Shown here: in pieces, positions 1 through 64,000 of the stretch | Position numbering within the stretch: position 1 is the stretch's first letter | Layout: each line of letters opens with the position of its first letter | DNA from: Terriglobia bacterium | GTDB taxonomy: Bacteria; Acidobacteriota; Terriglobia; Terriglobales; Acidobacteriaceae | Length of the DNA stretch: 64,000 nt | Assembly: GCA_020072585.1 (NCBI GenBank) | Contig: JAIQGL010000001.1 | Coordinates: 1 to 64,000 of the forward strand | Direction: 5' to 3' | The notes under the pieces: generated by a model | What the model saw: only the letters and a program-made list of their open reading frames with translations | Database searches by the model: none | What the model was told of the DNA's origin: nothing | Position numbers and translations under genes: made by a program

Positions 1-2
1 GC

Positions 3-404
3 AACTATCTGATAAAGGCTGCGAAGACCTGGCGCAAGCATAACGGCGTTCTCATCATGGCGACGCAATCACCGGAGGACCTGAAGGAATCAAACCTGCT
101 TCCGCTGCTTGATTCCTTTCCTACCAAGATCTTCCTGGCCAATGCCGATGCTGATTATGACTTTTACACCCAGACATTCCACCTCAACCCGCGTGAGGTA
201 GAGCTGATCCAGACTCTCATTCCCAAGCGCGAGGGACTTGTTAAGACATCAACAATGGGCAAAAAGTTTGCCCTCAACGTGGACCGCAAAAGCTATTGGC
301 TTTACACCAATTCCCCGAAAGACAACGAACGCTTCGCCGCCGTTGTCCAGGAGCACGGCTTTGAACACGGCCTAGAAATCTTAGGCAGCACTCATAGGAG
401 TTGA
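3..404 (+). CDS. VirB4/TrbE-type conjugation ATPase, C-terminal part (5' truncated by window)
   Basis: The reading frame is open from the first bases and ends at 404, giving about 133 C-terminal residues. It reads through ITMATQSP-like sequence (IMATQSPEDL) followed by PTKIFLANADAD and a conserved FHLNPREVELI segment. This pattern is typical of the end of VirB4 family ATPases, which energise assembly and substrate passage through type IV secretion channels. The Walker motifs lie upstream, outside the window. It is followed after 6 bp by the VirB9 homologue, so it belongs to the same operon. The ATG at 57 is internal and is not the start. Confidence 0.85.
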   Translation, partial: NYLIKAAKTWRKHNGVLIMATQSPEDLKESNLLPLLDSFPTKIFLANADADYDFYTQTFHLNPREVELIQTLIPKREGLVKTSTMGKKFALNVDRKSYWLYTNSPKDNERFAAVVQEHGFEHGLEILGSTHRS

Positions 405-410
405 ATCATT

Positions 411-1196
411 ATGCAACGACTACTTCGCTTTACTGCTCTCATTGCAATCTCTCTCAGCACCGTCTTTGCGACAGCCCAAACCCAGGACTTGAGCCGTGCA
501 GCGGCGGAGGCCCGCACGGTTAAATATGCGGCCAAGGACATTGTTCGCATCACAACCCGTCCGCACTTTACCACCCTGATCCTGCTGCCGCCGCAGGAAC
601 GCATCCTCGATTTTGTCATCGGAGACAAAGATGCCTGGGTGCTCGAAGGAACGCAAAACTTCGCTTATCTCAAGCCCACGAAAGCAGGGCTTGAAACCAG
701 CATGAACCTCATCACTGCTTCAGGAAACATCTACACCTTTTATTGCACAAGCACGGAAGGCGCGCAGGCTGACCTCAAGATTTTCGTCGAACCCACGGAC
801 GAGAAATTGCTGACTGCGGCCAGTGGAGCGCCCCGCCTTGTGCCCGCATCCGATGTGGACCAGTTCCGGCAAGCTGCCGCCCTCGAAATCAAAGCCGCAC
901 AGGACCAGAGCAATCGTTTTCGCACCGAGTACCCGCTCCATGCGCTGAAATTCGATTACAAGTTCCAGCAAGACAGAAAGCCTTTTCGTATATCGGCCAT
1001 CTATCACGATGACCGGCTTACCTACATTCACTCGACTGCGACGGAAAAGCCGACCTTTTACGAGATCAAGGATGGCCAGCCAACGCTTGTGAATTACACC
1101 CTCGAAGATGGCGTGTACGTAATCGACCACGTTGTTGACAAAGGCTACCTCTCGATCGGCAAGCATAAGAGCACATTTGAGAGGCAGGGAGAGTGA
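411..1196 (+). CDS. VirB9/TrbG/CagX-type conjugal transfer protein
   Basis: This 261-residue protein has an N-terminal signal peptide (hydrophobic residues about 5-22, ending near ATAQ). It then has a beta-rich domain with the pattern ILLPPQERILDFVIGDKDAW and a C-terminal part resembling the VirB9 domain that binds VirB7/VirB10. VirB9/TrbG is a periplasmic and outer-membrane core component of type IV secretion systems. It lies 6 bp after the VirB4 gene and 3 bp before the VirB10 homologue, matching the conserved VirB/Trb order. Length is slightly below the usual 270-300 residues. Family assignment is good; the exact subfamily (TrbG or VirB9) is uncertain. Confidence 0.82.
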   Translation: MQRLLRFTALIAISLSTVFATAQTQDLSRAAAEARTVKYAAKDIVRITTRPHFTTLILLPPQERILDFVIGDKDAWVLEGTQNFAYLKPTKAGLETSMNLITASGNIYTFYCTSTEGAQADLKIFVEPTDEKLLTAASGAPRLVPASDVDQFRQAAALEIKAAQDQSNRFRTEYPLHALKFDYKFQQDRKPFRISAIYHDDRLTYIHSTATEKPTFYEIKDGQPTLVNYTLEDGVYVIDHVVDKGYLSIGKHKSTFERQGE

Positions 1197-1199
1197 CCA

Positions 1200-2615
1200 A
1201 TGTCCACCATGCCACAAACAACGCCACCAATGCCCGAGCCGGAAGCGCCGGAGCTTTCAACTGCTGCCGCCCCCATCAATAACAAGCGGATTGCCGCCAC
1301 TGGTGTTATCCCAAAACGGATGCAGTCATGGATTTATCTCGCAGTACTTCTGGTTACGGCTGTGGGACTTTGGTTTTCCTCTGGTTCCACCAAAGCAGCC
1401 AAGCCAAAACCCGGCACGGTTGCGGCGCCAGGAGATCAGGTTAAACCGCCCGTTGGCGGACTCTCCCCGGACGAGGTACAGACGCGTCTGAAAGAGAGCG
1501 AGCAGGCCAGCCGAAACGTAGCAGCCAATCAGCATTCCAGTCCGCCGCAAGGTAGCGATGCGCAATTCAAAGCCGCCTTCGGAGACTCTAACCAGCCATC
1601 CACCGACACCCAGAACCCTCTCCAAAACCCGCCGACCCGCGATCCCATTCAGGAGGATGAACGCAAGCGGGAATACACCGGACGCTTTGCTTCTAACATC
1701 GCGTTGTCTTATCGCTCCGATCCACATGCCGGAGCTGCCAGCACCCAATCACCTGCGAATCAACTCTCTCGTATCACGAATGCCAGCGAGTTACCGGCTG
1801 CATCGGCCCTGCAATCGGGCCTTGCCGCTTTGCCAGCGGATTTCCAACAACAGCTCGATTTGCTCCAGGCGCAACAAGAAAAGCTCCTGTCCCAACAGCA
1901 ACAACAACTGGCCGCGGCTACGGGTATTCCTCCGGGCCCCGCCCCGCAACCCCAAACATCGGCGCAGAGTGCTCCCGCTCGAACTCTCCGCAATCCCAAC
2001 CTGAATCAGGCTACGGGCAAAGATCACGTCATCTTTGAGGGAACCGTGCTCGAATCGGTGCTTGTGAATCGCCTCAATGGCGACTTCGCCGGCCCGGTCA
2101 TCTGTCAGATTTCTACTGACGTTTATTCCCACGACCATGCCGAGTTGCTGATCCCGGCCGGAAGCCGAATTCTGGGAGAAACAAACAAGGTCAATGATGT
2201 TGGACAGGAACGGCTAGCCGTCATCTTCCATCGGCTCATCATGCCGGATGGCTATGCTGTGGACCTGGACCAGGCCCCCGGTCTCAATCAAATCGGGGAG
2301 ACTGCGCTACGCGACAAAGTTAACAATCATTATTTCAAGATCTTCGGCGCTTCTATAGCAGTCGGAGCAATCGCTGGACTCTCGACCATTGGGACAAACA
2401 ACAGCGCCGTTACCGGCCTGCCCACGTCCAATGCCAGCGCTTACCGCGAAGGTGTAGCCGGAAGCCTGTCGCAATCGTCTCTCAGAATTCTCGACAAATT
2501 CTTGAACATTCCGCCAACCATCACCATCCGCGAGGGCCACCGCGTGAGAGTTTTTCTTACCCAAGATTTGCTGCTGCCCGCGTACAGCAATCACAGAATG
2601 GCCTCGGATTTGTAA
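1200..2615 (+). CDS. VirB10/TrbI-type conjugal transfer protein
   Basis: The 471-residue product has a short cytoplasmic N-terminus and one membrane helix at about residues 42-60. A long proline- and glutamine-rich periplasmic linker follows, including a run of glutamines near residues 218-238. The C-terminal TrbI/VirB10 domain contains VNRLNGDFAGPVICQISTDV, IPAGSRILGE and the closing FLTQDLLLP. VirB10 spans both membranes and passes energy state to the outer-membrane pore. Antenna-region helices are seen near SIAVGAIAGLSTIG. The gene starts 3 bp after the VirB9 stop. It is one of the surest transfer-gene assignments here. Confidence 0.9.
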   Translation: MSTMPQTTPPMPEPEAPELSTAAAPINNKRIAATGVIPKRMQSWIYLAVLLVTAVGLWFSSGSTKAAKPKPGTVAAPGDQVKPPVGGLSPDEVQTRLKESEQASRNVAANQHSSPPQGSDAQFKAAFGDSNQPSTDTQNPLQNPPTRDPIQEDERKREYTGRFASNIALSYRSDPHAGAASTQSPANQLSRITNASELPAASALQSGLAALPADFQQQLDLLQAQQEKLLSQQQQQLAAATGIPPGPAPQPQTSAQSAPARTLRNPNLNQATGKDHVIFEGTVLESVLVNRLNGDFAGPVICQISTDVYSHDHAELLIPAGSRILGETNKVNDVGQERLAVIFHRLIMPDGYAVDLDQAPGLNQIGETALRDKVNNHYFKIFGASIAVGAIAGLSTIGTNNSAVTGLPTSNASAYREGVAGSLSQSSLRILDKFLNIPPTITIREGHRVRVFLTQDLLLPAYSNHRMASDL

Positions 2616-2662
2616 AGGAGAAGTTCGCAGTCTTACCAGATTCAAAGGAGAAGAAACACGTT

Positions 2663-3397
2663 ATGAAAAAGCTAATTTCAGTCGCAATTTTATTGCTCGC
2701 CACCACCATACCGGGTACAGCCCAGATTGCTGTCGTTGACGTGGCCAGCGTCAGGCAGCAAGTGCAACAGCTTCTGCAAATGCAAAAAGAGTTAGTGCAG
2801 CTTCAGCAGATGTATGCGCTCTATCAACAGCAATTCAATTTGCTGAATGCCGAGGCGCAATCCCTCAAGGGCCTGCCCAATCGCTACCGCTACACCTTTG
2901 CCAACTGGCAGCAGTTTGTTGCCGGAAACCAGTACGGTAACACCAACAATTGGGCCAGCGGCATCACCACGGGCGACGCCAATTCGATCCAAACAGGATT
3001 CCGCAACCTCTTACCAACCATCCAGCCCGTTGATGTCACGGCCACCCCGCAGGCGCAACAGGACTGGCGGCAACAATACGGCCTCATGCAACTGCAGGAC
3101 GCCAGCCTCATGACCGGAATGAAGACCATCGGCGATCTCCGCAACAATATGCAGCAGAACACACGAGTGCTGGCGCAGCTTGAAGCCGACGCCACTTCCA
3201 GCGATCCGAGTTTGCAGTCGGCCAAGGCGCTCCAGCAGAAAACGCTCGTTGCCATGCTGTTGATGATTCATACGCTCCAGGACACGAACCGGGCGCTTGC
3301 GTCTTCCATTGATTTAGAGGTGCAGACGCTAGCTCAACAGCGATGGGAGAGAGGACGAGAGTTGAACGCCACAGCCAGAGACCGCCAGGGACGCTAA
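2663..3397 (+). CDS. VirB5/TrbJ-type pilus-associated protein
   Basis: The protein has 244 residues, with a clear signal peptide (residues 1-20, ending TAQ) and a long, glutamine-rich helical body (VQQLLQMQKELVQLQQMY). A tryptophan/asparagine-rich middle section and a second long coiled segment follow. This is the TrbJ/VirB5 layout; VirB5 proteins sit at the pilus tip and help adhesion and assembly. A ribosome site (AAAGGAGAAG) lies about 9 bp before the ATG. Sequence conservation in this family is weak, so the call relies on helix pattern, export signal and position between VirB10 and VirB6. Confidence 0.75.
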   Translation: MKKLISVAILLLATTIPGTAQIAVVDVASVRQQVQQLLQMQKELVQLQQMYALYQQQFNLLNAEAQSLKGLPNRYRYTFANWQQFVAGNQYGNTNNWASGITTGDANSIQTGFRNLLPTIQPVDVTATPQAQQDWRQQYGLMQLQDASLMTGMKTIGDLRNNMQQNTRVLAQLEADATSSDPSLQSAKALQQKTLVAMLLMIHTLQDTNRALASSIDLEVQTLAQQRWERGRELNATARDRQGR

Positions 3398-3454
3398 CTG
3401 CGGAGATTGCCAATTCACCTTGGATATGAACCCGTCCTATAAGGAGACGGAACG

Positions 3455-4315
3455 ATGGACCCGACTCTACTCAACAATTTACTGGCCTCACTGCGTGACA
3501 CGATCTTTAGTGTGCTCACCGAGCACGGCACTCCTTTCGCGCAACTCGGCCTTAACATCTTCCGCACGATCACGATTGTCATGATTGTCATTGCGGGGAG
3601 CCGCATCGCGTTCTCTGACCACCACTCTCTACACAAGCTCCGCACGCTTGCCGGACTGATTCTGACCGTGTGGATCATGCTAACGCTTTACACCAGACCT
3701 AGTCCGCTCCTCGGGGGCCATTCTTTCTCCGAAGCAATCCCCAGAACCGCATTCGCCATGGCTGATCTGGTGGGCACCACGACGCAGCAACAGATGCTGG
3801 CCAAGCTTGACCAAATCACCAACGGGATTTCGGGCATGAGTTCGTTCTCGTTCTTGCATGCCCGCGATTTCATCACTTACCTCATCATCACTCTTCTTAT
3901 CGCCGTATTGGAACTGGCCATGTTTATTGTCATCGGCTTCGGCTATCTCGCTCTTGGGGCGGTCCTCGTCATTGGCCCCATCCTTATTCCTTTTATGATC
4001 GTGCCAAAACTCGATTTCTTGTTCTGGAGCTGGCTCAAGGCTCTCATCAAATACAGCTTCTATCCCGTAGTCGGCAACATCGTGTTGCTCGGAATTTGCC
4101 AGATTATGCTCTCCGTCTTGAACACCACTTTCCCACTTGCGGGCCAGATCGCCTTCAACATTGTCCAGCTCCCTATCTTGATCATAGTTTTCGCCGCTGG
4201 CCTCTATGCCATTTTCAAAATTCCCAGCTTGGTCGGGGACATCTTCAGCGGCGCAGCCAATGCCGGCAGCGGTGTGCAAGCAGCAATTACCGCTGCCGTC
4301 ATGAAGGCGCTCTGA
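3455..4315 (+). CDS. VirB6/TrbL-type polytopic membrane protein
   Basis: The 286-residue product is strongly hydrophobic, with about five or six membrane helices (near residues 28-48, 62-80, 140-165, 168-190, 200-225 and 240-262). A loop before the helix block contains TTQQQMLAKLDQITNGISG. VirB6/TrbL is the inner-membrane channel component that contacts the DNA substrate. The start is supported by AAGGAGACGG just upstream. Position between the VirB5-like and VirB8-like genes agrees with Trb order. No catalytic residues are expected in this family. Confidence 0.78.
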   Translation: MDPTLLNNLLASLRDTIFSVLTEHGTPFAQLGLNIFRTITIVMIVIAGSRIAFSDHHSLHKLRTLAGLILTVWIMLTLYTRPSPLLGGHSFSEAIPRTAFAMADLVGTTTQQQMLAKLDQITNGISGMSSFSFLHARDFITYLIITLLIAVLELAMFIVIGFGYLALGAVLVIGPILIPFMIVPKLDFLFWSWLKALIKYSFYPVVGNIVLLGICQIMLSVLNTTFPLAGQIAFNIVQLPILIIVFAAGLYAIFKIPSLVGDIFSGAANAGSGVQAAITAAVMKAL

Positions 4316-4344
4316 CGGCGCCGCAAAAAGGAGAACAAATACCC

Positions 4345-5058
4345 ATGAATGCATCTTCAACCCGCAAACCAGAGTTGCCGACCATCCCGGCAAAATCCGA
4401 GGCCGAATTCCAGGCAGGCAAACGGCTCTATGCCGAACAGTGGGGGGATGCCGTGGTGACAAACACATATCTTAAGATCACCATCCTGGCGTTAAGCCTG
4501 CTGTGCGCTGGCTCCCTATATATCGCCTATGCCACGGTCAAAAAGATCGACAGCTTTCATACGCGCTACATCCGCATCGACGCCATAGGGCGGGCCGAAG
4601 CCATCAAATACGATGACCTCAGTTACAAGCCGCAGGAAAAGGAAATCAAATACTTCCTGACCGAGTTTTCCCGCCTGTATTACGGCCGCAACAAGCTGAC
4701 GATTCGCGACGACTTCCGTCGCGCCCTGCTGTTCATGGACACGCAGCTTGCGAACAACGTCCTGGCTGCCTGGACCAAAGACAAGACAATCGACAATTTT
4801 CTCACCGCCAACGCCCCCAATCAGGAGGTAACAGTAAACCGTATTGACATCGAAGACCTGCGGGCAGCGCCCTATAAGGCCACCGTTGAGTATGAATTGA
4901 TCTACAAATCGCCCCTTGATGGCAGTGTGATCAAACGCTCTCAATACACCGCCCACTTTGTCTTCGCCTTTCGCGACACCGTGAGCAACGACCTCATTCA
5001 AATCAACCCGCTCGGTCTCGCCATTTCCTATTTCCGGGAAGACGAGGCCCTGAATTGA
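4345..5058 (+). CDS. VirB8/TrbF-type inner-membrane transfer protein
   Basis: I place the start at the ATG at 4345, after AAAAGGAGAAC, because the frame upstream overlaps the VirB6-like gene. The 237-residue protein has a short N-terminus, a single membrane helix at about residues 35-57, and a periplasmic NTF2-like domain. That domain contains YFLTEFSRLYYGRNKLTIRD and a final beta strand section ending near YFREDEALN. VirB8/TrbF is a bitopic scaffold contacting VirB6, VirB9 and VirB10. It is the fifth consecutive VirB/Trb gene here, and its order and size fit TrbF. Confidence 0.82.
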   Translation: MNASSTRKPELPTIPAKSEAEFQAGKRLYAEQWGDAVVTNTYLKITILALSLLCAGSLYIAYATVKKIDSFHTRYIRIDAIGRAEAIKYDDLSYKPQEKEIKYFLTEFSRLYYGRNKLTIRDDFRRALLFMDTQLANNVLAAWTKDKTIDNFLTANAPNQEVTVNRIDIEDLRAAPYKATVEYELIYKSPLDGSVIKRSQYTAHFVFAFRDTVSNDLIQINPLGLAISYFREDEALN

Positions 5059-5083
5059 GCCCGCGCAAAGGAGTACCGCAATC

Positions 5084-5413
5084 ATGCCGCAACCGCAGCT
5101 TACGTTACCGCAACAGTATGGACGCTTTCTGGTGACGGGGGCCTTCGTCTTTGTCCTCGTCTTCTGGGGTCTGTCCCAATTCCTGATTTCCAGCCACGAC
5201 GCGCACCTCAATTTCGCCGCTGTCCGCCTGACCGCCAAAGCCTCTATCCACCAACCCTTTTCCGTATGGCTTCAGAACTTTGAAACGGCTTACCTGCCGT
5301 TCTTTCTCCGGCAACGCTCCTTGCTCGGTTGTTACATGATTGCCAGCGCCTTTGCCTGGCTGGCCGGATTCTTTCATGACACAAAGATCCTGCGTAAGGA
5401 GAACACGCTGTGA
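5084..5413 (+). CDS. Small two-helix membrane protein in the transfer operon
   Basis: This 109-residue protein is not recognised by sequence. It has two predicted membrane helices (about residues 14-34 and 80-96) separated by a loop of about 45 residues that could lie in the periplasm. It starts after AAAGGAG and its stop overlaps the GTG start of the VirD4-like gene (shared GTGA), so the two are probably translationally coupled. Position immediately before the coupling ATPase suggests a helper for that protein or a VirB3/TrbD-like role, but this is inference from neighbourhood only. Confidence 0.6.
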   Translation: MPQPQLTLPQQYGRFLVTGAFVFVLVFWGLSQFLISSHDAHLNFAAVRLTAKASIHQPFSVWLQNFETAYLPFFLRQRSLLGCYMIASAFAWLAGFFHDTKILRKENTL

Positions 5414-6987
5414 CGTTCCCCAATTTCAAAGACCGTCGTTTCTCAAACAAAGTCATCATGGCAACGGTGCTTTTGCACTTCATAAGCCTCATGATGGCGG
5501 CTCGCTTTGACCAGCTCTGGCTTACCCAGATCGCTCTCTACGGCACCCTGAGTCTTTATTTCGGTCTCATGCCGGTTCTCTGGTTATGGCACCGCGCCAC
5601 CAAACGCTTGCCCTCCGATGACACGCTGTCGGATATCCGCAGGAGCTTCGATGAAACCGAACGGCCTGCCTATGAGCCAAGCCGCTATTTCGCTTTTGAA
5701 AAGGGAATCTTTGCCGGCCTCAATGACCGCCGCAAACCTGTTTACGTCTCCTGGGAGGAATTTAACAGCACCCACATGCAGGTCATCGGCACTACTGGCG
5801 CGGGCAAAGGCGTCATGAGCACCATGCTGCTCGTCCAATGCGGGCTCAACGGCCAGCGCGTCATCATCTTTGACCCCAAAAACGATAAGCACGCTCCCAG
5901 CGTCATTGCTCTTGCGGCCAGGCAGGCAGGTTTGCCGTTCCATCTGATCGACTTGCGACCGGAGACACCGCCCCAGGTCAACCCTTTTCGCTTTGCGACG
6001 TATGCGGAGATGAAAGAGCTTTTGACTACAACCTTTGATCTTGCAGATAAGGGAGAGGCCGCTGACTTCTACCGGCTTATCGACCGCAGGGCGGCCCGCG
6101 ATGTAATACGCCGTGCCGGATCAAATCCTACTATCAAACGAATGCTAGAAGTCGCCGATGAGAGCCCATTCATCACCGACGAAGATGCGGTTGCCTTTCT
6201 CGAAAAACTCACCGAGATGACCGAACTTGACGCCATCGACACCAATGAAGGCCCCAATCTCGGGGAATTGATTTCCAGTCCCGGCTTTCTCTACATCATC
6301 GGCAGCATTCGCAGTGTCGAATCTATCCAATGCCAAAAGCTGCTCTTGCTGCGCATCCTGCAAATCATCGAGAAACGTTCTGAAAACTTGGCCGACCGTC
6401 TGCCTATCGCCATGATGCTCGATGAGTTCAAGTACATCCTTTCACCGCCTGCATTGCAGGCGCTCGGGACGGTGCGGGACAAGAACTGCCATCTCATCCT
6501 GGCCCATCAGAGCATTGGCGACCTTGAAGAGTGCAAAGGGCTTGATCCCGCCGCTGTCCGCGGAGCAGTGCTCGAGAATACGGGAATCAAATTTATCTAT
6601 AGGGCCAAGACCCCGGAGACAGCGCAATGGGCCTCGGAGCTTTCCGGGACCATCATTGCAAAAACCCGCCGCACCGACATTCAGCAATCCGCCTTCGATG
6701 CCGCGACCGCCCAATACAACGAAGTCGAAAGGGCACTGCTCACCACCAACGACATACTCGCCCTTCCCAAGCTGGTGGGAATGCTCTTTGGAGTTGGGTT
6801 GGCAAAACGCTGCCAAGCCGCCCGTATGCCAAAGGGCGAAAGGCCGCAGCTTACAGCCGCGCCCAGGGCGCCGGAGATCGTGCGCAAAAACCGAGCCAAG
6901 GCAAAGATGGCGCAACAGAACGAAGCCTCCAGAGCGTATTCAGAAGTCGAAGATTCGGGCGATCCAACCCAAGAAAACCTTACCTAA
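5410..6987 (+). CDS. VirD4/TraG-like type IV coupling ATPase
   Basis: The 525-residue protein starts at a GTG overlapping the previous stop by 4 bp. Two N-terminal membrane helices (about residues 17-36 and 42-62) are followed by an FtsK/VirD4-type motor. Walker A is GTTGAGKG at about residues 126-133, and Walker B with MMLDEFKYI is near residue 338. The segment FDPKNDKHAPSV after Walker A and the LAHQSIGDLEE stretch are typical of VirD4/TraD proteins that recognise DNA-protein substrates. It docks the relaxosome on the secretion channel. Its C-terminal tail is basic and polar. It is somewhat shorter than classic TraG (about 600-650). Confidence 0.87.
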   Translation: MTFPNFKDRRFSNKVIMATVLLHFISLMMAARFDQLWLTQIALYGTLSLYFGLMPVLWLWHRATKRLPSDDTLSDIRRSFDETERPAYEPSRYFAFEKGIFAGLNDRRKPVYVSWEEFNSTHMQVIGTTGAGKGVMSTMLLVQCGLNGQRVIIFDPKNDKHAPSVIALAARQAGLPFHLIDLRPETPPQVNPFRFATYAEMKELLTTTFDLADKGEAADFYRLIDRRAARDVIRRAGSNPTIKRMLEVADESPFITDEDAVAFLEKLTEMTELDAIDTNEGPNLGELISSPGFLYIIGSIRSVESIQCQKLLLLRILQIIEKRSENLADRLPIAMMLDEFKYILSPPALQALGTVRDKNCHLILAHQSIGDLEECKGLDPAAVRGAVLENTGIKFIYRAKTPETAQWASELSGTIIAKTRRTDIQQSAFDAATAQYNEVERALLTTNDILALPKLVGMLFGVGLAKRCQAARMPKGERPQLTAAPRAPEIVRKNRAKAKMAQQNEASRAYSEVEDSGDPTQENLT

Positions 6988-6992
6988 ATGCC

Positions 6993-7775
6993 ATGTCCCT
7001 GCTTCCCCGCACACTCGCCTATGAGCAAAGCAAACGCAAATCGCGGGACGTGCTTTCGTTCCTACGCACATCCGTTTATTCCACCGAGTCGCTGCTTGGA
7101 CAGGTCATGCGTATCAAACATCGCAGCACTGTCCATAACACTCTCGTTCGTTTAGAACAAGCTGGCCTCATACGCCGTGCTCCCATCCGCAGTGCTATGG
7201 CATTTGTCACACTTTGGGGAATTACCTCTGAAGGCCAGCAGCTTGCCACACCCTCAGGCGAAGAAGCTAGCCCGCTGACTTTTAACATTTCCAAAGTCAG
7301 CGTCTCGCGGCTCGAACACTATCTATCACTCCAGCAAATCCGTATCACCGCCGAGGCGTTCGGCTGGACAGAGTTTGTCTATTGTGACCGCGAAGCAAGA
7401 GCAAACCCAGACAGAGCTGAGTCCAAGTACAACGTTCGCCCCGACCTAACCGCCCTTGATCCTCATGGCCGCAGGGTGGCAATCGAATGCGAACTCTCCC
7501 TCAAAAGTCCGGCCCGCTACAAAGAGAACATCATTCCCGGCCATATTCGGCACATCAATGCCGAAGAATATGACTACGTGCTCTGGATCACAAAGACGCC
7601 CGAGGATCAGCAAACCTTGCATCAATCTCTCACCGCCAGGATTCAGGAACTGAGAGAATTCGAGCGATTGCATCTGTCACGCACCTTTACCGATTACAAA
7701 ATGTTTCAATTCGCCAATCTCGAAACCTGGCTCAAGCCACAGCTCGTTGTTCTGTCCAACGGAGGGCAGCATTGA
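6993..7775 (+). CDS. Replication-relaxation-type protein (winged helix plus nuclease-like domain)
   Basis: I take ATG 6993, 5 bp after the VirD4 stop, giving 260 residues; the longer frame upstream is a shadow of the VirD4 gene. The N-terminal 90 residues look like a winged helix (RSTVHNTLVRLEQAGLIRRA). The middle holds RPDLTALDPHGRRVAIECEL, which resembles a PD-(D/E)XK-type core (D...ExE). This layout matches the Replic_Relax family found beside VirD4 and relaxase genes in actinobacterial and acidobacterial elements. A role in oriT recognition or processing is likely but not proven. It may substitute for, or assist, a relaxase not seen in the window. Confidence 0.6.
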   Translation: MSLLPRTLAYEQSKRKSRDVLSFLRTSVYSTESLLGQVMRIKHRSTVHNTLVRLEQAGLIRRAPIRSAMAFVTLWGITSEGQQLATPSGEEASPLTFNISKVSVSRLEHYLSLQQIRITAEAFGWTEFVYCDREARANPDRAESKYNVRPDLTALDPHGRRVAIECELSLKSPARYKENIIPGHIRHINAEEYDYVLWITKTPEDQQTLHQSLTARIQELREFERLHLSRTFTDYKMFQFANLETWLKPQLVVLSNGGQH

Positions 7776-8053
7776 TGCATTCTGCCAGTCGCAGAGCGAT
7801 CCTCTGGGCCGAGTCCCCGGCCTTCTTTCTTGCTACTCCGTGCGGCCTTAAGGCACGCCACACTCGGTCAGCCCCTCGCATCGCTCACCGCCTACACCAT
7901 CGCGCAGTCGATGTGCGCCATGGCGTGCGCAATAGTGTGCGCGATACTGTACACGGAAAATCTTTGCCTGAATGCTCATTTTGGGCTGCGGGCGCTCGCC
8001 CCATTCGCATCCCAGGCAGGGCTGCCGCCCTGATGCTTCGTAAAGCCGCAACC

Positions 8054-8207
8054 GGCCTCCGCGCTCTCGGCCTCAAACCAGCGTCTTTACTGCGCACGGC
8101 CCAGGCCAGCCTCCCTGTTCCGCGCTCTCACAGGGCACCCGCTGGCCAGGGCCAAAATCAAAATCTAAGAGGCGGGTATCTTCGGATTGGCCTCCGCGCT
8201 CTCGGCC
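8054..8207 (+). repeat. 19-bp direct repeat pair
   Basis: GGCCTCCGCGCTCTCGGCC occurs at 8054-8072 and again at 8189-8207, each within a hairpin-forming stretch. Identical copies 135 bp apart suggest either duplicated protein-binding sites or repeated RNA elements in the structured leader. Confidence 0.75.
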
Positions 8208-8248
8208 ATACACCGTTTCCGAAGACGCCCGCCTGCGCTCCCGCGCCC

Positions 8249-8300
8249 GACTGGCGGCCTATTCCCTCGCTTCGCTCGGTCATACCCCAGGCCGCCAGTC
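8249..8300. repeat. Perfect 12-bp inverted repeat
   Basis: GACTGGCGGCCT at 8249-8260 pairs exactly with AGGCCGCCAGTC at 8289-8300, with a smaller CGCTTCGCTCG-type hairpin between. It is the strongest of several stems in the non-coding region upstream of the VirB11 operon. No T-run follows, so it is not a simple intrinsic terminator. Confidence 0.8.
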
Positions 8301-8711
8301 GTGCGCGCTTCGCGCTTGACCAAGCACCGCATCAGTCGCGTTTGGGAACGCTCCTTCCGCTGTCGCTCGTTGGGACTCGCTCCTGCTTGTGCCGTGACCG
8401 GCTCAGTCAGCGCTTGGGCGCTTCCTTCTCCTTGCGCCGCCTAGGGGCGGCTTACCACGGCTCTCCGGCCCTTGGGGGCCTGCGCAAACTTTCGCTGATA
8501 GGCAGCGAAGAGTTTTTGCCGTTTTCTTCGGTCGCGCGGGCAACCTGCGCGCATCGTTCCATTCAACCTCGAAACGAGCTTGCCGGAAAATCGGTTGAGC
8601 TGCGAGCGCTCGCCCAATCAAGCCTCAGGCATCGAGCAAACGCGGATCAACCGCAATTCAATCATTCTTCAATCGACAACCAAACCGAGAATAAGGAGTT
8701 AATCAATAGTT

Positions 8712-9014
8712 ATGCCGCTTATTGAAATACCGCCGCAGGGAAAAGACGTTTCGATGACCGTACATCTGCCAGAGGAAACCGCAAACGATGTCAAACTCTA
8801 TGCCCGTTTCCTCAAGGCCACGCATCAATCTGCGCCATCGGCAATCATCACCGAATGCATCCGCAGAACCTTGAAACAGGATTCGGAGTTTCAAACCTGG
8901 AAGTCTGATCCAGCCAACACCAAGACAAATCGGGGCGGAGTTCGTCCCCGCAAATCCCCTCCGACCGCACTGCCTCAGTCCGGCAAGTTGGAAATCGGAG
9001 CAAAAGACAAATGA
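8712..9014 (+). CDS. Small hydrophilic protein upstream of VirB11 (possible RHH accessory protein)
   Basis: The 100-residue product begins with SMTVHLPEETANDVKLYARFLKAT split into a short beta-like stretch and two helices. This resembles a ribbon-helix-helix DNA-binding protein such as MobC-type or plasmid accessory factors. The C-terminal third is basic, Pro/Lys-rich and probably disordered. The start is preceded by AAGGAG. Its stop overlaps the VirB11 start (ATGA), implying coupling. An oriT-binding accessory protein is a reasonable guess given the hairpin-rich DNA just upstream, but the evidence is weak. Confidence 0.6.
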   Translation: MPLIEIPPQGKDVSMTVHLPEETANDVKLYARFLKATHQSAPSAIITECIRRTLKQDSEFQTWKSDPANTKTNRGGVRPRKSPPTALPQSGKLEIGAKDK

Positions 9015-10021
9015 ATGCAGTCAACCTACATCCCGGATTCAGGCTGATCCTGCCCTATCTCAGACCCATTGAGAATCTGATTCTTGATCCAGAGATCAGC
9101 GAAATCATGCTCAATTCGCCCTCAGACATATTCATTGAGAAGCAGGGAATCATTGAAAAGGTCCAGGGCATCACCATTCCTAACAATCAATTGCGCGTGG
9201 CCGTCCAAAACATCGCCCGCTCACTTGGGGATGACATCTCGGAAGAGAAACCCATCCTCGACTCACGTTTGCCGGACGGCAGCCGCATTGCCGCTGTACT
9301 GCCGCCCTGCAGCATTCATGGAATCACCCTCACCATACGCAAATTCAATACCCGCAGTTTCACCATCGATGACCTCATTCGCATCGGCACAATCACCGAA
9401 CCGATGGCCGCGCTCCTTCAAAATGCCATCATCGAAAGAAAAAACATCCTTATTAGTGGTGGCACAGGTACAGGCAAAACCACCCTACTCAACATTCTGG
9501 CCGACTTCATTCCTGAAGAGGACCGCTTGCTGGTGATTGAGGACACAGCGGAAATTCATATCCGCAAACCCAACCTCGTCCGCTTTGAGGCCCGCCGTCA
9601 GCAGGGACCAAAGATTCCCGCCGTTACAATCCGCGATCTGCTCAAAGCAAGCCTGCGCCACCGGCCTGAACGCACCATCCTCGGAGAGATACGCGGGGAA
9701 GAGGCATTCGATCTCTTGCAGGCGCTCAACACCGGCCACAGCGGTAGTCTTTCCACCATTCACGCCAATTCCGCCGCCCAGGCGCTTTCGCGGTTTGCCA
9801 ATTGTGTCCTGCAAAGCGGAATTGAGCTGCCTTACAGGGCGATTAAAGCCAATATCGCCGACTCGATTCATCTGCTCGTTCATATCGAGCGTCGCTACGC
9901 CCGCCGCTACGTCAACGAGATCCTTGCCATCAAGAGCTTCTCGCCGGCTGACGATACCTATCAACTCGAAACTTTATTCAACCGTAATCAGGACAATTTA
10001 TCCCAGGAGTCAAAGCAATGA
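9011..10021 (+). CDS. VirB11/TrbB-type secretion ATPase
   Basis: The 336-residue protein has an N-terminal domain with EIMLNSPSDIFIEKQGIIEK, then the VirB11/PulE ATPase core. Walker A is GGTGTGKT at residues 150-157. The Asp box (LVIEDTAEI), Walker B (RTILGEIRGEEAFDLLQAL) and His box (STIHANS) are all intact. VirB11 hexamers switch the system between pilus building and substrate transfer. The gene overlaps both neighbours by 4 bp (ATGA on each side), placing it in a tight unit with the small upstream protein and topoisomerase. Confidence 0.92.
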   Translation: MNAVNLHPGFRLILPYLRPIENLILDPEISEIMLNSPSDIFIEKQGIIEKVQGITIPNNQLRVAVQNIARSLGDDISEEKPILDSRLPDGSRIAAVLPPCSIHGITLTIRKFNTRSFTIDDLIRIGTITEPMAALLQNAIIERKNILISGGTGTGKTTLLNILADFIPEEDRLLVIEDTAEIHIRKPNLVRFEARRQQGPKIPAVTIRDLLKASLRHRPERTILGEIRGEEAFDLLQALNTGHSGSLSTIHANSAAQALSRFANCVLQSGIELPYRAIKANIADSIHLLVHIERRYARRYVNEILAIKSFSPADDTYQLETLFNRNQDNLSQESKQ

Positions 10022-12132
10022 TCGTCGTACTCGCAGAAAAACCATCCGTTGCCCGCGACATCGCCGCCGTTCTCGGAGCCAATCAAAAAAAGGACGGCTA
10101 CTTTCAAGGGAACAGCTATCAGGTGACCTACGCCTTCGGCCACCTTGTCACCATTGCCCAACCGGAGGAAATGAATCCCGCGTGGGGGCAGCCTTGGAGG
10201 ATGGACCAACTTCCTATGATCCCCGCTCAATGGAAGTATCAGGTCGCAGACAAAGCCGAAAAACAATTCAAGTGCATCAAAACCTTGTTCCTTCACCCCA
10301 ACACGACCCGCATCGTCTGTGCCACCGACGCCGGACGCGAGGGCCAGCACATCTTTGATCTCATCTATCAATTGACCGGCTCAACCAAACCTGTCGATCG
10401 CCTCTGGATCAGTTCCTTGACTCCGGAAGCCATCCGCGCCGGCTTCCGTGATCTCAAACCTGCCGGCGCCTTTGCAAATCTCTCGGCGGCCGCAGCTTGG
10501 CGGGCTCGCGCTGATTGGCTCGTAGGATTGAGCGCCACCCGCGCCTACACCTTAATCAATGGTCAAACATGCACTGTGGGCCGGGTACAAACGCCGACCC
10601 TGGCCCTTATCGTCAATCGCCAAATCGCAATTGAAAACTTCAAACCTACCCTCTTTTATGAAATCCAAGCGGTCTTCGAACCAGGGTTTACGACCAAATA
10701 CATCACTCCGGGCAATGATCCCCAAACACGCCTCCAAGACCGCGCGATGGCTCAAGTGATTCTGGACCAAATCTCGTCCATCCCAAGCGGCATCGTCGTC
10801 TCAGTTACCACCACAGAGAAAACGACCAAAGCCCCGCCTCTTTTCGACCTGCTCACGCTACAGAAAGAGGCAAACAAGCGATTTGGGTACACCGCACAGG
10901 AAACCCTCGACGTGGCCCAGAGTCTTTACGAGGAATATAAAGTGCTCTCCTACCCCAGAACCGAATCCCGGCATTTGTCCCATGACATGCTCCCGGAACT
11001 CCCGAACATCATTCGCGCTTTGCGAAAAGACCTTCCCACTGAGAGTGCTTTGACGGCGCTTAAGACCGGCCTCAAGCTATCCAAAACTTACGTGGACGAT
11101 ACCAAGCTCACCGACCATCACGCCATCATTCCCACTCACAACGCCGCGCCACCCGACCTGCCAGCAAAGCACCGCAACATTTATGACCTGGTTGCAAGAC
11201 GTTTCTTGAGCATCTTTCTCCCTGCCGAAGTCCGTGACGATACTACCGCCATCATCGAACTCGGGCAGCACTCATTCAGCGCCTTTGGTTCGATCATCAA
11301 GGAATTCGGCTGGACGGTCTTGAACATTCAATCCGAGACAGAGAAAAAGACCAGCGATGACATCGAACCTTTGCCCCCGCTGCGCCAAGGACAAAATGTT
11401 GCCAAACGAGCTGTCCAACTCAAAGAAGGAAAGACCACACCGCCGAAGCCCTATGACGATGCCGGCCTTTTAACCGCTATGAAGAATGCCGGGCAGGAGA
11501 TTGGCGAGGAAGATCTCGCCGCCTACATGAAACAAAGCGGCTTGGGAACCCCGGCGACCCGCGCCACTATCATCGAAAAACTACTTGCGATTGGCTATGT
11601 CGAGCGTAGAAAGAAATGTCTCTTCCCCACAGAGAAGGGAAAAGCCCTCATCAATCAGGTTCATCCCACGCTGAAAGATGTAGCTCTCACTGCCTCTTGG
11701 GAACAGCAGTTGGCCAACATCCAGGACGGGACCACGCCTACCGAGGTCTTTGCAGCCGCAATCACTCAATTCATCCAGCATATCTTTCCCGAGATCATCG
11801 CTACGCGGCCAGCAATGGCTGCCCTCTCCAACCCTAACGTTTACGGGCCTTGTCCGAAATGCAAAACCGGCACAGTACGCAAGACCATCAAGGGCGCCGG
11901 TTGCTCTCGCTTCAAGGAGGGTTGCAACTTCTCCATTTGGGGTCAGATCAATGGCAAGAAGCTTACCGATGAGCACATCCGCCAGCTTGCGACCAAAGGC
12001 CGCACTGGACTTATCAAAGGGTTCAAGAAGAAAGATGGAAGCGCAACCTACGATGCCTGCCTTGTGCTAACGAATGATTTCACAATCCGTCTAGAATTCG
12101 AGAGCCACGCCAGGGCAGTAAAAACGGCATGA
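10018..12132 (+). CDS. topB: DNA topoisomerase III (type IA), ICE-borne
   Basis: The 704-residue protein opens with MIVVLAEKPSVARDIAAVLG, the Toprim beta strand with the catalytic glutamate. It then has ATDAGREGQ, the Toprim DxD-like motif region, and the active-site segment SYPRTESR with Tyr312. The end carries a Cys-rich topoisomerase zinc-finger section (CPKCKTG...CSRFKEGC) and a TopB-type tail. Type IA enzymes relax single-stranded negative supercoils and are common on conjugative elements, where they help resolve transferred DNA. It overlaps the VirB11 gene by 4 bp. Length fits TopB with a zinc domain. Confidence 0.93.
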   Translation: MIVVLAEKPSVARDIAAVLGANQKKDGYFQGNSYQVTYAFGHLVTIAQPEEMNPAWGQPWRMDQLPMIPAQWKYQVADKAEKQFKCIKTLFLHPNTTRIVCATDAGREGQHIFDLIYQLTGSTKPVDRLWISSLTPEAIRAGFRDLKPAGAFANLSAAAAWRARADWLVGLSATRAYTLINGQTCTVGRVQTPTLALIVNRQIAIENFKPTLFYEIQAVFEPGFTTKYITPGNDPQTRLQDRAMAQVILDQISSIPSGIVVSVTTTEKTTKAPPLFDLLTLQKEANKRFGYTAQETLDVAQSLYEEYKVLSYPRTESRHLSHDMLPELPNIIRALRKDLPTESALTALKTGLKLSKTYVDDTKLTDHHAIIPTHNAAPPDLPAKHRNIYDLVARRFLSIFLPAEVRDDTTAIIELGQHSFSAFGSIIKEFGWTVLNIQSETEKKTSDDIEPLPPLRQGQNVAKRAVQLKEGKTTPPKPYDDAGLLTAMKNAGQEIGEEDLAAYMKQSGLGTPATRATIIEKLLAIGYVERRKKCLFPTEKGKALINQVHPTLKDVALTASWEQQLANIQDGTTPTEVFAAAITQFIQHIFPEIIATRPAMAALSNPNVYGPCPKCKTGTVRKTIKGAGCSRFKEGCNFSIWGQINGKKLTDEHIRQLATKGRTGLIKGFKKKDGSATYDACLVLTNDFTIRLEFESHARAVKTA

Positions 12133-12223
12133 TTCAAAACTCATTCATTTTTTCGTGGACCCGGTTGCATTGCAATATTCCTGCTCCCGGTCTTCGGATG
12201 AACTCTCAAGACAGAGGCACTAT

Positions 12224-12481
12224 ATGCATCATACGAACTTGCACAATCTTACTCCGATCGAATGGATTATCGCGATTGCTGCTTTATTTTTGGTCTTATA
12301 CATATACTTCTTGCCCACCATCATTGCCATCAGAAAAAACAGCCCATATAAGGCCGCTGCTATCATCGTCAATATCTTGTTCGGCGTTACGCTTCTCGGT
12401 TGGATTATTGCCTTGGTTCTTGCCAGCAAACAGCCGCAGCAGGTAGTCGTTGTCTACAATACTCCGCCACCCCCGCGCTGA
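12224..12481 (+). CDS. Superinfection-immunity-type small membrane protein
   Basis: From ATG 12224 the product has 85 residues; frames starting earlier overlap the topoisomerase end. Two membrane helices frame the signature LYIYFLPTIIAIRKNSPYK and ILFGVTLLGWIIALVLA. This is the pattern of the T4 Imm / superinfection immunity family (two helices, PxxIA motif, GWI). T4 Imm blocks DNA entry of related phages; in an ICE such a protein could act in entry exclusion or antiphage defence. The tail ends with a run of prolines. The role in this host is inference. Confidence 0.65.
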   Translation: MHHTNLHNLTPIEWIIAIAALFLVLYIYFLPTIIAIRKNSPYKAAAIIVNILFGVTLLGWIIALVLASKQPQQVVVVYNTPPPPR

Positions 12482-12659
12482 TGGCTCAATTGTAATTTCA
12501 GCTAAAGGACTCAAAAGCTAGACTCGCATACGCGCCATTCGATCCAATGTGCCCCGGCAGTGAAGCATCACAGACGGATCAATTAGCGGGAGCCGGGCAG
12601 AAGATCACCGGCTCTGGGTCAGCGGAAATCGGCAGACCATTATAAAATCGGGTCTTATC

Positions 12660-12923
12660 ATGAAAGTCGAAATCAATGAAATACGGCTCCGGTTTGACTT
12701 GAGCAAAAGAGAGTCAAAGGCCATTGAAGATGCCATGTGGCATGAGCTAAAAAATCCAGACAAACAAAAATGGTTTAAGGGAAGCAATAATCGTTTGCAT
12801 CGCATTATTACTGGCATCCAGACAACTCGCAAAAAACGCGGATTGCATCCATTGGAACACGATAAGCTTCTGAGCGAGGCCAACGCGATGCTGCGCACAC
12901 TAGTAGCAGACAGTTCGCAATAA
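12660..12923 (+). CDS. Hypothetical small basic protein
   Basis: The 87-residue protein is not recognised. It is rich in lysine and arginine, predicted to be mainly helical, and contains WHELKNPDKQKWFKGSNN near the middle. No signal peptide or membrane segment is seen. It lies alone between the immunity-type membrane protein and a minus-strand block. Amino-acid composition is natural, and the opposite frame is poorer, so I keep it as a probable gene of unknown role. Confidence 0.45.
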   Translation: MKVEINEIRLRFDLSKRESKAIEDAMWHELKNPDKQKWFKGSNNRLHRIITGIQTTRKKRGLHPLEHDKLLSEANAMLRTLVADSSQ

Positions 12924-12980
12924 ACCTGCGCCGTGACATCTCACGCCAATATTTGATCTCGAAAGCCTTCGCAGGTCGGC

Positions 12981-13301
12981 TTATAAAAAGCTGAGCGCCG
13001 CACTGATGGCCCCTAGAAGCGCCGCAATTGCACTCCAAATTGCCGCTTTTTTGTTTAACCGAGATGTCTCATACAAGGCCGACTGTATGCCGATAATGTC
13101 TACTTTTGTCCCCAGGATGTGCATTTCAGGGTTGTCGCCAATTGCCGCCACAGGCGGAACTGTCCTCTCGGGGGTTGGACGACTTGAGAGATACCAGTAC
13201 ACCGCTGCCACAAAAGCTGAAATAGCTGTGCCGATAGAACAGGTCACATATGCGACTCGAATGGAAATCATCGGTTTGTCTTCGGAGATGTCATACCGCA
13301 T
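12981..13301 (-). CDS. Hypothetical protein with two membrane helices
   Basis: The 106-residue protein has a membrane helix near residues 17-38 and a second at the C-terminus (about 88-105), flanking a hydrophilic segment with IIGIQSALYETSRLNKKAA. The first ATG (13301) has AGAAGA just upstream; a second in-frame ATG at 13271 is possible. This helix-linker-helix design is common among small bacterial membrane proteins of unknown function. It reads in the same direction as the two larger membrane-protein genes to its right and may be co-expressed. Confidence 0.5.
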   Translation of the reverse strand: MRYDISEDKPMISIRVAYVTCSIGTAISAFVAAVYWYLSSRPTPERTVPPVAAIGDNPEMHILGTKVDIIGIQSALYETSRLNKKAAIWSAIAALLGAISAALSFL

Positions 13302-13392
13302 TCTTCTCAGAATGTGGAGAGAAAACCCTCAACGTTAAGATTAGTTTCTTTGCATTCCGAAGAAAACTTCCCAGGTACGCGCAGCCCATCAA

Positions 13393-14013
13393 TTATGCAG
13401 GATCGGGATCTGATTGACCACCGTCGATTAGCCGCCACTCGGTAAGGCCCAATCTCTCCAATAGCATGTCCTTGAGCCATCTCCCTTCGACTTCTGACAA
13501 AGCAAGCATCCCTTCCTCTAGGTCTTTGTAATGCACCAGCAGAGTCAGGAACATGCTCCGATCAATCTTCAATCCCAATGCGCTCCGCAACCACAGAGTC
13601 ACTTGCCAACGAACCTGCTGCCACCTTAATTCTGTGGCCTCATCAATCAACGCCACGATAGCCGTTTCCTGCGGGTCATACTTCAGCCCGCGCTTACTTT
13701 CTTTAATCTTCAGCCCCTCGAAGCGGAGAGCCTGAAGAAATAACGTTGTATTGTTCGTTTCACCACGGAGGTATCCCCAATTAACTTTCAACTGCTGCCG
13801 GCGCGCCTTTCGCCCCAATCGATCTTCAATCGGCTCCTCATCATCAAGCTGCTTGTTGTAATCCAGGACGAGATGCGCCCGCGCGGGCACCACTTTCGTG
13901 ATAATACAGCCCCAGACGAGGGGTGAAGGATATTGGATCTTCTTTATAAGCACTAATACGGAAATCAGGACAATAGCCAGTATTACGGGCAGGATCGCAA
14001 ACAGACTTAGCAT
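13393..14013 (-). CDS. Hypothetical membrane-anchored protein
   Basis: The 206-residue product has an N-terminal membrane anchor (residues 3-26) and a cytosolic body with charged helices and a conserved-looking LRWQQVRWQVTLWLRSALG segment. I do not recognise a domain. Its start lies 15 bp after the stop of the next upstream gene (14029-14778), so the two form a unit. The C-terminus is acidic (GGQSDPDPA). The three minus-strand genes here are probably one cargo operon together with the small secreted protein at 14801-14968. Confidence 0.55.
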   Translation of the reverse strand: MLSLFAILPVILAIVLISVLVLIKKIQYPSPLVWGCIITKVVPARAHLVLDYNKQLDDEEPIEDRLGRKARRQQLKVNWGYLRGETNNTTLFLQALRFEGLKIKESKRGLKYDPQETAIVALIDEATELRWQQVRWQVTLWLRSALGLKIDRSMFLTLLVHYKDLEEGMLALSEVEGRWLKDMLLERLGLTEWRLIDGGQSDPDPA

Positions 14014-14028
14014 TGACTTTTGCCTTTC

Positions 14029-14778
14029 TTACAGTTGCTCACCGGAAGCCCGGTAACGCCGCAACGCCTTCCGAATTTCATCAGGCCCCATTCCCAACTC
14101 TTCGAACCCGAACTGTCTTAGCGGACGCGAGAAAACATAAATCCACCAGAACACAGCTACAAAGTATCCCACAGAGGGAATGTGTTTGATCAAGAAAATG
14201 TATTTCATGCCAAACAAGGAAAAACTGCCGAAGTACAGCAAAAAAGCACCTGCCGCTATGCCAAAGCCAGTTACAACGGCATCCTCCCGCGTAACACCTT
14301 CTCTCATCAGAAAGGTTAGCACTACCGTCAAAAGGGTAATCCCAAGAAAGCCCCATCGAAAAAGAAACTCAGCACCAAACACAAAGTTGTAGAGCCGGCT
14401 CACTTGAAGGGGAGGAGCGTACACGGCCTTCCATGCCGAGTAAGCTACCACCCCGACAATCACAATCCAAACCGACCAACGGAATCCAGGCTTGCGAGTG
14501 AAACCCTGAAAAATGCGCAGAAAACTCTCGCGCACAGCCGCGACGATCAAGGCGATCTCGGCTGCGTCTATCCACCAATAAGCGTTGTAATACAAGCGAT
14601 GGCTGAACAGCCAAAACGCGAACTGGACCAAAGTTATCAAGCATTCCCACCACAGGTAAAAGACAAACCACGGCAACTGCTTCCTGACGCCTTGGCGGTG
14701 GACGATCATCAGGAGCCAGAAATAGGCTACGAAGCCAAAAATGAAGGTCGCAATTTGCATAAGAAAACCCGTACCCAA
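14029..14778 (-). CDS. Polytopic membrane protein, about seven helices
   Basis: This 249-residue protein is very hydrophobic, with roughly seven membrane helices spread over residues 5-225 and a short cytosolic tail ending RKALRRYRASGEQL. Aromatic residues are abundant (FYLWWECL, YWWIDAAE). No catalytic signature is visible. The topology resembles small seven-helix sensor-like or uncharacterised acidobacterial membrane proteins. It is followed closely by the anchored protein at 13393-14013 and preceded by a small secreted protein, so a sensing or signalling unit is conceivable but unproven. Confidence 0.55.
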   Translation of the reverse strand: MGTGFLMQIATFIFGFVAYFWLLMIVHRQGVRKQLPWFVFYLWWECLITLVQFAFWLFSHRLYYNAYWWIDAAEIALIVAAVRESFLRIFQGFTRKPGFRWSVWIVIVGVVAYSAWKAVYAPPLQVSRLYNFVFGAEFLFRWGFLGITLLTVVLTFLMREGVTREDAVVTGFGIAAGAFLLYFGSFSLFGMKYIFLIKHIPSVGYFVAVFWWIYVFSRPLRQFGFEELGMGPDEIRKALRRYRASGEQL

Positions 14779-14800
14779 GGGTACAGAATTTTCTCATGGT

Positions 14801-14968
14801 TCAACGCACGGAGCAGACTCCAGGACACGCAGGCCCAGGCCCTGCCTGTGGTGCATCTATTGGTCCTGCCTTAACCAATGCAAACTGCCCCATTGATACG
14901 GCGCTTGGAAAGCTGAGCATCGCCGCAACCACAGTTGACATCATTACAATTTGGATTCTCGTTTTCAT
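14801..14968 (-). CDS. Small secreted protein or peptide precursor
   Basis: From ATG 14968 (preceded by GGAGATGAG) the product has only 55 residues. It has a typical signal peptide (MKTRIQ, hydrophobic core to about residue 25) and a short mature part rich in Gly/Pro that ends CPGVCSVR with two cysteines. It lies 22 bp before the seven-helix protein in the same direction. A secreted peptide beside a polytopic membrane protein could be a signal-receptor pair; this is inference. Small size makes the call moderate. Confidence 0.5.
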   Translation of the reverse strand: MKTRIQIVMMSTVVAAMLSFPSAVSMGQFALVKAGPIDAPQAGPGPACPGVCSVR

Positions 14969-15499
14969 CTCATCTCCTAGAATTCCCGATTTGGGACAAG
15001 CCTTTTTTGAGTTACCGAAGCTTCTTGACATCTGTAAACCTATTTCCTAATATCCATACAGACAAAGAACCGCGGCTCAGGCCAGGTCGCCCATTTGGAA
15101 GCCTGATCCCAAACCTTAAGAAACCAACCCCGGAATCAGGAGAAGGCGAACCCCGGGCCTCTGCGGTCTCGACAACTCTTGGCCGAGATTGGGACCGCAG
15201 ACCTGGGCGCATGATCGAATGCTTCGACCTTATCCCGATCTTCCGGTTGTGTTACCGCTGAGTCTCTGGACGAGCATATCGCGAGCCGCGACCGAGGGCC
15301 TCAGCTCCTTTAAGTAGGGCAAATGTTAGCACTGCACGCAAAAAATGTATCCGAAGACTTCAGCGCATTTTACCCCCCAAACACTTTCCTTTTCTTTCTT
15401 GACATTCAGTCTTTACCGCATAGTAATATGCTCGGTTTGCACCTACCTGCCTCTGGCGCGTTTTCACGCTAGCAGGCGCATTGAAAGCGCTCTTCCGGA
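14969..15499. other. Intergenic region upstream of ADOP permease
   Basis: No gene is supported here. The left 100 bases serve the divergent minus-strand operon. CTGCGGTC at 15161-15168 pairs with GACCGCAG at 15193-15200, forming a hairpin with a 24-base loop. A sigma-70-like promoter candidate is at 15399-15427 and would drive the permease gene to the right. Confidence 0.6.
15399..15427 (+). promoter_or_regulatory. Candidate promoter for the ADOP permease gene
   Basis: A perfect TTGACA lies at 15399-15404, followed by 16-17 bases and TAGTAAT at 15421-15427. The start codon of the permease is 73 bp downstream. The -10 match is only moderate, so this is a sequence-based suggestion. Confidence 0.4.
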
Positions 15500-17920
15500 A
15501 TGCATTCCTTGATCCAAGACCTCCAGTTCACGTTGCGGCTCATCCGCAAGCGGGCGGGAATGACCATTCTAGTACTCGCCGCCTTGGGGCTCGGCATCGG
15601 TCTAAATAGCGCAATATTCAGCGCGGTCAACGCCATCATTCTGCGCCCCCTCCCAATACATGAGCCAGACCGTGTCGTATGGCTTCATTCCCGAGTGAAT
15701 CGAACAGGCGGACAGCTCGGGACTTCTTATGCCGATTTCCTGGATTGGAAAGCGCAGAGCCACCTGTTTGAAAGCATGGCTGCGATGTATTTCTTCTCCG
15801 CGACCTTGAGCGGGCAAGGGCCTCCCGAACATATTAAGGTTGTAGGAATTTCCGCATCAGGATTTGATGTCTGGGGAATTCAAACCGCCTCTGGCCGGAA
15901 TTTCACCAACGCCGATGATGAACCCGGCGCCCACGGCGTCGTGATCCTGACATACGCATTCTGGCAGCACCAGTTCGGTGGCGATCCGTCCATCCTGGGA
16001 AAGGATCTGGTATTAGACGACCGCCAATACACAGTTATCGGCATCCTGCAGCCCACTCCCATCAATGTCCTTACGTACTCCGATGTCTATGTAACCAATG
16101 GCCCCTTGCTCAACCAGCCCCATATCATGGAGAGAGACACCCGCTGGTTTTTTCCGCTTGGGCGCATGAAACCCCATGTAAGCGTTGCGCAAGCCCAAGC
16201 AGAGATGGACACGATCGCAAGCCGGCTGGCCTCTCAATATCCTGCAACAACTAAAGACATGGGTATCAGAGTTGAGAGTATGACTGAAAACCTTATCTCT
16301 GGTAGCGGCAAGCCCCTGCTCCTTCTCATTCTTGCTTCCAGCCTCATTTTTCTGCTCGCCATCCTGAACGTCATGACAATATTCCTGGCTGCTGCCCTCG
16401 AACGTGCCCAAGAATTAAGTGTTCGATTGGCCTTAGGCTCTCCACGGTCAATCCTGTTGCGGCAACTCTTCCTGCAAGCCCTGATGTTCGCAATTGTTGG
16501 AGCAGGACTCGGTTTACTTTTCGCCAAATTGGAACTCGTGTACTTTCTCGACCGTTTCCCGAATGCCGCTCAAAGATTTCACGAGACCAACATCGATCTC
16601 AGAGTTATCGCCGTCACGCTAGCAATGACGTTGTGCACCACCCTGGCCAGCACTCTTGTTCCGGCTCTCTATGCTTTCCGGCTCAAAATCGGCAACGAAC
16701 TCAGAGGCGAGCCTGGTTCCTCGAACAGGCGTCGGTCTCTCCCACGCGGCATCCTGATCTTAAGCGAGGTTGCCTTCGCCTCCGGATTGGCGTTAGTTGC
16801 TGGATTGCTTATCAAGAGTCTTTACGAAGTGCAAAAAGTTGATCTGGGATTCAATCCACACAATGTCTTTTCCTTTCAAATCACGCCGCCACTCAACCGC
16901 TACAAAGAACCCGAGAAACAAATGGGTCTCTATAAAGCAGCAGTTGAGAAACTCGGCAGCCTGCCCGCAATGCAATCAGTCAGTGGGATTTCGAGCCTGC
17001 CCCTAACGAGCCAAGCCTTGGTCAACAGCGTGGATACAGATTCACAATCCCCGCTTTTTGGGAAACCACTGCTCGTGGAAGAAGAATCCATCTTGCCAGG
17101 TTTTTTTCAGGTGATGCGGCTTCCCGTTCTTGAAGGACGCGATTTTACAAATGCTGATCGCCAGGGCACTTCGCCAGTCGTAGTTGTGGACGATGTTCTC
17201 GCGGCCAAACTCTGGCCCGGCCAAAGCCCTCTGGGAAAACATCTGCGCATGGCACTCTTCACTGGCGAGCAAGGTCCATGGCGCGAAGTTATTGGCGTGG
17301 TGAAAGAAATCAAACACTTTGGACCAGAGCGCCAGGTCAAATGGATGCAGGTCTACGTTCCCCAGTATCAGGATCCATCGCCGGCCCTTTCCTTTGTTGT
17401 CAACACCACTCTCTCAAGTGATGCGGCCAAGAATGCCGCCTTAAAGGCACTCCAAGAGGTGGACAGAGACCTTCCAGTGGAGAGCTTCGAGACTCTGGAC
17501 GGCTACTTGAACAGAAATTATCTCAGTGGACGCCATGCAAGCTTAGCGCTTCTAACCGCCTTCGCCGGTATCGGAATTCTCTCAGCTGTCTTTGGCATCT
17601 ATGGGGTTGTGGCAAATGCAGTCACACAAAGACGCCGCGAAATCGCCATCCGCATGGCACTCGGAGCAACGCCTATTCGGACAGCCTTTCTCATCAGCCG
17701 ACTTGGTCTCTTCGCCACTATAGGCGGCGTCCTCATCGGATCAGTCATCGTGATCAGCCTGAGCCGAGTTCTATCTTCGATGCTCTACGGCGTTACGGCA
17801 TTAGATCCTACGATTTATGTACTTAGCGCCACTCTCGTCATTCTCTTGGCAATCATCGCCAGCATCGTTCCGCTTATGCCCCTATTTCGGTTCGATATCC
17901 AACAGATTCTGCGGCAATAA
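15500..17920 (+). CDS. ADOP-type ABC transporter permease (MacB/FtsX-like, duplicated)
   Basis: The 806-residue membrane protein begins LQFTLRLIRKRAGMTI, the usual opening of acidobacterial duplicated orphan permeases. It has two halves, each with a MacB periplasmic core-like domain and FtsX helices; the two FtsX blocks lie at about residues 275-395 and 680-800. The first helix reads LGLGIGLNSAIFSAVN. No ATP-binding partner is encoded nearby, as is typical of these orphan permeases. They are thought to act in envelope transport or mechanotransmission like MacB. Placement within ICE cargo is unusual. A plausible promoter precedes it. Confidence 0.88.
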   Translation: MHSLIQDLQFTLRLIRKRAGMTILVLAALGLGIGLNSAIFSAVNAIILRPLPIHEPDRVVWLHSRVNRTGGQLGTSYADFLDWKAQSHLFESMAAMYFFSATLSGQGPPEHIKVVGISASGFDVWGIQTASGRNFTNADDEPGAHGVVILTYAFWQHQFGGDPSILGKDLVLDDRQYTVIGILQPTPINVLTYSDVYVTNGPLLNQPHIMERDTRWFFPLGRMKPHVSVAQAQAEMDTIASRLASQYPATTKDMGIRVESMTENLISGSGKPLLLLILASSLIFLLAILNVMTIFLAAALERAQELSVRLALGSPRSILLRQLFLQALMFAIVGAGLGLLFAKLELVYFLDRFPNAAQRFHETNIDLRVIAVTLAMTLCTTLASTLVPALYAFRLKIGNELRGEPGSSNRRRSLPRGILILSEVAFASGLALVAGLLIKSLYEVQKVDLGFNPHNVFSFQITPPLNRYKEPEKQMGLYKAAVEKLGSLPAMQSVSGISSLPLTSQALVNSVDTDSQSPLFGKPLLVEEESILPGFFQVMRLPVLEGRDFTNADRQGTSPVVVVDDVLAAKLWPGQSPLGKHLRMALFTGEQGPWREVIGVVKEIKHFGPERQVKWMQVYVPQYQDPSPALSFVVNTTLSSDAAKNAALKALQEVDRDLPVESFETLDGYLNRNYLSGRHASLALLTAFAGIGILSAVFGIYGVVANAVTQRRREIAIRMALGATPIRTAFLISRLGLFATIGGVLIGSVIVISLSRVLSSMLYGVTALDPTIYVLSATLVILLAIIASIVPLMPLFRFDIQQILRQ

Positions 17921-18020
17921 TGTCATTGATTTGGTCTGTACACGTATCTTATGATTCGGTGTCAGATCAACTTTAAAAATCCTTAGTACTTACCCCGTGC
18001 TAAAAACACCCAAACGGCCA

Positions 18021-18497
18021 ATGGCCACGGTAAAACGAAGTCAAGGCAAAGGCATCCGCGAACGCTTCCTCTACACGAACCTGACTGAGGAGGAACACAA
18101 GAAGATTTCGCAGTACTGCCGTGATAATCACGTAAGCATCAGTCAATTCTTTGCCGATCTCCTACTGCAGGAAGCCAGCAAGTCGAAGGAAAAGCCTGAA
18201 AAGCTTACTCTCGAAATTGAATTGACGCCCGCGGAACACGAAAAGCTTGAGCAGTTGACCCGCCTTCATAAAAAGGAATCCATCAGCGATTTTATCCGCG
18301 AAGTCCTCGAACCCGAGCTTCGCATCCAAAGATTACATGCGCCTACCAAGACCAAGCATGTCCGCTACTATTTCTCCGACGAGGAACACGAGCTGGTCAC
18401 CAAGCACATGAAAGCGCTAGGGAAGTCTCCGAGCAATTACCCGGCGATTCTCGCTCTCCGGGCCATCGGAAAACCGACCAAAAAGGCAGCCAAATAG
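18021..18497 (+). CDS. Protein with three tandem ribbon-helix-helix-like units
   Basis: From ATG 18021 the product has 158 residues (a GTG at 17997 is also possible). Three similar blocks can be seen. The first reads FLYTNLTEEEHKKISQYC then VSISQFFADLL. The second reads LEIELTPAEHEKLEQL then ESISDFIREVL. The third reads RYYFSDEEHELVTKHM then SPSNYPAILALRAI. Each has the beta-helix-helix pattern of RHH or MobC-like DNA-binding proteins. The tail is lysine-rich. A fused triple RHH would bind extended DNA without dimer exchange. It precedes the STAND gene in the same direction and could regulate it. Confidence 0.55.
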   Translation: MATVKRSQGKGIRERFLYTNLTEEEHKKISQYCRDNHVSISQFFADLLLQEASKSKEKPEKLTLEIELTPAEHEKLEQLTRLHKKESISDFIREVLEPELRIQRLHAPTKTKHVRYYFSDEEHELVTKHMKALGKSPSNYPAILALRAIGKPTKKAAK

Positions 18498-18834
18498 ACC
18501 TTTCCACAAGTCTGGGCACCAAGCTGCAGCACGCAATTCGCCAACAGCACTAACCCTGGCCGCCACTCTCTTGTCTCAAGTCTGCTGTAGCCTACGTCAC
18601 ATAGTATCGCACTCAGTTTTAACCGATGTTTTAAGGGACCCACAGGGGAATAGGAGAGACAAGAAGAGGGCCGAACCCATTCCGTTTTGGTATTCGAAGC
18701 GGTCTCCGTTCGCCGAACAATGTGACAAATCGCCAAATCTACCTTGCGGACCTGACCAGTTTGAGTATATTGTTTTCGGCACACCCCCCTAGAACTCCAA
18801 AACCGCTTCCAGAGTGGCTGCTAACGGTAAACTG
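18498..18834. other. Intergenic region before the NB-ARC/WD40/TIR gene
   Basis: I see no gene here: short frames on both strands mirror each other and lack protein-like composition. The region presumably holds the promoter of the STAND gene, but I find no clear -35/-10 pair or ribosome site. The true start of that gene could lie anywhere between 18814 (GTG) and 18868 (ATG). Confidence 0.5.
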
Positions 18835-21800
18835 ATGTCTGCGCCAAGGGAAACGTCCTCTTCGCAGATGGCAGGGCTGTGGCGAAATTCGGAAAGGTCG
18901 GCGGTTTTCCCAGGTCCAATGCGGAAAAGCACAACTGGCTCAAGCACTGCTAACATTCATCAAAGAAAACCTGTGAGCGCAACTGGTCTACCACCCACTA
19001 CCGTCCCTCCCTTGCCTACAAACTTCTTGCCGAGGCCGGCTGCGCTGACTGCTTTAGTCGAAGCACTTCTTCAGGAGCGTGAGGACGGCCGTGGCACAAT
19101 TGCTCTGACAGCAGTCGCGGGGATGGGTGGCATTGGAAAGACGGTGCTGGCTCAATCTCTATGCCGCGAGCAGAGGATCAAAAATGCTTTTCCCGACGGT
19201 ATCGTGTGGCAGTCGATCGGAAGAGAATTAACCTTCAAGATGGACGCGCGGCTGCGTGCGGCGAGAATCGCTCTGGGCGACAACGCCGAATGCGGTCGCA
19301 GTGAGGTGGATTGCTACCGTTCAACATTGCTTGGAAAGGCGGCATTGGTCGTGGTGGACGATGTCTGGAAGATTGAGGATATCGAGCCGTGGCTGGCGGA
19401 ATCACCACGCTCGCGAGTGCTATTTACGACTCGCGATACATCGATCGCGGCTGGAGTCGGGACGGAGCCGCATTGGGTTGAGCTGCTGAGTGCGGCAGAG
19501 TCGACGGAAGCTTTGGCGCAATGGTCCGGTTGGGGTAACCGTAAACTACCCGTGGAAGCGGAAAGCATTATTAGCCAGTGTGGGCGTCTGCCATTAGCTT
19601 TGGCGATGGTGGGCGCAATGCTACGCGGCAAACCGGTGGGATTGTGGAAGCACACCCTGAACATTCTACGCAGTGCCGATCTGGCCAAGATCAAGGCACA
19701 GTTTCCCGGTTACCCGCATCCGAATCTGTTCATGGCAATCAAGGCCAGCGTAGATGCCTTGGAACCAGCAGACCGGGAGCGATACTACGCGTTGGCCGTT
19801 CTGATCGAGGAAATGTTCGCAGCCCGCGTGATCCAGCAAACGTTGTGGGGAATTGATGGGCGCGGTATGACCGCAGAGGAAGCAACTGAGACGGCGGAGA
19901 AATTCATTAACCTGTCATTGGCGCAACGAGATGCGGATGGCCAGAGTATCCGGTTACATGACTTGCAACTGGATTACGTTCGTGCTCAATTCACAGACCA
20001 AGAAGCACTAAATCTGATTCATGCAGCGATGCGGCTTTCATCGCAGGTGATTGCCAAAGCCCCTGAGCAGTTCGCCTCACAAATGGTGGGTCGACTGCTT
20101 ACCCATGAGAATAAAACTGGTGTCCAAGAGTTCACAATTGGCTTGAGAGGTCGAGCCCCGCTTCCGTGGCTCTTGCCGCGGTGGCCGAGTCTAGAAGCTC
20201 CCGGCACCGCTTGGATTCGTGACATCGAGGGTCATCCTGACTGTGTCAACCGAGTGGCAGTGAACTGGGACCGGAAGCTCGCGATCTCTGCTTCGAATGA
20301 CCACACCCTGAAGGTGTGGGATATAGAGAGCGGGCGGGAGCTGCGCACACTGAAGGGCCACGTTGACTCTGTACATTCCGTGGCAGTGAGCAAGGACGGC
20401 AGATGCGCGATCTCAGCTTCTGAGGACACCACGCTAAAGGTGTGGGATGTGGAGAGTGGACGGGAAGTGCGCACACTGAGAGGCCACAAAAACTCTGTCT
20501 GGGGGGTGGCGCTGAGCGCGGACGGGAAGTCGGCCATCTCCGCTTCGGATGACCACACGCTGAAGGTGTGGGATGTGGAAAACGGACACGAGTTGCGGAC
20601 TTTGAATGGCCACACTGATTGGGTGAATGGAGTGGCGATGAGCGACGACGGCAGATCCGCCGTTTCCGCTTCTGCTGATAAGACCCTGAAGGTGTGGGAT
20701 GTGAAGAGCGGGCGCGAACTGCACACCCTTGTGGGCCATTCCGGCTTGGTGCAAGCAGTAGCGGTCAGTCCGGACGGAATGCGTGCTGTCTCCGCTTCCC
20801 TTGATCATACTCTGAAGGTGTGGGATGTGGAGAAGGGGCGCGAGTTGTCGACTTTGAAGGGACATACTGGCTGGGTCAATGGCGTAGCGGTCAGCAAAAA
20901 CGCGAAGTATGCGATCTCAGCTTCGCATGACCACACACTGAAGGTGTGGGACATGGAGAGCGGAAAAGAACTGCGCACACTGAAGGGCCACAAACTTGCG
21001 GTTTGGGGAGTTGAGTTGAGTGGGGACGGGATGTTCGCCGTATCTGCTTCAGATGACCACACGCTGAAGGTGTGGAATGTAGAGAGCGGCCTGGAGGTAC
21101 GCACACTCGGAGCCCACACCACTTGGGTAAATGGAGTGGCAGCAAGCGAGTTTGGAAACGTTGCGGTCTCCGCTTCTCCTGACAATATTGTAGAGATATG
21201 GGAATTGCAGAGCGGGCGCAAGCTATGCAATCTGGTAGGTCACAACAGCTCCGTCAGAGGTGTGGCATTAAGCGGGGACGGCAGGCTCGCGGTCTCCGCG
21301 TCCGATGACCACACGCTGAAAGTCTGGGACATGAACAAAGGACAGGAATTACTTACCCTAAAGGGTCACACCGGCTGTGTCACAGGAGTGGCATTAAGCG
21401 GGGACGGCAGGCTCGCGGTCTCCGCGTCCGATGACCACACGCTGAAGGTGTGGAATGTGGAAAGCAGACAGGAGTTGTGGACGCTGGAGGGGCACACCCG
21501 GCCGGTATTGGGAGTGGCGGTAAGCAAGGATGGCAGGCGCGCTGTCTCAATCTCTTCTGACGATACCCTGAGGGTATGGGACGTGAAGAAAGGCCGGGAG
21601 TTACGCACACTGGAAGGCTACGGAACCCTGGCTCATGGAGTGGCAGTGAGCGCGGACGCGAAACGCGCTATTTTCGCTACCATTGTGAACAACTCCCTAA
21701 AGGTGTGGGACCTAGAAAGCGGGAAAGAGTTGCACAGCCTGGAAGGCCACAGCAACTGGATTAGAGGAGTTGCGGTGAGTGAGGACGGGAAGTACGCGGT

Positions 21801-22473
21801 CTCCGCTTCGGATGACCAGGCGGTGAAAGTATGGGATCTGGACACAGGGCAGGCGATAACCACGTTTACTTGTGAAGGTTCCGCACTTTGCTGCGCTTTT
21901 TGCAATTCAACGACTGTGGTCGCCGGGGACGCCGGCGGCCGTATTTACTTGCTAGAACTGCTTCTGGAGCGGAATGAATTCAGAAAAAGGAACGATACTG
22001 TGCTTCGAACGGAACAGGCGGTAGCAGAAAAAAAGAAACATGTATTCTTGTCCTATTGTCGTGACAACCAAGCGGAAGTTGCACAGTTGCGAGAGGATCT
22101 GATCGCCGCCGGTGAGATTGTTTGGTGGGATGGTCAGCTTCTTGTAGGGCAAGATTGGAAGTTGGAGATCCACAAGGCGATCAAGAGCGCCTACGCGATT
22201 GTGATCTGCCTCTCACAGCAATTTGAAGCTCGGATTCAGTCGGGGGCCTATCCTGAATTGAGAGATGCGATTGACGAATACCGGCAATGTGCTCCTGGCA
22301 GCATCTATCTGCTTCCGGTGCGTTTGTCTGCTTGTGAAATTCCGTCCCTCCGAATTGATGGTGCCACAATGCTGGACAGCCTCCACTATATCGACCTGTT
22401 TCCGGAGCATCATCGCACGACCCGCGTCCAGGAATTGGTCCATGCGATTCAGGCAGCCGCCCAGCACCCTTAA
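18835..22473 (+). CDS. NB-ARC / WD40 / TIR STAND protein, probable antiphage sensor-effector
   Basis: The 1212-residue protein has an N-terminal NB-ARC NTPase: P-loop GMGGIGKT at 96-103, Walker B LVVVDDVW with Asp175-Asp176, sensor VLFTTRD, and the GLPL-like box GRLPLALAMVGAML. Residues 466 to about 1055 hold 14 WD40 repeats (units of about 42 residues), probably two seven-blade propellers. The C-terminal TIR-like domain (1066 to about 1208) starts KKHVFLSYCRDN and has SGAYPELRDAI, where Glu1141 is a good candidate catalytic glutamate for NAD+ cleavage. Bacterial STAND proteins sense phage products and TIR domains deplete NAD+; the trigger here is unknown. Start choice is uncertain (GTG 18814, ATG 18868 also possible). 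Confidence 0.88.
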   Translation: MSAPRETSSSQMAGLWRNSERSAVFPGPMRKSTTGSSTANIHQRKPVSATGLPPTTVPPLPTNFLPRPAALTALVEALLQEREDGRGTIALTAVAGMGGIGKTVLAQSLCREQRIKNAFPDGIVWQSIGRELTFKMDARLRAARIALGDNAECGRSEVDCYRSTLLGKAALVVVDDVWKIEDIEPWLAESPRSRVLFTTRDTSIAAGVGTEPHWVELLSAAESTEALAQWSGWGNRKLPVEAESIISQCGRLPLALAMVGAMLRGKPVGLWKHTLNILRSADLAKIKAQFPGYPHPNLFMAIKASVDALEPADRERYYALAVLIEEMFAARVIQQTLWGIDGRGMTAEEATETAEKFINLSLAQRDADGQSIRLHDLQLDYVRAQFTDQEALNLIHAAMRLSSQVIAKAPEQFASQMVGRLLTHENKTGVQEFTIGLRGRAPLPWLLPRWPSLEAPGTAWIRDIEGHPDCVNRVAVNWDRKLAISASNDHTLKVWDIESGRELRTLKGHVDSVHSVAVSKDGRCAISASEDTTLKVWDVESGREVRTLRGHKNSVWGVALSADGKSAISASDDHTLKVWDVENGHELRTLNGHTDWVNGVAMSDDGRSAVSASADKTLKVWDVKSGRELHTLVGHSGLVQAVAVSPDGMRAVSASLDHTLKVWDVEKGRELSTLKGHTGWVNGVAVSKNAKYAISASHDHTLKVWDMESGKELRTLKGHKLAVWGVELSGDGMFAVSASDDHTLKVWNVESGLEVRTLGAHTTWVNGVAASEFGNVAVSASPDNIVEIWELQSGRKLCNLVGHNSSVRGVALSGDGRLAVSASDDHTLKVWDMNKGQELLTLKGHTGCVTGVALSGDGRLAVSASDDHTLKVWNVESRQELWTLEGHTRPVLGVAVSKDGRRAVSISSDDTLRVWDVKKGRELRTLEGYGTLAHGVAVSADAKRAIFATIVNNSLKVWDLESGKELHSLEGHSNWIRGVAVSEDGKYAVSASDDQAVKVWDLDTGQAITTFTCEGSALCCAFCNSTTVVAGDAGGRIYLLELLLERNEFRKRNDTVLRTEQAVAEKKKHVFLSYCRDNQAEVAQLREDLIAAGEIVWWDGQLLVGQDWKLEIHKAIKSAYAIVICLSQQFEARIQSGAYPELRDAIDEYRQCAPGSIYLLPVRLSACEIPSLRIDGATMLDSLHYIDLFPEHHRTTRVQELVHAIQAAAQHP
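21262..21446 (+). repeat. Identical 59-bp DNA repeats within WD40 coding region
   Basis: Bases 21262-21320 and 21388-21446 are identical, in frame and one repeat unit (126 bp) apart. Other WD40 units are also very similar in DNA. Such identity shows recent unit duplication or gene conversion inside the propeller-coding part, as is seen in fast-changing WD40 recognition proteins. Confidence 0.85.
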
Positions 22474-22619
22474 CAGGCTTGCCGGATTCACGAAGCACTC
22501 TACCGCCGAGCCAGTTATTTAGCGCTCTTCCACGTTTACTCCCAAATCATGTCGAGGCGGACGCTATTGAATCCCGGGAACCACTCCTCTGTGTATCAGG
22601 TGCGAACTTCATGACAACT

Positions 22620-23516
22620 CTATCGAAACCTCGCGGCATAGTCGGCCTTCAAACCTTCCAAAACACGATGCACCTTGATCGCATCAGCAGTGTTCGCCAT
22701 TCCCCGAGCATCCTCAGGGTGTTCCAATAACTCGCGATAGACATGTTTTTGACAAGCCTGCCAAATCCCGTGTCTTTGAGAGGAACGTAATGATCCTTTC
22801 GGATATTCTGGACAATTTGCACCCCATTGAGCCGATATCAGATCATACACGTTCCTTGGCAGTGCACCGCCGTCTTCCACAACATCAAGCGAAAATTGCT
22901 CGTGTAGCGCCTCTAAATTTATATCGATGATTACACCAATTGCACCACAAGACATCTCGATTGTGGCTTTGCTCAAGGTGCGAGTGCCACTCCTAAGAGA
23001 AACGCCATCAACACACAGGCCAGCCGCAAGCACAAGGTCAATGATGTGTGAACCGACCGCATAGAGGCACGTGCCACCCTCTGACAGGTGCTGATACCAA
23101 AGATCGCCCTGTATCTGTTGCAGCCACGCCGCAGACCGATACAGAATTCGAATACGGCCACACAGAGATGATATAAGCTTTTTCATCTCAACAAGAACAT
23201 TGTGCTTGCGCAATTGATAGTTAGCAAACACTGGCTGTTTCCAACGACAAACTAAATCATGAATTCTTTCTGCCGCTGCCAGATTGTGACCCATCGGTTT
23301 TTCGATCAATACGGCTCTTGATCTTGCATGCAGTCGGATTAACTCTTCCTCATGAGCTGACGGCGGTGAACCAATCACCAGAAGATCAGACTTTGCCGGA
23401 GATGAAGGAGTGTCGTCCCTATCGACATAACTGAAGTCAATTCCACCCAATCGTGAAAGAACAGGTTCATGAAGCCGTGTGCAAACGCCCCGGCCTCTTA
23501 AAAGAACAGTCTTCAT
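22620..23516 (-). CDS. Gfo/Idh/MocA-type oxidoreductase, short variant
   Basis: From ATG 23516 the product has 298 residues; a TTG further upstream is a weaker start. Family marks are VLLRGRGVCTRLHEPVL (Rossmann-like loop with atypical glycines), VLIEKPMGHN (the conserved EKP) and GTCLYAVGSHIIDL. These enzymes use NAD(P) to oxidise or reduce sugars, inositols or related compounds. It is shorter than the usual 330-380 residues and its first glycine loop is altered. It starts 2 bp after the radical SAM gene ends, so the pair is translationally coupled and probably shares a pathway. Confidence 0.72.
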   Translation of the reverse strand: MKTVLLRGRGVCTRLHEPVLSRLGGIDFSYVDRDDTPSSPAKSDLLVIGSPPSAHEEELIRLHARSRAVLIEKPMGHNLAAAERIHDLVCRWKQPVFANYQLRKHNVLVEMKKLISSLCGRIRILYRSAAWLQQIQGDLWYQHLSEGGTCLYAVGSHIIDLVLAAGLCVDGVSLRSGTRTLSKATIEMSCGAIGVIIDINLEALHEQFSLDVVEDGGALPRNVYDLISAQWGANCPEYPKGSLRSSQRHGIWQACQKHVYRELLEHPEDARGMANTADAIKVHRVLEGLKADYAARFR

Positions 23517-23518
23517 AT

Positions 23519-24397
23519 TCAAGGGCAAATCGAAATCTTATCCTCGAACATGTCAACCTTTGAGTGTTTGATACATCCCTCTTCAAAACTCCAGTGTGCT
23601 TGCAAATAACTGAAGGCTGACATGCTTCGAAGAAAATACGGAAGGCCCTGCGCATGGCAGGCAGATCGAACAAATTCAACCTCTTTCGAAAGGTAACATT
23701 TGTCCCAAGCGGATGGTTGACTTATGAAAGTCATTGGCGCGGAAGTCACAATGTATCCTTCAAACCCCTTCCACCCTAACCGCATCGGCAACTGGCGGCT
23801 CTTATCAACCAGGAAAACCTCGCCCAGCACAGCAGCAACACCATGAGGGAGGCTCTTCACTAAACTTGTTGTCTCCGCTTCGGGAACCAAGCTGAAAGAA
23901 AAGGTCGGCCGTAGAGCTACAATGCACGGTATGCCAACTGTCACAAAATCCGCTACCAGCTTCAATCGCTCCGACGACGGTGGTACCCGTTGCGCATTTT
24001 CAATCCGGTTAGGATAAGAGAATGTCACTAACGAAACACACGGAATAAACAACTGCCTACGATGGGAACATTCAGCAGCCAGGGCAAGGATTTTTTCATA
24101 AACCGCCTTCGACGGTACAAGCCTTGTGGTAAATGTCACTGGCACTTTTGGATAAAGTCGTGCCAGTTGTTCCATGAGAGAAACGCTTTCTTCGGGACGC
24201 AGCAGCGGGTCGGTGTCGCCTGAGACACATATACATCTCAATTCTTTAAATTGTGCAACCGTCTCCACCACTTCCGCGATTTGCAGGTCCGGCTGGTGCC
24301 TGAAGTCTTTTGAGGTTATGTAACAATGTTTACAGCCAAGAGAGCAAACGCCCCCCAGTGAAATAGTGATCTTGCCGAACTCGTCAACTGTAAACAC
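23519..24397 (-). CDS. Radical SAM enzyme in a three-gene cassette
   Basis: The 292-residue protein starts at a GTG. Close to its N-terminus is GGVCSLGCKHCYI with Cys18, Cys22 and Cys25, the CxxxCxxC cluster site of radical SAM enzymes. VSGDTDPLLRPEESV after it fits the SAM-binding glycine-rich region. The remainder forms a short partial TIM barrel without extra Fe-S cysteine motifs or a SPASM domain. Substrate is unknown. It is not viperin-like in its cluster context. It lies 13 bp after the M24-like gene and 2 bp before the oxidoreductase, suggesting joint modification of a small molecule, peptide or nucleotide. Confidence 0.78.
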   Translation of the reverse strand: MFTVDEFGKITISLGGVCSLGCKHCYITSKDFRHQPDLQIAEVVETVAQFKELRCICVSGDTDPLLRPEESVSLMEQLARLYPKVPVTFTTRLVPSKAVYEKILALAAECSHRRQLFIPCVSLVTFSYPNRIENAQRVPPSSERLKLVADFVTVGIPCIVALRPTFSFSLVPEAETTSLVKSLPHGVAAVLGEVFLVDKSRQLPMRLGWKGFEGYIVTSAPMTFISQPSAWDKCYLSKEVEFVRSACHAQGLPYFLRSMSAFSYLQAHWSFEEGCIKHSKVDMFEDKISICP

Positions 24398-24410
24398 GCA
24401 CTTCGTCTAA

Positions 24411-25250
24411 CTAGGATGAAAGCAAATCGTATGCTCCGAGCAATTTCTCAACATCGTCTTGCAATTCAATTGAACCGTTATTCTTTCTTGCGAGATAGTG
24501 AAACGTTACTTGTGGAAGCTCAGAATGATTTACACATCTCAACTGTGGCTCGATGGTAAACTGCAAGTCTTCTGCAATGTGCCACTCTGAATTACCATTT
24601 AAAAATAGCCGGCCCCGCCGGATTGAGTTTCTCTGATCCTCGGTCAGATGGTCTGACAGTTTAGGTGGATTAACTCTGGGAAAGGTGTGCCCAAGATCCA
24701 AAGGCGTCGTGTCAGAAATGCTGATCACTGTGTTCTGAAGTCGGTATTGTTCAAAGATAGCTTGGGAGTTGGTGAAAATGGTAATCGATGTTTGCTCTGG
24801 CTCTATGCTCTCCAACAACTTGCGTACGGCACGATGTGCCGTTAGGAAGTGTTGTCGAATACCGAGGTTTCGCCCGAAATAGAGCGTAACGGCAAAATCA
24901 CCTGGCACGCCATCAAGTTTTGATACCGGCGAGCAATACACATACAACAGCCCATCATTCCATCTAATCAATCTGTCCGAAGGCCAATATTCAGGGGTCC
25001 GTAGCGTAGAAAAAGAAATCCGACTGCAATCATTTGCGGTTGCTGACAAAACAGCAGTGCCTCTAGGGGGCGGATCATACCAGCCGTCCGCAATGACGTA
25101 TGAATCCTTGGTCAGTCGATCCATCCATAAGTCGCAAAACATTTTTTCGGTAATGAATTCATTTCCGAAGCACTCCTTGAGCGTTGCATTAAAGGTCTCA
25201 ATGGCCTTGAGCCGCGTTTTATTGAACGGTGTTGTAACGAAAGCAGCCAT
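24411..25250 (-). CDS. Uncharacterised protein with possible M24 (pita-bread) fold
   Basis: From ATG 25250 the product has 279 residues. I do not recognise it firmly. Several stretches recall M24 metallopeptidase-fold proteins: GDFAVTLYFGRNLG (beta hairpin), AHRAVRKLLESIEP, DLGHTFPRV, and especially LQFTIEPQLR, close to the FTIEP motif of methionine and Xaa-Pro aminopeptidases. The metal-binding Asp/His set looks incomplete, so it may be a non-catalytic relative that binds a substrate or carrier. It is the first gene of the minus-strand cassette with the radical SAM and Gfo/Idh proteins. DNA is visibly more A/T-rich than the transfer genes. Confidence 0.5.
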   Translation of the reverse strand: MAAFVTTPFNKTRLKAIETFNATLKECFGNEFITEKMFCDLWMDRLTKDSYVIADGWYDPPPRGTAVLSATANDCSRISFSTLRTPEYWPSDRLIRWNDGLLYVYCSPVSKLDGVPGDFAVTLYFGRNLGIRQHFLTAHRAVRKLLESIEPEQTSITIFTNSQAIFEQYRLQNTVISISDTTPLDLGHTFPRVNPPKLSDHLTEDQRNSIRRGRLFLNGNSEWHIAEDLQFTIEPQLRCVNHSELPQVTFHYLARKNNGSIELQDDVEKLLGAYDLLSS

Positions 25251-25971
25251 AGTACTCAAAAAGTGTTGAAAAGTTGAATAAGATTTTGGTTTAGCGGTGC
25301 CATGTGGTCATGTTCTCGGTAGAATGGCTCAAGATCATACGATATCAAGACTGCTCCCCGTTGCCTTTCTCAGATCTTGGGACGTTGTAGTGTAACATGT
25401 GAATTTGCTTCGTTTTTCACATTATTTAACGCAGACCCTACAGGGGAAACCCAATTTCACATGACTTCGAATGAAGTGGACGACATGGCCTCAACAGATT
25501 GTTCAGTACCTCAGCAACCATCACGCTCTTTATTTTGACCTGGGAGAAAGCGCTTCACGGATAACATATGGACAGGCCAAAAAACGAGGCCATTATATTC
25601 AATGGACGATTAGTCACTCGCCAGGGGCCGAGGCCTGCCCGAAGGCCTGGTAGGCAAAGATAATTCTCCCGTGCCCTATATGTCCTAAAGTTCAAGTGAT
25701 TTCAAATGCAGTAACGCGAACAACGGGCCTCACAAACCGTTGAAAGTCACAAGCAATTGTATCTCTGGAGGGTTGGCTTCCCCGTAAAAAGTCTTACCCA
25801 CTCCAAGTGTTTATTTTAAACGGTCGTACTTCCATGACTTGATTCTTCTGGGTCCCTACCCACAAACCACATCCTCTCCTCACTAAGTGCATCCGCGATC
25901 CGGCCAGTAAAAAATCCGGCTCGCTCAAAACCCCACTTCTAGGTAACAGCAGAGCTGATCTTCTGCCCTTT
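25251..25971. other. Non-coding region between cassette and ardC leader
   Basis: No gene is supported in these 720 bases. A 60-codon frame at 25471-25653 has no recognisable pattern. The left part should contain the promoter of the minus-strand cassette. The rest could include transfer-origin or control sites, as it directly precedes the nested inverted repeats of the ardC-like gene, but I see no specific nick-site motif. Confidence 0.45.
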
Positions 25972-26158
25972 CACATTCGTTTCAGGCGAAGTCTGGAGCT
26001 ACGCTCGGCTCCCCCTGTCAATCCCGCTTGTGCAGCTCCGTGCGGCGCATACACCAGACCCGCACCGTACTCGCTTCCGCGCCCTTCCGGCTCCGCTGTG
26101 CTTCGGGGATTGACAGCGCCTCACTTCGCTCACCCCTCGCCTCTATGAAACGAATGTG
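25972..26158 (+). promoter_or_regulatory. Nested long inverted repeats upstream of ardC-like gene
   Basis: The outer arms CACATTCGTTTCA (25972-25984) and TGAAACGAATGTG (26146-26158) are a perfect 13-bp match, extended by GGCGA/TCGCC. Inside, CTGTCAATCCC (26015-26025) pairs perfectly with GGGATTGACAG (26106-26116), and smaller hairpins occupy the rest. The whole 187 bases can fold into one long rod in single-stranded DNA or RNA. It ends 58 bp before the ardC-like start. By analogy with F-plasmid Frpo, this may be a promoter active on transferred single strands; a structured RNA leader or oriT are alternatives. Confidence 0.6.
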
Positions 26159-26216
26159 CTCCTCTCGCCTGAAAGGCGGAGAACCATAAAAAACCAAAAT
26201 GAGGAGAACAAAACAA

Positions 26217-27134
26217 ATGCTTAATACAATCCAGAACAATCAAATTACAACCAGTTGGCAACTTGCCCAAGCCAGCGTTAACAGCTTGGCTGAGGCGATC
26301 CAGTTAGGTCACAGCGAGGCTCTTTTCACCTATCTGCAAACGATGGCGAAGTTTCCCACCTACAGCGCCCGGAACGTCCTGCTAATCGCGGCACAGCGAC
26401 CCACGGCAACGCATCTTGAGGGAATGCGTAGCTGGAATGATCTAGGCAGGAGTGTCCGCCCCGGTGAAAAGGGAATTCGCATTTTTGCCCCGATGCTTGG
26501 AGTCAAGCCCGCCATCCAGAACGGGAGCCAGGCCGAGGAGAACAGCAAGAAACCTGCAAGAGGGAAGAAAGCCGCCGCACCGTCAAAGGAAACAACGCAA
26601 CCGCCCGAAACTCAGCTTTTGGGTTTTCGTGGAGTGTACGTTTTCGACGTTTCGCAGACCGGAGGGGAACCACTGCCGGATTCTCGCCAGCCAGTTGATG
26701 TGGCCGAGAAACTGGAAAAACTCAGCACCTTTGCTCATGCTCAAGGCATGACCGTTGAATATGCAGATTGGATCAGGCCAAATAAGAGCAGCTCTTACCG
26801 GGGGAAAATTCGCCTGTTGCCCGACATGCCCCCGGCTGAAGGGCTCCCGGTTTTGTTGCGGGAAGTAGCCAGCCAGCTGCTTTACACGATCAGGCGCCGG
26901 ACGTTCGTAGCCCGCGCCCTGCATCAGCAGGAAGCCACCGCCGCCGCTTTCGTGGTTTGCGAGGCTCTTGGACTCGAAAGCAAGACCGCGTTTTCCGACT
27001 GCCAACTCTACTATGGGGATTCCCGCTTGTTGGCTGAGAGTCTTGCCGTTGTCCATCGTACAGCCGCCGCCATTCTTGGAGCCATCAGCCCCGAGATTGC
27101 AGCGCCCGCCGATGCTGCGCAGGGGGTGAACTAA
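26217..27134 (+). CDS. ArdC-like antirestriction protein with degenerate metalloprotease motif
   Basis: ATG 26217 is chosen because GAGGAG (26201-26206) lies at ribosome-site distance; an earlier ATG at 26199 precedes that site. The 305-residue product has the ArdC N-terminal single-strand-DNA-binding domain (FPTYSARNVLLIAAQRP, WNDLGRSVRPGEKGIRIFAP), a basic linker, and a zincin-like C-terminal domain. Where family members have HExxH, this protein has REVAS (residues 215-219): Glu is kept, both His are lost, although the downstream QEATAAAFVV helix remains. ArdC protects incoming conjugative DNA from restriction. The protease-type function is probably lost here. Its stop overlaps the next start (TAATG). 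Confidence 0.8.
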   Translation: MLNTIQNNQITTSWQLAQASVNSLAEAIQLGHSEALFTYLQTMAKFPTYSARNVLLIAAQRPTATHLEGMRSWNDLGRSVRPGEKGIRIFAPMLGVKPAIQNGSQAEENSKKPARGKKAAAPSKETTQPPETQLLGFRGVYVFDVSQTGGEPLPDSRQPVDVAEKLEKLSTFAHAQGMTVEYADWIRPNKSSSYRGKIRLLPDMPPAEGLPVLLREVASQLLYTIRRRTFVARALHQQEATAAAFVVCEALGLESKTAFSDCQLYYGDSRLLAESLAVVHRTAAAILGAISPEIAAPADAAQGVN

Positions 27135-27961
27135 TGAGCGCCGCGTTACCATTCCTACCGCCTGTACTGGCAACCGTTGATGAGATGCTGACCACAAAGA
27201 AAATCCCCGCGCTTAGCGGGGATGAAATGGAAGCTTTGTGCAGTCATCTCTTTGCCCTTCGCGACCGCGACCAACGAATTGCGCTTGCTGAAATCGCATA
27301 CCTCAACCACGACGACCCGCAGGCATTGAATATCTTTCTTGCCTGCACCTTACCCATGGCCCAAGGAATGGCGGAACGCAACGCAGAGCGGGTATTTACG
27401 CACCCGACGGACTGGCAACTTGAGGCCATGTACAACGGAGCAGTTTCAAATCTCTTGAACATGTTTGAGGTTCACCACACGATCCAGGCTTTCGTTCCGA
27501 ATGCGTTTCGGCGTTATCTCATGATGACAATCGTTCATGGCGCAATGAATCCGTTTCGTGTGCGTGACGAGCATTGGAATATCCAAGGCGTCGAAGATGT
27601 CACCAAGTTTGACCGCATTCGAGGCCGCTACCGAAATCCCGCTGAACGGGAACTCATTAGCCGCGATCTGCTGCAACAGGTAACCACCTTCCCGCACCTC
27701 ATGGAAGAACAGGCCCGCGTGCTCAAAACCATTGCTGCTCTGGGGCCAGAAAAGGCCTTGAGGCACACGAATCACTACCAGCAAGGAGGCGACAAAACAC
27801 ACCACAAGCACATTCGGAGAAGGCGATCCATTCTCGATCTGGCCGGCATCGCTGAAGCTATGGGTGTAAACAAAGTCAAAGTGAAAAACCTTTTGAAGGA
27901 CACCCGACGAATCTTGCGCGATAGTTTCAACCGTGATGGCTGTTTGTTTGCAAGCGAGTAA
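27134..27961 (+). CDS. Sigma-70-like / HTH regulatory protein of ICE
   Basis: The 275-residue protein overlaps the ardC stop (TAATG), so both are co-translated. Its middle (AMYNGAVSNLLNMFEVHH then FVPNAFRRYLMMTIVHG) resembles sigma factor region 2 helices. The C-terminal basic part ending DLAGIAEAMGVNKVKVKNLLKD looks like a helix-turn-helix of region 4 type. No strict sigma signature is present, so it may be a sigma-like or replication-control protein. Two strong terminators follow the stop, closing the ardC operon. Confidence 0.5.
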   Translation: MSAALPFLPPVLATVDEMLTTKKIPALSGDEMEALCSHLFALRDRDQRIALAEIAYLNHDDPQALNIFLACTLPMAQGMAERNAERVFTHPTDWQLEAMYNGAVSNLLNMFEVHHTIQAFVPNAFRRYLMMTIVHGAMNPFRVRDEHWNIQGVEDVTKFDRIRGRYRNPAERELISRDLLQQVTTFPHLMEEQARVLKTIAALGPEKALRHTNHYQQGGDKTHHKHIRRRRSILDLAGIAEAMGVNKVKVKNLLKDTRRILRDSFNRDGCLFASE

Positions 27962-27971
27962 ATCATTCTCT

Positions 27972-28009
27972 GGGGGGTGCGTGTCAGAGCGTACCCCCTT
28001 TTTATTTTT
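27972..28009 (+). terminator. Intrinsic terminator after sigma-like gene
   Basis: GGGGGT (27973-27978) pairs with ACCCCC (27993-27998), followed by CTTTTTATTTTT. It lies 11 bp after the stop at 27961 and suits the ardC operon. Confidence 0.75.
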
Positions 28010-28010
28010 A

Positions 28011-28049
28011 AAAAAAATTGCAGCTTGCGCTGCAAGCTGCAATTTTTTT
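28011..28049. terminator. Bidirectional terminator, 18-bp perfect stem
   Basis: AAAAAAATTGCAGCTTGC (28011-28028) and GCAAGCTGCAATTTTTTT (28032-28049) are perfect complements with a 3-base loop. A-run and T-run flank the GC stem, so it should stop transcription from both sides. It follows immediately after another terminator, insulating the ardC operon from the kinase leader. Confidence 0.88.
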
Positions 28050-28203
28050 GCTCCTACAAATCTTAACCAAATAAGGGCATAGGGCCTTGTTGCATCAAGC
28101 CCAATCATCTCAACTGTCCACGGCGCAACGTGTCGCTAATCCGGGACCTACCTCACATCACAATCCTTCAAGGGCTTGAATCCGTGCCGTGCTGCCATGA
28201 GTT

Positions 28204-28467
28204 TTAGTTGATTGTTTGCCCTGCTCTTGCCACTTCGTCCGCTTGGCTGGACGCCTCAAACTGCCGAGGCTCGGACGGTCGCGCCAGCAGCGCCGGTGTC
28301 GCGCCAAAACATACCCCAAAGCCATTTTGTCACGCACCGCGCTTTCCGCCCCGCCCTGCCACCCTCACGGACTTCGTTCCTCCTGTCCGCCGCCCGCCTG
28401 TTTTGTTCCCGCTTCGCGGCCCTGGTGAAGAACAAAACAGCCGGTTACGGCTAACAGGAGAAATAAA
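28204..28467 (+). promoter_or_regulatory. Structured leader upstream of HipA-like kinase gene
   Basis: This 264-base stretch has no supported gene, a C/T-rich bias and many short inverted repeats. The best is CTGTTTTGTTC (28398-28408) with its perfect complement GAACAAAACAG (28430-28440), 27 bp before the start codon. The ribosome site ACAGGAG follows. It resembles the leaders of the ardC-like and ssb genes in design, so a shared transfer-time expression mode is possible. Bases 28050-28203 show nothing clear. Confidence 0.5.
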
Positions 28468-29301
28468 ATGTTAGGCAGCGCAAACCAAAACCATGAAGTT
28501 CATGCTCAGCAGCACATTCGCCGGATGCGAGGCGGCTCACAATCTCAGCTTGTGCGCGCTTCCGATGGCCATTACTACGTCACCAAGCTTCAGGGCAACC
28601 CACAACATACGCGGGTTCTGGCCAATGAGTTTATCGCCAGCAGACTCGGGCGATATCTAGGTCTGCCGATGCCTGAAGTGGCAGTAATCTATGTCTCAGA
28701 TTGGCTGATCGAGAACACCCCGGAACTGCGCTTTGACGTGGCTGGACTGGCAACGCCTTGCCGCAGTGGCCTCCAGTTTGGTTCGCGGTACGTGGCCGAT
28801 CCTGAGACGGATATGATCTTCGATTATCTTCCCGAATCGCTCATGCTCGAAAAGACCCGCAATTTGCATGACCTTGCGCGCGTGCTCGTGCTCGACAAGT
28901 GGGCCGGTAACGCCGATGGCCGTCAAGTGGTATTCACCAAACCAGATACGGCGCGGAAGTACAGCGCGAGCTTCATCGACCAGGGCTATTGCTTTAACTG
29001 CTCCGAGTGGAATTTTCCCGACTCTCCGCTTAGAGGAGTCTTTGCCCGCAATTCGGTCTATCAGCAGGTGACCGGATGGGACTCGTTCGAGCCTGTCCTC
29101 AGCCGCGCCGAGCAGATGGACACCGCTGAACTTTGGCAACTCACCGAAGGGCTGCCGGAAGAATGGTGGTCCCGCTACGGCTCCGCTTCTGACCTGGCTC
29201 GCTTGATCGAGACCCTGCATCAGCGCCGTTCATCTATTCGCGACCTCATCCTGGCTTTCCGCAACTCCAGCCGCAGCCCATTTCCTAACTGGAAGGGATA
29301 G
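28468..29301 (+). CDS. HipA-like kinase-fold protein without HipB
   Basis: The 277-residue protein has a kinase-like layout: a candidate ATP-lysine Lys40 in YYVTKLQGN, the catalytic-loop pattern VLDKWAGNADGRQ with Asp143 and Asn148, and a metal-binding Asp171 in FIDQGYCF. This matches the short HipA-like kinase family (shorter than the 440-residue HipA). No HipB-type antitoxin lies nearby. HipA enzymes phosphorylate proteins and can act as toxins; the short orphan forms are of unknown role. Start is supported by ACAGGAG. It is between ardC-like and ssb genes, so a role at establishment or in host control is possible. Confidence 0.72.
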   Translation: MLGSANQNHEVHAQQHIRRMRGGSQSQLVRASDGHYYVTKLQGNPQHTRVLANEFIASRLGRYLGLPMPEVAVIYVSDWLIENTPELRFDVAGLATPCRSGLQFGSRYVADPETDMIFDYLPESLMLEKTRNLHDLARVLVLDKWAGNADGRQVVFTKPDTARKYSASFIDQGYCFNCSEWNFPDSPLRGVFARNSVYQQVTGWDSFEPVLSRAEQMDTAELWQLTEGLPEEWWSRYGSASDLARLIETLHQRRSSIRDLILAFRNSSRSPFPNWKG

Positions 29302-29818
29302 CCGGCTTGTCCGGCTCCATTCATCCTCACCGATGGGGGCCTTCCGTTTTCCCTCCATGCAGTAGCGCCTCGATTCTTGACCAGCATTGTCTCTCGTTCT
29401 TGGCCAGCTTGTTCACCTCGACTCCAACGCAATTTTTCGCCAAATGCGGCCAGCCAGTATGGCAGAAACAGTTATCCCCGTTCACACCACGCTTTTTGCC
29501 GGTCTCGCCCGGTCAAGTTCCCAGATGACTTCCCGCTTGTGTTTGTTCATTCGGGTATGGTGCTTGGTTGATTCAGTCGGTTCTCATTTCTCCCGCCAAA
29601 TGCCGTTCACGCTTCGCCTGTAGTCAGGCTCTCCGGCCTCCAGGGAATGCACCCCTCCCGCCAACGATACCCCATATTGTCAGTCGGTTTGCTTTCCCAT
29701 CTGCGGCCTGCCGCGCTCCCGGTTTGGCCTCTGCCCTGCCTTCTGCGGTTGGTTTTTTCTGCTAGCGCCAGGATGAAAGAAAAAATCAATCCTCGAAAGA
29801 GGGACAGGAGAAATCATT
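29302..29818 (+). promoter_or_regulatory. Long non-coding leader upstream of ssb
   Basis: About 517 bases without a supported gene lie between kinase and ssb. The + strand is pyrimidine-rich. AGCCGG/CCGGCT forms a hairpin directly after the kinase stop (29302-29318). TCAGTCGGTT is repeated around 29573 and 29679, and a T-rich/A-rich pair flanks the last 60 bases (TTTTTTCT near 29753, AGAAAAAAT near 29779). The end, GACAGGAGAAAT, nearly copies the ribosome site of the kinase gene. It may be a regulatory leader used during transfer. Confidence 0.45.
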
Positions 29819-30178
29819 ATGAGAACGAGCGCATCCAGCAACAACAAGAACAATCACCAGCAGAAGTCCTTCAGCAACAATCTGGTAATCCTGACCGGCA
29901 ACCTCGGCGCAGACGCGGCTTTCTTCGGCGCGAATGACAGTGCTGCCTCGTTCCGCATGGCCACCAAGAGCACCTTTGGCGAAAAGGAATATGTCGAGTG
30001 GCACTCCGTGGTTGCCTTCCGTGAGTTGGCCAAGGAAGTGGTCGAGAAATGCACCAAAGGCCGGTTCATCAAGGTCTACGGCTACCTGCATCACAACCAG
30101 ACCGGGAGCGATGACGCCCCGCAGTTTAAAACCGAAGTCGTTGCAACCGGAATCAAGTACCTGGACCGGAAGAACTAA
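29819..30178 (+). CDS. ssb: Single-stranded DNA-binding protein
   Basis: The 119-residue protein contains the SSB OB fold: NLVILTGNLGADAAF, ASFRMATKSTFGEKEYVEWHSVVAF, then AKEVVEKCTKGRFIKVYGYL and TEVVATGIKYLD. It coats single-stranded DNA during replication and after conjugative entry. It lacks the acidic C-terminal tip (DDDIPF type) that recruits partner proteins in chromosomal SSB, as is seen in several mobile-element SSBs. The N-terminus is Ser/Asn-rich. ATG 29819 follows GACAGGAG. It is convergent with the receiver-HD gene; a GGGGCGT/ACGCCCC hairpin lies at 30186-30214. Confidence 0.9.
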   Translation: MRTSASSNNKNNHQQKSFSNNLVILTGNLGADAAFFGANDSAASFRMATKSTFGEKEYVEWHSVVAFRELAKEVVEKCTKGRFIKVYGYLHHNQTGSDDAPQFKTEVVATGIKYLDRKN

Positions 30179-30303
30179 GCTCCGCGGGGCGTGGCTCTCG
30201 GACTGCTACGCCCCTCCATTCCAGCTTTGCGCTATCTGGTTACCGGCGAGGCCGCCAGTCGTCTGCAATTAGGCTTTTTATGGTATAAGGTGCTCGTCGC
30301 CTA

Positions 30304-31953
30304 TCAGAATTCCATGCCATGACTAATGGGGCGTCCGTTCAATTGGCACTTAATTTTCAACTCAAAAGGCCACGGACGGACAATACGTCCAAGAGCTCTA
30401 TTCGGCTTGTCTTTTATAGTGTGCTCCAAATTGGCTTTAACGAGGTCGAAAGATTGGGGGTTATGATCGATGTGCCGTGGCCCAATATAATTTATTGACA
30501 TGTTGATCTCCGGTCGGCCGTTGCGATGCGAAATCTCTAAGTGCTCAAGTTGGGCTCGATCAGGATCATCCGAACTATATAGCGTCCTATCACCTCGTTC
30601 TCGCTCCCACGTCTGAATTTGATCACAGAGCAGCAATAAACAAATAAGCGGCTCCGAGTCCCACGAAAGAAGCTCACTTACACCTTTCTGCAGTTCTCCC
30701 ACAAGGTTGTGCGCCGCCATCGCCCTCGCCGCTTCATTCGCCAAAAACTGCTGTTCTGGCGATCCGACATGCTGCTTAAGATGCAGGGCCGCCATTACTC
30801 CGTGATCCGGTTTCTTCTTCTCGACGCTTTTTTGCCACAGCGGCTTCAAAAGTCGGGCCATTGGCTCCTCGTATTCCGAGAGCAACTGGTTTCCTTTCTT
30901 GACAAGTCTATGAGGAATCCAGTCCCCTGCCGTCGGTATAGGCGACACCAAAGCACTAAAATCCCGCAGGAGGCCATCGGCGATATCACGAACCGACATA
31001 TATTTCTGTACGCATCCGGCTGCATCATGGAATATGGAAGCATAGTACCAAGCATCGCTCAATGATTCCAATGGCTTAATCTTCCTTGCGGCCTTGGCCT
31101 GGGTGAGACGTCGCTGTACTTCGACATCGTTCTTATTTTTCTGTATGGCGACCTCATGCGCTTTTATACGACTAGACGTCAACTGGCTCCACGCCCGCTC
31201 AAACCAAGGGGAAATATCAGGATGGTGAATCAGATAATACCCAAGCCAAAAAACATTTATTACGTGGCGTGCATGTCCGCGAGTGTATTCAGAAACAGCG
31301 CGGCTGAGTGCTTCCCATTTGAGCATTGCTTTCCACATGGTCTCCGCTGGGTCATCCCATACCTTAAGATCATTCGCGATGTTTTGGATTGCTGACCCCG
31401 CACGTTGGATCTGGTCGTATTCTGTCATGCCTGCGCTATATTGTTCGACCATGTCGGTGACAAACTTGTGCCAACTTGCACCCCGCTTCATTTCACGAAT
31501 TAGGCGCTGTATTAGGCTATCTGGTCTCAAGCGAGACAACTCTATTGCAAGTTGTGACAAACGCCACGTAACATAGGCGGCAGAAGCAGAGTTTTTGTCC
31601 CAGATGTCATATAATTCTGCGCGGCGTTTGAGACAAGATTCGAGCGCTAGAGGTCCGCGACCAGTGAAAGCTATTATCGGAATGCGCTGTTCTGGTGAGT
31701 GGTCACCTGCCCATGCCCTCACTGCATTGATGATGTCTCCAAGCCTGTCGACTCCTTTTGGCATATTCCAATAGACATCTGCGAGGACGAGATCGGTACT
31801 TCGGCTGAGAACCTCTTTCAATCCATCGGGATTTGAGGCCAGCTTTAAATCTAGCGTAACGCCGTCTCGGAGATCGTTATGTTCACGAACAGCACCTGCA
31901 ATCTTGTTCCGCTCGATTTCTTCATCATCAACATAAATAATAGTAAATGTCAT
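30304..31953 (-). CDS. Receiver-HD domain protein, partner of large ATPase/PRTase protein
   Basis: From ATG 31953 the product has 549 residues. The first 135 form a response-regulator receiver: acidic pair at Asp9-Asp10, phospho-acceptor Asp59 (LVLADVYW), Thr97 (AFTG) and Lys120 (WDKN). The rest contains an HD-phosphohydrolase-type set: His227/His230 (GHARHVIN), His309-Asp310 (FHDAA), His385 (DHGVMAAL), His415 (AAHN) and Asp444 (LLCDQ). The order H-HD-H-H-D suggests a two-metal hydrolase acting on nucleotides or cyclic nucleotides. The start lies 4 bp after the stop of the large upstream gene, so they are translated together. No DNA-binding domain is seen. Function is inferred only from motifs. 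Confidence 0.72.
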   Translation of the reverse strand: MTFTIIYVDDEEIERNKIAGAVREHNDLRDGVTLDLKLASNPDGLKEVLSRSTDLVLADVYWNMPKGVDRLGDIINAVRAWAGDHSPEQRIPIIAFTGRGPLALESCLKRRAELYDIWDKNSASAAYVTWRLSQLAIELSRLRPDSLIQRLIREMKRGASWHKFVTDMVEQYSAGMTEYDQIQRAGSAIQNIANDLKVWDDPAETMWKAMLKWEALSRAVSEYTRGHARHVINVFWLGYYLIHHPDISPWFERAWSQLTSSRIKAHEVAIQKNKNDVEVQRRLTQAKAARKIKPLESLSDAWYYASIFHDAAGCVQKYMSVRDIADGLLRDFSALVSPIPTAGDWIPHRLVKKGNQLLSEYEEPMARLLKPLWQKSVEKKKPDHGVMAALHLKQHVGSPEQQFLANEAARAMAAHNLVGELQKGVSELLSWDSEPLICLLLLCDQIQTWERERGDRTLYSSDDPDRAQLEHLEISHRNGRPEINMSINYIGPRHIDHNPQSFDLVKANLEHTIKDKPNRALGRIVRPWPFELKIKCQLNGRPISHGMEF

Positions 31954-31957
31954 CAAT

Positions 31958-34900
31958 TTATACCTTCCCCGAAAAACCGATTGGTACCTGTACATCGCAC
32001 GCTGCTTGATAACCGCGCTCTTGTTCTATTGCAGAAGGCAGAGTCCACTTATTGATCACTGCTCCAAATTGTGCCAGAAGTATGCGGGTAGCCTCCCAAG
32101 ATCTACCGTGGATAACATTGGCTTGGGACGCAGACGGACTGTCATAATCTGTAAGGAGCCTGAAAATAGCGCACTCTCCTCCATTTCGCGATCGTGCCTT
32201 TTTCACAATAATAGAGCTCTTATGTGCGCCGGTGTATTTGATGTGTGGGTCAATGGTCCAATTCGCTAGTGCCAAACACAGCCTTTCGACGTGTGTAAGG
32301 ACTCGAGATGTTTTAATTTCCTCGTCAGGAGAAAATTCGAATATCAAGCTGCTCTCCATACCCTTTTCGCTGCAGTGTTTCTCCATGTCCTGTACGCGCT
32401 CAATGAAATATGAGCGTAATTCTTCTATCTCTTGGTGAAAGACTTTATTGAAGTTTTCACAGAACGGGCGTGTTGGATCAAGATCATCGGATAAATGCCT
32501 TAATTCTGCTGGTGCGACATCCCACGCTTCCGTTGGGAGCGACTCAGCTAGCCATTGCAAAGTGACTGTAGCATGTTTGATGATGTCACCATCAAGCAGA
32601 TCCAGAACCGCATACGGCGTGAGATCGTTAAGAGCTGCTAAAAATGTCTGCAGTCCACTTTCCAGTAGTGAGCGATACAACGGGTTACTTGGGTTTTTAA
32701 TTACATCGCGAAGGTGTCGCCGAAGGAGACGGTGTTCACTCAGCCCTCTAGTTTCGGCAGTTTCGCCGCGAAAAAGGGATTCGGCAATTACATAAAGAGG
32801 CCACTTGGCGTCTATCAGCTGAGAAGGGCGGCAATGACGAACATATAGCTGCTTCACAAATCCAAGGTTATCTGAGCCCACCTCTTCTGCGCCGAAGACC
32901 AGTGCATCGAGAATCGCTTCAACAGCTCTGTTCTTTTCGCTCAGCTTGTCTGCACTATCTCTTTCGCGTTTTCCACTGGCAAGAAACAGATCGATTGCCG
33001 TATTCAACCGGGTTAGTTTGGTCACACGTTGAGGATCGAGTACATGTTGGTCGCGAGAATGTGTCGCATCAAGTTCAGTAAGAATGTTGACAGCCGCGAG
33101 CACGAAGTTGAGCACACGGCGATCATCGCGTACCTGGGCAAGGGACTGAAACAGTGTTTCTATCAAACCCGTGCTATGATCGAGCTCGAATTTTATGCAC
33201 TGGAGGAAGGCCTCTCTAGCTCCGGTTGCAACGAGGCGTGGCCAATTACGCACTGACCACTCATAAACTGCGAAACGATATCGAGAAAGCTCGTGTTCAG
33301 AATTATTATTGGAATGTCCAAAGGAAATTTGGATTTGTTGGAAGATGTCATTTAACGGGTATGAGCGGTACATCAATTCATAGAACAAGCCGATAGCTGT
33401 ATCCACATAATGGGCGATATATTGCGGCGCTATTTCGACCGGCAATGAATAGTCGGGTAAAATCTGGATAGGAATCCTTAATTTGTTGGAACTCCTGACA
33501 CGGAAAGAAAGGTTGTCAACCGCTATCGGCCTTAACTGATGCTTCCTGGCCTTCGCCCAGCGCAAGGATTCAGCCGAAAGAATGCTATCCGAGGTTGTCA
33601 ACAGGCCCTGGATACGTTCTAGCTCGTGGCACGCTGGGCACGCCTCATCGTCATATACGGACAGGCCCATGCAATGAATATATTCATCAAAAACAAAATG
33701 AATAGGTAAATCATCACCTATCAAGTTGAGTGCATGCCAATGTCGATCCTGAGCGAAACTGAGCCCATTGAAGGCTGCAAAATAGCGAATCCACTGCACT
33801 GGGCTGCCATTCGCAAAGTCAACCCCGTGCCGATTGAAGAGATCCTTGAGGTGGCGCTCTATGGTGTCCAGAATTGTCAGCGCGGTTCTTCCGGTTGCAA
33901 TTGCTTCGTCCAAAATCAAGATTCGCAACTGACGGTCGACTGGGAGTTTCGTATTCCTGGACTCTCTTACTGCATACTCGAGTTGTCTAAGAAAAGACAG
34001 GGGCAGCCGATATGCGGGGCCCCGCCCCAAGAACAGAGTGGCATCGAGTATCCACATTGGCTGCCGCCGGCCTCGTTGGGCGAGAATATTCTCAACCTTT
34101 GGCCAGAGATAATGAACCTGGCTGTGGAGAGGCATGAGGACGGCAGTGACATCGCCCTCCAGGCTTGATCCTTTCTGAGTCTCCCAGGGTGCCACCCTCC
34201 TATCTGGAACACCTTCGCAAACATCTGCGATCCAAAGCGCTAGCTCAGATCCCAACGGACCGCGGAGAGCTTCTTGCATATTGATTGCCAGAGGATAGTG
34301 CCGTGTCCCGTAAACATAATGTCCAGCACTAAGGAGACAGGAGTCATGTTGTTCAAACACCCGAGAGCCAGAGAGCATTAACTTATGTTGATCAGTATTC
34401 GGACGTTCACCGCGGAGAGATCGATAGGAGAATGGCCTCAAAGTGCGAGGTTCAATCCAATAGGATCTTGCATATTCATCCTTGTTCGAAGGCGGTTTGC
34501 AAGATTTTGGCCTGGGCATCGCTATCATAGCGTGCCGGGGAACTCCGGTGACACGCTCAGTATGCCAATCAAGGAGACTCGTAGCACTGGTTTCCGATTG
34601 TTGGTCCTTTAAATGAACTAAGGCGATCAGACACAAGACATTGGCGCCCTGATGCTTTAACAGCTTGATCAACTGGTTTGACATCACTCCATGACTCAGT
34701 ACATCTTGTACGACCACAACTCCACCTGCGCCTGAAATCGAAGGAGGGGTCTGATCAGGATGTAGCATTACGTAGTACCCAAGATCAACGATTGTCGGAC
34801 GCGAACAACCTTCCTCGATAGGCCACCAACGATGCATCGCCGAGGCGAGTAAGGTTGCTGGTGCCGTACCACAGGCCAATGTGCCGACATCTCGCAAGGC

Positions 34901-37141
34901 CTTATTCTGTGACTCTAGCCATTTTCGTAGTCGATAAATCAAGGCCTGAGCTGCTTCATCAGCATAGCGGCCTCGCGACAATATTCTAGAACATTCAAAA
35001 AACTGCTCAACCCATTCGTCTCCTTCCTGCCAAGGCAAGTTAAATCTGGCGTTATCCTCCTCTTGCCCAAGCGCAAGTTGCAGTTTACGGGTCGACATCT
35101 CAGGCTTTGTTTCTTGTCTATGTGATAAATCGCCACTGGACTTACCATGCCAAGCGAGGCTCAGGTCTGCTATTTTATCGAAGTGGCGCGTCAGTGCTCG
35201 GGTGGCTTGTTTTGCTAAGCTTTCTTCATCCCAGATACAGCGCCACCCTCGTAGGGTATGTTCAAATAGCTGCGTAGTGTTATTCAAAATGGCGCGGATG
35301 AGTGACTCTGGTACGTTGTGTGTCTTTAGGATTTCCTCAATTGTCCTGGGTTCATCAATTAAAGATAGAAGTGCCTCCTCGCAATCATCTGTCGGAATCC
35401 CGAAGAGGTGTCTTTCGCCATTCTGATCGAGCGCCAATACTGTGCAATGAATGCTCCGATATGTTTCCAGATAACGCGTCTCAGAGGCCTCACCATATGT
35501 TCTCCCAGTTTTGCTAGGCGCACTCACGGTATCGTCCATCTGTAAAAAGCTAGCCGCACCTCCCTGCTCGAGCATATTTGCGGCCTTCGCCAGTTTGGGT
35601 TCGATCTCGACCAGTAACACCGGGCGCGTTTGCAGGAGGTTTTGAAGCAAATGCAAAAGCGTTTCAAATTGGGCAGGCTCCCAATGGAGTCCGCTGAAAT
35701 CGAGGACCAAAGATTCCCCGCTAGGTCGTTCCTTCATAAGCTTCTTGCAGAGTCTCTCACAAGCGCGTCTAAATAGAAGCTGCTCCTCCCCGCCTGCGCA
35801 CGTATTGGGAAAGTCCAAAAGTTCCAACAAAGGAACCAGATGGCCGCGCACATGTTGTTCATCAATACGGAACGAACGAGGGAGAGTTGCCATGAAAACA
35901 GATTGCCGTTTGATAAGTTTGTGTGTCTCTATTATTGGCACGAGCGGTAGCACGAGTTGCAGTTGAGCTCCTCTTCTCAAGGTGGACGCTGCTGTCGACT
36001 GAGGTCGATATCCAAGGTGATTAGGAAACCTCTGAAAGCGATCTCCTTGGCCCACATACGTGACTTGTGCTCCACCAGAGCGAAGCGTAAGAGTTCCACC
36101 ATATTTTGCGATGAGCAAAAGAATTCTTCCCAATGCATGTCGTTCTGTTGCCCAAGACTCGTTTGCATTTTTGCACGTTCCAAATTCGTCAAAAGCAAAG
36201 CATAACAAGTCAGTTGAGTCCACTTTTGCTTTTTCTCTTTGATTGGTGTGCCGGAGGTAGGCATCGCGTAGCGTCTCGATAAAACCTAAACCATAATCAG
36301 CAATGCATAGCTCTAGAAATCCGTTGGACATTTTCGGAAATAGAGCTTGTGTTGTCGGCGCAAAGCTTCTCGAACACCAAGGTTGCACCTCTCCCTTAGT
36401 GTTATAAGGATGCACAACTCGTCCGCAAAGGAAACCGGCCTGCCCTGCATGTTCCCAGATGTTCACCGCCAGCTCATGACAGAAAACACGCCATACCTCC
36501 TCAAATTCAAACAACGGCGATTTTGCAAACCGTTCTGACATCTGCCCTTTCCAGTTAAGTATCTGATGATCGTCAAGGAAAAGCTTGCAATCATCTTTCG
36601 ACTCTATTCGGGTAAGGCCTAATATAACCGTGGCGGCATCACTTGGCTCTTTTGCGGTGTACCAGCTTTTGAATTGAGCCCATTTGGGTCCTAAAAAGGA
36701 GAACAACACCCTTCCTCGGTGTGACTTCCTAAGGACATCGAGCGTCCCTAAAGAATCGAGGAAGCCAGCGAACTTGAAGACTCGCTCCGAATATTCAAAG
36801 TCGAGCCGACGGTGGCCTTTGCTGAAACCGCGCTTCCGAAAATCAAGGCATTCCTCGGGTGTAAGAAGCTTTAAACGAGGGTGTGAGACGAAATCGATTC
36901 CAACCTCCCGAGTAGACGGATTTGCTAGAAGCGTCTCAAGCATACTGACGAATGTTACCCATTCAAAAAGGTTCGTGAACGCAATATCCGTCATTTCAAT
37001 TGTCAATAATTCGGGTGGCACAGCCAGATAGGGCTCGATCTTGTCAGCTAGGCCTTGCAGCCATTTTGGACCGGCATATCCTAAGGAGTTGTCTCTCAGG
37101 TCGTCTAAATTATCAGGCTTACTCGCGATCCTAACATTCAT
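31958..37141 (-). CDS. Giant GHKL ATPase / STAS-like / double phosphoribosyltransferase-like protein
   Basis: From ATG 37141 the product has 1727 residues (a TTG at 37165 would add 8). Around 205-400 it resembles a GHKL ATPase: N-box ELAVNIWEHA, then IADYGLGF (DxGxG), then RHALGRILLLIAKYGG. Around 475-522 it reads LVLDFSGLHWEPAQFETL, like a STAS domain. Two PRTase-like segments follow: VVVVQDVLSHGVMSNQLI near 808-825 and ILILDEAIATGRTALTI near 1074-1090. A CPACHEL pair of cysteines lies beyond. The last 500 residues are helical and unassigned. The combination suggests ATP-dependent sensing that controls nucleotide-type chemistry. It is coupled to the receiver-HD gene. I know no named system with this layout. 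Confidence 0.68.
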   Translation of the reverse strand: MNVRIASKPDNLDDLRDNSLGYAGPKWLQGLADKIEPYLAVPPELLTIEMTDIAFTNLFEWVTFVSMLETLLANPSTREVGIDFVSHPRLKLLTPEECLDFRKRGFSKGHRRLDFEYSERVFKFAGFLDSLGTLDVLRKSHRGRVLFSFLGPKWAQFKSWYTAKEPSDAATVILGLTRIESKDDCKLFLDDHQILNWKGQMSERFAKSPLFEFEEVWRVFCHELAVNIWEHAGQAGFLCGRVVHPYNTKGEVQPWCSRSFAPTTQALFPKMSNGFLELCIADYGLGFIETLRDAYLRHTNQREKAKVDSTDLLCFAFDEFGTCKNANESWATERHALGRILLLIAKYGGTLTLRSGGAQVTYVGQGDRFQRFPNHLGYRPQSTAASTLRRGAQLQLVLPLVPIIETHKLIKRQSVFMATLPRSFRIDEQHVRGHLVPLLELLDFPNTCAGGEEQLLFRRACERLCKKLMKERPSGESLVLDFSGLHWEPAQFETLLHLLQNLLQTRPVLLVEIEPKLAKAANMLEQGGAASFLQMDDTVSAPSKTGRTYGEASETRYLETYRSIHCTVLALDQNGERHLFGIPTDDCEEALLSLIDEPRTIEEILKTHNVPESLIRAILNNTTQLFEHTLRGWRCIWDEESLAKQATRALTRHFDKIADLSLAWHGKSSGDLSHRQETKPEMSTRKLQLALGQEEDNARFNLPWQEGDEWVEQFFECSRILSRGRYADEAAQALIYRLRKWLESQNKALRDVGTLACGTAPATLLASAMHRWWPIEEGCSRPTIVDLGYYVMLHPDQTPPSISGAGGVVVVQDVLSHGVMSNQLIKLLKHQGANVLCLIALVHLKDQQSETSATSLLDWHTERVTGVPRHAMIAMPRPKSCKPPSNKDEYARSYWIEPRTLRPFSYRSLRGERPNTDQHKLMLSGSRVFEQHDSCLLSAGHYVYGTRHYPLAINMQEALRGPLGSELALWIADVCEGVPDRRVAPWETQKGSSLEGDVTAVLMPLHSQVHYLWPKVENILAQRGRRQPMWILDATLFLGRGPAYRLPLSFLRQLEYAVRESRNTKLPVDRQLRILILDEAIATGRTALTILDTIERHLKDLFNRHGVDFANGSPVQWIRYFAAFNGLSFAQDRHWHALNLIGDDLPIHFVFDEYIHCMGLSVYDDEACPACHELERIQGLLTTSDSILSAESLRWAKARKHQLRPIAVDNLSFRVRSSNKLRIPIQILPDYSLPVEIAPQYIAHYVDTAIGLFYELMYRSYPLNDIFQQIQISFGHSNNNSEHELSRYRFAVYEWSVRNWPRLVATGAREAFLQCIKFELDHSTGLIETLFQSLAQVRDDRRVLNFVLAAVNILTELDATHSRDQHVLDPQRVTKLTRLNTAIDLFLASGKRERDSADKLSEKNRAVEAILDALVFGAEEVGSDNLGFVKQLYVRHCRPSQLIDAKWPLYVIAESLFRGETAETRGLSEHRLLRRHLRDVIKNPSNPLYRSLLESGLQTFLAALNDLTPYAVLDLLDGDIIKHATVTLQWLAESLPTEAWDVAPAELRHLSDDLDPTRPFCENFNKVFHQEIEELRSYFIERVQDMEKHCSEKGMESSLIFEFSPDEEIKTSRVLTHVERLCLALANWTIDPHIKYTGAHKSSIIVKKARSRNGGECAIFRLLTDYDSPSASQANVIHGRSWEATRILLAQFGAVINKWTLPSAIEQERGYQAACDVQVPIGFSGKV

Positions 37142-37708
37142 GAAAAAGAGGGTTTTGGCGCTCAACTATACACTGCGCGTGATGTGCTGTAAATGACAAA
37201 CATACAAAATGGCTTTGTCGCGGCTTGACCAGATTTTGAAGGGGCGCAAAATTGTGCCGTACATATGAATAGAAATGCAGTAAGAAATTCAGGCAAGAGA
37301 CTAATTTATTAGAAGACTCTAAGAGAAATGTTGTCATTCTTGTTTGAAACAGAACTCCACTAGCGCAGTACTGTTATGGCCCCTAAACAAACTGGAAAGA
37401 TACATTCAAGATCGGCAAGAACAAGCCGCAGAGACCACTGACAAATGGATCGCGGCAGAATTCCGCTCACAGCACTACGGCCATTTTCCGGTGGGCGCTC
37501 ACGCTGTCCATAGCAGAGATCGCCATCATCCGGAAGATGAATATCCCCGTGATTTGGTCCAGTTGATTTGACTGTTCGGGGCGATGCACGAGCTAGTGCT
37601 GTTCGACTGACAATACAGTCGACTTACAGTGTGATGCTACTAAGGTGTATTAAAGAACTACTGCACTCTCACCAGCGGTGCTCATGCAAGCGAGTGGAGT
37701 ACAAAGTT
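37142..37708. other. Intergenic region between large operon and integrase gene
   Basis: No gene is well supported in these 567 bases. A 75-codon + frame at 37344-37571 lacks a ribosome site and recognisable pattern. The left part should contain the promoter of the minus-strand two-gene operon, and the A/T content is raised around 37250-37340, but I find no clear -35/-10 pair. An excisionase gene might be expected near the integrase; none is recognised. Confidence 0.5.
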
Positions 37709-38986
37709 CTATTGACCTGCATGAGCGGGTATTACGTGCGCTATTGCAGTTGCAAAAGCCGCCAGTTCGCTTCCATTGACTCGTGCCGCCACATCTTTAT
37801 TGCGCACGGCTTTCAGATATACCATCGTCGAAGCCAGATCATTATGACCGAGCCACAGTTGCAGGGTACGAATATCGCAGACATGGTCCTGCAAATTCCG
37901 GGTCGCGAATGTATGACGGAATTTATGCAAAAACCAGTTCGAGCAGTACTCACCGTCCGAGCATTTGTTGCCGTGCCGTGAAGCGCAGCGACCACAGTTC
38001 ATGCCAGCTTTATATGCGATCCGCTTCAGCTTCCATTCGTGCTTTTTGTCCGGCTCGCCTGTCGCAGTTGGGAAGACAAGATTATTCGGATTCTTGTCAC
38101 CCTGCCGCTCTTTGTGGGCCTTCAGCTCAACAACCAGTGATTCAGGAATCGGAATCGCCCGCTCTTCTTTGTTTTTAGGCTTGAATCCCCATTGCGGTTT
38201 AGCAGTCACGCGCACGGAATGATTGCGGGAATCGATGTCTCGCCATGTGCAGTATCGTACCTCTTTGTCCCGCATTCCAGTCAGGAGATAAAACAGAAAC
38301 AGCGTTTTCTCTTCTGGCTGGCAAGCAGCGAAAAACGTCGTCAGCTCTTCCGGCTCATAGATCGAGCGAATGGGATCCACATATTTCGGCCAGTCGCGTT
38401 TGTGCAGCAATCCCGCTATGCCATTCAACTTGAGGAGCTGAGAGACGATCACAGCCCGGTTGTATGCGGTGCGTGGCCCGCAGCCGAGCTCATACAGCTT
38501 GCGAATGAAGCCCAGGAGATCCTCCCGCGTGACTTCCTGAATATAGGTCTTGCGGCAGGTCTGAGCGAATAATTCCAGGCAATGTTTGTAGGCCGTGTAC
38601 GTTTTCGGCTCTCGCTGGGGAGGCTCAATCTCTTTAAGATACGTGGTCACGGCATCGCGAACCCGAGTGCGCTCGCCTTCTTCGCTTTCTGCGATTTCGA
38701 TCCCGGCCTTGCCGGCATCGAGTTCAATGGCCTTGCGGCGAGCCTGCTCCAGCACTTCGCTTGCGTCCTTTACGCTTTGCCGGCGCCGGACGCCGTTCTC
38801 GTACCATTCGATGTAATAAGTGCCTTCGGCATGCCGCTCGGGGTTGCCGTCCACCAAGACCCAGTCCTGCTTTAGCTTGTTGTTCTGCGTTTGGGCAGGC
38901 GCAAAGCGCCATTTATCGGCCACTTTGACGTACTTGAGGATATTGACGCGGCAGGAATAACCTTTATGGTTTTGCGGCTTGGGCAC
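37709..38986 (-). CDS. int: Tyrosine integrase with four-cysteine insert
   Basis: The 425-residue protein starts at a GTG preceded by ACAGGAG. It has an arm-type and core-binding N-terminus (SAM-like helices about 108-195) and a catalytic domain. The residues are Arg239 (TGMRDKEVRY), His354 and Arg357 (HKFRHTFAT), His381 (WLGHND) and Tyr390 (MVYLKA). Between the Lys hairpin and the HxxR motif lies an insert with Cys331, Cys334, Cys342 and Cys348, looking like a zinc-binding knuckle. The gene lies 82 bp from the 3' end of tRNA-Ser, the expected place of an ICE integrase. It should recombine attP with the tRNA 3' end. Confidence 0.92.
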   Translation of the reverse strand: MPKPQNHKGYSCRVNILKYVKVADKWRFAPAQTQNNKLKQDWVLVDGNPERHAEGTYYIEWYENGVRRRQSVKDASEVLEQARRKAIELDAGKAGIEIAESEEGERTRVRDAVTTYLKEIEPPQREPKTYTAYKHCLELFAQTCRKTYIQEVTREDLLGFIRKLYELGCGPRTAYNRAVIVSQLLKLNGIAGLLHKRDWPKYVDPIRSIYEPEELTTFFAACQPEEKTLFLFYLLTGMRDKEVRYCTWRDIDSRNHSVRVTAKPQWGFKPKNKEERAIPIPESLVVELKAHKERQGDKNPNNLVFPTATGEPDKKHEWKLKRIAYKAGMNCGRCASRHGNKCSDGEYCSNWFLHKFRHTFATRNLQDHVCDIRTLQLWLGHNDLASTMVYLKAVRNKDVAARVNGSELAAFATAIAHVIPAHAGQ

Positions 38987-39068
38987 CTTCGATGCTCCTG
39001 TCTACTCTTTCAGCTACAGACAGGATCATAGACAGGAAGGCAGGTAAATACAAGAAAATAATAGTACA

Positions 39069-39162
39069 TGGCGGAGAGGGGGGGATTCGAACCCCCGATA
39101 GAGGTGTTAGCCCCTATAACGGTTTAGCAAACCGCCGCCTTCAGCCACTCGGCCACCTCTCC
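39069..39162 (-). tRNA. tRNA-Ser(GCU), ICE integration target
   Basis: On the minus strand the gene begins GGAGAGGTGGCCGAG and ends with the pairing CCTCTCC, discriminator G and an encoded CCA. The anticodon loop CGGTTTGCTAAACCG gives anticodon GCT. A long variable arm follows, as in serine tRNAs, and the T-loop reads GGTTCGAATCC. The 3' end points at the integrase gene, so the crossover site is probably within its last 20-45 bases. No second copy of that sequence was found in the window. Confidence 0.96.
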
Positions 39163-39233
39163 GGAGGTTTGCGGCTTCACTATTGTAACAGCGTACAGCC
39201 TTTTCCCGCAGTCTCCAAGTTCGCAGATCGCTT

Positions 39234-39722
39234 TCATGCCTCTGGTTCGAACGAACTTGCTTTCTGGCCGGTCTGAGGTTGTTCTATTTCGGTCACCACT
39301 GCTTGTTGCGGAAGAGGCTGTCCTTCTGCTGCGTCTCCAGGCAAGACCTCCCGCAGAGCCCACTGGATTCGATTGACTGACTGCTGTATCAACAAGATCT
39401 GTTTGGCCTGCTCCGTATAGGGCACATAGGCGATCGTTTGCAGCGCATTGCGGACGTGATGGTTCATGGCGGAAATCACCTCCAGCTTTCGCCGGATCTC
39501 TTTTGACCGGCGCTGCTCATAGGCAAACACCACCAGTCCGGCCAGTGTCGCCAGGACCAGATCGTCAACATAAACGCTCAGGCCGGTAATGCCGCGCTGG
39601 TGCAACGCGCCTTGCAACACCGCGCCCAGTACAAACAACCCAGCCCCCAGCAGAAAACTGAAACCCACCCGGCGCAACAATGTAGGCGCCTTGGGGCTTC
39701 TCGACATTCCTTGGCTATTCAT
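39234..39722 (-). CDS. Small membrane protein with histidine-kinase-like helix
   Basis: ATG 39722 is preferred because AAGGA lies 9 bases upstream; other in-frame ATGs are at 39755 and 39707. The 162-residue protein has two membrane helices (about residues 18-38 and 48-68). A cytosolic helix follows with VISAMNHHVRNALQTIAY, which resembles the dimerisation/phosphoacceptor helix of histidine kinases (H-x-x-R/N-N). No ATPase domain follows. The tail is Gln/Glu/Pro-rich. It is the first chromosomal gene beyond the tRNA and may be a partner or remnant of a sensor kinase. Confidence 0.6.
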   Translation of the reverse strand: MNSQGMSRSPKAPTLLRRVGFSFLLGAGLFVLGAVLQGALHQRGITGLSVYVDDLVLATLAGLVVFAYEQRRSKEIRRKLEVISAMNHHVRNALQTIAYVPYTEQAKQILLIQQSVNRIQWALREVLPGDAAEGQPLPQQAVVTEIEQPQTGQKASSFEPEA

Positions 39723-39797
39723 GCAAGCTAGTTCCTTCGCGGCACAGCGGTACATCCGGCCATTGTCATGGCATGACTTTTTAAGGGGGGCGATAAA

Positions 39798-40667
39798 ATG
39801 ATATCAAAATCCATCGCAATGGTTCTCTTGTGTCTGTCTGTTTTGGCTGCCGGCGCGCAAACGGCAGCCACACCGCCCGCTGCCAGACCGGTGTATGAGG
39901 TCTTCGCCATTCGCTATGCCTCCATCCCGGATTTCCCTGTCAACGCTCTGGTCGCCGGGGCTGACGCGCAGCGTAAACTCTCCATCGCCATGACCATCTG
40001 GCTCATCCGGGGCAACGGCCGCAACATCCTGGTTGACTCCGGCTTCTATCGTCCGCAGTTCTTCAAGCAATTCAAGGTCGAAGGCTTCCTTAAACCTTCT
40101 GATGCCGTGGCCCAATCCGGAATCACGCCTGCTCTGGCGCCGGAAGACATTACTGACGTGGTCATCACGCACATGCACTGGGACCATGCTGACGGCATGG
40201 ACCTATTCCCCCGCGCGCGCATCTGGCTGCAAAAAGACGAATACACCTACTACACCGGTGAAGCCTGGCAGCAGCCGCGCACCCACGGTGGCATTGGGCC
40301 CGACGATGTGCTGGCCGTGGTCAAGCTCAACCTTGCCGGCCGGGTCAGCCTGGTGAATGGCGATGCCCAGGAAATTCTTCCCGGCATCACCTGCTACATC
40401 GGCGGCAAGCATACATTTCAATCGCAGTTCGTCGGCGTAAATACAAAAGCGGGCACGGTGGTCCTTGCCAGTGACAACATGTACCTCTATGAGAACCTTG
40501 AAAAGCACGCTCCCATCGCCCAGACCCTTGACGCTGCCTCCAACCTCCGCGCTCAGGACCGTATGAAACAGCTTGCGGCCGCACCGCGCCTGATCGTCCC
40601 CGGCCATGATCCAGCCGTGTTTGAAAAATTCCCCAAGGTAAGCGAGCGGACGGTGAGGATTGAGTAA
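39798..40667 (+). CDS. Exported metallo-beta-lactamase-fold hydrolase (AHL lactonase-like)
   Basis: The 289-residue protein has a signal peptide (residues 1-20, ending AGAQ) and then an MBL fold. The metal motif THMHWDHADG places His125, His127, Asp129 and His130; further ligands are in the GGKHTFQSQ stretch and the C-terminal VPGHDPAV. This pattern suits the N-acyl-homoserine-lactonase-like branch of the superfamily, which opens lactone rings, although many members have other substrates. The start follows a G-rich ribosome site. It is transcribed alone; a hairpin follows in the convergent intergenic space. Confidence 0.78.
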   Translation: MISKSIAMVLLCLSVLAAGAQTAATPPAARPVYEVFAIRYASIPDFPVNALVAGADAQRKLSIAMTIWLIRGNGRNILVDSGFYRPQFFKQFKVEGFLKPSDAVAQSGITPALAPEDITDVVITHMHWDHADGMDLFPRARIWLQKDEYTYYTGEAWQQPRTHGGIGPDDVLAVVKLNLAGRVSLVNGDAQEILPGITCYIGGKHTFQSQFVGVNTKAGTVVLASDNMYLYENLEKHAPIAQTLDAASNLRAQDRMKQLAAAPRLIVPGHDPAVFEKFPKVSERTVRIE

Positions 40668-40828
40668 GAGAGTCCGGCACCTCTACCCAATTTCGGCGAT
40701 TTTTGGCACTTTTGGCATTCTTGGCAATGCATTCCTCCCCTTCCCCTCCTATAGCCATCCCAGATTGGCGTAGGTTTTAGCGCCATCATCCCAAGTCATC
40801 CCAAGCGGGCCCCATCCACGCGTGCTTT
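40668..40828. repeat. Dispersed-repeat-like intergenic DNA with hairpin
   Basis: The stretch has short reiterated words (TTTGGCACTTTTGGCATTCTTGG split across about 40701-40725, then ATCATCCCAAGTCATCCCAAG) of the kind scattered between genes in acidobacterial and other environmental genomes. GCCCATCCACG at 40810-40820 pairs perfectly with CGTGGATGGGC at 40832-40842 across a loop of 11. The hairpin overlaps the 3' end of the convergent gene and may end transcription from both sides, though no T-run follows. Confidence 0.55.
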
Positions 40829-41626
40829 TCACGTGGATGGGCAGAAATTGGCGTGGATTTCGCTGAGGTGTCCACCTCCGCCCGCCGGCTGGGGCAATAA
40901 TCTTCCGGCTTCATTGTTCCTATCAGTGTCATCTGCGTAAATCAGCGGTAAGACCTGTTCCCCCGTTTTTCTATCCCTGGCATCCGTGTTGATCCGTGGT
41001 AAGGTTCTGTTCTTCTGTTTCTCCCTTTCCTGTTCCAGCCGTTCCAGCGCGTCTTCTTCCTCTTCAGTCTCCGTCACCATGTCTTCATCCGCTGCCTGGC
41101 CAAATGTGGTCTTGCCCACATTGGCCGCCGCTATCTGTAGTGAATACAGCAGCAGTCCGGCTTTCTTTTCCGTGATCTCATCGTCAATCAGGGCCCGCTG
41201 CACTATCATTACCGCCATCAGAATGGCGTTTGCATCTTCCAGCGCTGGCAATACAAGTTTCTTCGCCCTGGCCTCCAGCATCTGATGGTGCGCATAACAG
41301 TAAATGTGGTCCTTCATTTTCGGGCTGCCACACTGCGTCCCGCCCTCTTTGATCTTCGGGCATCTGGGCGCTTGGTCTGCTCGCTCAAGGTTTTGCCGCA
41401 GCGTCTGATAAACCTGCTGGTCCAGGACCTGATCGTCGGTGATCTGCCGGCTGGTTCCCGGATTCAGCCTCAGGTGCTCTTTCAGCGCTGCATAGGCGTC
41501 TCCCAACTGCTTCGTCAGTCTCCCCGCCTCTTCCCGCGCCCGTTCCTTTTCCCGTGCTTCCTGCCTCTCTAGCTCCTCATACTCCTCGTTCGTCAGCTTC
41601 CGTCCATCCACAATCCAGTAACCCAT
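40829..41626 (-). CDS. Hypothetical zinc-knuckle protein with repeat-derived C-terminus
   Basis: The 265-residue protein starts after GGAGAG. Residues 20-50 are a charged coiled coil, and near residue 90-115 lies CPKIKEGGTQCGSPKMKDHIYCYAHH, quoted here only in outline: Cys, Cys, Cys and two His form a likely zinc site. A helical domain follows. From about residue 205 the sequence (TLPRINTDARD, VLPLIYADDTDRN, LSEIHANF) corresponds to translated dispersed intergenic repeats, so the original stop was probably lost when repeats inserted. The function is unknown; similar proteins without this tail are seen in Acidobacteriota. Confidence 0.6.
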   Translation of the reverse strand: MGYWIVDGRKLTNEEYEELERQEAREKERAREEAGRLTKQLGDAYAALKEHLRLNPGTSRQITDDQVLDQQVYQTLRQNLERADQAPRCPKIKEGGTQCGSPKMKDHIYCYAHHQMLEARAKKLVLPALEDANAILMAVMIVQRALIDDEITEKKAGLLLYSLQIAAANVGKTTFGQAADEDMVTETEEEEDALERLEQEREKQKNRTLPRINTDARDRKTGEQVLPLIYADDTDRNNEAGRLLPQPAGGGGHLSEIHANFCPST

Positions 41627-42429
41627 CGCACGCTCTCCTTCCTATTCTCGCTTCGTCCTGCCTTATTCGGGCGTTTCGCCCAGTACTCAATCAGGTCCGT
41701 GTAAATCCGTGCCATCAGTGAAATCAGCGGTAAGGTTTTCTCCTTCGTGTCCTTTGTGATAAGCCTTTTCTTCTCAGTGGCCTCTGTGGTAAAGAAATCT
41801 TTTGCGTTCTCGCCAATTCAATCCTGCCCATTGCAGATCCGTGTAAATCCGTGCCATCAGTGAAATCAGCGGTAAGGTTTTCTCCTTCGTGTCCTTTGTG
41901 GTTAAAAAACTCCCTGAAATGCTTCACTCTAGCGTGATTGTTGGCAGCGAATCAAACACGAATCGGTGCATCGCGCTTTATCCTGGGGAGCTGGCACCTG
42001 TCAGCACACCCACGGCCCCCTGGTCCGGCACTTCTTCTCGAACGCCGAGCGCCCTATTGGCCATTTTCCCGAGGCCGTGAATCGGTACATTGCCCGGAAA
42101 CCTGCGCATCTCTGCTCTCGCGTTGTGTCCGAAAGGGTCGCCCGATGCCCTTTCAAAAGTGGGTCGCTGCCATCTAAATTGCACCAGCCCAGCGGGGCGA
42201 ACGAGTCTAGCCCGGGTGCGGAAGCTCCCCGGGTAACGGTATCGTAAGAAGTGCAAGCCCCGTAGGTGGCGACACCCTTCTGCCTCCGCTTCAAAAAATC
42301 TCTTCCTAGCGCCGCAGGCCCGCGCGCAGCAAAGCGTAGCGCTGGAATTAATTATTCAAATGGTGCATGCGATGAGAAGTTGTAGGTGAAACTACACTTA
42401 GGACTATACTCATAGATTCATTTTTAAGA
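41627..42429. other. Repeat-rich intergenic region before restriction-modification gene
   Basis: About 800 bases without a supported gene. The left half is dispersed-repeat DNA, including two identical 63-bp copies (separate entry). The right half (about 41940-42340) is GC-rich with several short frames on both strands that lack protein-like patterns. The last 80 bases before 42430 are A/T-richer and probably hold the promoter of the restriction-modification gene. Confidence 0.55.
41696..41900. repeat. Two identical 63-bp copies of a dispersed repeat
   Basis: Bases 41696-41758 and 41838-41900 are identical, beginning TCCGTGTAAATCCGTGCC and ending TTCGTGTCCTTTGTG. Between them lies a related word set (CTCAGTGGCCTCTGTGGT). 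The family, which translates to strings like NHKGHEGE or TDFTDGTDLHG, is widespread between genes of soil and environmental bacteria. Part of it also forms the 3' end of the gene at 40829-41626. Confidence 0.85.
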
Positions 42430-45270
42430 ATGTCGCTCACACTTCCTGAATTTGTCGCTCTGTGGCAAAAGTCCACGCTAACGGAACGTTCAGCGTCCCA
42501 AACCCACTTCAACGGACTCTGTGACATCCTGGGCAAACCTAAACCGGCTGAATCAGATCCTTCTGGTGCCGAATACACTTTCGAAAAGGGTGCCGCGAAG
42601 AGCGGAGGCGGGCAGGGATGGGCTGATGTTTGGAAACAAGGATATTTCGGATGGGAATACAAGGGCAAACGCAAAAACCTCGATGAAGCATACACGCAGC
42701 TTCTTCAATATCGTGAAGACCTCGAAAACCCGCCTTTACTAATAACTTGCGATCTTAATCGGTTCGAGGTTCATACAAATTTCACGAACACTGCGCCAAA
42801 GATTTACAAATTTCAATTGGCTGACCTGCTCAGCAACAAACCTAATGAGAGCTGTGAAATTCCGCCATTGGACGTGTTGCGTCTTGTCTTTTCGGACCCG
42901 TCAAAACTAAAGCCTGGTCTAACAACAGCGCAGGTGACAGAAGAAGCTGCAGCCCAATTCTCTATTTTGGCGAAGAGTCTAAGAGACAGGGGAGTTAATC
43001 CGGAGAACGGAGCGCATTTTCTGATGCGGCTACTGTTTTGTTTGTTTGCCGAGAGCATCGGATTACTTCCATCCAAAGTTTTTTCACGTCTTGTGGCGGC
43101 AAGCGTTTCAAAACCCGCAGATTTCGACAAAAAACTCAAACAACTGTTCGCTGCGATGTCATCTCAAGGCGGGGCCTTTGGTGCGGACGATATACCCTAT
43201 TTCAATGGAGGGCTTTTCTCTGACGATCAAACATATCCGCTGAGCACAGCAGATTTGGAGATTCTCCGGAAAGCTTCAGCACTCGACTGGGCGCACGTTG
43301 AACCTGCAATCTTTGGAACTCTTTTTGAGCGCAGCTTAGATCCCAGCAAACGTTCCCAGTTGGGCGCTCATTACACTAGCAAAGACGATATTTTGTTGAT
43401 TGTTGAGCCTGTAGTCATGGTTCCGCTACGTCACCGCTGGGAGCAGATAAAAGGACAGGCAGAGCTGTTAGCGCAGAAAGCTTTTGCCGCTTCTGGTGGA
43501 GCTAGAACGGGCTACCGAAAGAAACTTCGCGACTTGTTGATGGGTTTTGCTGAAGAACTTGCCAACATCAAAATTCTTGATCCTGCCTGTGGCAGCGGTA
43601 ATTTCCTTTATGTCGCGCTGAAATCCATCCTGGATCTGGAGAAACAGGTCAGCACATTTGCCGCGATGAATGGACTGTCAGGCCTTCTACCGAAAGGCGA
43701 TCCTTCTCAGCTCTACGGAATAGAAATGAACGTGTACGCTCATGAGTTAGCATCTGTGGTTGTCTGGATTGGATACTTGCAGTGGCAACATGACAATGGC
43801 TATCCATTTGGCGCTTCACCTATTTTGCGCCCACTTACGAACATTAAGCGCATGGATGCGATCCTTGCTTACGATAATTCACAACCCATTGAACCCGACT
43901 GGCCAACGGTTGACTACATCATTGGAAATCCGCCCTTTCTGGGCAGCCAGAAAATGAGAGATGGCCTTGGCGACAGTTATGTGGAAAATTTGCGCACTCT
44001 GTATGACGACCGGCTTCCCGGAAGCACTGATTTTGTTACGTATTGGTTCGAAAAAGCTCGTAACCAAATCATTACTGGAAAAGCGAAGCGAGCAGGTCTG
44101 CTTGCGACTAACTCAATACGCGACGGCGGAAGCAACGAATCGCTCAAACGAATTGCAGCTACGTCCGAGATTTTCATGGCATGGTCGGATAGGGAGTGGA
44201 TTTTAGACGGTGCCGCAGTTAGGGTCTCAATGGTGGGCTTTGGCGCTAAGCAAGCGAATGAATCTTACATGTTAGATGGAGTGCCTGTTACCAAGATCAA
44301 CACAGATTTGACGAGCGGCGTGGATTTCTCAGACATAAAAACGCTTGCAGAGAACCTAAATCTCTCGTTTCAAGGACCCGTAAAGGTCGGGCCTTTCGAT
44401 ATTTCTGCAGACTTAGCGTCCGAAATGCTAGCTAGCCCGAATCCGAATCACCGGCCTAATTCAGATGTGATCAAGCCGACAATGAACGGTTCAGATATTG
44501 TAGTGCGGCCACGCAATGAATGGACAATCGATTTTGGTGAGATGGAGTTACCGGAAGCTGCATTGTATGAAGCACCATTCGAGTATCTAAAAAAGAATGT
44601 AAAGCCAGTACGCGAGCAAAACCGAGATCAGCAGAGACGTGACAAGTGGTGGCGCTTAGGCAGAAGCGGCGGGGATTTCAAGAATGCCAGAGCCGGGAAA
44701 TCCCGTGTGATTTTGACTCCTAGAGTAGCAAAGCACCGGCTCTTCGATTGGGCGCCTCCAGACGTCGTGCCGGATACCCGTGTGTATGCTTTTGCGCGAG
44801 ATGATGATTATTTCTTTGGCGTTTTGCATTCGCGCGTCCATGAATTATGGTCATTGAAAACTTGCTCTTGGCACGGCGTAGGGAACGATCCGACATATAA
44901 CAACACTACGTGTTTTCTCACTTTCCCCTTCCCTTGGGTACCGGGATGCGAATCTCTTAGCGATGCGAAAGTACAAGCGATAGCTGAAGCGGCAAAGAAA
45001 CTGGCTCAAATGCGCAATGCATGGTTGCATCCCATTGGCATGGAAGGAACTGAGCTGAAAAAGCGAACGCTGACAAACCTTTACAACGAGATGCCTCAGT
45101 GGCTGCAAGACCTTCATAAGGCGCTTGATTCGGCAGTTTTAGCTGCCTACGGCTGGCCAGATAATCTAAGCGATGCCGAGATCCTTGAACGGCTCTTAAT
45201 GCTTAACGCTTCGCGTGGCAGTAAAGACAGTGACCACACTTTGCTCTCCACTGCTCCGCCCTCAGCGTAG
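42430..45270 (+). CDS. MmeI-like (type IIL) restriction-modification enzyme
   Basis: The 946-residue protein joins nuclease and methyltransferase in one chain. Near the N-terminus Asp66 is followed by nine residues and then Glu76-Tyr-Lys78 (WEYKGK), the D-X9-ExK nuclease motif spacing of MmeI. The methyltransferase has motif I DPACGSG at 384-390 and motif IV NPPF at 500-503, the latter for adenine-N6 methylation. WSDREWILDGAAVRVSMVGFG and a C-terminal recognition domain follow, as in MmeI relatives. Such enzymes modify one strand and cut about 20 bases away. Size matches MmeI (919). A small XRE regulator follows on the opposite strand. All key motifs are intact. Confidence 0.88.
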   Translation: MSLTLPEFVALWQKSTLTERSASQTHFNGLCDILGKPKPAESDPSGAEYTFEKGAAKSGGGQGWADVWKQGYFGWEYKGKRKNLDEAYTQLLQYREDLENPPLLITCDLNRFEVHTNFTNTAPKIYKFQLADLLSNKPNESCEIPPLDVLRLVFSDPSKLKPGLTTAQVTEEAAAQFSILAKSLRDRGVNPENGAHFLMRLLFCLFAESIGLLPSKVFSRLVAASVSKPADFDKKLKQLFAAMSSQGGAFGADDIPYFNGGLFSDDQTYPLSTADLEILRKASALDWAHVEPAIFGTLFERSLDPSKRSQLGAHYTSKDDILLIVEPVVMVPLRHRWEQIKGQAELLAQKAFAASGGARTGYRKKLRDLLMGFAEELANIKILDPACGSGNFLYVALKSILDLEKQVSTFAAMNGLSGLLPKGDPSQLYGIEMNVYAHELASVVVWIGYLQWQHDNGYPFGASPILRPLTNIKRMDAILAYDNSQPIEPDWPTVDYIIGNPPFLGSQKMRDGLGDSYVENLRTLYDDRLPGSTDFVTYWFEKARNQIITGKAKRAGLLATNSIRDGGSNESLKRIAATSEIFMAWSDREWILDGAAVRVSMVGFGAKQANESYMLDGVPVTKINTDLTSGVDFSDIKTLAENLNLSFQGPVKVGPFDISADLASEMLASPNPNHRPNSDVIKPTMNGSDIVVRPRNEWTIDFGEMELPEAALYEAPFEYLKKNVKPVREQNRDQQRRDKWWRLGRSGGDFKNARAGKSRVILTPRVAKHRLFDWAPPDVVPDTRVYAFARDDDYFFGVLHSRVHELWSLKTCSWHGVGNDPTYNNTTCFLTFPFPWVPGCESLSDAKVQAIAEAAKKLAQMRNAWLHPIGMEGTELKKRTLTNLYNEMPQWLQDLHKALDSAVLAAYGWPDNLSDAEILERLLMLNASRGSKDSDHTLLSTAPPSA

Positions 45271-45325
45271 TCCAACCGAAAAGGGAGTACACAGCTCGTT
45301 GCGCGGTGACCGGAACCGCCCGCTC

Positions 45326-45553
45326 TCACAACCCCGTCAACAACCTCGACATAGTCGTCTCAAACGCTCGGGCGATCTTCCGCAATTTATAAAGCCCTAC
45401 CTCGCGCACGCCCCGCTCCAGGTCAGAAATATGGACCCTGCTGAGATCGGCAATCACTCCCAATTCCACCTGTGTCCAGCCTCGTTTTAGCCGGAGCGCA
45501 CGGATGCGCTTGCCAAGTGTGGCTGAAAGAACCTGGTCTTCAGAGGTGGACAC
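45326..45553 (-). CDS. XRE-family regulator, possible controller of the restriction enzyme
   Basis: The 75-residue protein starts at a GTG. It is almost entirely one helix-turn-helix domain: GKRIRALRLKRGWTQVELG, then HISDLERGVREVGLYKLRKIA. The size and fold are those of controller (C) proteins that tune restriction-modification genes. It is convergent with the MmeI-like gene, 55 bp away. A perfect 18-bp palindrome lies 33 bp upstream of its start and may be its own operator. A role in controlling the enzyme is inferred from position. Confidence 0.8.
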   Translation of the reverse strand: MSTSEDQVLSATLGKRIRALRLKRGWTQVELGVIADLSRVHISDLERGVREVGLYKLRKIARAFETTMSRLLTGL

Positions 45554-45585
45554 GTCATAAATATCGGCTTAAAATCAAATTTGTG

Positions 45586-45603
45586 TGTAAGGCATGCCTT
45601 ACA
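45586..45603. promoter_or_regulatory. Perfect 18-bp palindrome, candidate XRE operator
   Basis: TGTAAGGCATGCCTTACA is fully symmetric. It sits between the divergent XRE gene (start 45553, minus) and the small + strand gene at 45662, so it could control both. Size and symmetry suit an XRE dimer site. Confidence 0.7.
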
Positions 45604-45661
45604 TTATTAATCGAAGGTAATAAAAATGCCCTTTAAAGCTGGCACTGCAAAACCTTTTTGA

Positions 45662-45940
45662 ATGAAAAAATTGCTTCGTGATCTCATCACACAACTCGGC
45701 TACGTGCTGAGTACGAATGGTGGGCGCGTTTGGTATGTCTACTGTTGGACGGAGGACGATGGCATTTACTTCTGTGGACACAAGCACGAATCAATAGCAG
45801 AGTCCATGAAATGCCTTGTGCCGGATGGTGGGGGATTCATACGTGCCATTGAGTCCGGAGCATCGCGATCATTGAATGAGGTCGAATCCAAGGAGTTTGT
45901 TGCCGCATTAAAGTCCATGCCTTGGAGTTGTCGAAAATGA
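45662..45940 (+). CDS. Hypothetical small protein next to the restriction locus
   Basis: The 92-residue product is not recognised. It has a helical N-terminus (KKLLRDLITQLGYVL), a Trp/Tyr-rich middle (GGRVWYVYCWTEDDGIYFCG) and no export or membrane signal. Composition is protein-like and codon use natural. It is divergent from the XRE gene and shares the palindrome region, so it may be controlled with it. No ribosome site stands out before the ATG. Confidence 0.5.
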   Translation: MKKLLRDLITQLGYVLSTNGGRVWYVYCWTEDDGIYFCGHKHESIAESMKCLVPDGGGFIRAIESGASRSLNEVESKEFVAALKSMPWSCRK

Positions 45941-45970
45941 GAGCTCATCTGCTCGCTGCATAAATCAAGT

Positions 45971-47302
45971 TCAGTGGCTCAGGTCGTTCCTGACCACCTT
46001 GCCCTTCAGCATCACAAACTGCACCTTCTCCAGCACCGTGATGTCCTTCAACGGATCACCGACGACGGCAATCACGTCCGCGCCTTTGCCTTTTTCAAGG
46101 CTGCCCAGGTGTGCCACGCCGATCAGCTCTGCCGCGTTGATGGTGGCGGCCTGGATGATTTGCAGCGGCGTCATGCCGGAGAGCGCGTAAGACTCAAGCG
46201 GTTTTAAGCTGGCTTGGCCGCGAGTGAAACCTGGAGTGTCATAGTATTCGTCTGATCCGAATGCGATGGGCACGCCTGCGGCCACAGCGCGCCGTAAACG
46301 CTCCTGGTTGCTGTGGGCAAATCCCGCAAACCCCGCCTCCATCTGTTTCAACCTCTCAGGAGTAACTCCCGCGCTGTTTTTGTAAACCGCCAGATAACCC
46401 TCGGTTGGATAGTCCGTGGGAACAAGGTAGATGTGTTTGGCCGCCATGGTTTTCAAGGCATCGTCGGGGATGGTGTAGCCATGCTCGATGGAATCCACTC
46501 CGGCATCTGCTGCGATGCGCGTGGCGTCATCGCCAATGGCGTGTGCTGCCACCTTGCGATGCACGCGATGTGCTTCTTCCACAACCGCTTTCAGCGTGTC
46601 CGGCGCAATCACGCGCGGGCCCGTGTTCACGATGACTTTGATCAGGTCCGCGCCATCGTAAAAGGCCTGCTGCACCGCGTCACGCGCGGCGTTGGGGTTG
46701 CCCACAACGGCATATTCCTGCGCCACCAGCTCTTGCGCCGCCCGTTGCAGATCGCCAAACTGCCCGCCTGCCGCGGAGAGAGCGCGTGTGCTCACGGCCA
46801 TCCGCGGACCTTCCACCCAGCCGGCGCGAATGGCGTCTCTTAGCGCCACATCGCCGTTCCATCCAGAGTTGCCGACGTCGCGGACCGTGGTGATGCCCGC
46901 CTCAACGTCCTCTTTGCCCATCTTCGCGCCGAGCAACGCGCGTGACGCGGTGCTCATGGTGCTGACGGTGATAGCCATGTTTGGATCGTCACCGCCCAGC
47001 TTGGCGTCATAATTCTCCAGCAAATGGGTGTGGCAGTCGATCAACCCCGGCAACAGCGTGGCCGCGCCCAGATCAATCACAGTCGCCGTGGGCGCCTGAG
47101 CTTTAAGATCGGTAAACGGCCCCACGGCTTCAATGCTGCCCGCACGGACCAGCACTGCCTGGCCGTCAAGGTATTTGCCGGCCTTCACATCCAGCACCCG
47201 CGCTGCTTTGAGGATGGTGGCCTGCGGCGGCTGCGGCGCAGGTGTTTGTGCAAGGAGGGAAGAAGACAGAAGAATGATGAGCAATCGATGCAAGCGCTTC
47301 AT
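45971..47302 (-). CDS. Exported metal-dependent amidohydrolase
   Basis: ATG 47302 gives 443 residues with a proper signal peptide (KRLHRLLIILLSSSLLAQ); the longer frame upstream would spoil it. The fold is amidohydrolase TIM barrel: LPGLIDCHTHLLENYD (HxH metal pair), KVAAHAIGDDA, DSIEHGY and FGSDEYYDTPG, in the imidazolonepropionase / Xaa-Pro dipeptidase-like group. These periplasmic or secreted enzymes hydrolyse cyclic amides or dipeptides. The end has GKGADVIAVVGDPLKDI, the usual composite-domain closure. It is divergent from the decarboxylase gene and shares an intergenic space with two near-identical repeats. Confidence 0.82.
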   Translation of the reverse strand: MKRLHRLLIILLSSSLLAQTPAPQPPQATILKAARVLDVKAGKYLDGQAVLVRAGSIEAVGPFTDLKAQAPTATVIDLGAATLLPGLIDCHTHLLENYDAKLGGDDPNMAITVSTMSTASRALLGAKMGKEDVEAGITTVRDVGNSGWNGDVALRDAIRAGWVEGPRMAVSTRALSAAGGQFGDLQRAAQELVAQEYAVVGNPNAARDAVQQAFYDGADLIKVIVNTGPRVIAPDTLKAVVEEAHRVHRKVAAHAIGDDATRIAADAGVDSIEHGYTIPDDALKTMAAKHIYLVPTDYPTEGYLAVYKNSAGVTPERLKQMEAGFAGFAHSNQERLRRAVAAGVPIAFGSDEYYDTPGFTRGQASLKPLESYALSGMTPLQIIQAATINAAELIGVAHLGSLEKGKGADVIAVVGDPLKDITVLEKVQFVMLKGKVVRNDLSH

Positions 47303-47400
47303 GGCGCGGAAGTATAGCAGGAGGGCGCGCGGGGTGGCTGCGAAGGCGTTTTGGTTGTGGATTAAATCTGCCAACCCCCGCACTTTTGGCCCAGCACTAA

Positions 47401-47449
47401 CGTTTGAACGCATCTTTTGAGCGTAAGTCGTTTAAACGCATCTTTTGAG
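47401..47449. promoter_or_regulatory. Two 21-bp direct repeats 28 bp apart in a divergent intergenic space
   Basis: CGTTTGAACGCATCTTTTGAG (one base more than twenty, split as CGTTTGAACG + CATCTTTTGAG) at 47401-47421 recurs at 47429-47449 with one change (G to A). They lie between the amidohydrolase and decarboxylase starts. The GTTTAAAC-like core of each is palindromic. They may be binding sites for a common regulator. Confidence 0.5.
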
Positions 47450-47590
47450 AGCAATCCACGGAGTGCGGCCATTTCCCTCACGCTCTTAGTCTGTTATCTT
47501 ATTAGCAACGCAATATCTGTAATTGCCCAGTATTTGTAATTGCCCAGTATCGACCCGAAAATTAATTTGTTCCTTCCGGGAGTTGTTTTG

Positions 47591-49003
47591 ATGAGTTGTA
47601 CACCCCTGCTCAACCAGGCAGTAGAGATTGCGTCTGCCTATTTTGAACGCCGTGATTCTTTCCCTGTCTTTCCGCACATTACTCCTGAGCAGTTGCGCCA
47701 GGCCTTTGGCGCCGGCAGGCCTGTGCCAGAACGAGGTCAGGCCGCGGAGCAAGTGATTGCAGAGCTGGCTCGTACGGCTGAGTTGGGATTGGTCGCCCAT
47801 ACGGGGCCGCGCTACTTTGGCTTTGTGATTGGCGGCAGCCTGCCTGTGGCAACGGCCGCGGACTGGCTGACCTCAGCCTGGGACCAGAATTCCGGTCTCT
47901 ACGCCACTTCACCCGCTGCTTCCGTGGTGGAAGAAGTTGCCGCAGCATGGCTGCTGGAACTTCTTGATCTGCCGCGCAATGCCAGTGTGGGCTTTGTGAC
48001 CGGATGCGGCATGGCGAACTTTACCGGTCTGGCCGCGGCCCGCCATTACGTGCTGCGGAAGGCGGGTTGGGATGTTGAGCTCGACGGACTGAACGGCGCT
48101 CCCAGAATCAACATTATTCTGGGTGAGGAAGCCCACGTTACCGTCCACACGGCCCTGCGTATGCTCGGTCTGGGCACACGCGCGGTGAAAAATGTTCCCA
48201 CCGATGAGCAGGGAAGAATGGTGCCTTCTGAGTTGGTCAAGGTGCTTAAAACCTGTAGCGGCCCCACCATCGTCTGTGCGCAAGCCGGCAATGTGAATAC
48301 CGGATCTTTTGATCCGCTTGAGGATATTACCGCTGCAACGCGCGAAGCAGGCGCGTGGCTGCACGTGGATGCCGCATTTGGGCTCTGGGCCGCCGTAAGC
48401 GATGAGCTCAGGCACCTGGTAGCCGGGGTCGAACACGCCGACTCGTGGGCCACTGACGGCCACAAATGGCTCAATGTTCCTTACGATTGCGGTTTGATTA
48501 TCTGCGCGCATCCTGAAGCGCATCGCGCGGCCATGACCGTGACCGCGGCTTATCTGGTGCAGTCAGATAAAGAGCGCGATCCCTTTGAGTGGACACCGGA
48601 ATTCTCACGTCGCGGGCGCGGTTTCACGGTCTACGCTGCTATCAAACATCTGGGCCGCAGCGGCGTTCGTGACATGGTGGAGCGCTGCTGTGTTCGCGCG
48701 CGCCAGATGGCGGATTTGCTCCGAAAACATCCGTCAGTTGAAATTCTGAATGACGTGGTGCTGAACCAGGTGCTGGTGCGTTTTAAAAATTCTGATGATT
48801 TCACGCGCACCGTGATCAAGCGCGTGCAGCAGGATGGCACCTGCTGGCTTGGCGGCACTACCTGGCACAATATGGCGGCGATGCGTATCTCCATATCCAA
48901 TTGGGCAACCACGGAGAAGGACATTCAACTCTCGGCCCAGGCGATTTTGCGCGCCGCCAGCACGGTGGCTGCGGGTAGCAGGATGGCGGCAAGCGTGCTC
49001 TAA
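47591..49003 (+). CDS. PLP-dependent group II decarboxylase family protein
   Basis: ATG 47591 (MSCTPLLNQAVEIA) is preferred; a longer frame adds 17 unconserved residues. The 470-residue protein has the aspartate-aminotransferase-type PLP fold: TGPRYFGFVIGGSLPVA, TGCGMANFTGLAAARH, WLHVDAAFGLWAAV (PLP-binding Asp) and DGHKWLNVPYDCG with the Schiff-base Lys292. This is the glutamate / aromatic amino acid decarboxylase group. The substrate is not evident from sequence. It is transcribed away from the amidohydrolase and is followed after 76 bp by a DUF3667-like gene. Confidence 0.85.
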   Translation: MSCTPLLNQAVEIASAYFERRDSFPVFPHITPEQLRQAFGAGRPVPERGQAAEQVIAELARTAELGLVAHTGPRYFGFVIGGSLPVATAADWLTSAWDQNSGLYATSPAASVVEEVAAAWLLELLDLPRNASVGFVTGCGMANFTGLAAARHYVLRKAGWDVELDGLNGAPRINIILGEEAHVTVHTALRMLGLGTRAVKNVPTDEQGRMVPSELVKVLKTCSGPTIVCAQAGNVNTGSFDPLEDITAATREAGAWLHVDAAFGLWAAVSDELRHLVAGVEHADSWATDGHKWLNVPYDCGLIICAHPEAHRAAMTVTAAYLVQSDKERDPFEWTPEFSRRGRGFTVYAAIKHLGRSGVRDMVERCCVRARQMADLLRKHPSVEILNDVVLNQVLVRFKNSDDFTRTVIKRVQQDGTCWLGGTTWHNMAAMRISISNWATTEKDIQLSAQAILRAASTVAAGSRMAASVL

Positions 49004-49079
49004 GTGATCCGCTGAATGCCAATGATGTCCCCGCTGGGATATACTCTGCGAACTTTGTTTTCCAGCAAAGGGCTGAGGT

Positions 49080-49940
49080 ATGGGGGACATCATTCAAGAG
49101 AGCGATGCGGTTCAGCACGAGCAGGCATCAACGTGTGCCACATGCGGAGGAACGCTCACGCAGGAATTCTGCCCGGCCTGTGGTGAACAAAAATTTGACC
49201 GCCACAGCTTTTCCCTCAGGCATTTTGCCCATCACTCGCTGCATGAGTTGTTTCACCTGGATTCCAAAATCCTGCGGACGATTCGTTACCTGTTCAGCAA
49301 GCCGGCCTTTGTTACTGCCGAGTACCTTGCGGGCAGGAAATCCAGATATGTGAACCCGCTGCGCCTGTATGTGCTGTGTTTTGCCTTGGCGACGTTGCTG
49401 ACTTCCACCTACCATCCCGCTCTGGATTTCGGGAGGGTCGTCGATCAAGACAAGACCGGAAGTTTCAAGAAGATGCTGGAGAAGTTTGCGGGCCGTAAAG
49501 GCATTTCATCGGAAGTCCTGGTTGAGCATTTGAATGAGCGTCTCCACTTTTACTATGAAGGATCAAAGATCCTGAATGCGCTGGCCATGACCTGCCTGCT
49601 TGCAGTCTTCTACCGCAGGCAGAAGTGGTATTTTGGCGAGCATGCTGTCACGGCGCTCTATTTTTTATCGTTCACGTCACTCCTGACGATGGTGAAGTGG
49701 CCGCTCTGGCTGGCTTTGGGTGCGCCAGTCCAGGGCCCCAAGGCATACACTTTGTCGGTGATTTTTCTCATGGTCGCTCTGCCTTATCTCTGGATTATGT
49801 TGCGGCAGCTTCATGGTGAAAGTAAAAAGAAAACGGCGGTAAAGTCCGTCTTCATCTATGGCGGAACTCAAGTAACGATCGTGCTGACGACTGTTATCAG
49901 CGTGGTGCTCGCCATGCTGCACACGCTTCTGCTGCATTAG
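49080..49940 (+). CDS. DUF3667-like membrane protein with zinc ribbon
   Basis: The 286-residue protein has two cysteine pairs near its start, Cys19/Cys22 (CATCGG) and Cys31/Cys34 (CPACGE), a likely zinc ribbon. The conserved DUF3667 segment follows: HELFHLDSKILRTIRYLF, then KPAFVTAEYLAGRKSRYVNP. About four membrane helices fill the rest (near residues 93-110, 165-182, 195-215 and 225-285). Function of the family is unknown. It appears to be a single gene; the ATG is preceded by GAGG. Confidence 0.78.
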   Translation: MGDIIQESDAVQHEQASTCATCGGTLTQEFCPACGEQKFDRHSFSLRHFAHHSLHELFHLDSKILRTIRYLFSKPAFVTAEYLAGRKSRYVNPLRLYVLCFALATLLTSTYHPALDFGRVVDQDKTGSFKKMLEKFAGRKGISSEVLVEHLNERLHFYYEGSKILNALAMTCLLAVFYRRQKWYFGEHAVTALYFLSFTSLLTMVKWPLWLALGAPVQGPKAYTLSVIFLMVALPYLWIMLRQLHGESKKKTAVKSVFIYGGTQVTIVLTTVISVVLAMLHTLLLH

Positions 49941-50107
49941 CAATTACAAAGAAGCACACAGCAGCTCCAGCTGCTTACGCTGAAGCGCACACCATATTCT
50001 GTCGGCGGTCCCACTCCTTTTATTTGTGCGGATTCCTGATACCCAATGTTCGTTCGCCAGTGTCTAACAGGGGTGCGGTCGAATGCCGGGTGCAGTCAAC
50101 ATTGTCC

Positions 50108-51547
50108 ATGAAATTTTCTTACTTCTTTAGACACATGCTGGCCATTGTGGCCGTGAGCTTTATTTCTGCCATGGTCGTCTATGCCCAGCAATCTCCTGCG
50201 CCTGCTTCCATGCCAGCCGGAGCGGTGCAGCCGTCCGTAAAAGTGCTGGCGGACGAATCCTATTCATACGCTCTCTATCTGCCATCAAAGTATTCCACGC
50301 AGAAGCGTTGGCCCGTGCTGCTTGCCTTTGATCCTGACGGCGTTGGCGTTGACCCTGTTAAGCTCTTCCAGCCGGCCGCGGAGAAATACGGATTCATCGT
50401 GGTGGGCAGCAACAGCACGCGCAACTTCGTGGATCCCTCCGCCGCCATCCGGCTTCTGTGGGGTGACGTGAATAAGCGCTATGCCATCGATTCCCGCCGC
50501 ATTTACGCCACAGGTTTTTCCGGCGGCTCCCGCCTGGCTTCGGGCCTGGCCATCGGCTGCAAAAATTGTCTTGCCGGCGTGATCGAGTGCGGCGCGGGCC
50601 TGCCTCCGGGCGTCAACCTTCCTCCGGCGGAAACAGCGGACTGGTTTCTTACCGCCGGAACACTCGACTTCAATTACAACGAGATTATTCGCCTGGCTGA
50701 CGCGCTGGATGCCCGGCATGCCGCCACGAGCCTGGCTATCTTTCCCGGACCGCATAACTGGATGTCGCCCGCCGTGGCCGAACAGGCATTGGCGTGGATG
50801 CATCTGCGTGCCATGGTCAAAGGCACAGCGCCAGTGGACAAAAACTTTTTGGAAAGCGAATTCAGCCGTCAGGTTGTTGCCGCCAGATCGTTGCAGCAAT
50901 CAGACGGCGCGCTGGCCGCGTTCCGCGCCTATCGCCAGATCATCAATGACTTTCGCTCGTTGCGTGACATCAAAGACATTCAATCTCAACAAGACGCCCT
51001 GGCCGCCTCGGATGAACTCAAGCACGCGCGCAAGAATGAGCAGACCCTGCTTGAGCTTCAGGACAAGACCGGAGCCAGCATCGTTGCCATTGCTAACGCC
51101 ATCGCCAACAAGGAAAAACCTTCGGGCGTCCTGTATCAGCAACTCGAATCGCTCATGAAAGAAATCCGGCACGATCGGGAAACAACGCAGGAGAGCGCCC
51201 GCCGTGACGCGCTGGGGCGGGGCATGGCCGGTGCGTTCGCCTATGCCAGAGAATCCGGGTCAGACAACATGTTGAAGCAGGACTACCTTCTGGCGCGCGA
51301 TTTCTTTAAGGTCGCCGCGATCATCCGTCCGGAAGCTCCGTGGCCCCACTATCTGGTGGCGCTTGTGACCGCGCACCTGGGCGAAGACAAGCTGGCGCTG
51401 GAAGAGCTGGGCAAATCCGTGGACCGCGGTCTGAACGATCCTCAGCTGTTGGAGAGCCCCAACTTTGACAAGCTGCGCGGCAATGAAACATTCAAGGAGC
51501 TTAGCGCGCGCGTGGCCAAGAGCGCCGCAGAGAAGCGCGACAACTAG
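50108..51547 (+). CDS. Exported alpha/beta-hydrolase-like protein with C-terminal TPR-like region
   Basis: ATG 50108 gives 479 residues with a signal peptide (hydrophobic residues about 9-27, ending VYAQ). Residues 45-245 look like an alpha/beta hydrolase of the polyhydroxybutyrate-depolymerase/esterase type: YSYALYLPSKYS, WPVLLAFDPDG, and the nucleophile elbow GFSGGSRLAS with Ser. FPGPHNWMSP may carry the catalytic His. The last 200 residues are helical and resemble TPR-like repeats (RDFFKVAAIIRPEAPWPHYL). Substrate is unknown. It is likely periplasmic or membrane-associated. Confidence 0.65.
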   Translation: MKFSYFFRHMLAIVAVSFISAMVVYAQQSPAPASMPAGAVQPSVKVLADESYSYALYLPSKYSTQKRWPVLLAFDPDGVGVDPVKLFQPAAEKYGFIVVGSNSTRNFVDPSAAIRLLWGDVNKRYAIDSRRIYATGFSGGSRLASGLAIGCKNCLAGVIECGAGLPPGVNLPPAETADWFLTAGTLDFNYNEIIRLADALDARHAATSLAIFPGPHNWMSPAVAEQALAWMHLRAMVKGTAPVDKNFLESEFSRQVVAARSLQQSDGALAAFRAYRQIINDFRSLRDIKDIQSQQDALAASDELKHARKNEQTLLELQDKTGASIVAIANAIANKEKPSGVLYQQLESLMKEIRHDRETTQESARRDALGRGMAGAFAYARESGSDNMLKQDYLLARDFFKVAAIIRPEAPWPHYLVALVTAHLGEDKLALEELGKSVDRGLNDPQLLESPNFDKLRGNETFKELSARVAKSAAEKRDN

Positions 51548-51575
51548 CGCGGCAGGTCTTACTCCAGCCCTCGCT

Positions 51576-52460
51576 TCAGAACCAGCGTTTCTTTTTGAAA
51601 TACAGCAGCGTGGAGACGGTGGTCACGGCCATGAGCCCAATCGAATAGAGTGTGCCGTGTGGATCATGTTGCCAAGGCAGGGGCAGGTTCATGCCGAAGA
51701 AGCCGGTAATAATCACCAGCGGCAGCGCCACTGTTCCCCAGATGGTCAGCACTTTCATGACTTCATTGGTCCGGTTGGCAATGGCGGAGAGATAAATGTC
51801 CAGAGCGCCGCTCAGCAGGTCGCGGTAGGTCTCAATGAATTCGGTGGTGCGGACCACGTGGTCATAGACATCGCGCAGATAGGGGTCAAACTCGTCAGAA
51901 AGGACTCCACCTTCGCGCCGGACCAGCGAGTTCACCACCTCGCGCATTCCGGCCGCGGCGCGGCGAAACTCAATCAGGTTGCGTTTGAGTTTGAAAATGC
52001 GTGCCAGCACAGGCGGCTCAGGGCACTCCAGCACGATCGACTCTATTTCAGCGGTCTCATCGGCGATGCGGTCAAGCACCGGTGAGTATTCGTCAACGAT
52101 CGTGTCCAGAAGAATATAAAAGATCTTGCCGATATCGGTGACCTTGCCCTGTTCGGCGCGGACGCGGGTTTTTTCCAGGATATCCGACTCAGGTTCATGC
52201 ACGCTGACCAGTTCTTTCTCAGTCAGAAAAACATCAAAGTCTTCAAAGGTAAAGTTGGCGTCGTTGCGCAGATGTTTCAGCACGCAAAAAATGTAGTGTT
52301 CATGCTCTTCTGTTTTGGCGCGTTGCGGACGGTGGCGGCAATCCTCTACCTGCAACTCGTGAAAGCCCAGGCGATGGGCAAGCTTGTCCAGCTCAGGAGA
52401 GCTAGGGTCGGGAACGTCAAACCATAAAGCTCCGGGCAGCGGCTGATGGGCAGAACTCAT
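51576..52460 (-). CDS. corA: CorA-type divalent metal transporter
   Basis: The 294-residue protein has a cytosolic alpha/beta N-terminal domain and long helix, then two C-terminal membrane helices. The pore signature GFFGMNLPLPW (GMN) follows the first helix, and basic residues (FKKKRWF) close the protein. CorA family pentamers import Mg2+ or related ions. DEFDPYLRDVYDHV and similar helices match the stalk. The length is a little under the usual 310-320. It is convergent with the preceding hydrolase gene, 28 bp away. Confidence 0.93.
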   Translation of the reverse strand: MSSAHQPLPGALWFDVPDPSSPELDKLAHRLGFHELQVEDCRHRPQRAKTEEHEHYIFCVLKHLRNDANFTFEDFDVFLTEKELVSVHEPESDILEKTRVRAEQGKVTDIGKIFYILLDTIVDEYSPVLDRIADETAEIESIVLECPEPPVLARIFKLKRNLIEFRRAAAGMREVVNSLVRREGGVLSDEFDPYLRDVYDHVVRTTEFIETYRDLLSGALDIYLSAIANRTNEVMKVLTIWGTVALPLVIITGFFGMNLPLPWQHDPHGTLYSIGLMAVTTVSTLLYFKKKRWF

Positions 52461-52662
52461 CTTAAGAAAGTATAGCTGGTGCTTTGTTGCCTCAGGCTAC
52501 TCTCAAGCCTGCGCCAATTCCAGTGCCCGGCAGCAAGCGGAGCAGCATTTTGCCAAACGGAGCTGCATTTGACCTTAGTTCGGCAACCTCCCGCACCCGC
52601 CTTAGTTCTAACGATGTAAGGCCAAACCTTCCTCTGGGGCCACTTATCAAGTTATCAAGCAC

Positions 52663-53424
52663 ATGCGGTTCACCAACTTCATTCTGGTTTTGTTATTCGG
52701 TTGCGGCATCGCCTCAGCTCAGCAAGCCTTGGTGGCCTCCGTACCGTTCGCTCCCAACCCGATCGTGGGGATGGTGGAAGCGCCTCTGGTTGAGCCGCTT
52801 CTCGCACCGCCCATGCCTCGCTTCCAGCAGATGAAGAACCTGATCAAGCTGCAGATCACGCGCGTTGTTGATGGCAAGACTTATCTGTCAGTTCGGGAAT
52901 GGCAGCCTTTGACGGCTGGAGAAAAGTTTCAGGTATTTCTCCATAGCACACATTCGCCGCGGACCTTCTTCAACGCCGCGTTTGACGAAGCAGCCGACCG
53001 CGCCAAAGGCAGGCGCCTGAATCGTGAATATGAGGCAGGTTTTCGCGGCGTGGGCCAGCGCTACGGAATCAACCTGGCGACCAATGAGACAGACGTTTTC
53101 TTTCAGCGCTTCCTTTTTCCTACTCTGCTCAGGCAGGACCCCAGATATTTCCGCAATCCTGATCTGCCTTTCTTCAAGCGCGCGCTGTATGCCATGAGCC
53201 GCGTGCTCATCACCCGGACTGACAACGGCGGACAGACCTTCAACTCGTCACGAATTTTAAGTATTGCCGCCTCACGCGCTGTATCTGACCTTTATGTTCC
53301 CGGCGAACGGCAGGGAATGCGCCCCATTGTCGGGTGCGTCAGCTTTACCCTGTTGCGCGACGCAGGCGAGAACCTGCTGCATGAGTTCTGGCCGGACGTA
53401 CGCCGCAAATTTCTTCACCGCTGA
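52663..53424 (+). CDS. Exported protein of unknown function
   Basis: The 253-residue protein has a signal peptide (residues 1-19, FILVLLFGCGIASAQ). The mature part contains FINAAFDEAADRAKGRRLNREYEAGF-like helices and a C-terminal alpha-helical section with SRILSIAASRAVSDLYVPG, reminiscent of acidobacterial exported proteins that lack a defined domain. No catalytic motif is visible. The ATG follows a weak ribosome site; it stands alone between CorA and the VOC gene. Confidence 0.6.
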   Translation: MRFTNFILVLLFGCGIASAQQALVASVPFAPNPIVGMVEAPLVEPLLAPPMPRFQQMKNLIKLQITRVVDGKTYLSVREWQPLTAGEKFQVFLHSTHSPRTFFNAAFDEAADRAKGRRLNREYEAGFRGVGQRYGINLATNETDVFFQRFLFPTLLRQDPRYFRNPDLPFFKRALYAMSRVLITRTDNGGQTFNSSRILSIAASRAVSDLYVPGERQGMRPIVGCVSFTLLRDAGENLLHEFWPDVRRKFLHR

Positions 53425-53444
53425 AGTCTTCTTACCGCGCTAAA

Positions 53445-53822
53445 TCAAGCCTTACCTTCAGGACCGAACAGAGACAGCAGGTGCCCATCCACATCCTTGA
53501 AGTGGACTGCCCAATCCGTGGGCGTGACCTGGCGCGGATCGCCCAGGAAAACGATGCCTTTCTCGCCCAGCGCCTTGTGCGTGGCGCGCAGATTGTCCAC
53601 GCCAAAGGAAACTTCCGTTGCTCCAGCCACATGCGGCGCCGAGTTCACGTGACCGGGGCTGAGTCCGATCATCACCGTACCGCATTGCAGCAGCGCCAAG
53701 GCAGGCTCCTGAAAGATCAATTTGAGGCCCAGTTTGTCTTTGTAAAATGCCACGGCCTGGCGCAGATCACGCACGCCAAGCATGATGGCCGCAATACGCG
53801 AGAGCTGGACTGTTTCCGCCAT
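53445..53822 (-). CDS. VOC (glyoxalase/bleomycin-resistance fold) protein
   Basis: The 125-residue protein shows the beta-alpha-beta-beta-beta pairs of the VOC fold: RIAAIMLGVRDLRQAVAFYKDKLGLKL is seen in outline at residues 8-34, and VTPTDWAVHFKDVDGHLLSLFG in outline near 100-121. VOC proteins bind metals and act as dioxygenases, glyoxalases or antibiotic-binding proteins; the role here is not evident. The start follows AAGGAG. It is divergent from the MarR gene, with two operator-like palindromes between, so it is probably the regulator's target. Confidence 0.85.
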   Translation of the reverse strand: MAETVQLSRIAAIMLGVRDLRQAVAFYKDKLGLKLIFQEPALALLQCGTVMIGLSPGHVNSAPHVAGATEVSFGVDNLRATHKALGEKGIVFLGDPRQVTPTDWAVHFKDVDGHLLSLFGPEGKA

Positions 53823-53852
53823 GTTCTTCTCCTTCTCGCTAATCTGATATAG

Positions 53853-53914
53853 TTAGCAAGGCTAATTAAAACTGTTGCGCCGTGGCGTGTCAAGCAAATA
53901 GTTAGCCTGGCTAA
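53853..53914. promoter_or_regulatory. Paired MarR operators between VOC and marR genes
   Basis: TTAGCAAGGCTAA at 53853-53865 and TTAGCCTGGCTAA at 53902-53914 are two copies of the dyad TTAGC-N3-GCTAA, each preceded by ATAG, 49 bp apart. Each lies next to one of the divergent starts. MarR dimers typically bind such sites and repress both genes. Confidence 0.75.
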
Positions 53915-53928
53915 TCAATAGGCTGGTC

Positions 53929-54375
53929 ATGGGCAAACTGAACAAAACGGCAATGAACAAAACAGAAGAGCTGGCGGACCGGCTCCATAGCACCGCCATC
54001 CATCTCCTGCGCCAGGTGCGTGTTCAGGATGCGGCCACGGGCATCGCTCCGGCACGTCTCTCGGCGCTTTCCGTCCTGGTTTTCGGCGGCCCTATCTCTC
54101 TTAACGGCCTGGCGAGCGCGGAGCAGGTGCGTCCGCCCACCATGAGCCGCATTGTAGATGCGCTGGAATCTGAAGGGTTGGTCCGCCGCCGCACGAATGA
54201 GCAGGACCGCCGGGCCGTGGTGATTGAAGCCACGGAAAAAGGCGCGGCGATTCTCTGGCAGGGAAGAAAACGGCGGGTCAAGTTTCTGGCCAGGCATCTT
54301 TCACGGCTCAGTGCAGCGGAACGCAGGCAGATTGAAAATGCGGTGCGGGCAATCCAGAAAGCAATGACGAAGTAA
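53929..54375 (+). CDS. MarR-family transcription regulator
   Basis: The 148-residue protein has a helical dimer arm and a winged helix: PISLNGLASAEQVRPPTMSR (recognition helix region), then ALESEGLVRRRTNEQDRRAV, the classic MarR wing with D-x-R. MarR proteins lose DNA binding when they bind small aromatic ligands. The divergent VOC gene and two matched dyads between them fit an autoregulated pair. An internal ATG at 53953 is an alternative start. Confidence 0.9.
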   Translation: MGKLNKTAMNKTEELADRLHSTAIHLLRQVRVQDAATGIAPARLSALSVLVFGGPISLNGLASAEQVRPPTMSRIVDALESEGLVRRRTNEQDRRAVVIEATEKGAAILWQGRKRRVKFLARHLSRLSAAERRQIENAVRAIQKAMTK

Positions 54376-54462
54376 CCTCGCAAGGGCCGTCATCTCGTCC
54401 CAGGGAGTGGATCGTGTTGCGGGGCCATATTGTATGATAGCGGCTTCCCGAGGCCTGAATCC

Positions 54463-57168
54463 ATGCTGACTCTCTCTTCTTTCCGTGCGAGATTCGCGCT
54501 CTGCCACCTTGCTCTGTTGATCACGGCTATCACCGGCGTTCAGGCGCAAAGACTGCCCAATACCGTTGTCCCCAGCCATTACAGGTTGTCCCTTGATCCT
54601 GACATCAGTGGGCAGAAATTTTCCGGTGAAGAAACCATCACCGTGAAGGTGCTGCAATCCACGCGTGAAATCGTGCTGAATTCACTGGGCCTTGAGATCT
54701 CTCTGGCGGAAGTGCTGCCGGGACTTGATATGGCCACTCTGCCCGCGCAGGTGACGTATGATCAGCCGAATGAAATGGCGCGCCTGACCTTTGCCAAACC
54801 GGTGCCTGCCGGCATCGTCGGTCTGCATCTCAAATATTCCGGAAAGCTCACGGCCGGTCTGCGCGGGCTCTACCTGAGCAAATCAGCGCGGCGGCAATAT
54901 GCGGTCACGCAATTTGAAGGCACCTACGCGCGCATGATGTTCCCTGGCTTTGACGAGCCTGGCTTCAAAGCTACGTTTGATCTCTCCGTGATCGCGGACA
55001 AGGGTGACACGGCCATTTCCAACGGACGCATTATCAAGGACGAGCTGGTCGCCGGATCAGACCGCCACAAGCTCACCTTCTCCACCTCGCCCAAAATGTC
55101 CACGTATCTGGTGGCGCTGGCCATTGGCGACTGGCAGTGCCTGGAGCGCACGGTGGATGGCGTTCCTATCCGCGTCTGCGCCGAGCCGGAGAAGAAGCAA
55201 TATGGGCAGTTCGCGCTGGAAGCGGCGGCCCAGTCAATCCATTTCTATAACCAGTGGTATGGGATCAAATATCCCTTTGAAAAGCTCGACATGCTGGCCA
55301 TTCCGGACTACGAGTGGGGCGGCATGGAGAACACGGCTTCCATTTTCTATCGCGACACGGCCCTGCTGATGGACGAAAAGACCGCCTCCGTCTTCAGCAA
55401 GCGCGGACACGCCACGGTGGTGGCGCATGAGATCGCGCACCAGTGGTTCGGCGATCTGGTGACCGCTGCCTGGTGGGACGACATCTGGCTGAACGAGGGA
55501 TTTGCCAGCTGGATGGAGCGCAAACCTATCATGGCGTGGCATCCGGAGTGGCATCTGGAAGAAGACGAGACAGCCACGGCGCAGCAGGTCATCGGGCAGG
55601 ATTCACTGAGCGCGGCCCGGGCCATCCATGGCGCCCCGCGCACCTCTGCTGAGATCAAAGAGATGTTTGACGGCATCACCTATGAAAAAGGCGCGGCCGT
55701 GATTGGCATGCTTGAGTCATACCTGGGGCCGGAAGTTTTCCGCAAAGGCGTGAATGCATATTTGCAAGCATATGCCAACGGCAACGCCGCGTCGGCTGAT
55801 TTCTGGCAGGCCATGGCCAAAGTCTCAGGGAAGCCCGTCGACAAAATCATGCCGACCTTCGTAATGCAGCCCGGAGTTCCGTTGCTGACGGTGAATGGAA
55901 GTTGTACCGGCGGCAAGACGACGCTGCAGCTCTCGCAACAGCGCTTCCTGCTCGGTGCTTCCCCGGCGAAGCAAGACCAGACGTGGTCAATCCCGGTCTG
56001 CACCAAAGCGGAGCATAACGCAGGATCGGCTTGTTACCTTGCCAACACAAGCTCTGAAAAAGTCACCGCAAACGCATGTCCGGCATGGATATTTGCGAAT
56101 CGCAATGCCAAGGGCTATTACCGTGTGTTCTATCAAGACCTGAAAAACCTGATGAGTGTGGCTGCGGCGGCGGAAAAAGAGCTGACCGTGCCGGAGCGCA
56201 TCGCGCTGGTGGAAGACACCTGGGCCATGACGCGCGCTGGGAAGGAGCCCGTGGGCGTTTTCCTGAACGTTGCCCGTGAGCTGCGCGCGGAGCGCAACCG
56301 CCTGGTGGTTGATTTCATCGCCGGTCATCTGGATACGATTGCCCGGTCACTGGTGCCGCAGCAGAAGCAAAAGGAATTTCAGGGCTTTGTGCGCCAACAA
56401 TTTGGGCCGCTGGCGAAAGAGGTCGGATGGAGCGCCGGCGCAGATGACAGCGACGAGCGAAAAGCCCTGCGCGCCAGTCTGCTGGCGATTCTGGGCAGCG
56501 CGGGCGATCCTGATGCTGTTGCCGCGGCAAAAAAACTTACGCAAGCGTATATGAAAGACACGAACTCCGTGGAAGGTACGATTGTGGGACCGGCGCTTGG
56601 CGTGGCGGCGGAAAACGGTGATGCTGCTCTCTATGACCAGTTCAATACCGCCATGGGGCATGCCCGCAACACTGACGAGTACTACCATTACCTTTTTGCG
56701 CTGACCTCCTTCCGCCAACCCGAGCTGGCCAGGCGCACTCTTGCGCTGGTGGATGAAGGAAAGATCCGCCAGCAGGATTATGTACGGCTCTTTCCCGCGC
56801 TGCTGGCTGAATCGCCTGCCCGCGAAATTGCCTGGGAGTACCTCAAGGCCCATTGGGACACTCTGGCGGAGAAGGTCACAACCTTTGGTGGACGCGGCGC
56901 CGTCTCTGCTCTGGGTGGGTTCTGTTCCGCTCCCATGCGTGATGAGGTAAAGCAGTTTTTCGCCAGCCATCGTGCGCCCGGAGCCGAACGAGCGTTGCAA
57001 CAGAGCCTGGAGCGCGCCGGCAACTGCATTGACTTCAAACAGGCACAAGGTCAGAACATGGAAAAGTGGCTGCTTCAACAGAGCACAACATCGCAACAAT
57101 CGCGCATGGTCCCCTCTGTTACCAGAGTGCTTACCACCTGGCCTGAGGACTCTGATAGATTTCATTGA
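54463..57168 (+). CDS. M1-family aminopeptidase, exported
   Basis: ATG 54463 gives 901 residues and a signal peptide (hydrophobic to about residue 25, GVQAQ). The M1 metallopeptidase marks are GGMENTASI (substrate-binding GxMEN) and HEIAHQWFGD with zinc ligands His322 and His326 and Glu345 in WLNEGF. This exact HExxH-x18-E spacing is seen. An ERAP1-like helical C-terminal domain follows. M1 enzymes remove N-terminal amino acids from peptides, here probably in the periplasm. The next gene starts within or just after the stop. Confidence 0.94.
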   Translation: MLTLSSFRARFALCHLALLITAITGVQAQRLPNTVVPSHYRLSLDPDISGQKFSGEETITVKVLQSTREIVLNSLGLEISLAEVLPGLDMATLPAQVTYDQPNEMARLTFAKPVPAGIVGLHLKYSGKLTAGLRGLYLSKSARRQYAVTQFEGTYARMMFPGFDEPGFKATFDLSVIADKGDTAISNGRIIKDELVAGSDRHKLTFSTSPKMSTYLVALAIGDWQCLERTVDGVPIRVCAEPEKKQYGQFALEAAAQSIHFYNQWYGIKYPFEKLDMLAIPDYEWGGMENTASIFYRDTALLMDEKTASVFSKRGHATVVAHEIAHQWFGDLVTAAWWDDIWLNEGFASWMERKPIMAWHPEWHLEEDETATAQQVIGQDSLSAARAIHGAPRTSAEIKEMFDGITYEKGAAVIGMLESYLGPEVFRKGVNAYLQAYANGNAASADFWQAMAKVSGKPVDKIMPTFVMQPGVPLLTVNGSCTGGKTTLQLSQQRFLLGASPAKQDQTWSIPVCTKAEHNAGSACYLANTSSEKVTANACPAWIFANRNAKGYYRVFYQDLKNLMSVAAAAEKELTVPERIALVEDTWAMTRAGKEPVGVFLNVARELRAERNRLVVDFIAGHLDTIARSLVPQQKQKEFQGFVRQQFGPLAKEVGWSAGADDSDERKALRASLLAILGSAGDPDAVAAAKKLTQAYMKDTNSVEGTIVGPALGVAAENGDAALYDQFNTAMGHARNTDEYYHYLFALTSFRQPELARRTLALVDEGKIRQQDYVRLFPALLAESPAREIAWEYLKAHWDTLAEKVTTFGGRGAVSALGGFCSAPMRDEVKQFFASHRAPGAERALQQSLERAGNCIDFKQAQGQNMEKWLLQQSTTSQQSRMVPSVTRVLTTWPEDSDRFH

Positions 57169-57179
57169 GAGCAGACTCA

Positions 57180-58400
57180 ATGATTCTGGCCGAAGGCCAC
57201 CAAATAACGGAAACAAAGCTCGACGTGCGTGTGCAAACCGGCAGCGCGGAGCTGGTTGAGCAGATCGCCGGCGAATGGCGTCGCCTCTGCGACGAATCGG
57301 GCGATGAAGAGGTTTTCTACCGTCCTGAGTGGGCACAGGCGTACTTACAGGCATTCGATTCCCAGGCCAGTGTAACCATCATCACGGCATGGGAGGGCGA
57401 GCGGCTCAGAGGCGTGCTGCCGCTGGTCTGGCGAAGGATCATTGGCTCTGGCCTTCCCATCACCAGGCTGACGTTGCCCTCCAACTTACACTCGTTGCGC
57501 GCCAGCTTGACAGTCTGCCCGGGGCAAGAGGGCGAAGCCGCGCTGCGATTACTGTGGCAGGCAACGCGAAATCTGCCGAAGTGGGATGTGCTCGATGTTA
57601 CCAATGTAGTGGACGGCAACGGCCTTGACCGCTTGTCCAGGCTGGCGAACGCAGACGGATATCCCACAGCCCGGAAACGAACTTCGCAAACACTGTATTT
57701 GCCGATCGGCCCATCGTCATTCGACCCAAAAGCGCAGCCACCCTGGCTGGCCGAAACAAGGCCCAAGTTTCGCTCCCATCTGCGGCGCACACGCAAGCAA
57801 CTGGAAGAGCAAGGAACGCTGGAATTCAAGCACGTGCATACTGCTGATCCCATTGCGCTCGAAAAGTTCTATGAACTGGAAGCATCGGGCTGGAAGGGCG
57901 CGGAAGGGACCGCAATCAAGTGCGATCCGCGCACGCGGCAGTTTTATGATCTGGTGGCGCAGGCGGCAGCGCGGGATGGCTACCTCTCACTGGACTTTCT
58001 TCAGTTGAATGGCAAGGCAATCGCCGGGCACTTCGGTTTCAACCTGCAGGGCAGATATTTTCTGGCGAAGGCGGGGTACGATGAATCGTTTCGCCGTCAG
58101 GGGCCGGGACAGTTGCTGGTGAATGAAGTGCTGAGCAAGACGCCGCAGCTCGGACTGCATGAATTTGATTTTGTGGGGCCAGCCACATGGGACGAAAGCC
58201 GCTGGGCATCGGCCCGGCGGTCGAACTACCGCATTTTTATTTTCAACCGGACCTGGTACGGACGGCTCCTGCGTTTCCTGCGAATATCGGTGCGGGAAAA
58301 AGTATTGGCCATGATGGGCCGGCTGGAAGATGAGAGCGCGCCGCTGGAGCTGAAGTCAAAGCCGCAAGGCAGTGACAAGGACCCCAGGGCGGACTCATAA
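57180..58400 (+). CDS. GNAT/FemAB-like acyltransferase
   Basis: ATG 57180 (12 bp after the M1 stop) is preferred over a TTG at 57165. The 406-residue protein contains a duplicated GNAT-like fold as in the BioF2/CelD-like and FemAB families: FYRPEWAQAYLQAF near the N-terminus, then FYELEASGWKGAEGTAI, and YDESFRRQGPGQLLVNEVL near residue 305. Such enzymes add acyl or aminoacyl groups to sugars, lipids or cell-wall precursors. It lies just before an ATP-grasp ligase with 1 bp between, so the two probably act together. Confidence 0.75.
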   Translation: MILAEGHQITETKLDVRVQTGSAELVEQIAGEWRRLCDESGDEEVFYRPEWAQAYLQAFDSQASVTIITAWEGERLRGVLPLVWRRIIGSGLPITRLTLPSNLHSLRASLTVCPGQEGEAALRLLWQATRNLPKWDVLDVTNVVDGNGLDRLSRLANADGYPTARKRTSQTLYLPIGPSSFDPKAQPPWLAETRPKFRSHLRRTRKQLEEQGTLEFKHVHTADPIALEKFYELEASGWKGAEGTAIKCDPRTRQFYDLVAQAAARDGYLSLDFLQLNGKAIAGHFGFNLQGRYFLAKAGYDESFRRQGPGQLLVNEVLSKTPQLGLHEFDFVGPATWDESRWASARRSNYRIFIFNRTWYGRLLRFLRISVREKVLAMMGRLEDESAPLELKSKPQGSDKDPRADS

Positions 58401-58401
58401 C

Positions 58402-59646
58402 ATGGCTTCGCAGCGCGACATTCCGGCGGTGTTTGTTGAGGGTCTGGATGTTTCCGCTTATGGCATCACGCGCAGCGTTGGCCGCCATGGTGTCCCGGTT
58501 TATGCGCTGAATGACCGCTTGCGCGATCCGTTGCGCTACTCGCGCTATTGCCGTGAGTGCTTCATTTTTCCTGACGATCCCAGCCAGCCGCGCGCCTATG
58601 CCGGAGACAGCGTAGCCAATGAAGATGTACTTTGCCGGCTGATGCTGGAATGGGGTGCGCGCTTCCAGCACAAGCCCGTGTTGTTTGCCACTTCAGACTG
58701 GTATGCGCGGTTTCTCTCCAACCAGCAGCAGAAGCTGGCGCAACGATTTCTCTTTCACTGGGTGCCGCCGGAGTTGTTTACCACCATTGTGGACAAGGGG
58801 ACCATGGTGCGCTTCTGCGAACGCGCCGGTGTGAAGGTCCCGCGGACGCACATTACGCTGCCTGAAGACGACATGGCGCAGGTGACGCGAGATTTTGTCT
58901 ATCCCTGCCTGGTCAAGCCCATCCATCGGTACACGGCGGGTTTTCCCGTGGAGTCAGCCAAGGTGCTGGTGGCGAAGACCGCGCAGGAGGCGCAGTCTTT
59001 TTTTGAGAAATATCCGCAAATGAAGGGCGCCACGCTGATGCAGGAGCTGATTGAGGGCGGCGACGACCAGGTTTTTCAATATACAGCGTTGGTCAACACC
59101 CGGGGTGAGATAGCCGCGCATTCCACGGTACGCAAGCTGCGGCAGTATCCTGCTGGTTACGGCAGCATGTGTTACGGACAGACGGAGTGGAATGAAGAGT
59201 TGGCCACGGAAGGGCGCAAGCTGATTCTTGCGCTCGGTTATCGCGGGTTGGGATCTCTGGAGTTCAAGTACCGGCAGAAGGACGGCGGTTATTACTTTAT
59301 TGAGATGAACACGCGCCTCCCCTGGTACAACGGCATCTTTGCCGATGCCGGCGTGAACCTGCCCCATCTCGCCTATCTCGATCTCACCGGCCAGGCTGCG
59401 GGTGATTTAGCGCCACCACGGCAACGCGACCTGACAACGTGGATGGGATATCACAACTACGCAAGCTGGTTTCAGGAAACAAAAACCGAGCATCCCATCG
59501 GCCGGGCGAAATTCATTTCCCACGTGGCGCAGGCCAAGTCTTATGCGTGGTGGAACTGGGCTGATCCCAAGCCATTTCTGGCGTCAGGAGTGTTGGCTGC
59601 CAGGCATGCGACGGGCAACGTTCTTCGTCGTCTGGGGCTGCGGTGA
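58402..59646 (+). CDS. ATP-grasp family ligase
   Basis: ATG 58402 lies 1 bp after the previous stop; the longer frame is unconserved. The 414-residue protein has a preATP-grasp domain (FVEGLDVSAYGITRSVGRHG) and an ATP-grasp core with YPCLVKPIHRY (ATP lysine), LMQELIEGGDDQVFQYTAL and LEFKYRQKDGGYYFIEMNTR (metal-binding Glu/Asn). These enzymes join a carboxylate to an amine or thiol using ATP. Substrate is unknown; D-aspartate ligase-like members are similar. Pairing with a GNAT/FemAB-like protein suggests synthesis of a modified peptide or surface compound. Confidence 0.82.
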   Translation: MASQRDIPAVFVEGLDVSAYGITRSVGRHGVPVYALNDRLRDPLRYSRYCRECFIFPDDPSQPRAYAGDSVANEDVLCRLMLEWGARFQHKPVLFATSDWYARFLSNQQQKLAQRFLFHWVPPELFTTIVDKGTMVRFCERAGVKVPRTHITLPEDDMAQVTRDFVYPCLVKPIHRYTAGFPVESAKVLVAKTAQEAQSFFEKYPQMKGATLMQELIEGGDDQVFQYTALVNTRGEIAAHSTVRKLRQYPAGYGSMCYGQTEWNEELATEGRKLILALGYRGLGSLEFKYRQKDGGYYFIEMNTRLPWYNGIFADAGVNLPHLAYLDLTGQAAGDLAPPRQRDLTTWMGYHNYASWFQETKTEHPIGRAKFISHVAQAKSYAWWNWADPKPFLASGVLAARHATGNVLRRLGLR

Positions 59647-59654
59647 CTTTTCTT

Positions 59655-60812
59655 TTAGTCTCGAAGGGCTTTGTTCTTGGCTGGGTCTTGAGCGTCTGGC
59701 AGGAAAAATGGGACATACTCCACTTGGGACGCGGGGTAATCGCCGGTGGTGAGGTCCAGCGGGCGCTGCGTCATGGCGCGACAGACGCTCAAAACAGCAT
59801 TCATCGCTGCCGGCTCGTTGCTTACAACCTTGGCCTCCCGGAGGCCCCTCTCCCGCAGGTAGGCAGAAACGCTTTTGGCTTCCAGGTACTTTCCCCAGCG
59901 CCAGGCATCGGAGTAATGCCGTTGCATTTGCTGATCGTCTTCCTGCGCGTCACCCGCTGGCGTGCCTGTTTCTTGTGATGTTACGCGGCCCGAACTTCCC
60001 GCGAGCAGGGCCTCGCGCGCCAGTGCCGGGTTCCAGGTACTTTCCGTGTGCGTTCCAGAAGTCAGAGCGAGGAAAGTGGAGTCAGACCAGCATTGGCTGC
60101 GGGTCTCATCATTAATCGTCTTGTCGGCCTCGTTCTTTCCCATCGGCTTGATGATTTCAGTGGCAATCAACACATGCTGGTACTCGTAGACGGTCGTGGA
60201 TACGGCTTCGACCAGCGCCGAGAAGCGGCTGGCCGTCAATGCCTTCGTCTCCGTTGTTGCCGATGGGTAGTAGAATGCGAAGGTCAGCGGGACAAAGTCG
60301 GGCCCGGTCTGGACAAAGGCCTTGTTGTAGGCGCTGCCGTTGGGCACAAGCAGCATCGTAAGCTTCAGTGGCAGCGGAGGCCGGCCCAGAAGGTAGTCCA
60401 CGACCTTGTAGGCCCGCGTGAATGCCTGCTCCCAGGTTGCCGCAGGGTGGCTCCAATCATCGGGCTCGCCGGCCCTCTGCTGAACCTTCTTGTCGCTTTG
60501 CCACGCCTTCCACGATGCCAGCAGGGACGGTACAACTCGCACCTCCCACTGCCAGTTTCCTGTGCTGCCTGAAGCGATGAGCGCAGTTGGCTCGCCGCTC
60601 ATGGGGTTGGCGCCGTTGAGCTTCGTGATCGAGTGGGTGCGGTATCCTGAGTCGGACTTCTGCAAGCCCACGGCCCATATCTGGGCGTCCGGCGCCTGCA
60701 TCAACTCAGGTCGAGCGTCAAAGCGGTAGTGCACGCAACCGGTCAGGGCTGCCCAGAGCATGACCATAGCCAGGGTCAAGCGGCAGAGGCGTTTTTTTAC
60801 CAGGTGTCTCAT
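59655..60812 (-). CDS. Putative lipoprotein, unknown function
   Basis: ATG 60812 gives 385 residues with a lipoprotein signal: KKRLCRLTLAMVMLWAALTGC, in outline, with the lipid-modified Cys about residue 26. The mature protein has no recognised domain; it contains a mixed alpha/beta section with YEYQHVLIATEI in the middle, which only resembles a gluzincin helix and lacks HExxH. It is convergent with the ATP-grasp gene and in the same direction as the next lipoprotein gene. Confidence 0.62.
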   Translation of the reverse strand: MRHLVKKRLCRLTLAMVMLWAALTGCVHYRFDARPELMQAPDAQIWAVGLQKSDSGYRTHSITKLNGANPMSGEPTALIASGSTGNWQWEVRVVPSLLASWKAWQSDKKVQQRAGEPDDWSHPAATWEQAFTRAYKVVDYLLGRPPLPLKLTMLLVPNGSAYNKAFVQTGPDFVPLTFAFYYPSATTETKALTASRFSALVEAVSTTVYEYQHVLIATEIIKPMGKNEADKTINDETRSQCWSDSTFLALTSGTHTESTWNPALAREALLAGSSGRVTSQETGTPAGDAQEDDQQMQRHYSDAWRWGKYLEAKSVSAYLRERGLREAKVVSNEPAAMNAVLSVCRAMTQRPLDLTTGDYPASQVEYVPFFLPDAQDPAKNKALRD

Positions 60813-60894
60813 GAAACTGGATAGGCCGGAATCAAGGCAGCCCATTGACCTTTTCGCATGTCAATCCGTACGATACCACGAGAATCTATTTCTA

Positions 60895-61464
60895 CTATTC
60901 GTTCGGGCAAATTCTCGTGTGGCACCCGCTGCCACCACCGCCGCCGGTGTAGCTCCAGCCCGCGGTTGCGCTTGCGTATGGTACTCCCAGATACACGGCG
61001 CTGCCGGTGGAGGAGGCGGAACCTTCGCTGAGGGTATTGAGTGTTGTGGCCACGTCTACGATCACGTCGATGTTCGCGTAACCGGTAAACTGCTGTAGCC
61101 AGTTATAGACTGCAGTGGGGTCTTGGGCATAGATGCTGTTGCCGTTGACGACAAACCCAAAGTTCTGTTGACCGACAATAAGCCCTGTCGTGAGGTCTTT
61201 CACGCTCACTGTGGCCGTGCCGCTGGTGGTGGTAATCGCCGCATTCGTCAGCGACAAGTTGAGAAACGCCTGGTTGGCATCGAAACCAACCAGATAGCTT
61301 CCTGGCGGGTCCCATATGATCTTGTGGGTTACTGTGATGCTCGGGCCAGTTTTCTGGCTCTCAGTGACACTGACGGTGGTCTCCTGTGTGCAGCCGGCAA
61401 GGAACAGAAGGGTGCAGGCCAGAACGGCGCCCGCAGCTATCCTGCGAACTATATTAGACATCAT
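60895..61464 (-). CDS. Putative lipoprotein with Ig-like/beta-rich body
   Basis: ATG 61464 is chosen because GGAGGAA lies just before it, inside the longer frame. The 189-residue protein has a lipoprotein signal (ACTLLFLAGC) with Cys near residue 24. The mature part is Thr/Ser/Val-rich and beta-strand-like (ITVTHKIIWDPPGSYLVG), ending with a glycine-rich tail with two cysteines (GSGCHTRIC). No domain is recognised. It is upstream of the other lipoprotein gene on the same strand, 82 bp apart. Confidence 0.6.
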   Translation of the reverse strand: MMSNIVRRIAAGAVLACTLLFLAGCTQETTVSVTESQKTGPSITVTHKIIWDPPGSYLVGFDANQAFLNLSLTNAAITTTSGTATVSVKDLTTGLIVGQQNFGFVVNGNSIYAQDPTAVYNWLQQFTGYANIDVIVDVATTLNTLSEGSASSTGSAVYLGVPYASATAGWSYTGGGGGSGCHTRICPNE

Positions 61465-62034
61465 TTCCTCCATAAATATATTGATTGATATGAATCGAAC
61501 CTTGAGGAGGGACGAGACTCGAACACTATCGCAAAGATCTAGTTCATAAAGCAGTGACGTGGATCACCGTGCATTGTGATATGTAGTTAAATCCTTATAT
61601 CAACTACAAGTTTTACCTATAGTTAACTTCTATATTAGATATTTCACAAATTAGTCGCTAGTTTTTGGATGATAGCTTTGATCATAGGTCGCAGGTGGTT
61701 TAGCCTTCGGTAAGGTAGTTCCGAAATGGAATTCATGCCGTGGGATCGCACTTGGTATTGTTTGGATTCATCTCCGACCGCGAACTCGCAATCCTCGGTG
61801 CAGCTTCGTGCCGCGCTAAAGATTGTTCACACTTCCTCAGTTCAATCACCTCCAGGTTTCGCGGGCATTTCGGTCAGTTATGCGCCCAGCAGATAATCAG
61901 GTTGCGGCCGTCTTTTCTGTGCCCATGTTTCAGGAAGTTGCGGTTTTCAAATTCAAGCTCAATGCGCACCATCTGCCACTGCCCCGCGCCACCTCGCGCA
62001 TGGCCTCGCGATCCGGAAATTCGGTCTGTATCCG
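61465..62034. other. A/T-rich intergenic region
   Basis: No gene is supported. Bases about 61545-61680 are clearly A/T-rich and probably carry promoter sequences of the minus-strand lipoprotein genes. Short frames in 61740-62034 have no recognisable pattern; part may be the eroded 5' half of the SDR remnant that follows. Confidence 0.5.
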
Positions 62035-62210
62035 ATGGACAGTGAAGCCCAGTCGCAGCGTGTGGTCTCCACCAACATCGCAGGCTTTTTCTATGTGTCA
62101 CAGGAAGCAGCACGCCACATGCGGCAGAAGGGCGGCGGTCAAATCATCATGATCTCCACGACACTGGCTTAGCAAGCCGGTGGCCGGAGTAAATGCGGCG
62201 CCCAGGCGAG
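62035..62210 (+). pseudogene. Remnant of a short-chain dehydrogenase/reductase gene
   Basis: The frame from 62035 encodes NIAGFFYVSQEAARHMRQKG and GGQIIMISTTLA before a TAG at 62170-62172. This is the beta5/active-site-serine part of classical SDR enzymes. After a +1 shift the sequence KPVAGVNAA continues the SDR pattern, so a frameshift and stop have destroyed the gene. Neither the Rossmann glycine motif nor the YxxxK motif remains. It lies near a complete SDR start at 63856. Confidence 0.65.
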
Positions 62211-62398
62211 GAAGTGATAGACCACCACTGGGAGAGCGCGGCGAGGAGCAGGTGGGAAGAACGCTTCGTTCAGTTCTGACGGCAGGAAACTACAGGTGTA
62301 TCCCTACTGGCAGGCATTGACATTCCAGCGGCCGGCAAGATGCCGAATCATCACGAGAATGGTTTCTATGTTCGAAATGATTGCTGGGCTGCGCGCTC
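62173..62398. other. Region between SDR remnant and AraC gene
   Basis: Beyond the short frame-shifted SDR trace up to about 62210, nothing recognisable is present. It is bounded by the 3' end of the minus-strand regulator gene. Confidence 0.4.
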
Positions 62399-63358
62399 TC
62401 AGGCGGTTCTCCTGATCTCCTTAACACCTACATTAAGCCGCTGGCGCAGCAGTGCTCGCAGAGTCGCGCCGTCTGCGTATCCCACGCGAGTGGCAACTTC
62501 GTCCACGGTCGCGCTGCCCGTTTTCAAGAGATGCACCGCACGCTCCACCCGCAAGCTCTGGAAATAAGACAGCGGTGATTTTCCGAGCACGCTCTGCAAG
62601 TGGCGCGCGAGTGTCCGCTTGCTGGACCCAGTGGCTTTGGCCGCATCGTCGAGCGAAAACCCCTTGCTCAATCTCGCGCGGGCCCAACCTTCGAAGCGTT
62701 GGACCAGGGGGTCCGCGTGGACCAGGTGATCGGTCAGGGCATACGCAGACTGCGACGGACGGGAATCGACGATAAGATATTTCGCGGTGAGAGAAGCAAG
62801 CTGCGGACTCACTCCCCGAATCAGCCATAGAGCAAGGTCCATATGGCTCAGCGCCGCCCCCGCAGTCACGAAGCGGCCAGATCTGACGAGCATGTTCGAT
62901 TCATCGAGCAACACGTTCGGGTATCGCTTGCGAAACAGCGGCGCCAGCCACCAGGTTGTAGTTGCGCGCTGATGATCGAGTAGGCCCGACTCAGCCATTA
63001 CAAAGGTCCCGACGCAGGCGGCCGTCATCGTTGCACCGCGGCGGGACCACCGTTGAAGCGCAGCACCGGCGTCCCGGATGTCTGGCCGGACAAGGGCATT
63101 TTCCAATGGACCGGGCATCTTGAATCCAATTGCCGGGACCACGACGCAGTCAGGCATCCGCGCGTCAATGGCAGCAACGGGAACGCTGAGCCCCTGCGAT
63201 GTCTTGACTGCCTTTCGTACCCCCACAATCTTCACATCAAATCGTGGCACCGCTAGACCGGCGACCTCAATCAATTCGTTCGCGGTCTGGAATGCATCGA
63301 GCACAGCCGAGAGGCCCAAATCAAAGACGCCGTCAAGTACAAGCACATTTATGCGCAT
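62399..63358 (-). CDS. GlxA-type AraC-family transcription regulator
   Basis: ATG 63358 gives 319 residues. The N-terminal half is a DJ-1/PfpI-like domain (INVLVLDGVFDLGLSAVLD, ATMTAACVGTFVMAESGLL, where the elbow Cys is kept). The C-terminal half is an AraC double helix-turn-helix: FSLDDAAKATGSSKRTLARH and VDEVATRVGYADGATLRALL. GlxA-type regulators respond to amide or amino compounds; the ligand here is unknown. It is divergent from the ABM monooxygenase gene at 63459 and likely controls it and the SDR gene. Confidence 0.88.
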   Translation of the reverse strand: MRINVLVLDGVFDLGLSAVLDAFQTANELIEVAGLAVPRFDVKIVGVRKAVKTSQGLSVPVAAIDARMPDCVVVPAIGFKMPGPLENALVRPDIRDAGAALQRWSRRGATMTAACVGTFVMAESGLLDHQRATTTWWLAPLFRKRYPNVLLDESNMLVRSGRFVTAGAALSHMDLALWLIRGVSPQLASLTAKYLIVDSRPSQSAYALTDHLVHADPLVQRFEGWARARLSKGFSLDDAAKATGSSKRTLARHLQSVLGKSPLSYFQSLRVERAVHLLKTGSATVDEVATRVGYADGATLRALLRQRLNVGVKEIRRTA

Positions 63359-63458
63359 GGCAATAATGATATCAAATAAGGCATTCTTGCCTCTAGTGTG
63401 AAAACGCACCGAGACGTAGTCTCGGAACAGGCCGCACTCGGCCTAAGGAGAATTGAAA

Positions 63459-63776
63459 ATGCTTGCACTTGGATTGTTTGTACGTCTTGAGGCAAAACCC
63501 GGGAAGGAAAAAGAGGTCGCCGCCTTCCTGAAACAAGGTCTTCAACTGGCACATCAGGAAGCCACCACTCCGCTGTGGTTCGCGCTGCGCCTGGGCCCAT
63601 CCACGTTCGGCGTATTCGATGCGTTTGCCGATGAGTCGGGAAGGCAAGCCCACCTCAACGGGCCCATTGCCAAAGCACTCTTTGCCAAGGCGCCAGATCT
63701 CTTGGCCGTGCCGCCTTCCATAGAAAAACATGAGGTTCTGGGAGCCAAGCTTCCGCAGGAGGTGGTAGTCGGCTAG
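63459..63776 (+). CDS. Antibiotic biosynthesis monooxygenase (ABM)-fold protein
   Basis: ATG 63459 follows AAGGAG. The 105-residue protein shows the ABM dimeric alpha/beta barrel: MLALGLFVRLEAKPGKEKEV at the start, then LWFALRLGPSTFGVFDAFAD and GPIAKALFAKAPDLLA. ABM-fold enzymes oxidise aromatic compounds or act as small stress proteins. It is divergent from the GlxA-type regulator and 79 bp before an SDR gene, so the three form a likely regulated set. Confidence 0.8.
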   Translation: MLALGLFVRLEAKPGKEKEVAAFLKQGLQLAHQEATTPLWFALRLGPSTFGVFDAFADESGRQAHLNGPIAKALFAKAPDLLAVPPSIEKHEVLGAKLPQEVVVG

Positions 63777-63855
63777 AAGTGTGTTGCTGCTAGGGCGGCT
63801 CATTCTGAGGCCGCCCCAACAACACAGAATCAGCCCACTACCCAGGAGGTTCTAA

Positions 63856-64000
63856 ATGCAGATTAAGTTTCAGACAGCTTTGATCACCGGCAGCTCACGC
63901 GGATTGGGGCGGCAGATTGCGGTGAAACTGGCGACGGAGGGTGTTAAGAGAATCGCCATTCATTACCGGACGGGGAGGTCCGATGCGGAGACTACTTTGT
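63856..64000 (+). CDS. Short-chain dehydrogenase/reductase, N-terminus (cut by window end)
   Basis: The frame starts at ATG 63856 after a strong AGGAGGT. The 48 visible residues include ALITGSSRGLGRQIAVKLA, the NAD(P)-binding TGxxxGxG motif of classical SDR enzymes, and RIAIHYRTGRSDAE, which suggests an NADPH-type pocket. The catalytic YxxxK lies beyond the window. It probably belongs to one unit with the ABM-fold gene. Confidence 0.85.
   Translation, partial: MQIKFQTALITGSSRGLGRQIAVKLATEGVKRIAIHYRTGRSDAETTL

Follow-up and report, generated by a model that had tools for sequence, protein, structure and literature searches.

Here, we report a pair of adjacent minus-strand genes, gene A and gene B, in the window (the whole stretch of DNA analyzed, 64,000 nucleotides; Table 1). 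We tentatively propose, with a confidence that stays somewhat short of even, that their products form an immune-like system in the two-component style, carried by an integrative and probably conjugative element; A would sense infection, and the receiver of B would switch its HD enzyme.

In the proposed mechanism, A would bind ATP via its N-terminal GHKL domain, and its PRTase regions would probably bind PRPP or a nucleotide. Infection or a competing element might alter these ligands or bind A, and the triggered A would act on the receiver of B by either phosphorylation of D59 or docking. B would then be released as a metal-dependent HD enzyme, be it a phosphohydrolase, a phosphodiesterase or a nuclease. 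By destroying nucleotides, a nucleotide-type messenger or nucleic acid, the active enzyme would stop growth or phage replication. Neither HisKA/DHp nor another histidine phosphoacceptor domain was recognized in A in Pfam, so phosphotransfer from A to B is a step that we infer.

Table 1. Features of the gene pair and of the adjoining integration site in the window
Feature	Coordinates	Strand	Remarks
Gene A	31958..37141	-	1727 aa from ATG; probable sensor with one GHKL-like and two PRTase-like regions
GHKL-like region of A	35906..36568	-	about residues 200-420; N box N235, D290-x-G-x-G
PRTase-like region 1 of A	34286..35098	-	residues 690-960; PRPP-loop-like VVVVQDVLSHG, Q replaces first acid
PRTase-like region 2 of A	33521..34318	-	residues 950-1215; ILILDEAIATGRT, both PRPP-loop acids present, CPxC downstream
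Conserved C-terminal region of A	31961..32644	-	residues 1508-1735; 29% identity to gene A of L004
Gene B	30304..31953	-	549 aa; REC-HD protein; 38% identical relative in L004
REC region of B	31534..31953	-	D9/D10, D59, T97, K120; profile tests 1/500, 0/100
HD domain of B	30571..31302	-	R225-x-H227-xx-H230, H309-D310, D383-H384-G385, H415-N416, C443-D444-xx-Q-x-W449 (11-sequence alignment)
Tyrosine integrase of element	37709..38986	-	PF00589 E=2e-18
tRNA-Ser(gct), likely attachment site	39069..39162	-	adjoins integrase

Gene pair and its single close relative

The pair is real. A two-gene operon with 4-bp spacing had been described in the first-pass annotation of this region, and the same layout was recovered here: both ORFs are located on the minus strand, with gene A first and a gap of four bases (31957..31954) between its stop and the start of gene B. 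ATG 37141 is the likelier start of gene A, and the listed ORF reaches to TTG 37165; residue numbers of A refer to this ORF (P0001) and are counted from TTG 37165. Gene B starts at ATG 31953, after the TAA stop of gene A, and a longer ORF start at 31995 was set aside. The motifs quoted in the annotation were found in P0001 at residues 235 (NIWEHA), 290 (DYGLGF), 817 (VVVQDVLSHG) and 1085 (LDEAIATGRT).

Searches for relatives revealed that the family is very rare. With A as query, a single match, the window's own genome, was obtained among 297 genomes of the phylum and again among 230 genomes of the class (overlapping the phylum sample); B alone matched only its own genome among 299 genomes of the class. 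The search of genome contigs for the pair yielded nothing in a first scan and 22 pattern matches in a second, of which one locus (L004) was confirmed. This locus lies on JAHJLI010000265.1, a contig of the MAG 'Proteobacteria bacterium isolate Old_saline.mb.128', and contains the C-terminal 229 aa of an A homolog, then four bases, the same gap as in the window, and then a full-length B homolog. Because the contig ends inside gene A of L004, the comparison with the A of the window covers the C-terminus only (29% identity over 232 columns); the B proteins are identical in 210 of 555 columns (38%). No further part of A was found in the genome of L004. Apart from the window copy, A matched only this C-terminus in all searches. 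Whether homologs stay paired had been raised as a check on the operon, and the pair is indeed kept in L004, the sole relative close enough to tell.

No true match was obtained in plasmids (searched with A, B and the B of L004), in phages (searched with A and the B of L004), in viral contigs or in PDB sequences; a two-sequence B profile had a single PDB match, at E=0.39. A Methylovirgula plasmid match to A (E=4) was rejected as a chance hit to an F0F1 ATP synthase alpha gene.

In L004, the B homolog is followed by the type I restriction-modification (RM) genes hsdR, hsdS and hsdM. The Septu genes PtuA/PtuB were observed between hsdS and hsdM (L004:7347-9768, plus strand), inside the type I restriction operon.

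Domain signals of proteins A and B

Scans of the whole protein A against Pfam gave PF00156 at residues 1073-1104 (E=0.039, below cut-off), and those against NCBIfam gave ten models near residues 810-875, all of them phosphoribosyltransferases and all below their cut-offs, the best being pyrE_Therm at residues 816-857 (E=4e-5). As these scans yielded little, four dedicated profiles were built and run on 12 fragments of A, B and their L004 homologs with 500 shuffles per fragment. The PRTase profile comprised 10 of the 11 PRTase matches from the host genome, the HATPase_c_2 profile seven of its 15 HATPase_c_2 matches, and the kinase-type profile three histidine-kinase-type HATPases. The receiver profile was made of four receivers or receiver-like stretches of relatives, including two rows from the HATPase genes of the relatives L011 and L024, the former receiver-like by eye only and the latter below the Pfam cut-off (E=0.0024).

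The PRTase profile scored 16.4 bits on residues 690-960 of A and 7.5 bits on residues 950-1215, with none of 500 shuffles as good in either case, and the remaining ten fragments were unremarkable. Members of the PRTase superfamily have a PRPP-binding loop with two acids and TG. Region 2 displays the full pattern (DE...ATGRT, ILILDEAIATGRT) and region 1 a partial one (QD, SHG), which makes catalysis by region 1 doubtful. Both regions resemble type I phosphoribosyltransferases in their PRPP-loop-like motifs and profile scores; they differ in that no full-domain match was found, that region 1 lacks the first loop acid and that the two stand in tandem in a sensor-like protein.

The GHKL signal in A is weak. 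On residues 200-420, the HATPase_c_2 profile scored 8.2 bits with 0/500 shuffles as good (runner-up fragment, 37/500) and aligned via the N box and G1 box. The histidine-kinase-type HATPase profile lent no support on the same residues (89/500 shuffles as good), and no support was obtained from Pfam at E up to 10 or from hhalign. Of the GHKL domain and two PRTase-like loops that had been assigned to A by eye, the two PRTase-like regions were supported by profile scores, and the GHKL assignment was supported by the HATPase_c_2 profile and not by the kinase profile, hhalign or Pfam. A STAS domain with partner switching, also proposed at that stage, was dropped for now, since residues 431-580 matched no Pfam model at E up to 10.

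A degenerate second GHKL domain at the C-terminus of A, proposed from the N1635/D1673 spacing, was likewise dropped as unsupported: hhalign lent no support when the C-termini were compared with kinase HATPases, the best weak alignment (P=0.035) falling on the N box, the HATPase_c_2 profile was equaled by 112/500 shuffles, and profile-profile comparisons were equaled by 40/100 and 53/100 column shuffles.

The receiver and the H-HD-H-H-D set that had been read in B were both borne out. All receiver residues are present, namely the two N-terminal acids D9 and D10 together with D59, T97 and K120, and D10, D59 and K120 are identical in the B of L004. On residues 1-140 of B, the receiver profile scored 4.0 bits, a value reached by 1/500 shuffles; 24/500 shuffles were as good for the receiver of the L004 protein and, unexpectedly, 19/500 for residues 950-1215 of A. 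When a two-sequence profile of both B receivers was compared with the receiver profile, no column shuffle out of 100 was as good. The HD set is formed by H227/H230, H309-D310, H384, H415 and D444. The set has two additional histidines between HD and D, which fit a site with two or three metals, as in a phosphodiesterase or nuclease, better than a mononuclear dNTPase.

No family match was found for B in Pfam and NCBIfam at E up to 1. B shares the H-HD-H-H-D metal set with HD metal phosphohydrolases such as HD-GYP, PDE-like and Cas3 HD proteins, and the group of B differs from them in motifs of its own (R-x-H-xx-H, DHG, HN, CDxxQxW). A canonical histidine kinase with a REC-HD output is matched by B in that a receiver with D59, T97 and K120 is fused to HD, and by L011 and L024 in that a HATPase gene precedes a REC-HD gene; A departs from such a kinase by having no HisKA/DHp match and two PRTase-like regions.

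Structure models were too poor for use. AlphaFold gave a pLDDT of 36.1 for residues 9-1208 of A (no alignment), which does not allow a fold reading, and 47.1 for B (two-sequence alignment). Foldseek with the B model returned nothing below E 0.001 (best 6oec_A at 0.014, with RcsB chains lower), which was treated as no evidence given the quality of the model.

Distant HD proteins, their neighborhoods and competing readings

The two-sequence profile of B matched 5/395 genomes in the phylum of L004 (G563 included), 3/242 in its class (G563 included) and 4/297 in the phylum of the window (own genome included). Besides the window and L004 proteins, nine distinct distant HD proteins were obtained; each was cut by eye to its HD part and aligned with the two B proteins. 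In all 11 sequences, H227, H230, H309, D310, D383, H415 and D444 are conserved, as are R225 and W449, and H384 is conserved in ten. The R-x-H-xx-H motif precedes the matched stretches of all nine distant proteins (earliest start at profile position 261), so that its presence does not depend on how they were found.

Of the nine distant proteins, six (all except L020, L022 and L023) were scanned with Pfam and four with NCBIfam. Above the Pfam cut-off, only the receivers of L010/L011 and L024 were detected; below it, there were STAND/AAA matches in L021 (best E=3.5e-5) and an HD match in L009 (E=0.073). The nearest NCBIfam HD model for any relative was the cyanamide-hydratase HD family against L010, which is the B protein of L011 (E=0.0046, far below cut-off). 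In these scans, no curated Pfam or NCBIfam model exceeded its cut-off over the HD part, and hence a profile of this HD group could uncover more such systems.

An upstream HATPase gene or gene A was found in four of the ten relatives (L004, L011, L014 and L024). A HATPase gene and a REC-HD gene overlap by four bases in L011; in L024, a GAF-GAF-HATPase gene is followed 6 bp on by the REC-HD gene, and GmrSD is located about 3 kb upstream of this pair. In L014, 494 bp separate the HATPase gene from the HD gene downstream. No recognizable GHKL gene was found upstream in L013 and L021, and an upstream partner would be beyond view in L012, L020, L022 and L023, where the contig stops inside the gene or a short way upstream. 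The two HATPase plus REC-HD operons (L024:5641-9492 and L011:8149-10922, plus strand) possibly represent a kinase-driven version of the system, and an ORF further upstream in L011 reads like the GAF part of the L024 protein (by reading only).

In L021 (7185-10610, minus strand), the HD is joined to a STAND-like NTPase, and the gene adjoins type I RM and AbiEii genes. Its other neighbor encodes a 1358-aa protein that is NTPase-like by reading and has no Pfam or PADLOC match. Placement in defense islands, which had been named as a further check on the homologs, was confirmed in part: recognized defense neighbors were present in three of ten relatives (L004, L021 and L024), a raw count in which the ten are L004 plus the nine distant proteins and the defense-library scan covered those three loci.

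Several of these observations support the immune reading: L004 retains the pair with its 4-bp gap, next to type I RM genes and PtuA/PtuB, the HD metal site is kept across the 11 aligned proteins, the REC-HD genes of L011 and L024 follow HATPase genes and the HD gene of L014 lies downstream of one, the HD-STAND gene of L021 is located beside type I RM and AbiEii, GmrSD is near the operon of L024, and an NB-ARC-WD40 gene is present on the element of the window. Against it speak the rarity of the family, the small share of relatives with recognized defense neighbors, the missing histidine phosphoacceptor match of A in Pfam, the weak GHKL signal and the unreliable structure models.

It is possible, though somewhat unlikely in our judgment, that A and B are instead an ordinary non-defensive signaling pair carried as cargo. 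With A as a sensor of the energy or PRPP state, B would then turn over a nucleotide second messenger and thereby tune the physiology of the host or of the element, e.g., its transfer. The intact receiver acids of B agree with this, as do the two REC-HD relatives that follow HATPase genes, one of which (in L024) has the GAF domains typical of metabolic sensing; L011 has, about 2.4 kb away, a gene whose product looks like a coupling protein (by reading only), and the element that carries the pair has conjugation genes. However, such a role accounts less well for three of ten relatives being among restriction or other defense genes and for one of them being joined to a STAND-like NTPase.

Another alternative is that the HD domain is a nuclease with Cas3-like H-HD-H-H-D chemistry, in which case B would cut DNA or RNA and A would be the recognition module. 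Binuclear HD nucleases share the full set found in B, and restriction genes adjoin the loci of L004 and L021. However, no helicase or nucleic-acid-binding domain was recognized in A or B with Pfam and NCBIfam, and a receiver is better suited to small-molecule signaling, which makes this an improbable explanation.

Returning to the immune reading, a bolder form of it would be a new class of immune signaling, in which a giant GHKL-PRTase-PRTase protein stands in for the histidine kinase; it would read, or itself make, a nucleotide signal derived from PRPP and would license an unnamed family of defense-associated HD effectors that is also used in kinase-driven and STAND-fused forms elsewhere. We regard this bolder form as unlikely. 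If the immune reading is true, receiver-switched HD enzymes would be an immune effector family common to kinase-, STAND- and GHKL-PRTase-type sensors, and infection might be signaled through PRPP or nucleotide-salvage chemistry.

Detocs comprises three genes, encoding a kinase, a receiver and a receiver-effector, with a PNP effector. The gene pair resembles it in that a gene for a GHKL-type sensor adjoins one for a receiver-effector and in the proposed nucleotide-directed effector. On the other hand, the pair has two genes instead of three, with an integrase gene and an opposite SSB gene flanking them, HD in place of the PNP effector, and as sensor a giant GHKL-PRTase-PRTase protein with no recognized kinase phosphoacceptor domain. 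Neither A nor B had a match in PADLOC-DB 2.0.0 at E up to 1, in a release not confirmed to include Detocs models. Given the two genes, the other effector, the other sensor and the lack of a PADLOC match, the pair is not a member of Detocs. By analogy, it looks like a rare, undescribed relative of two-component-style immune systems that may work like receiver-effector defense systems such as Detocs, which is termed a defensive two-component system (glossary of PMC11249213). Among the open-access papers searched, none was recognizable by its title or the start of its abstract as describing the pair; two figure legends of DefensePredictor (PMC13092281) name PRTase, HATPase and REC, and an overlap with A and B is possible.

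Mobile element around the pair

The pair is located between the oppositely oriented SSB gene of the element and its integrase gene. The element genes include CagX/TrbG, TrbI, TrbL, a coupling protein, a topoisomerase, an ArdC-like protein, SSB and the integrase; no relaxase was identified on the element part within the window. The window begins at base 1 of its contig, and the left end of the element is thus out of sight. The conjugation genes, together with an integrase at tRNA-Ser, support the earlier description of the pair as ICE-borne, and the element is integrative and probably conjugative.

The third-position G+C is 0.477 for gene A and 0.495 for gene B, compared with 0.617, 0.627 and 0.591 for the integrase, topoisomerase and TrbI genes of the element. 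The lower values hint at a separate origin of the pair, but one of two genes sampled to the right of the tRNA gene is low as well (0.485, the other being 0.693).

The presence of ArdC-like and SSB genes on the same element and the position of the pair next to the integrase might also fit an anti-defense or polyvalent protein pair that shields the conjugative element on entry into a new host. This appears highly improbable, considering that L004 lies within a restriction locus and that L021, in a second such locus, combines its HD with a STAND-like NTPase.

Additional genes were observed in the window. A 1219-aa protein with NB-ARC (E=8.1e-28) and WD40 repeats, encoded on the same element at 18814-22473 (plus strand), is an NLR-like candidate immune protein. 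A HipA-like kinase gene (PF20613, E=8.5e-13) is present at 28468-29301 (plus strand), and a three-gene cluster of an oxidoreductase, a radical SAM protein and a third, unassigned protein at 22620-25259 (minus strand) is possibly a small biosynthetic operon. Finally, near copies of the tRNA-Ser 3' end by the integrase were found at G000:C3:92095-92122 and C45:32439-32466 (one and two mismatches, respectively), which may be other tRNAs or attachment sites.
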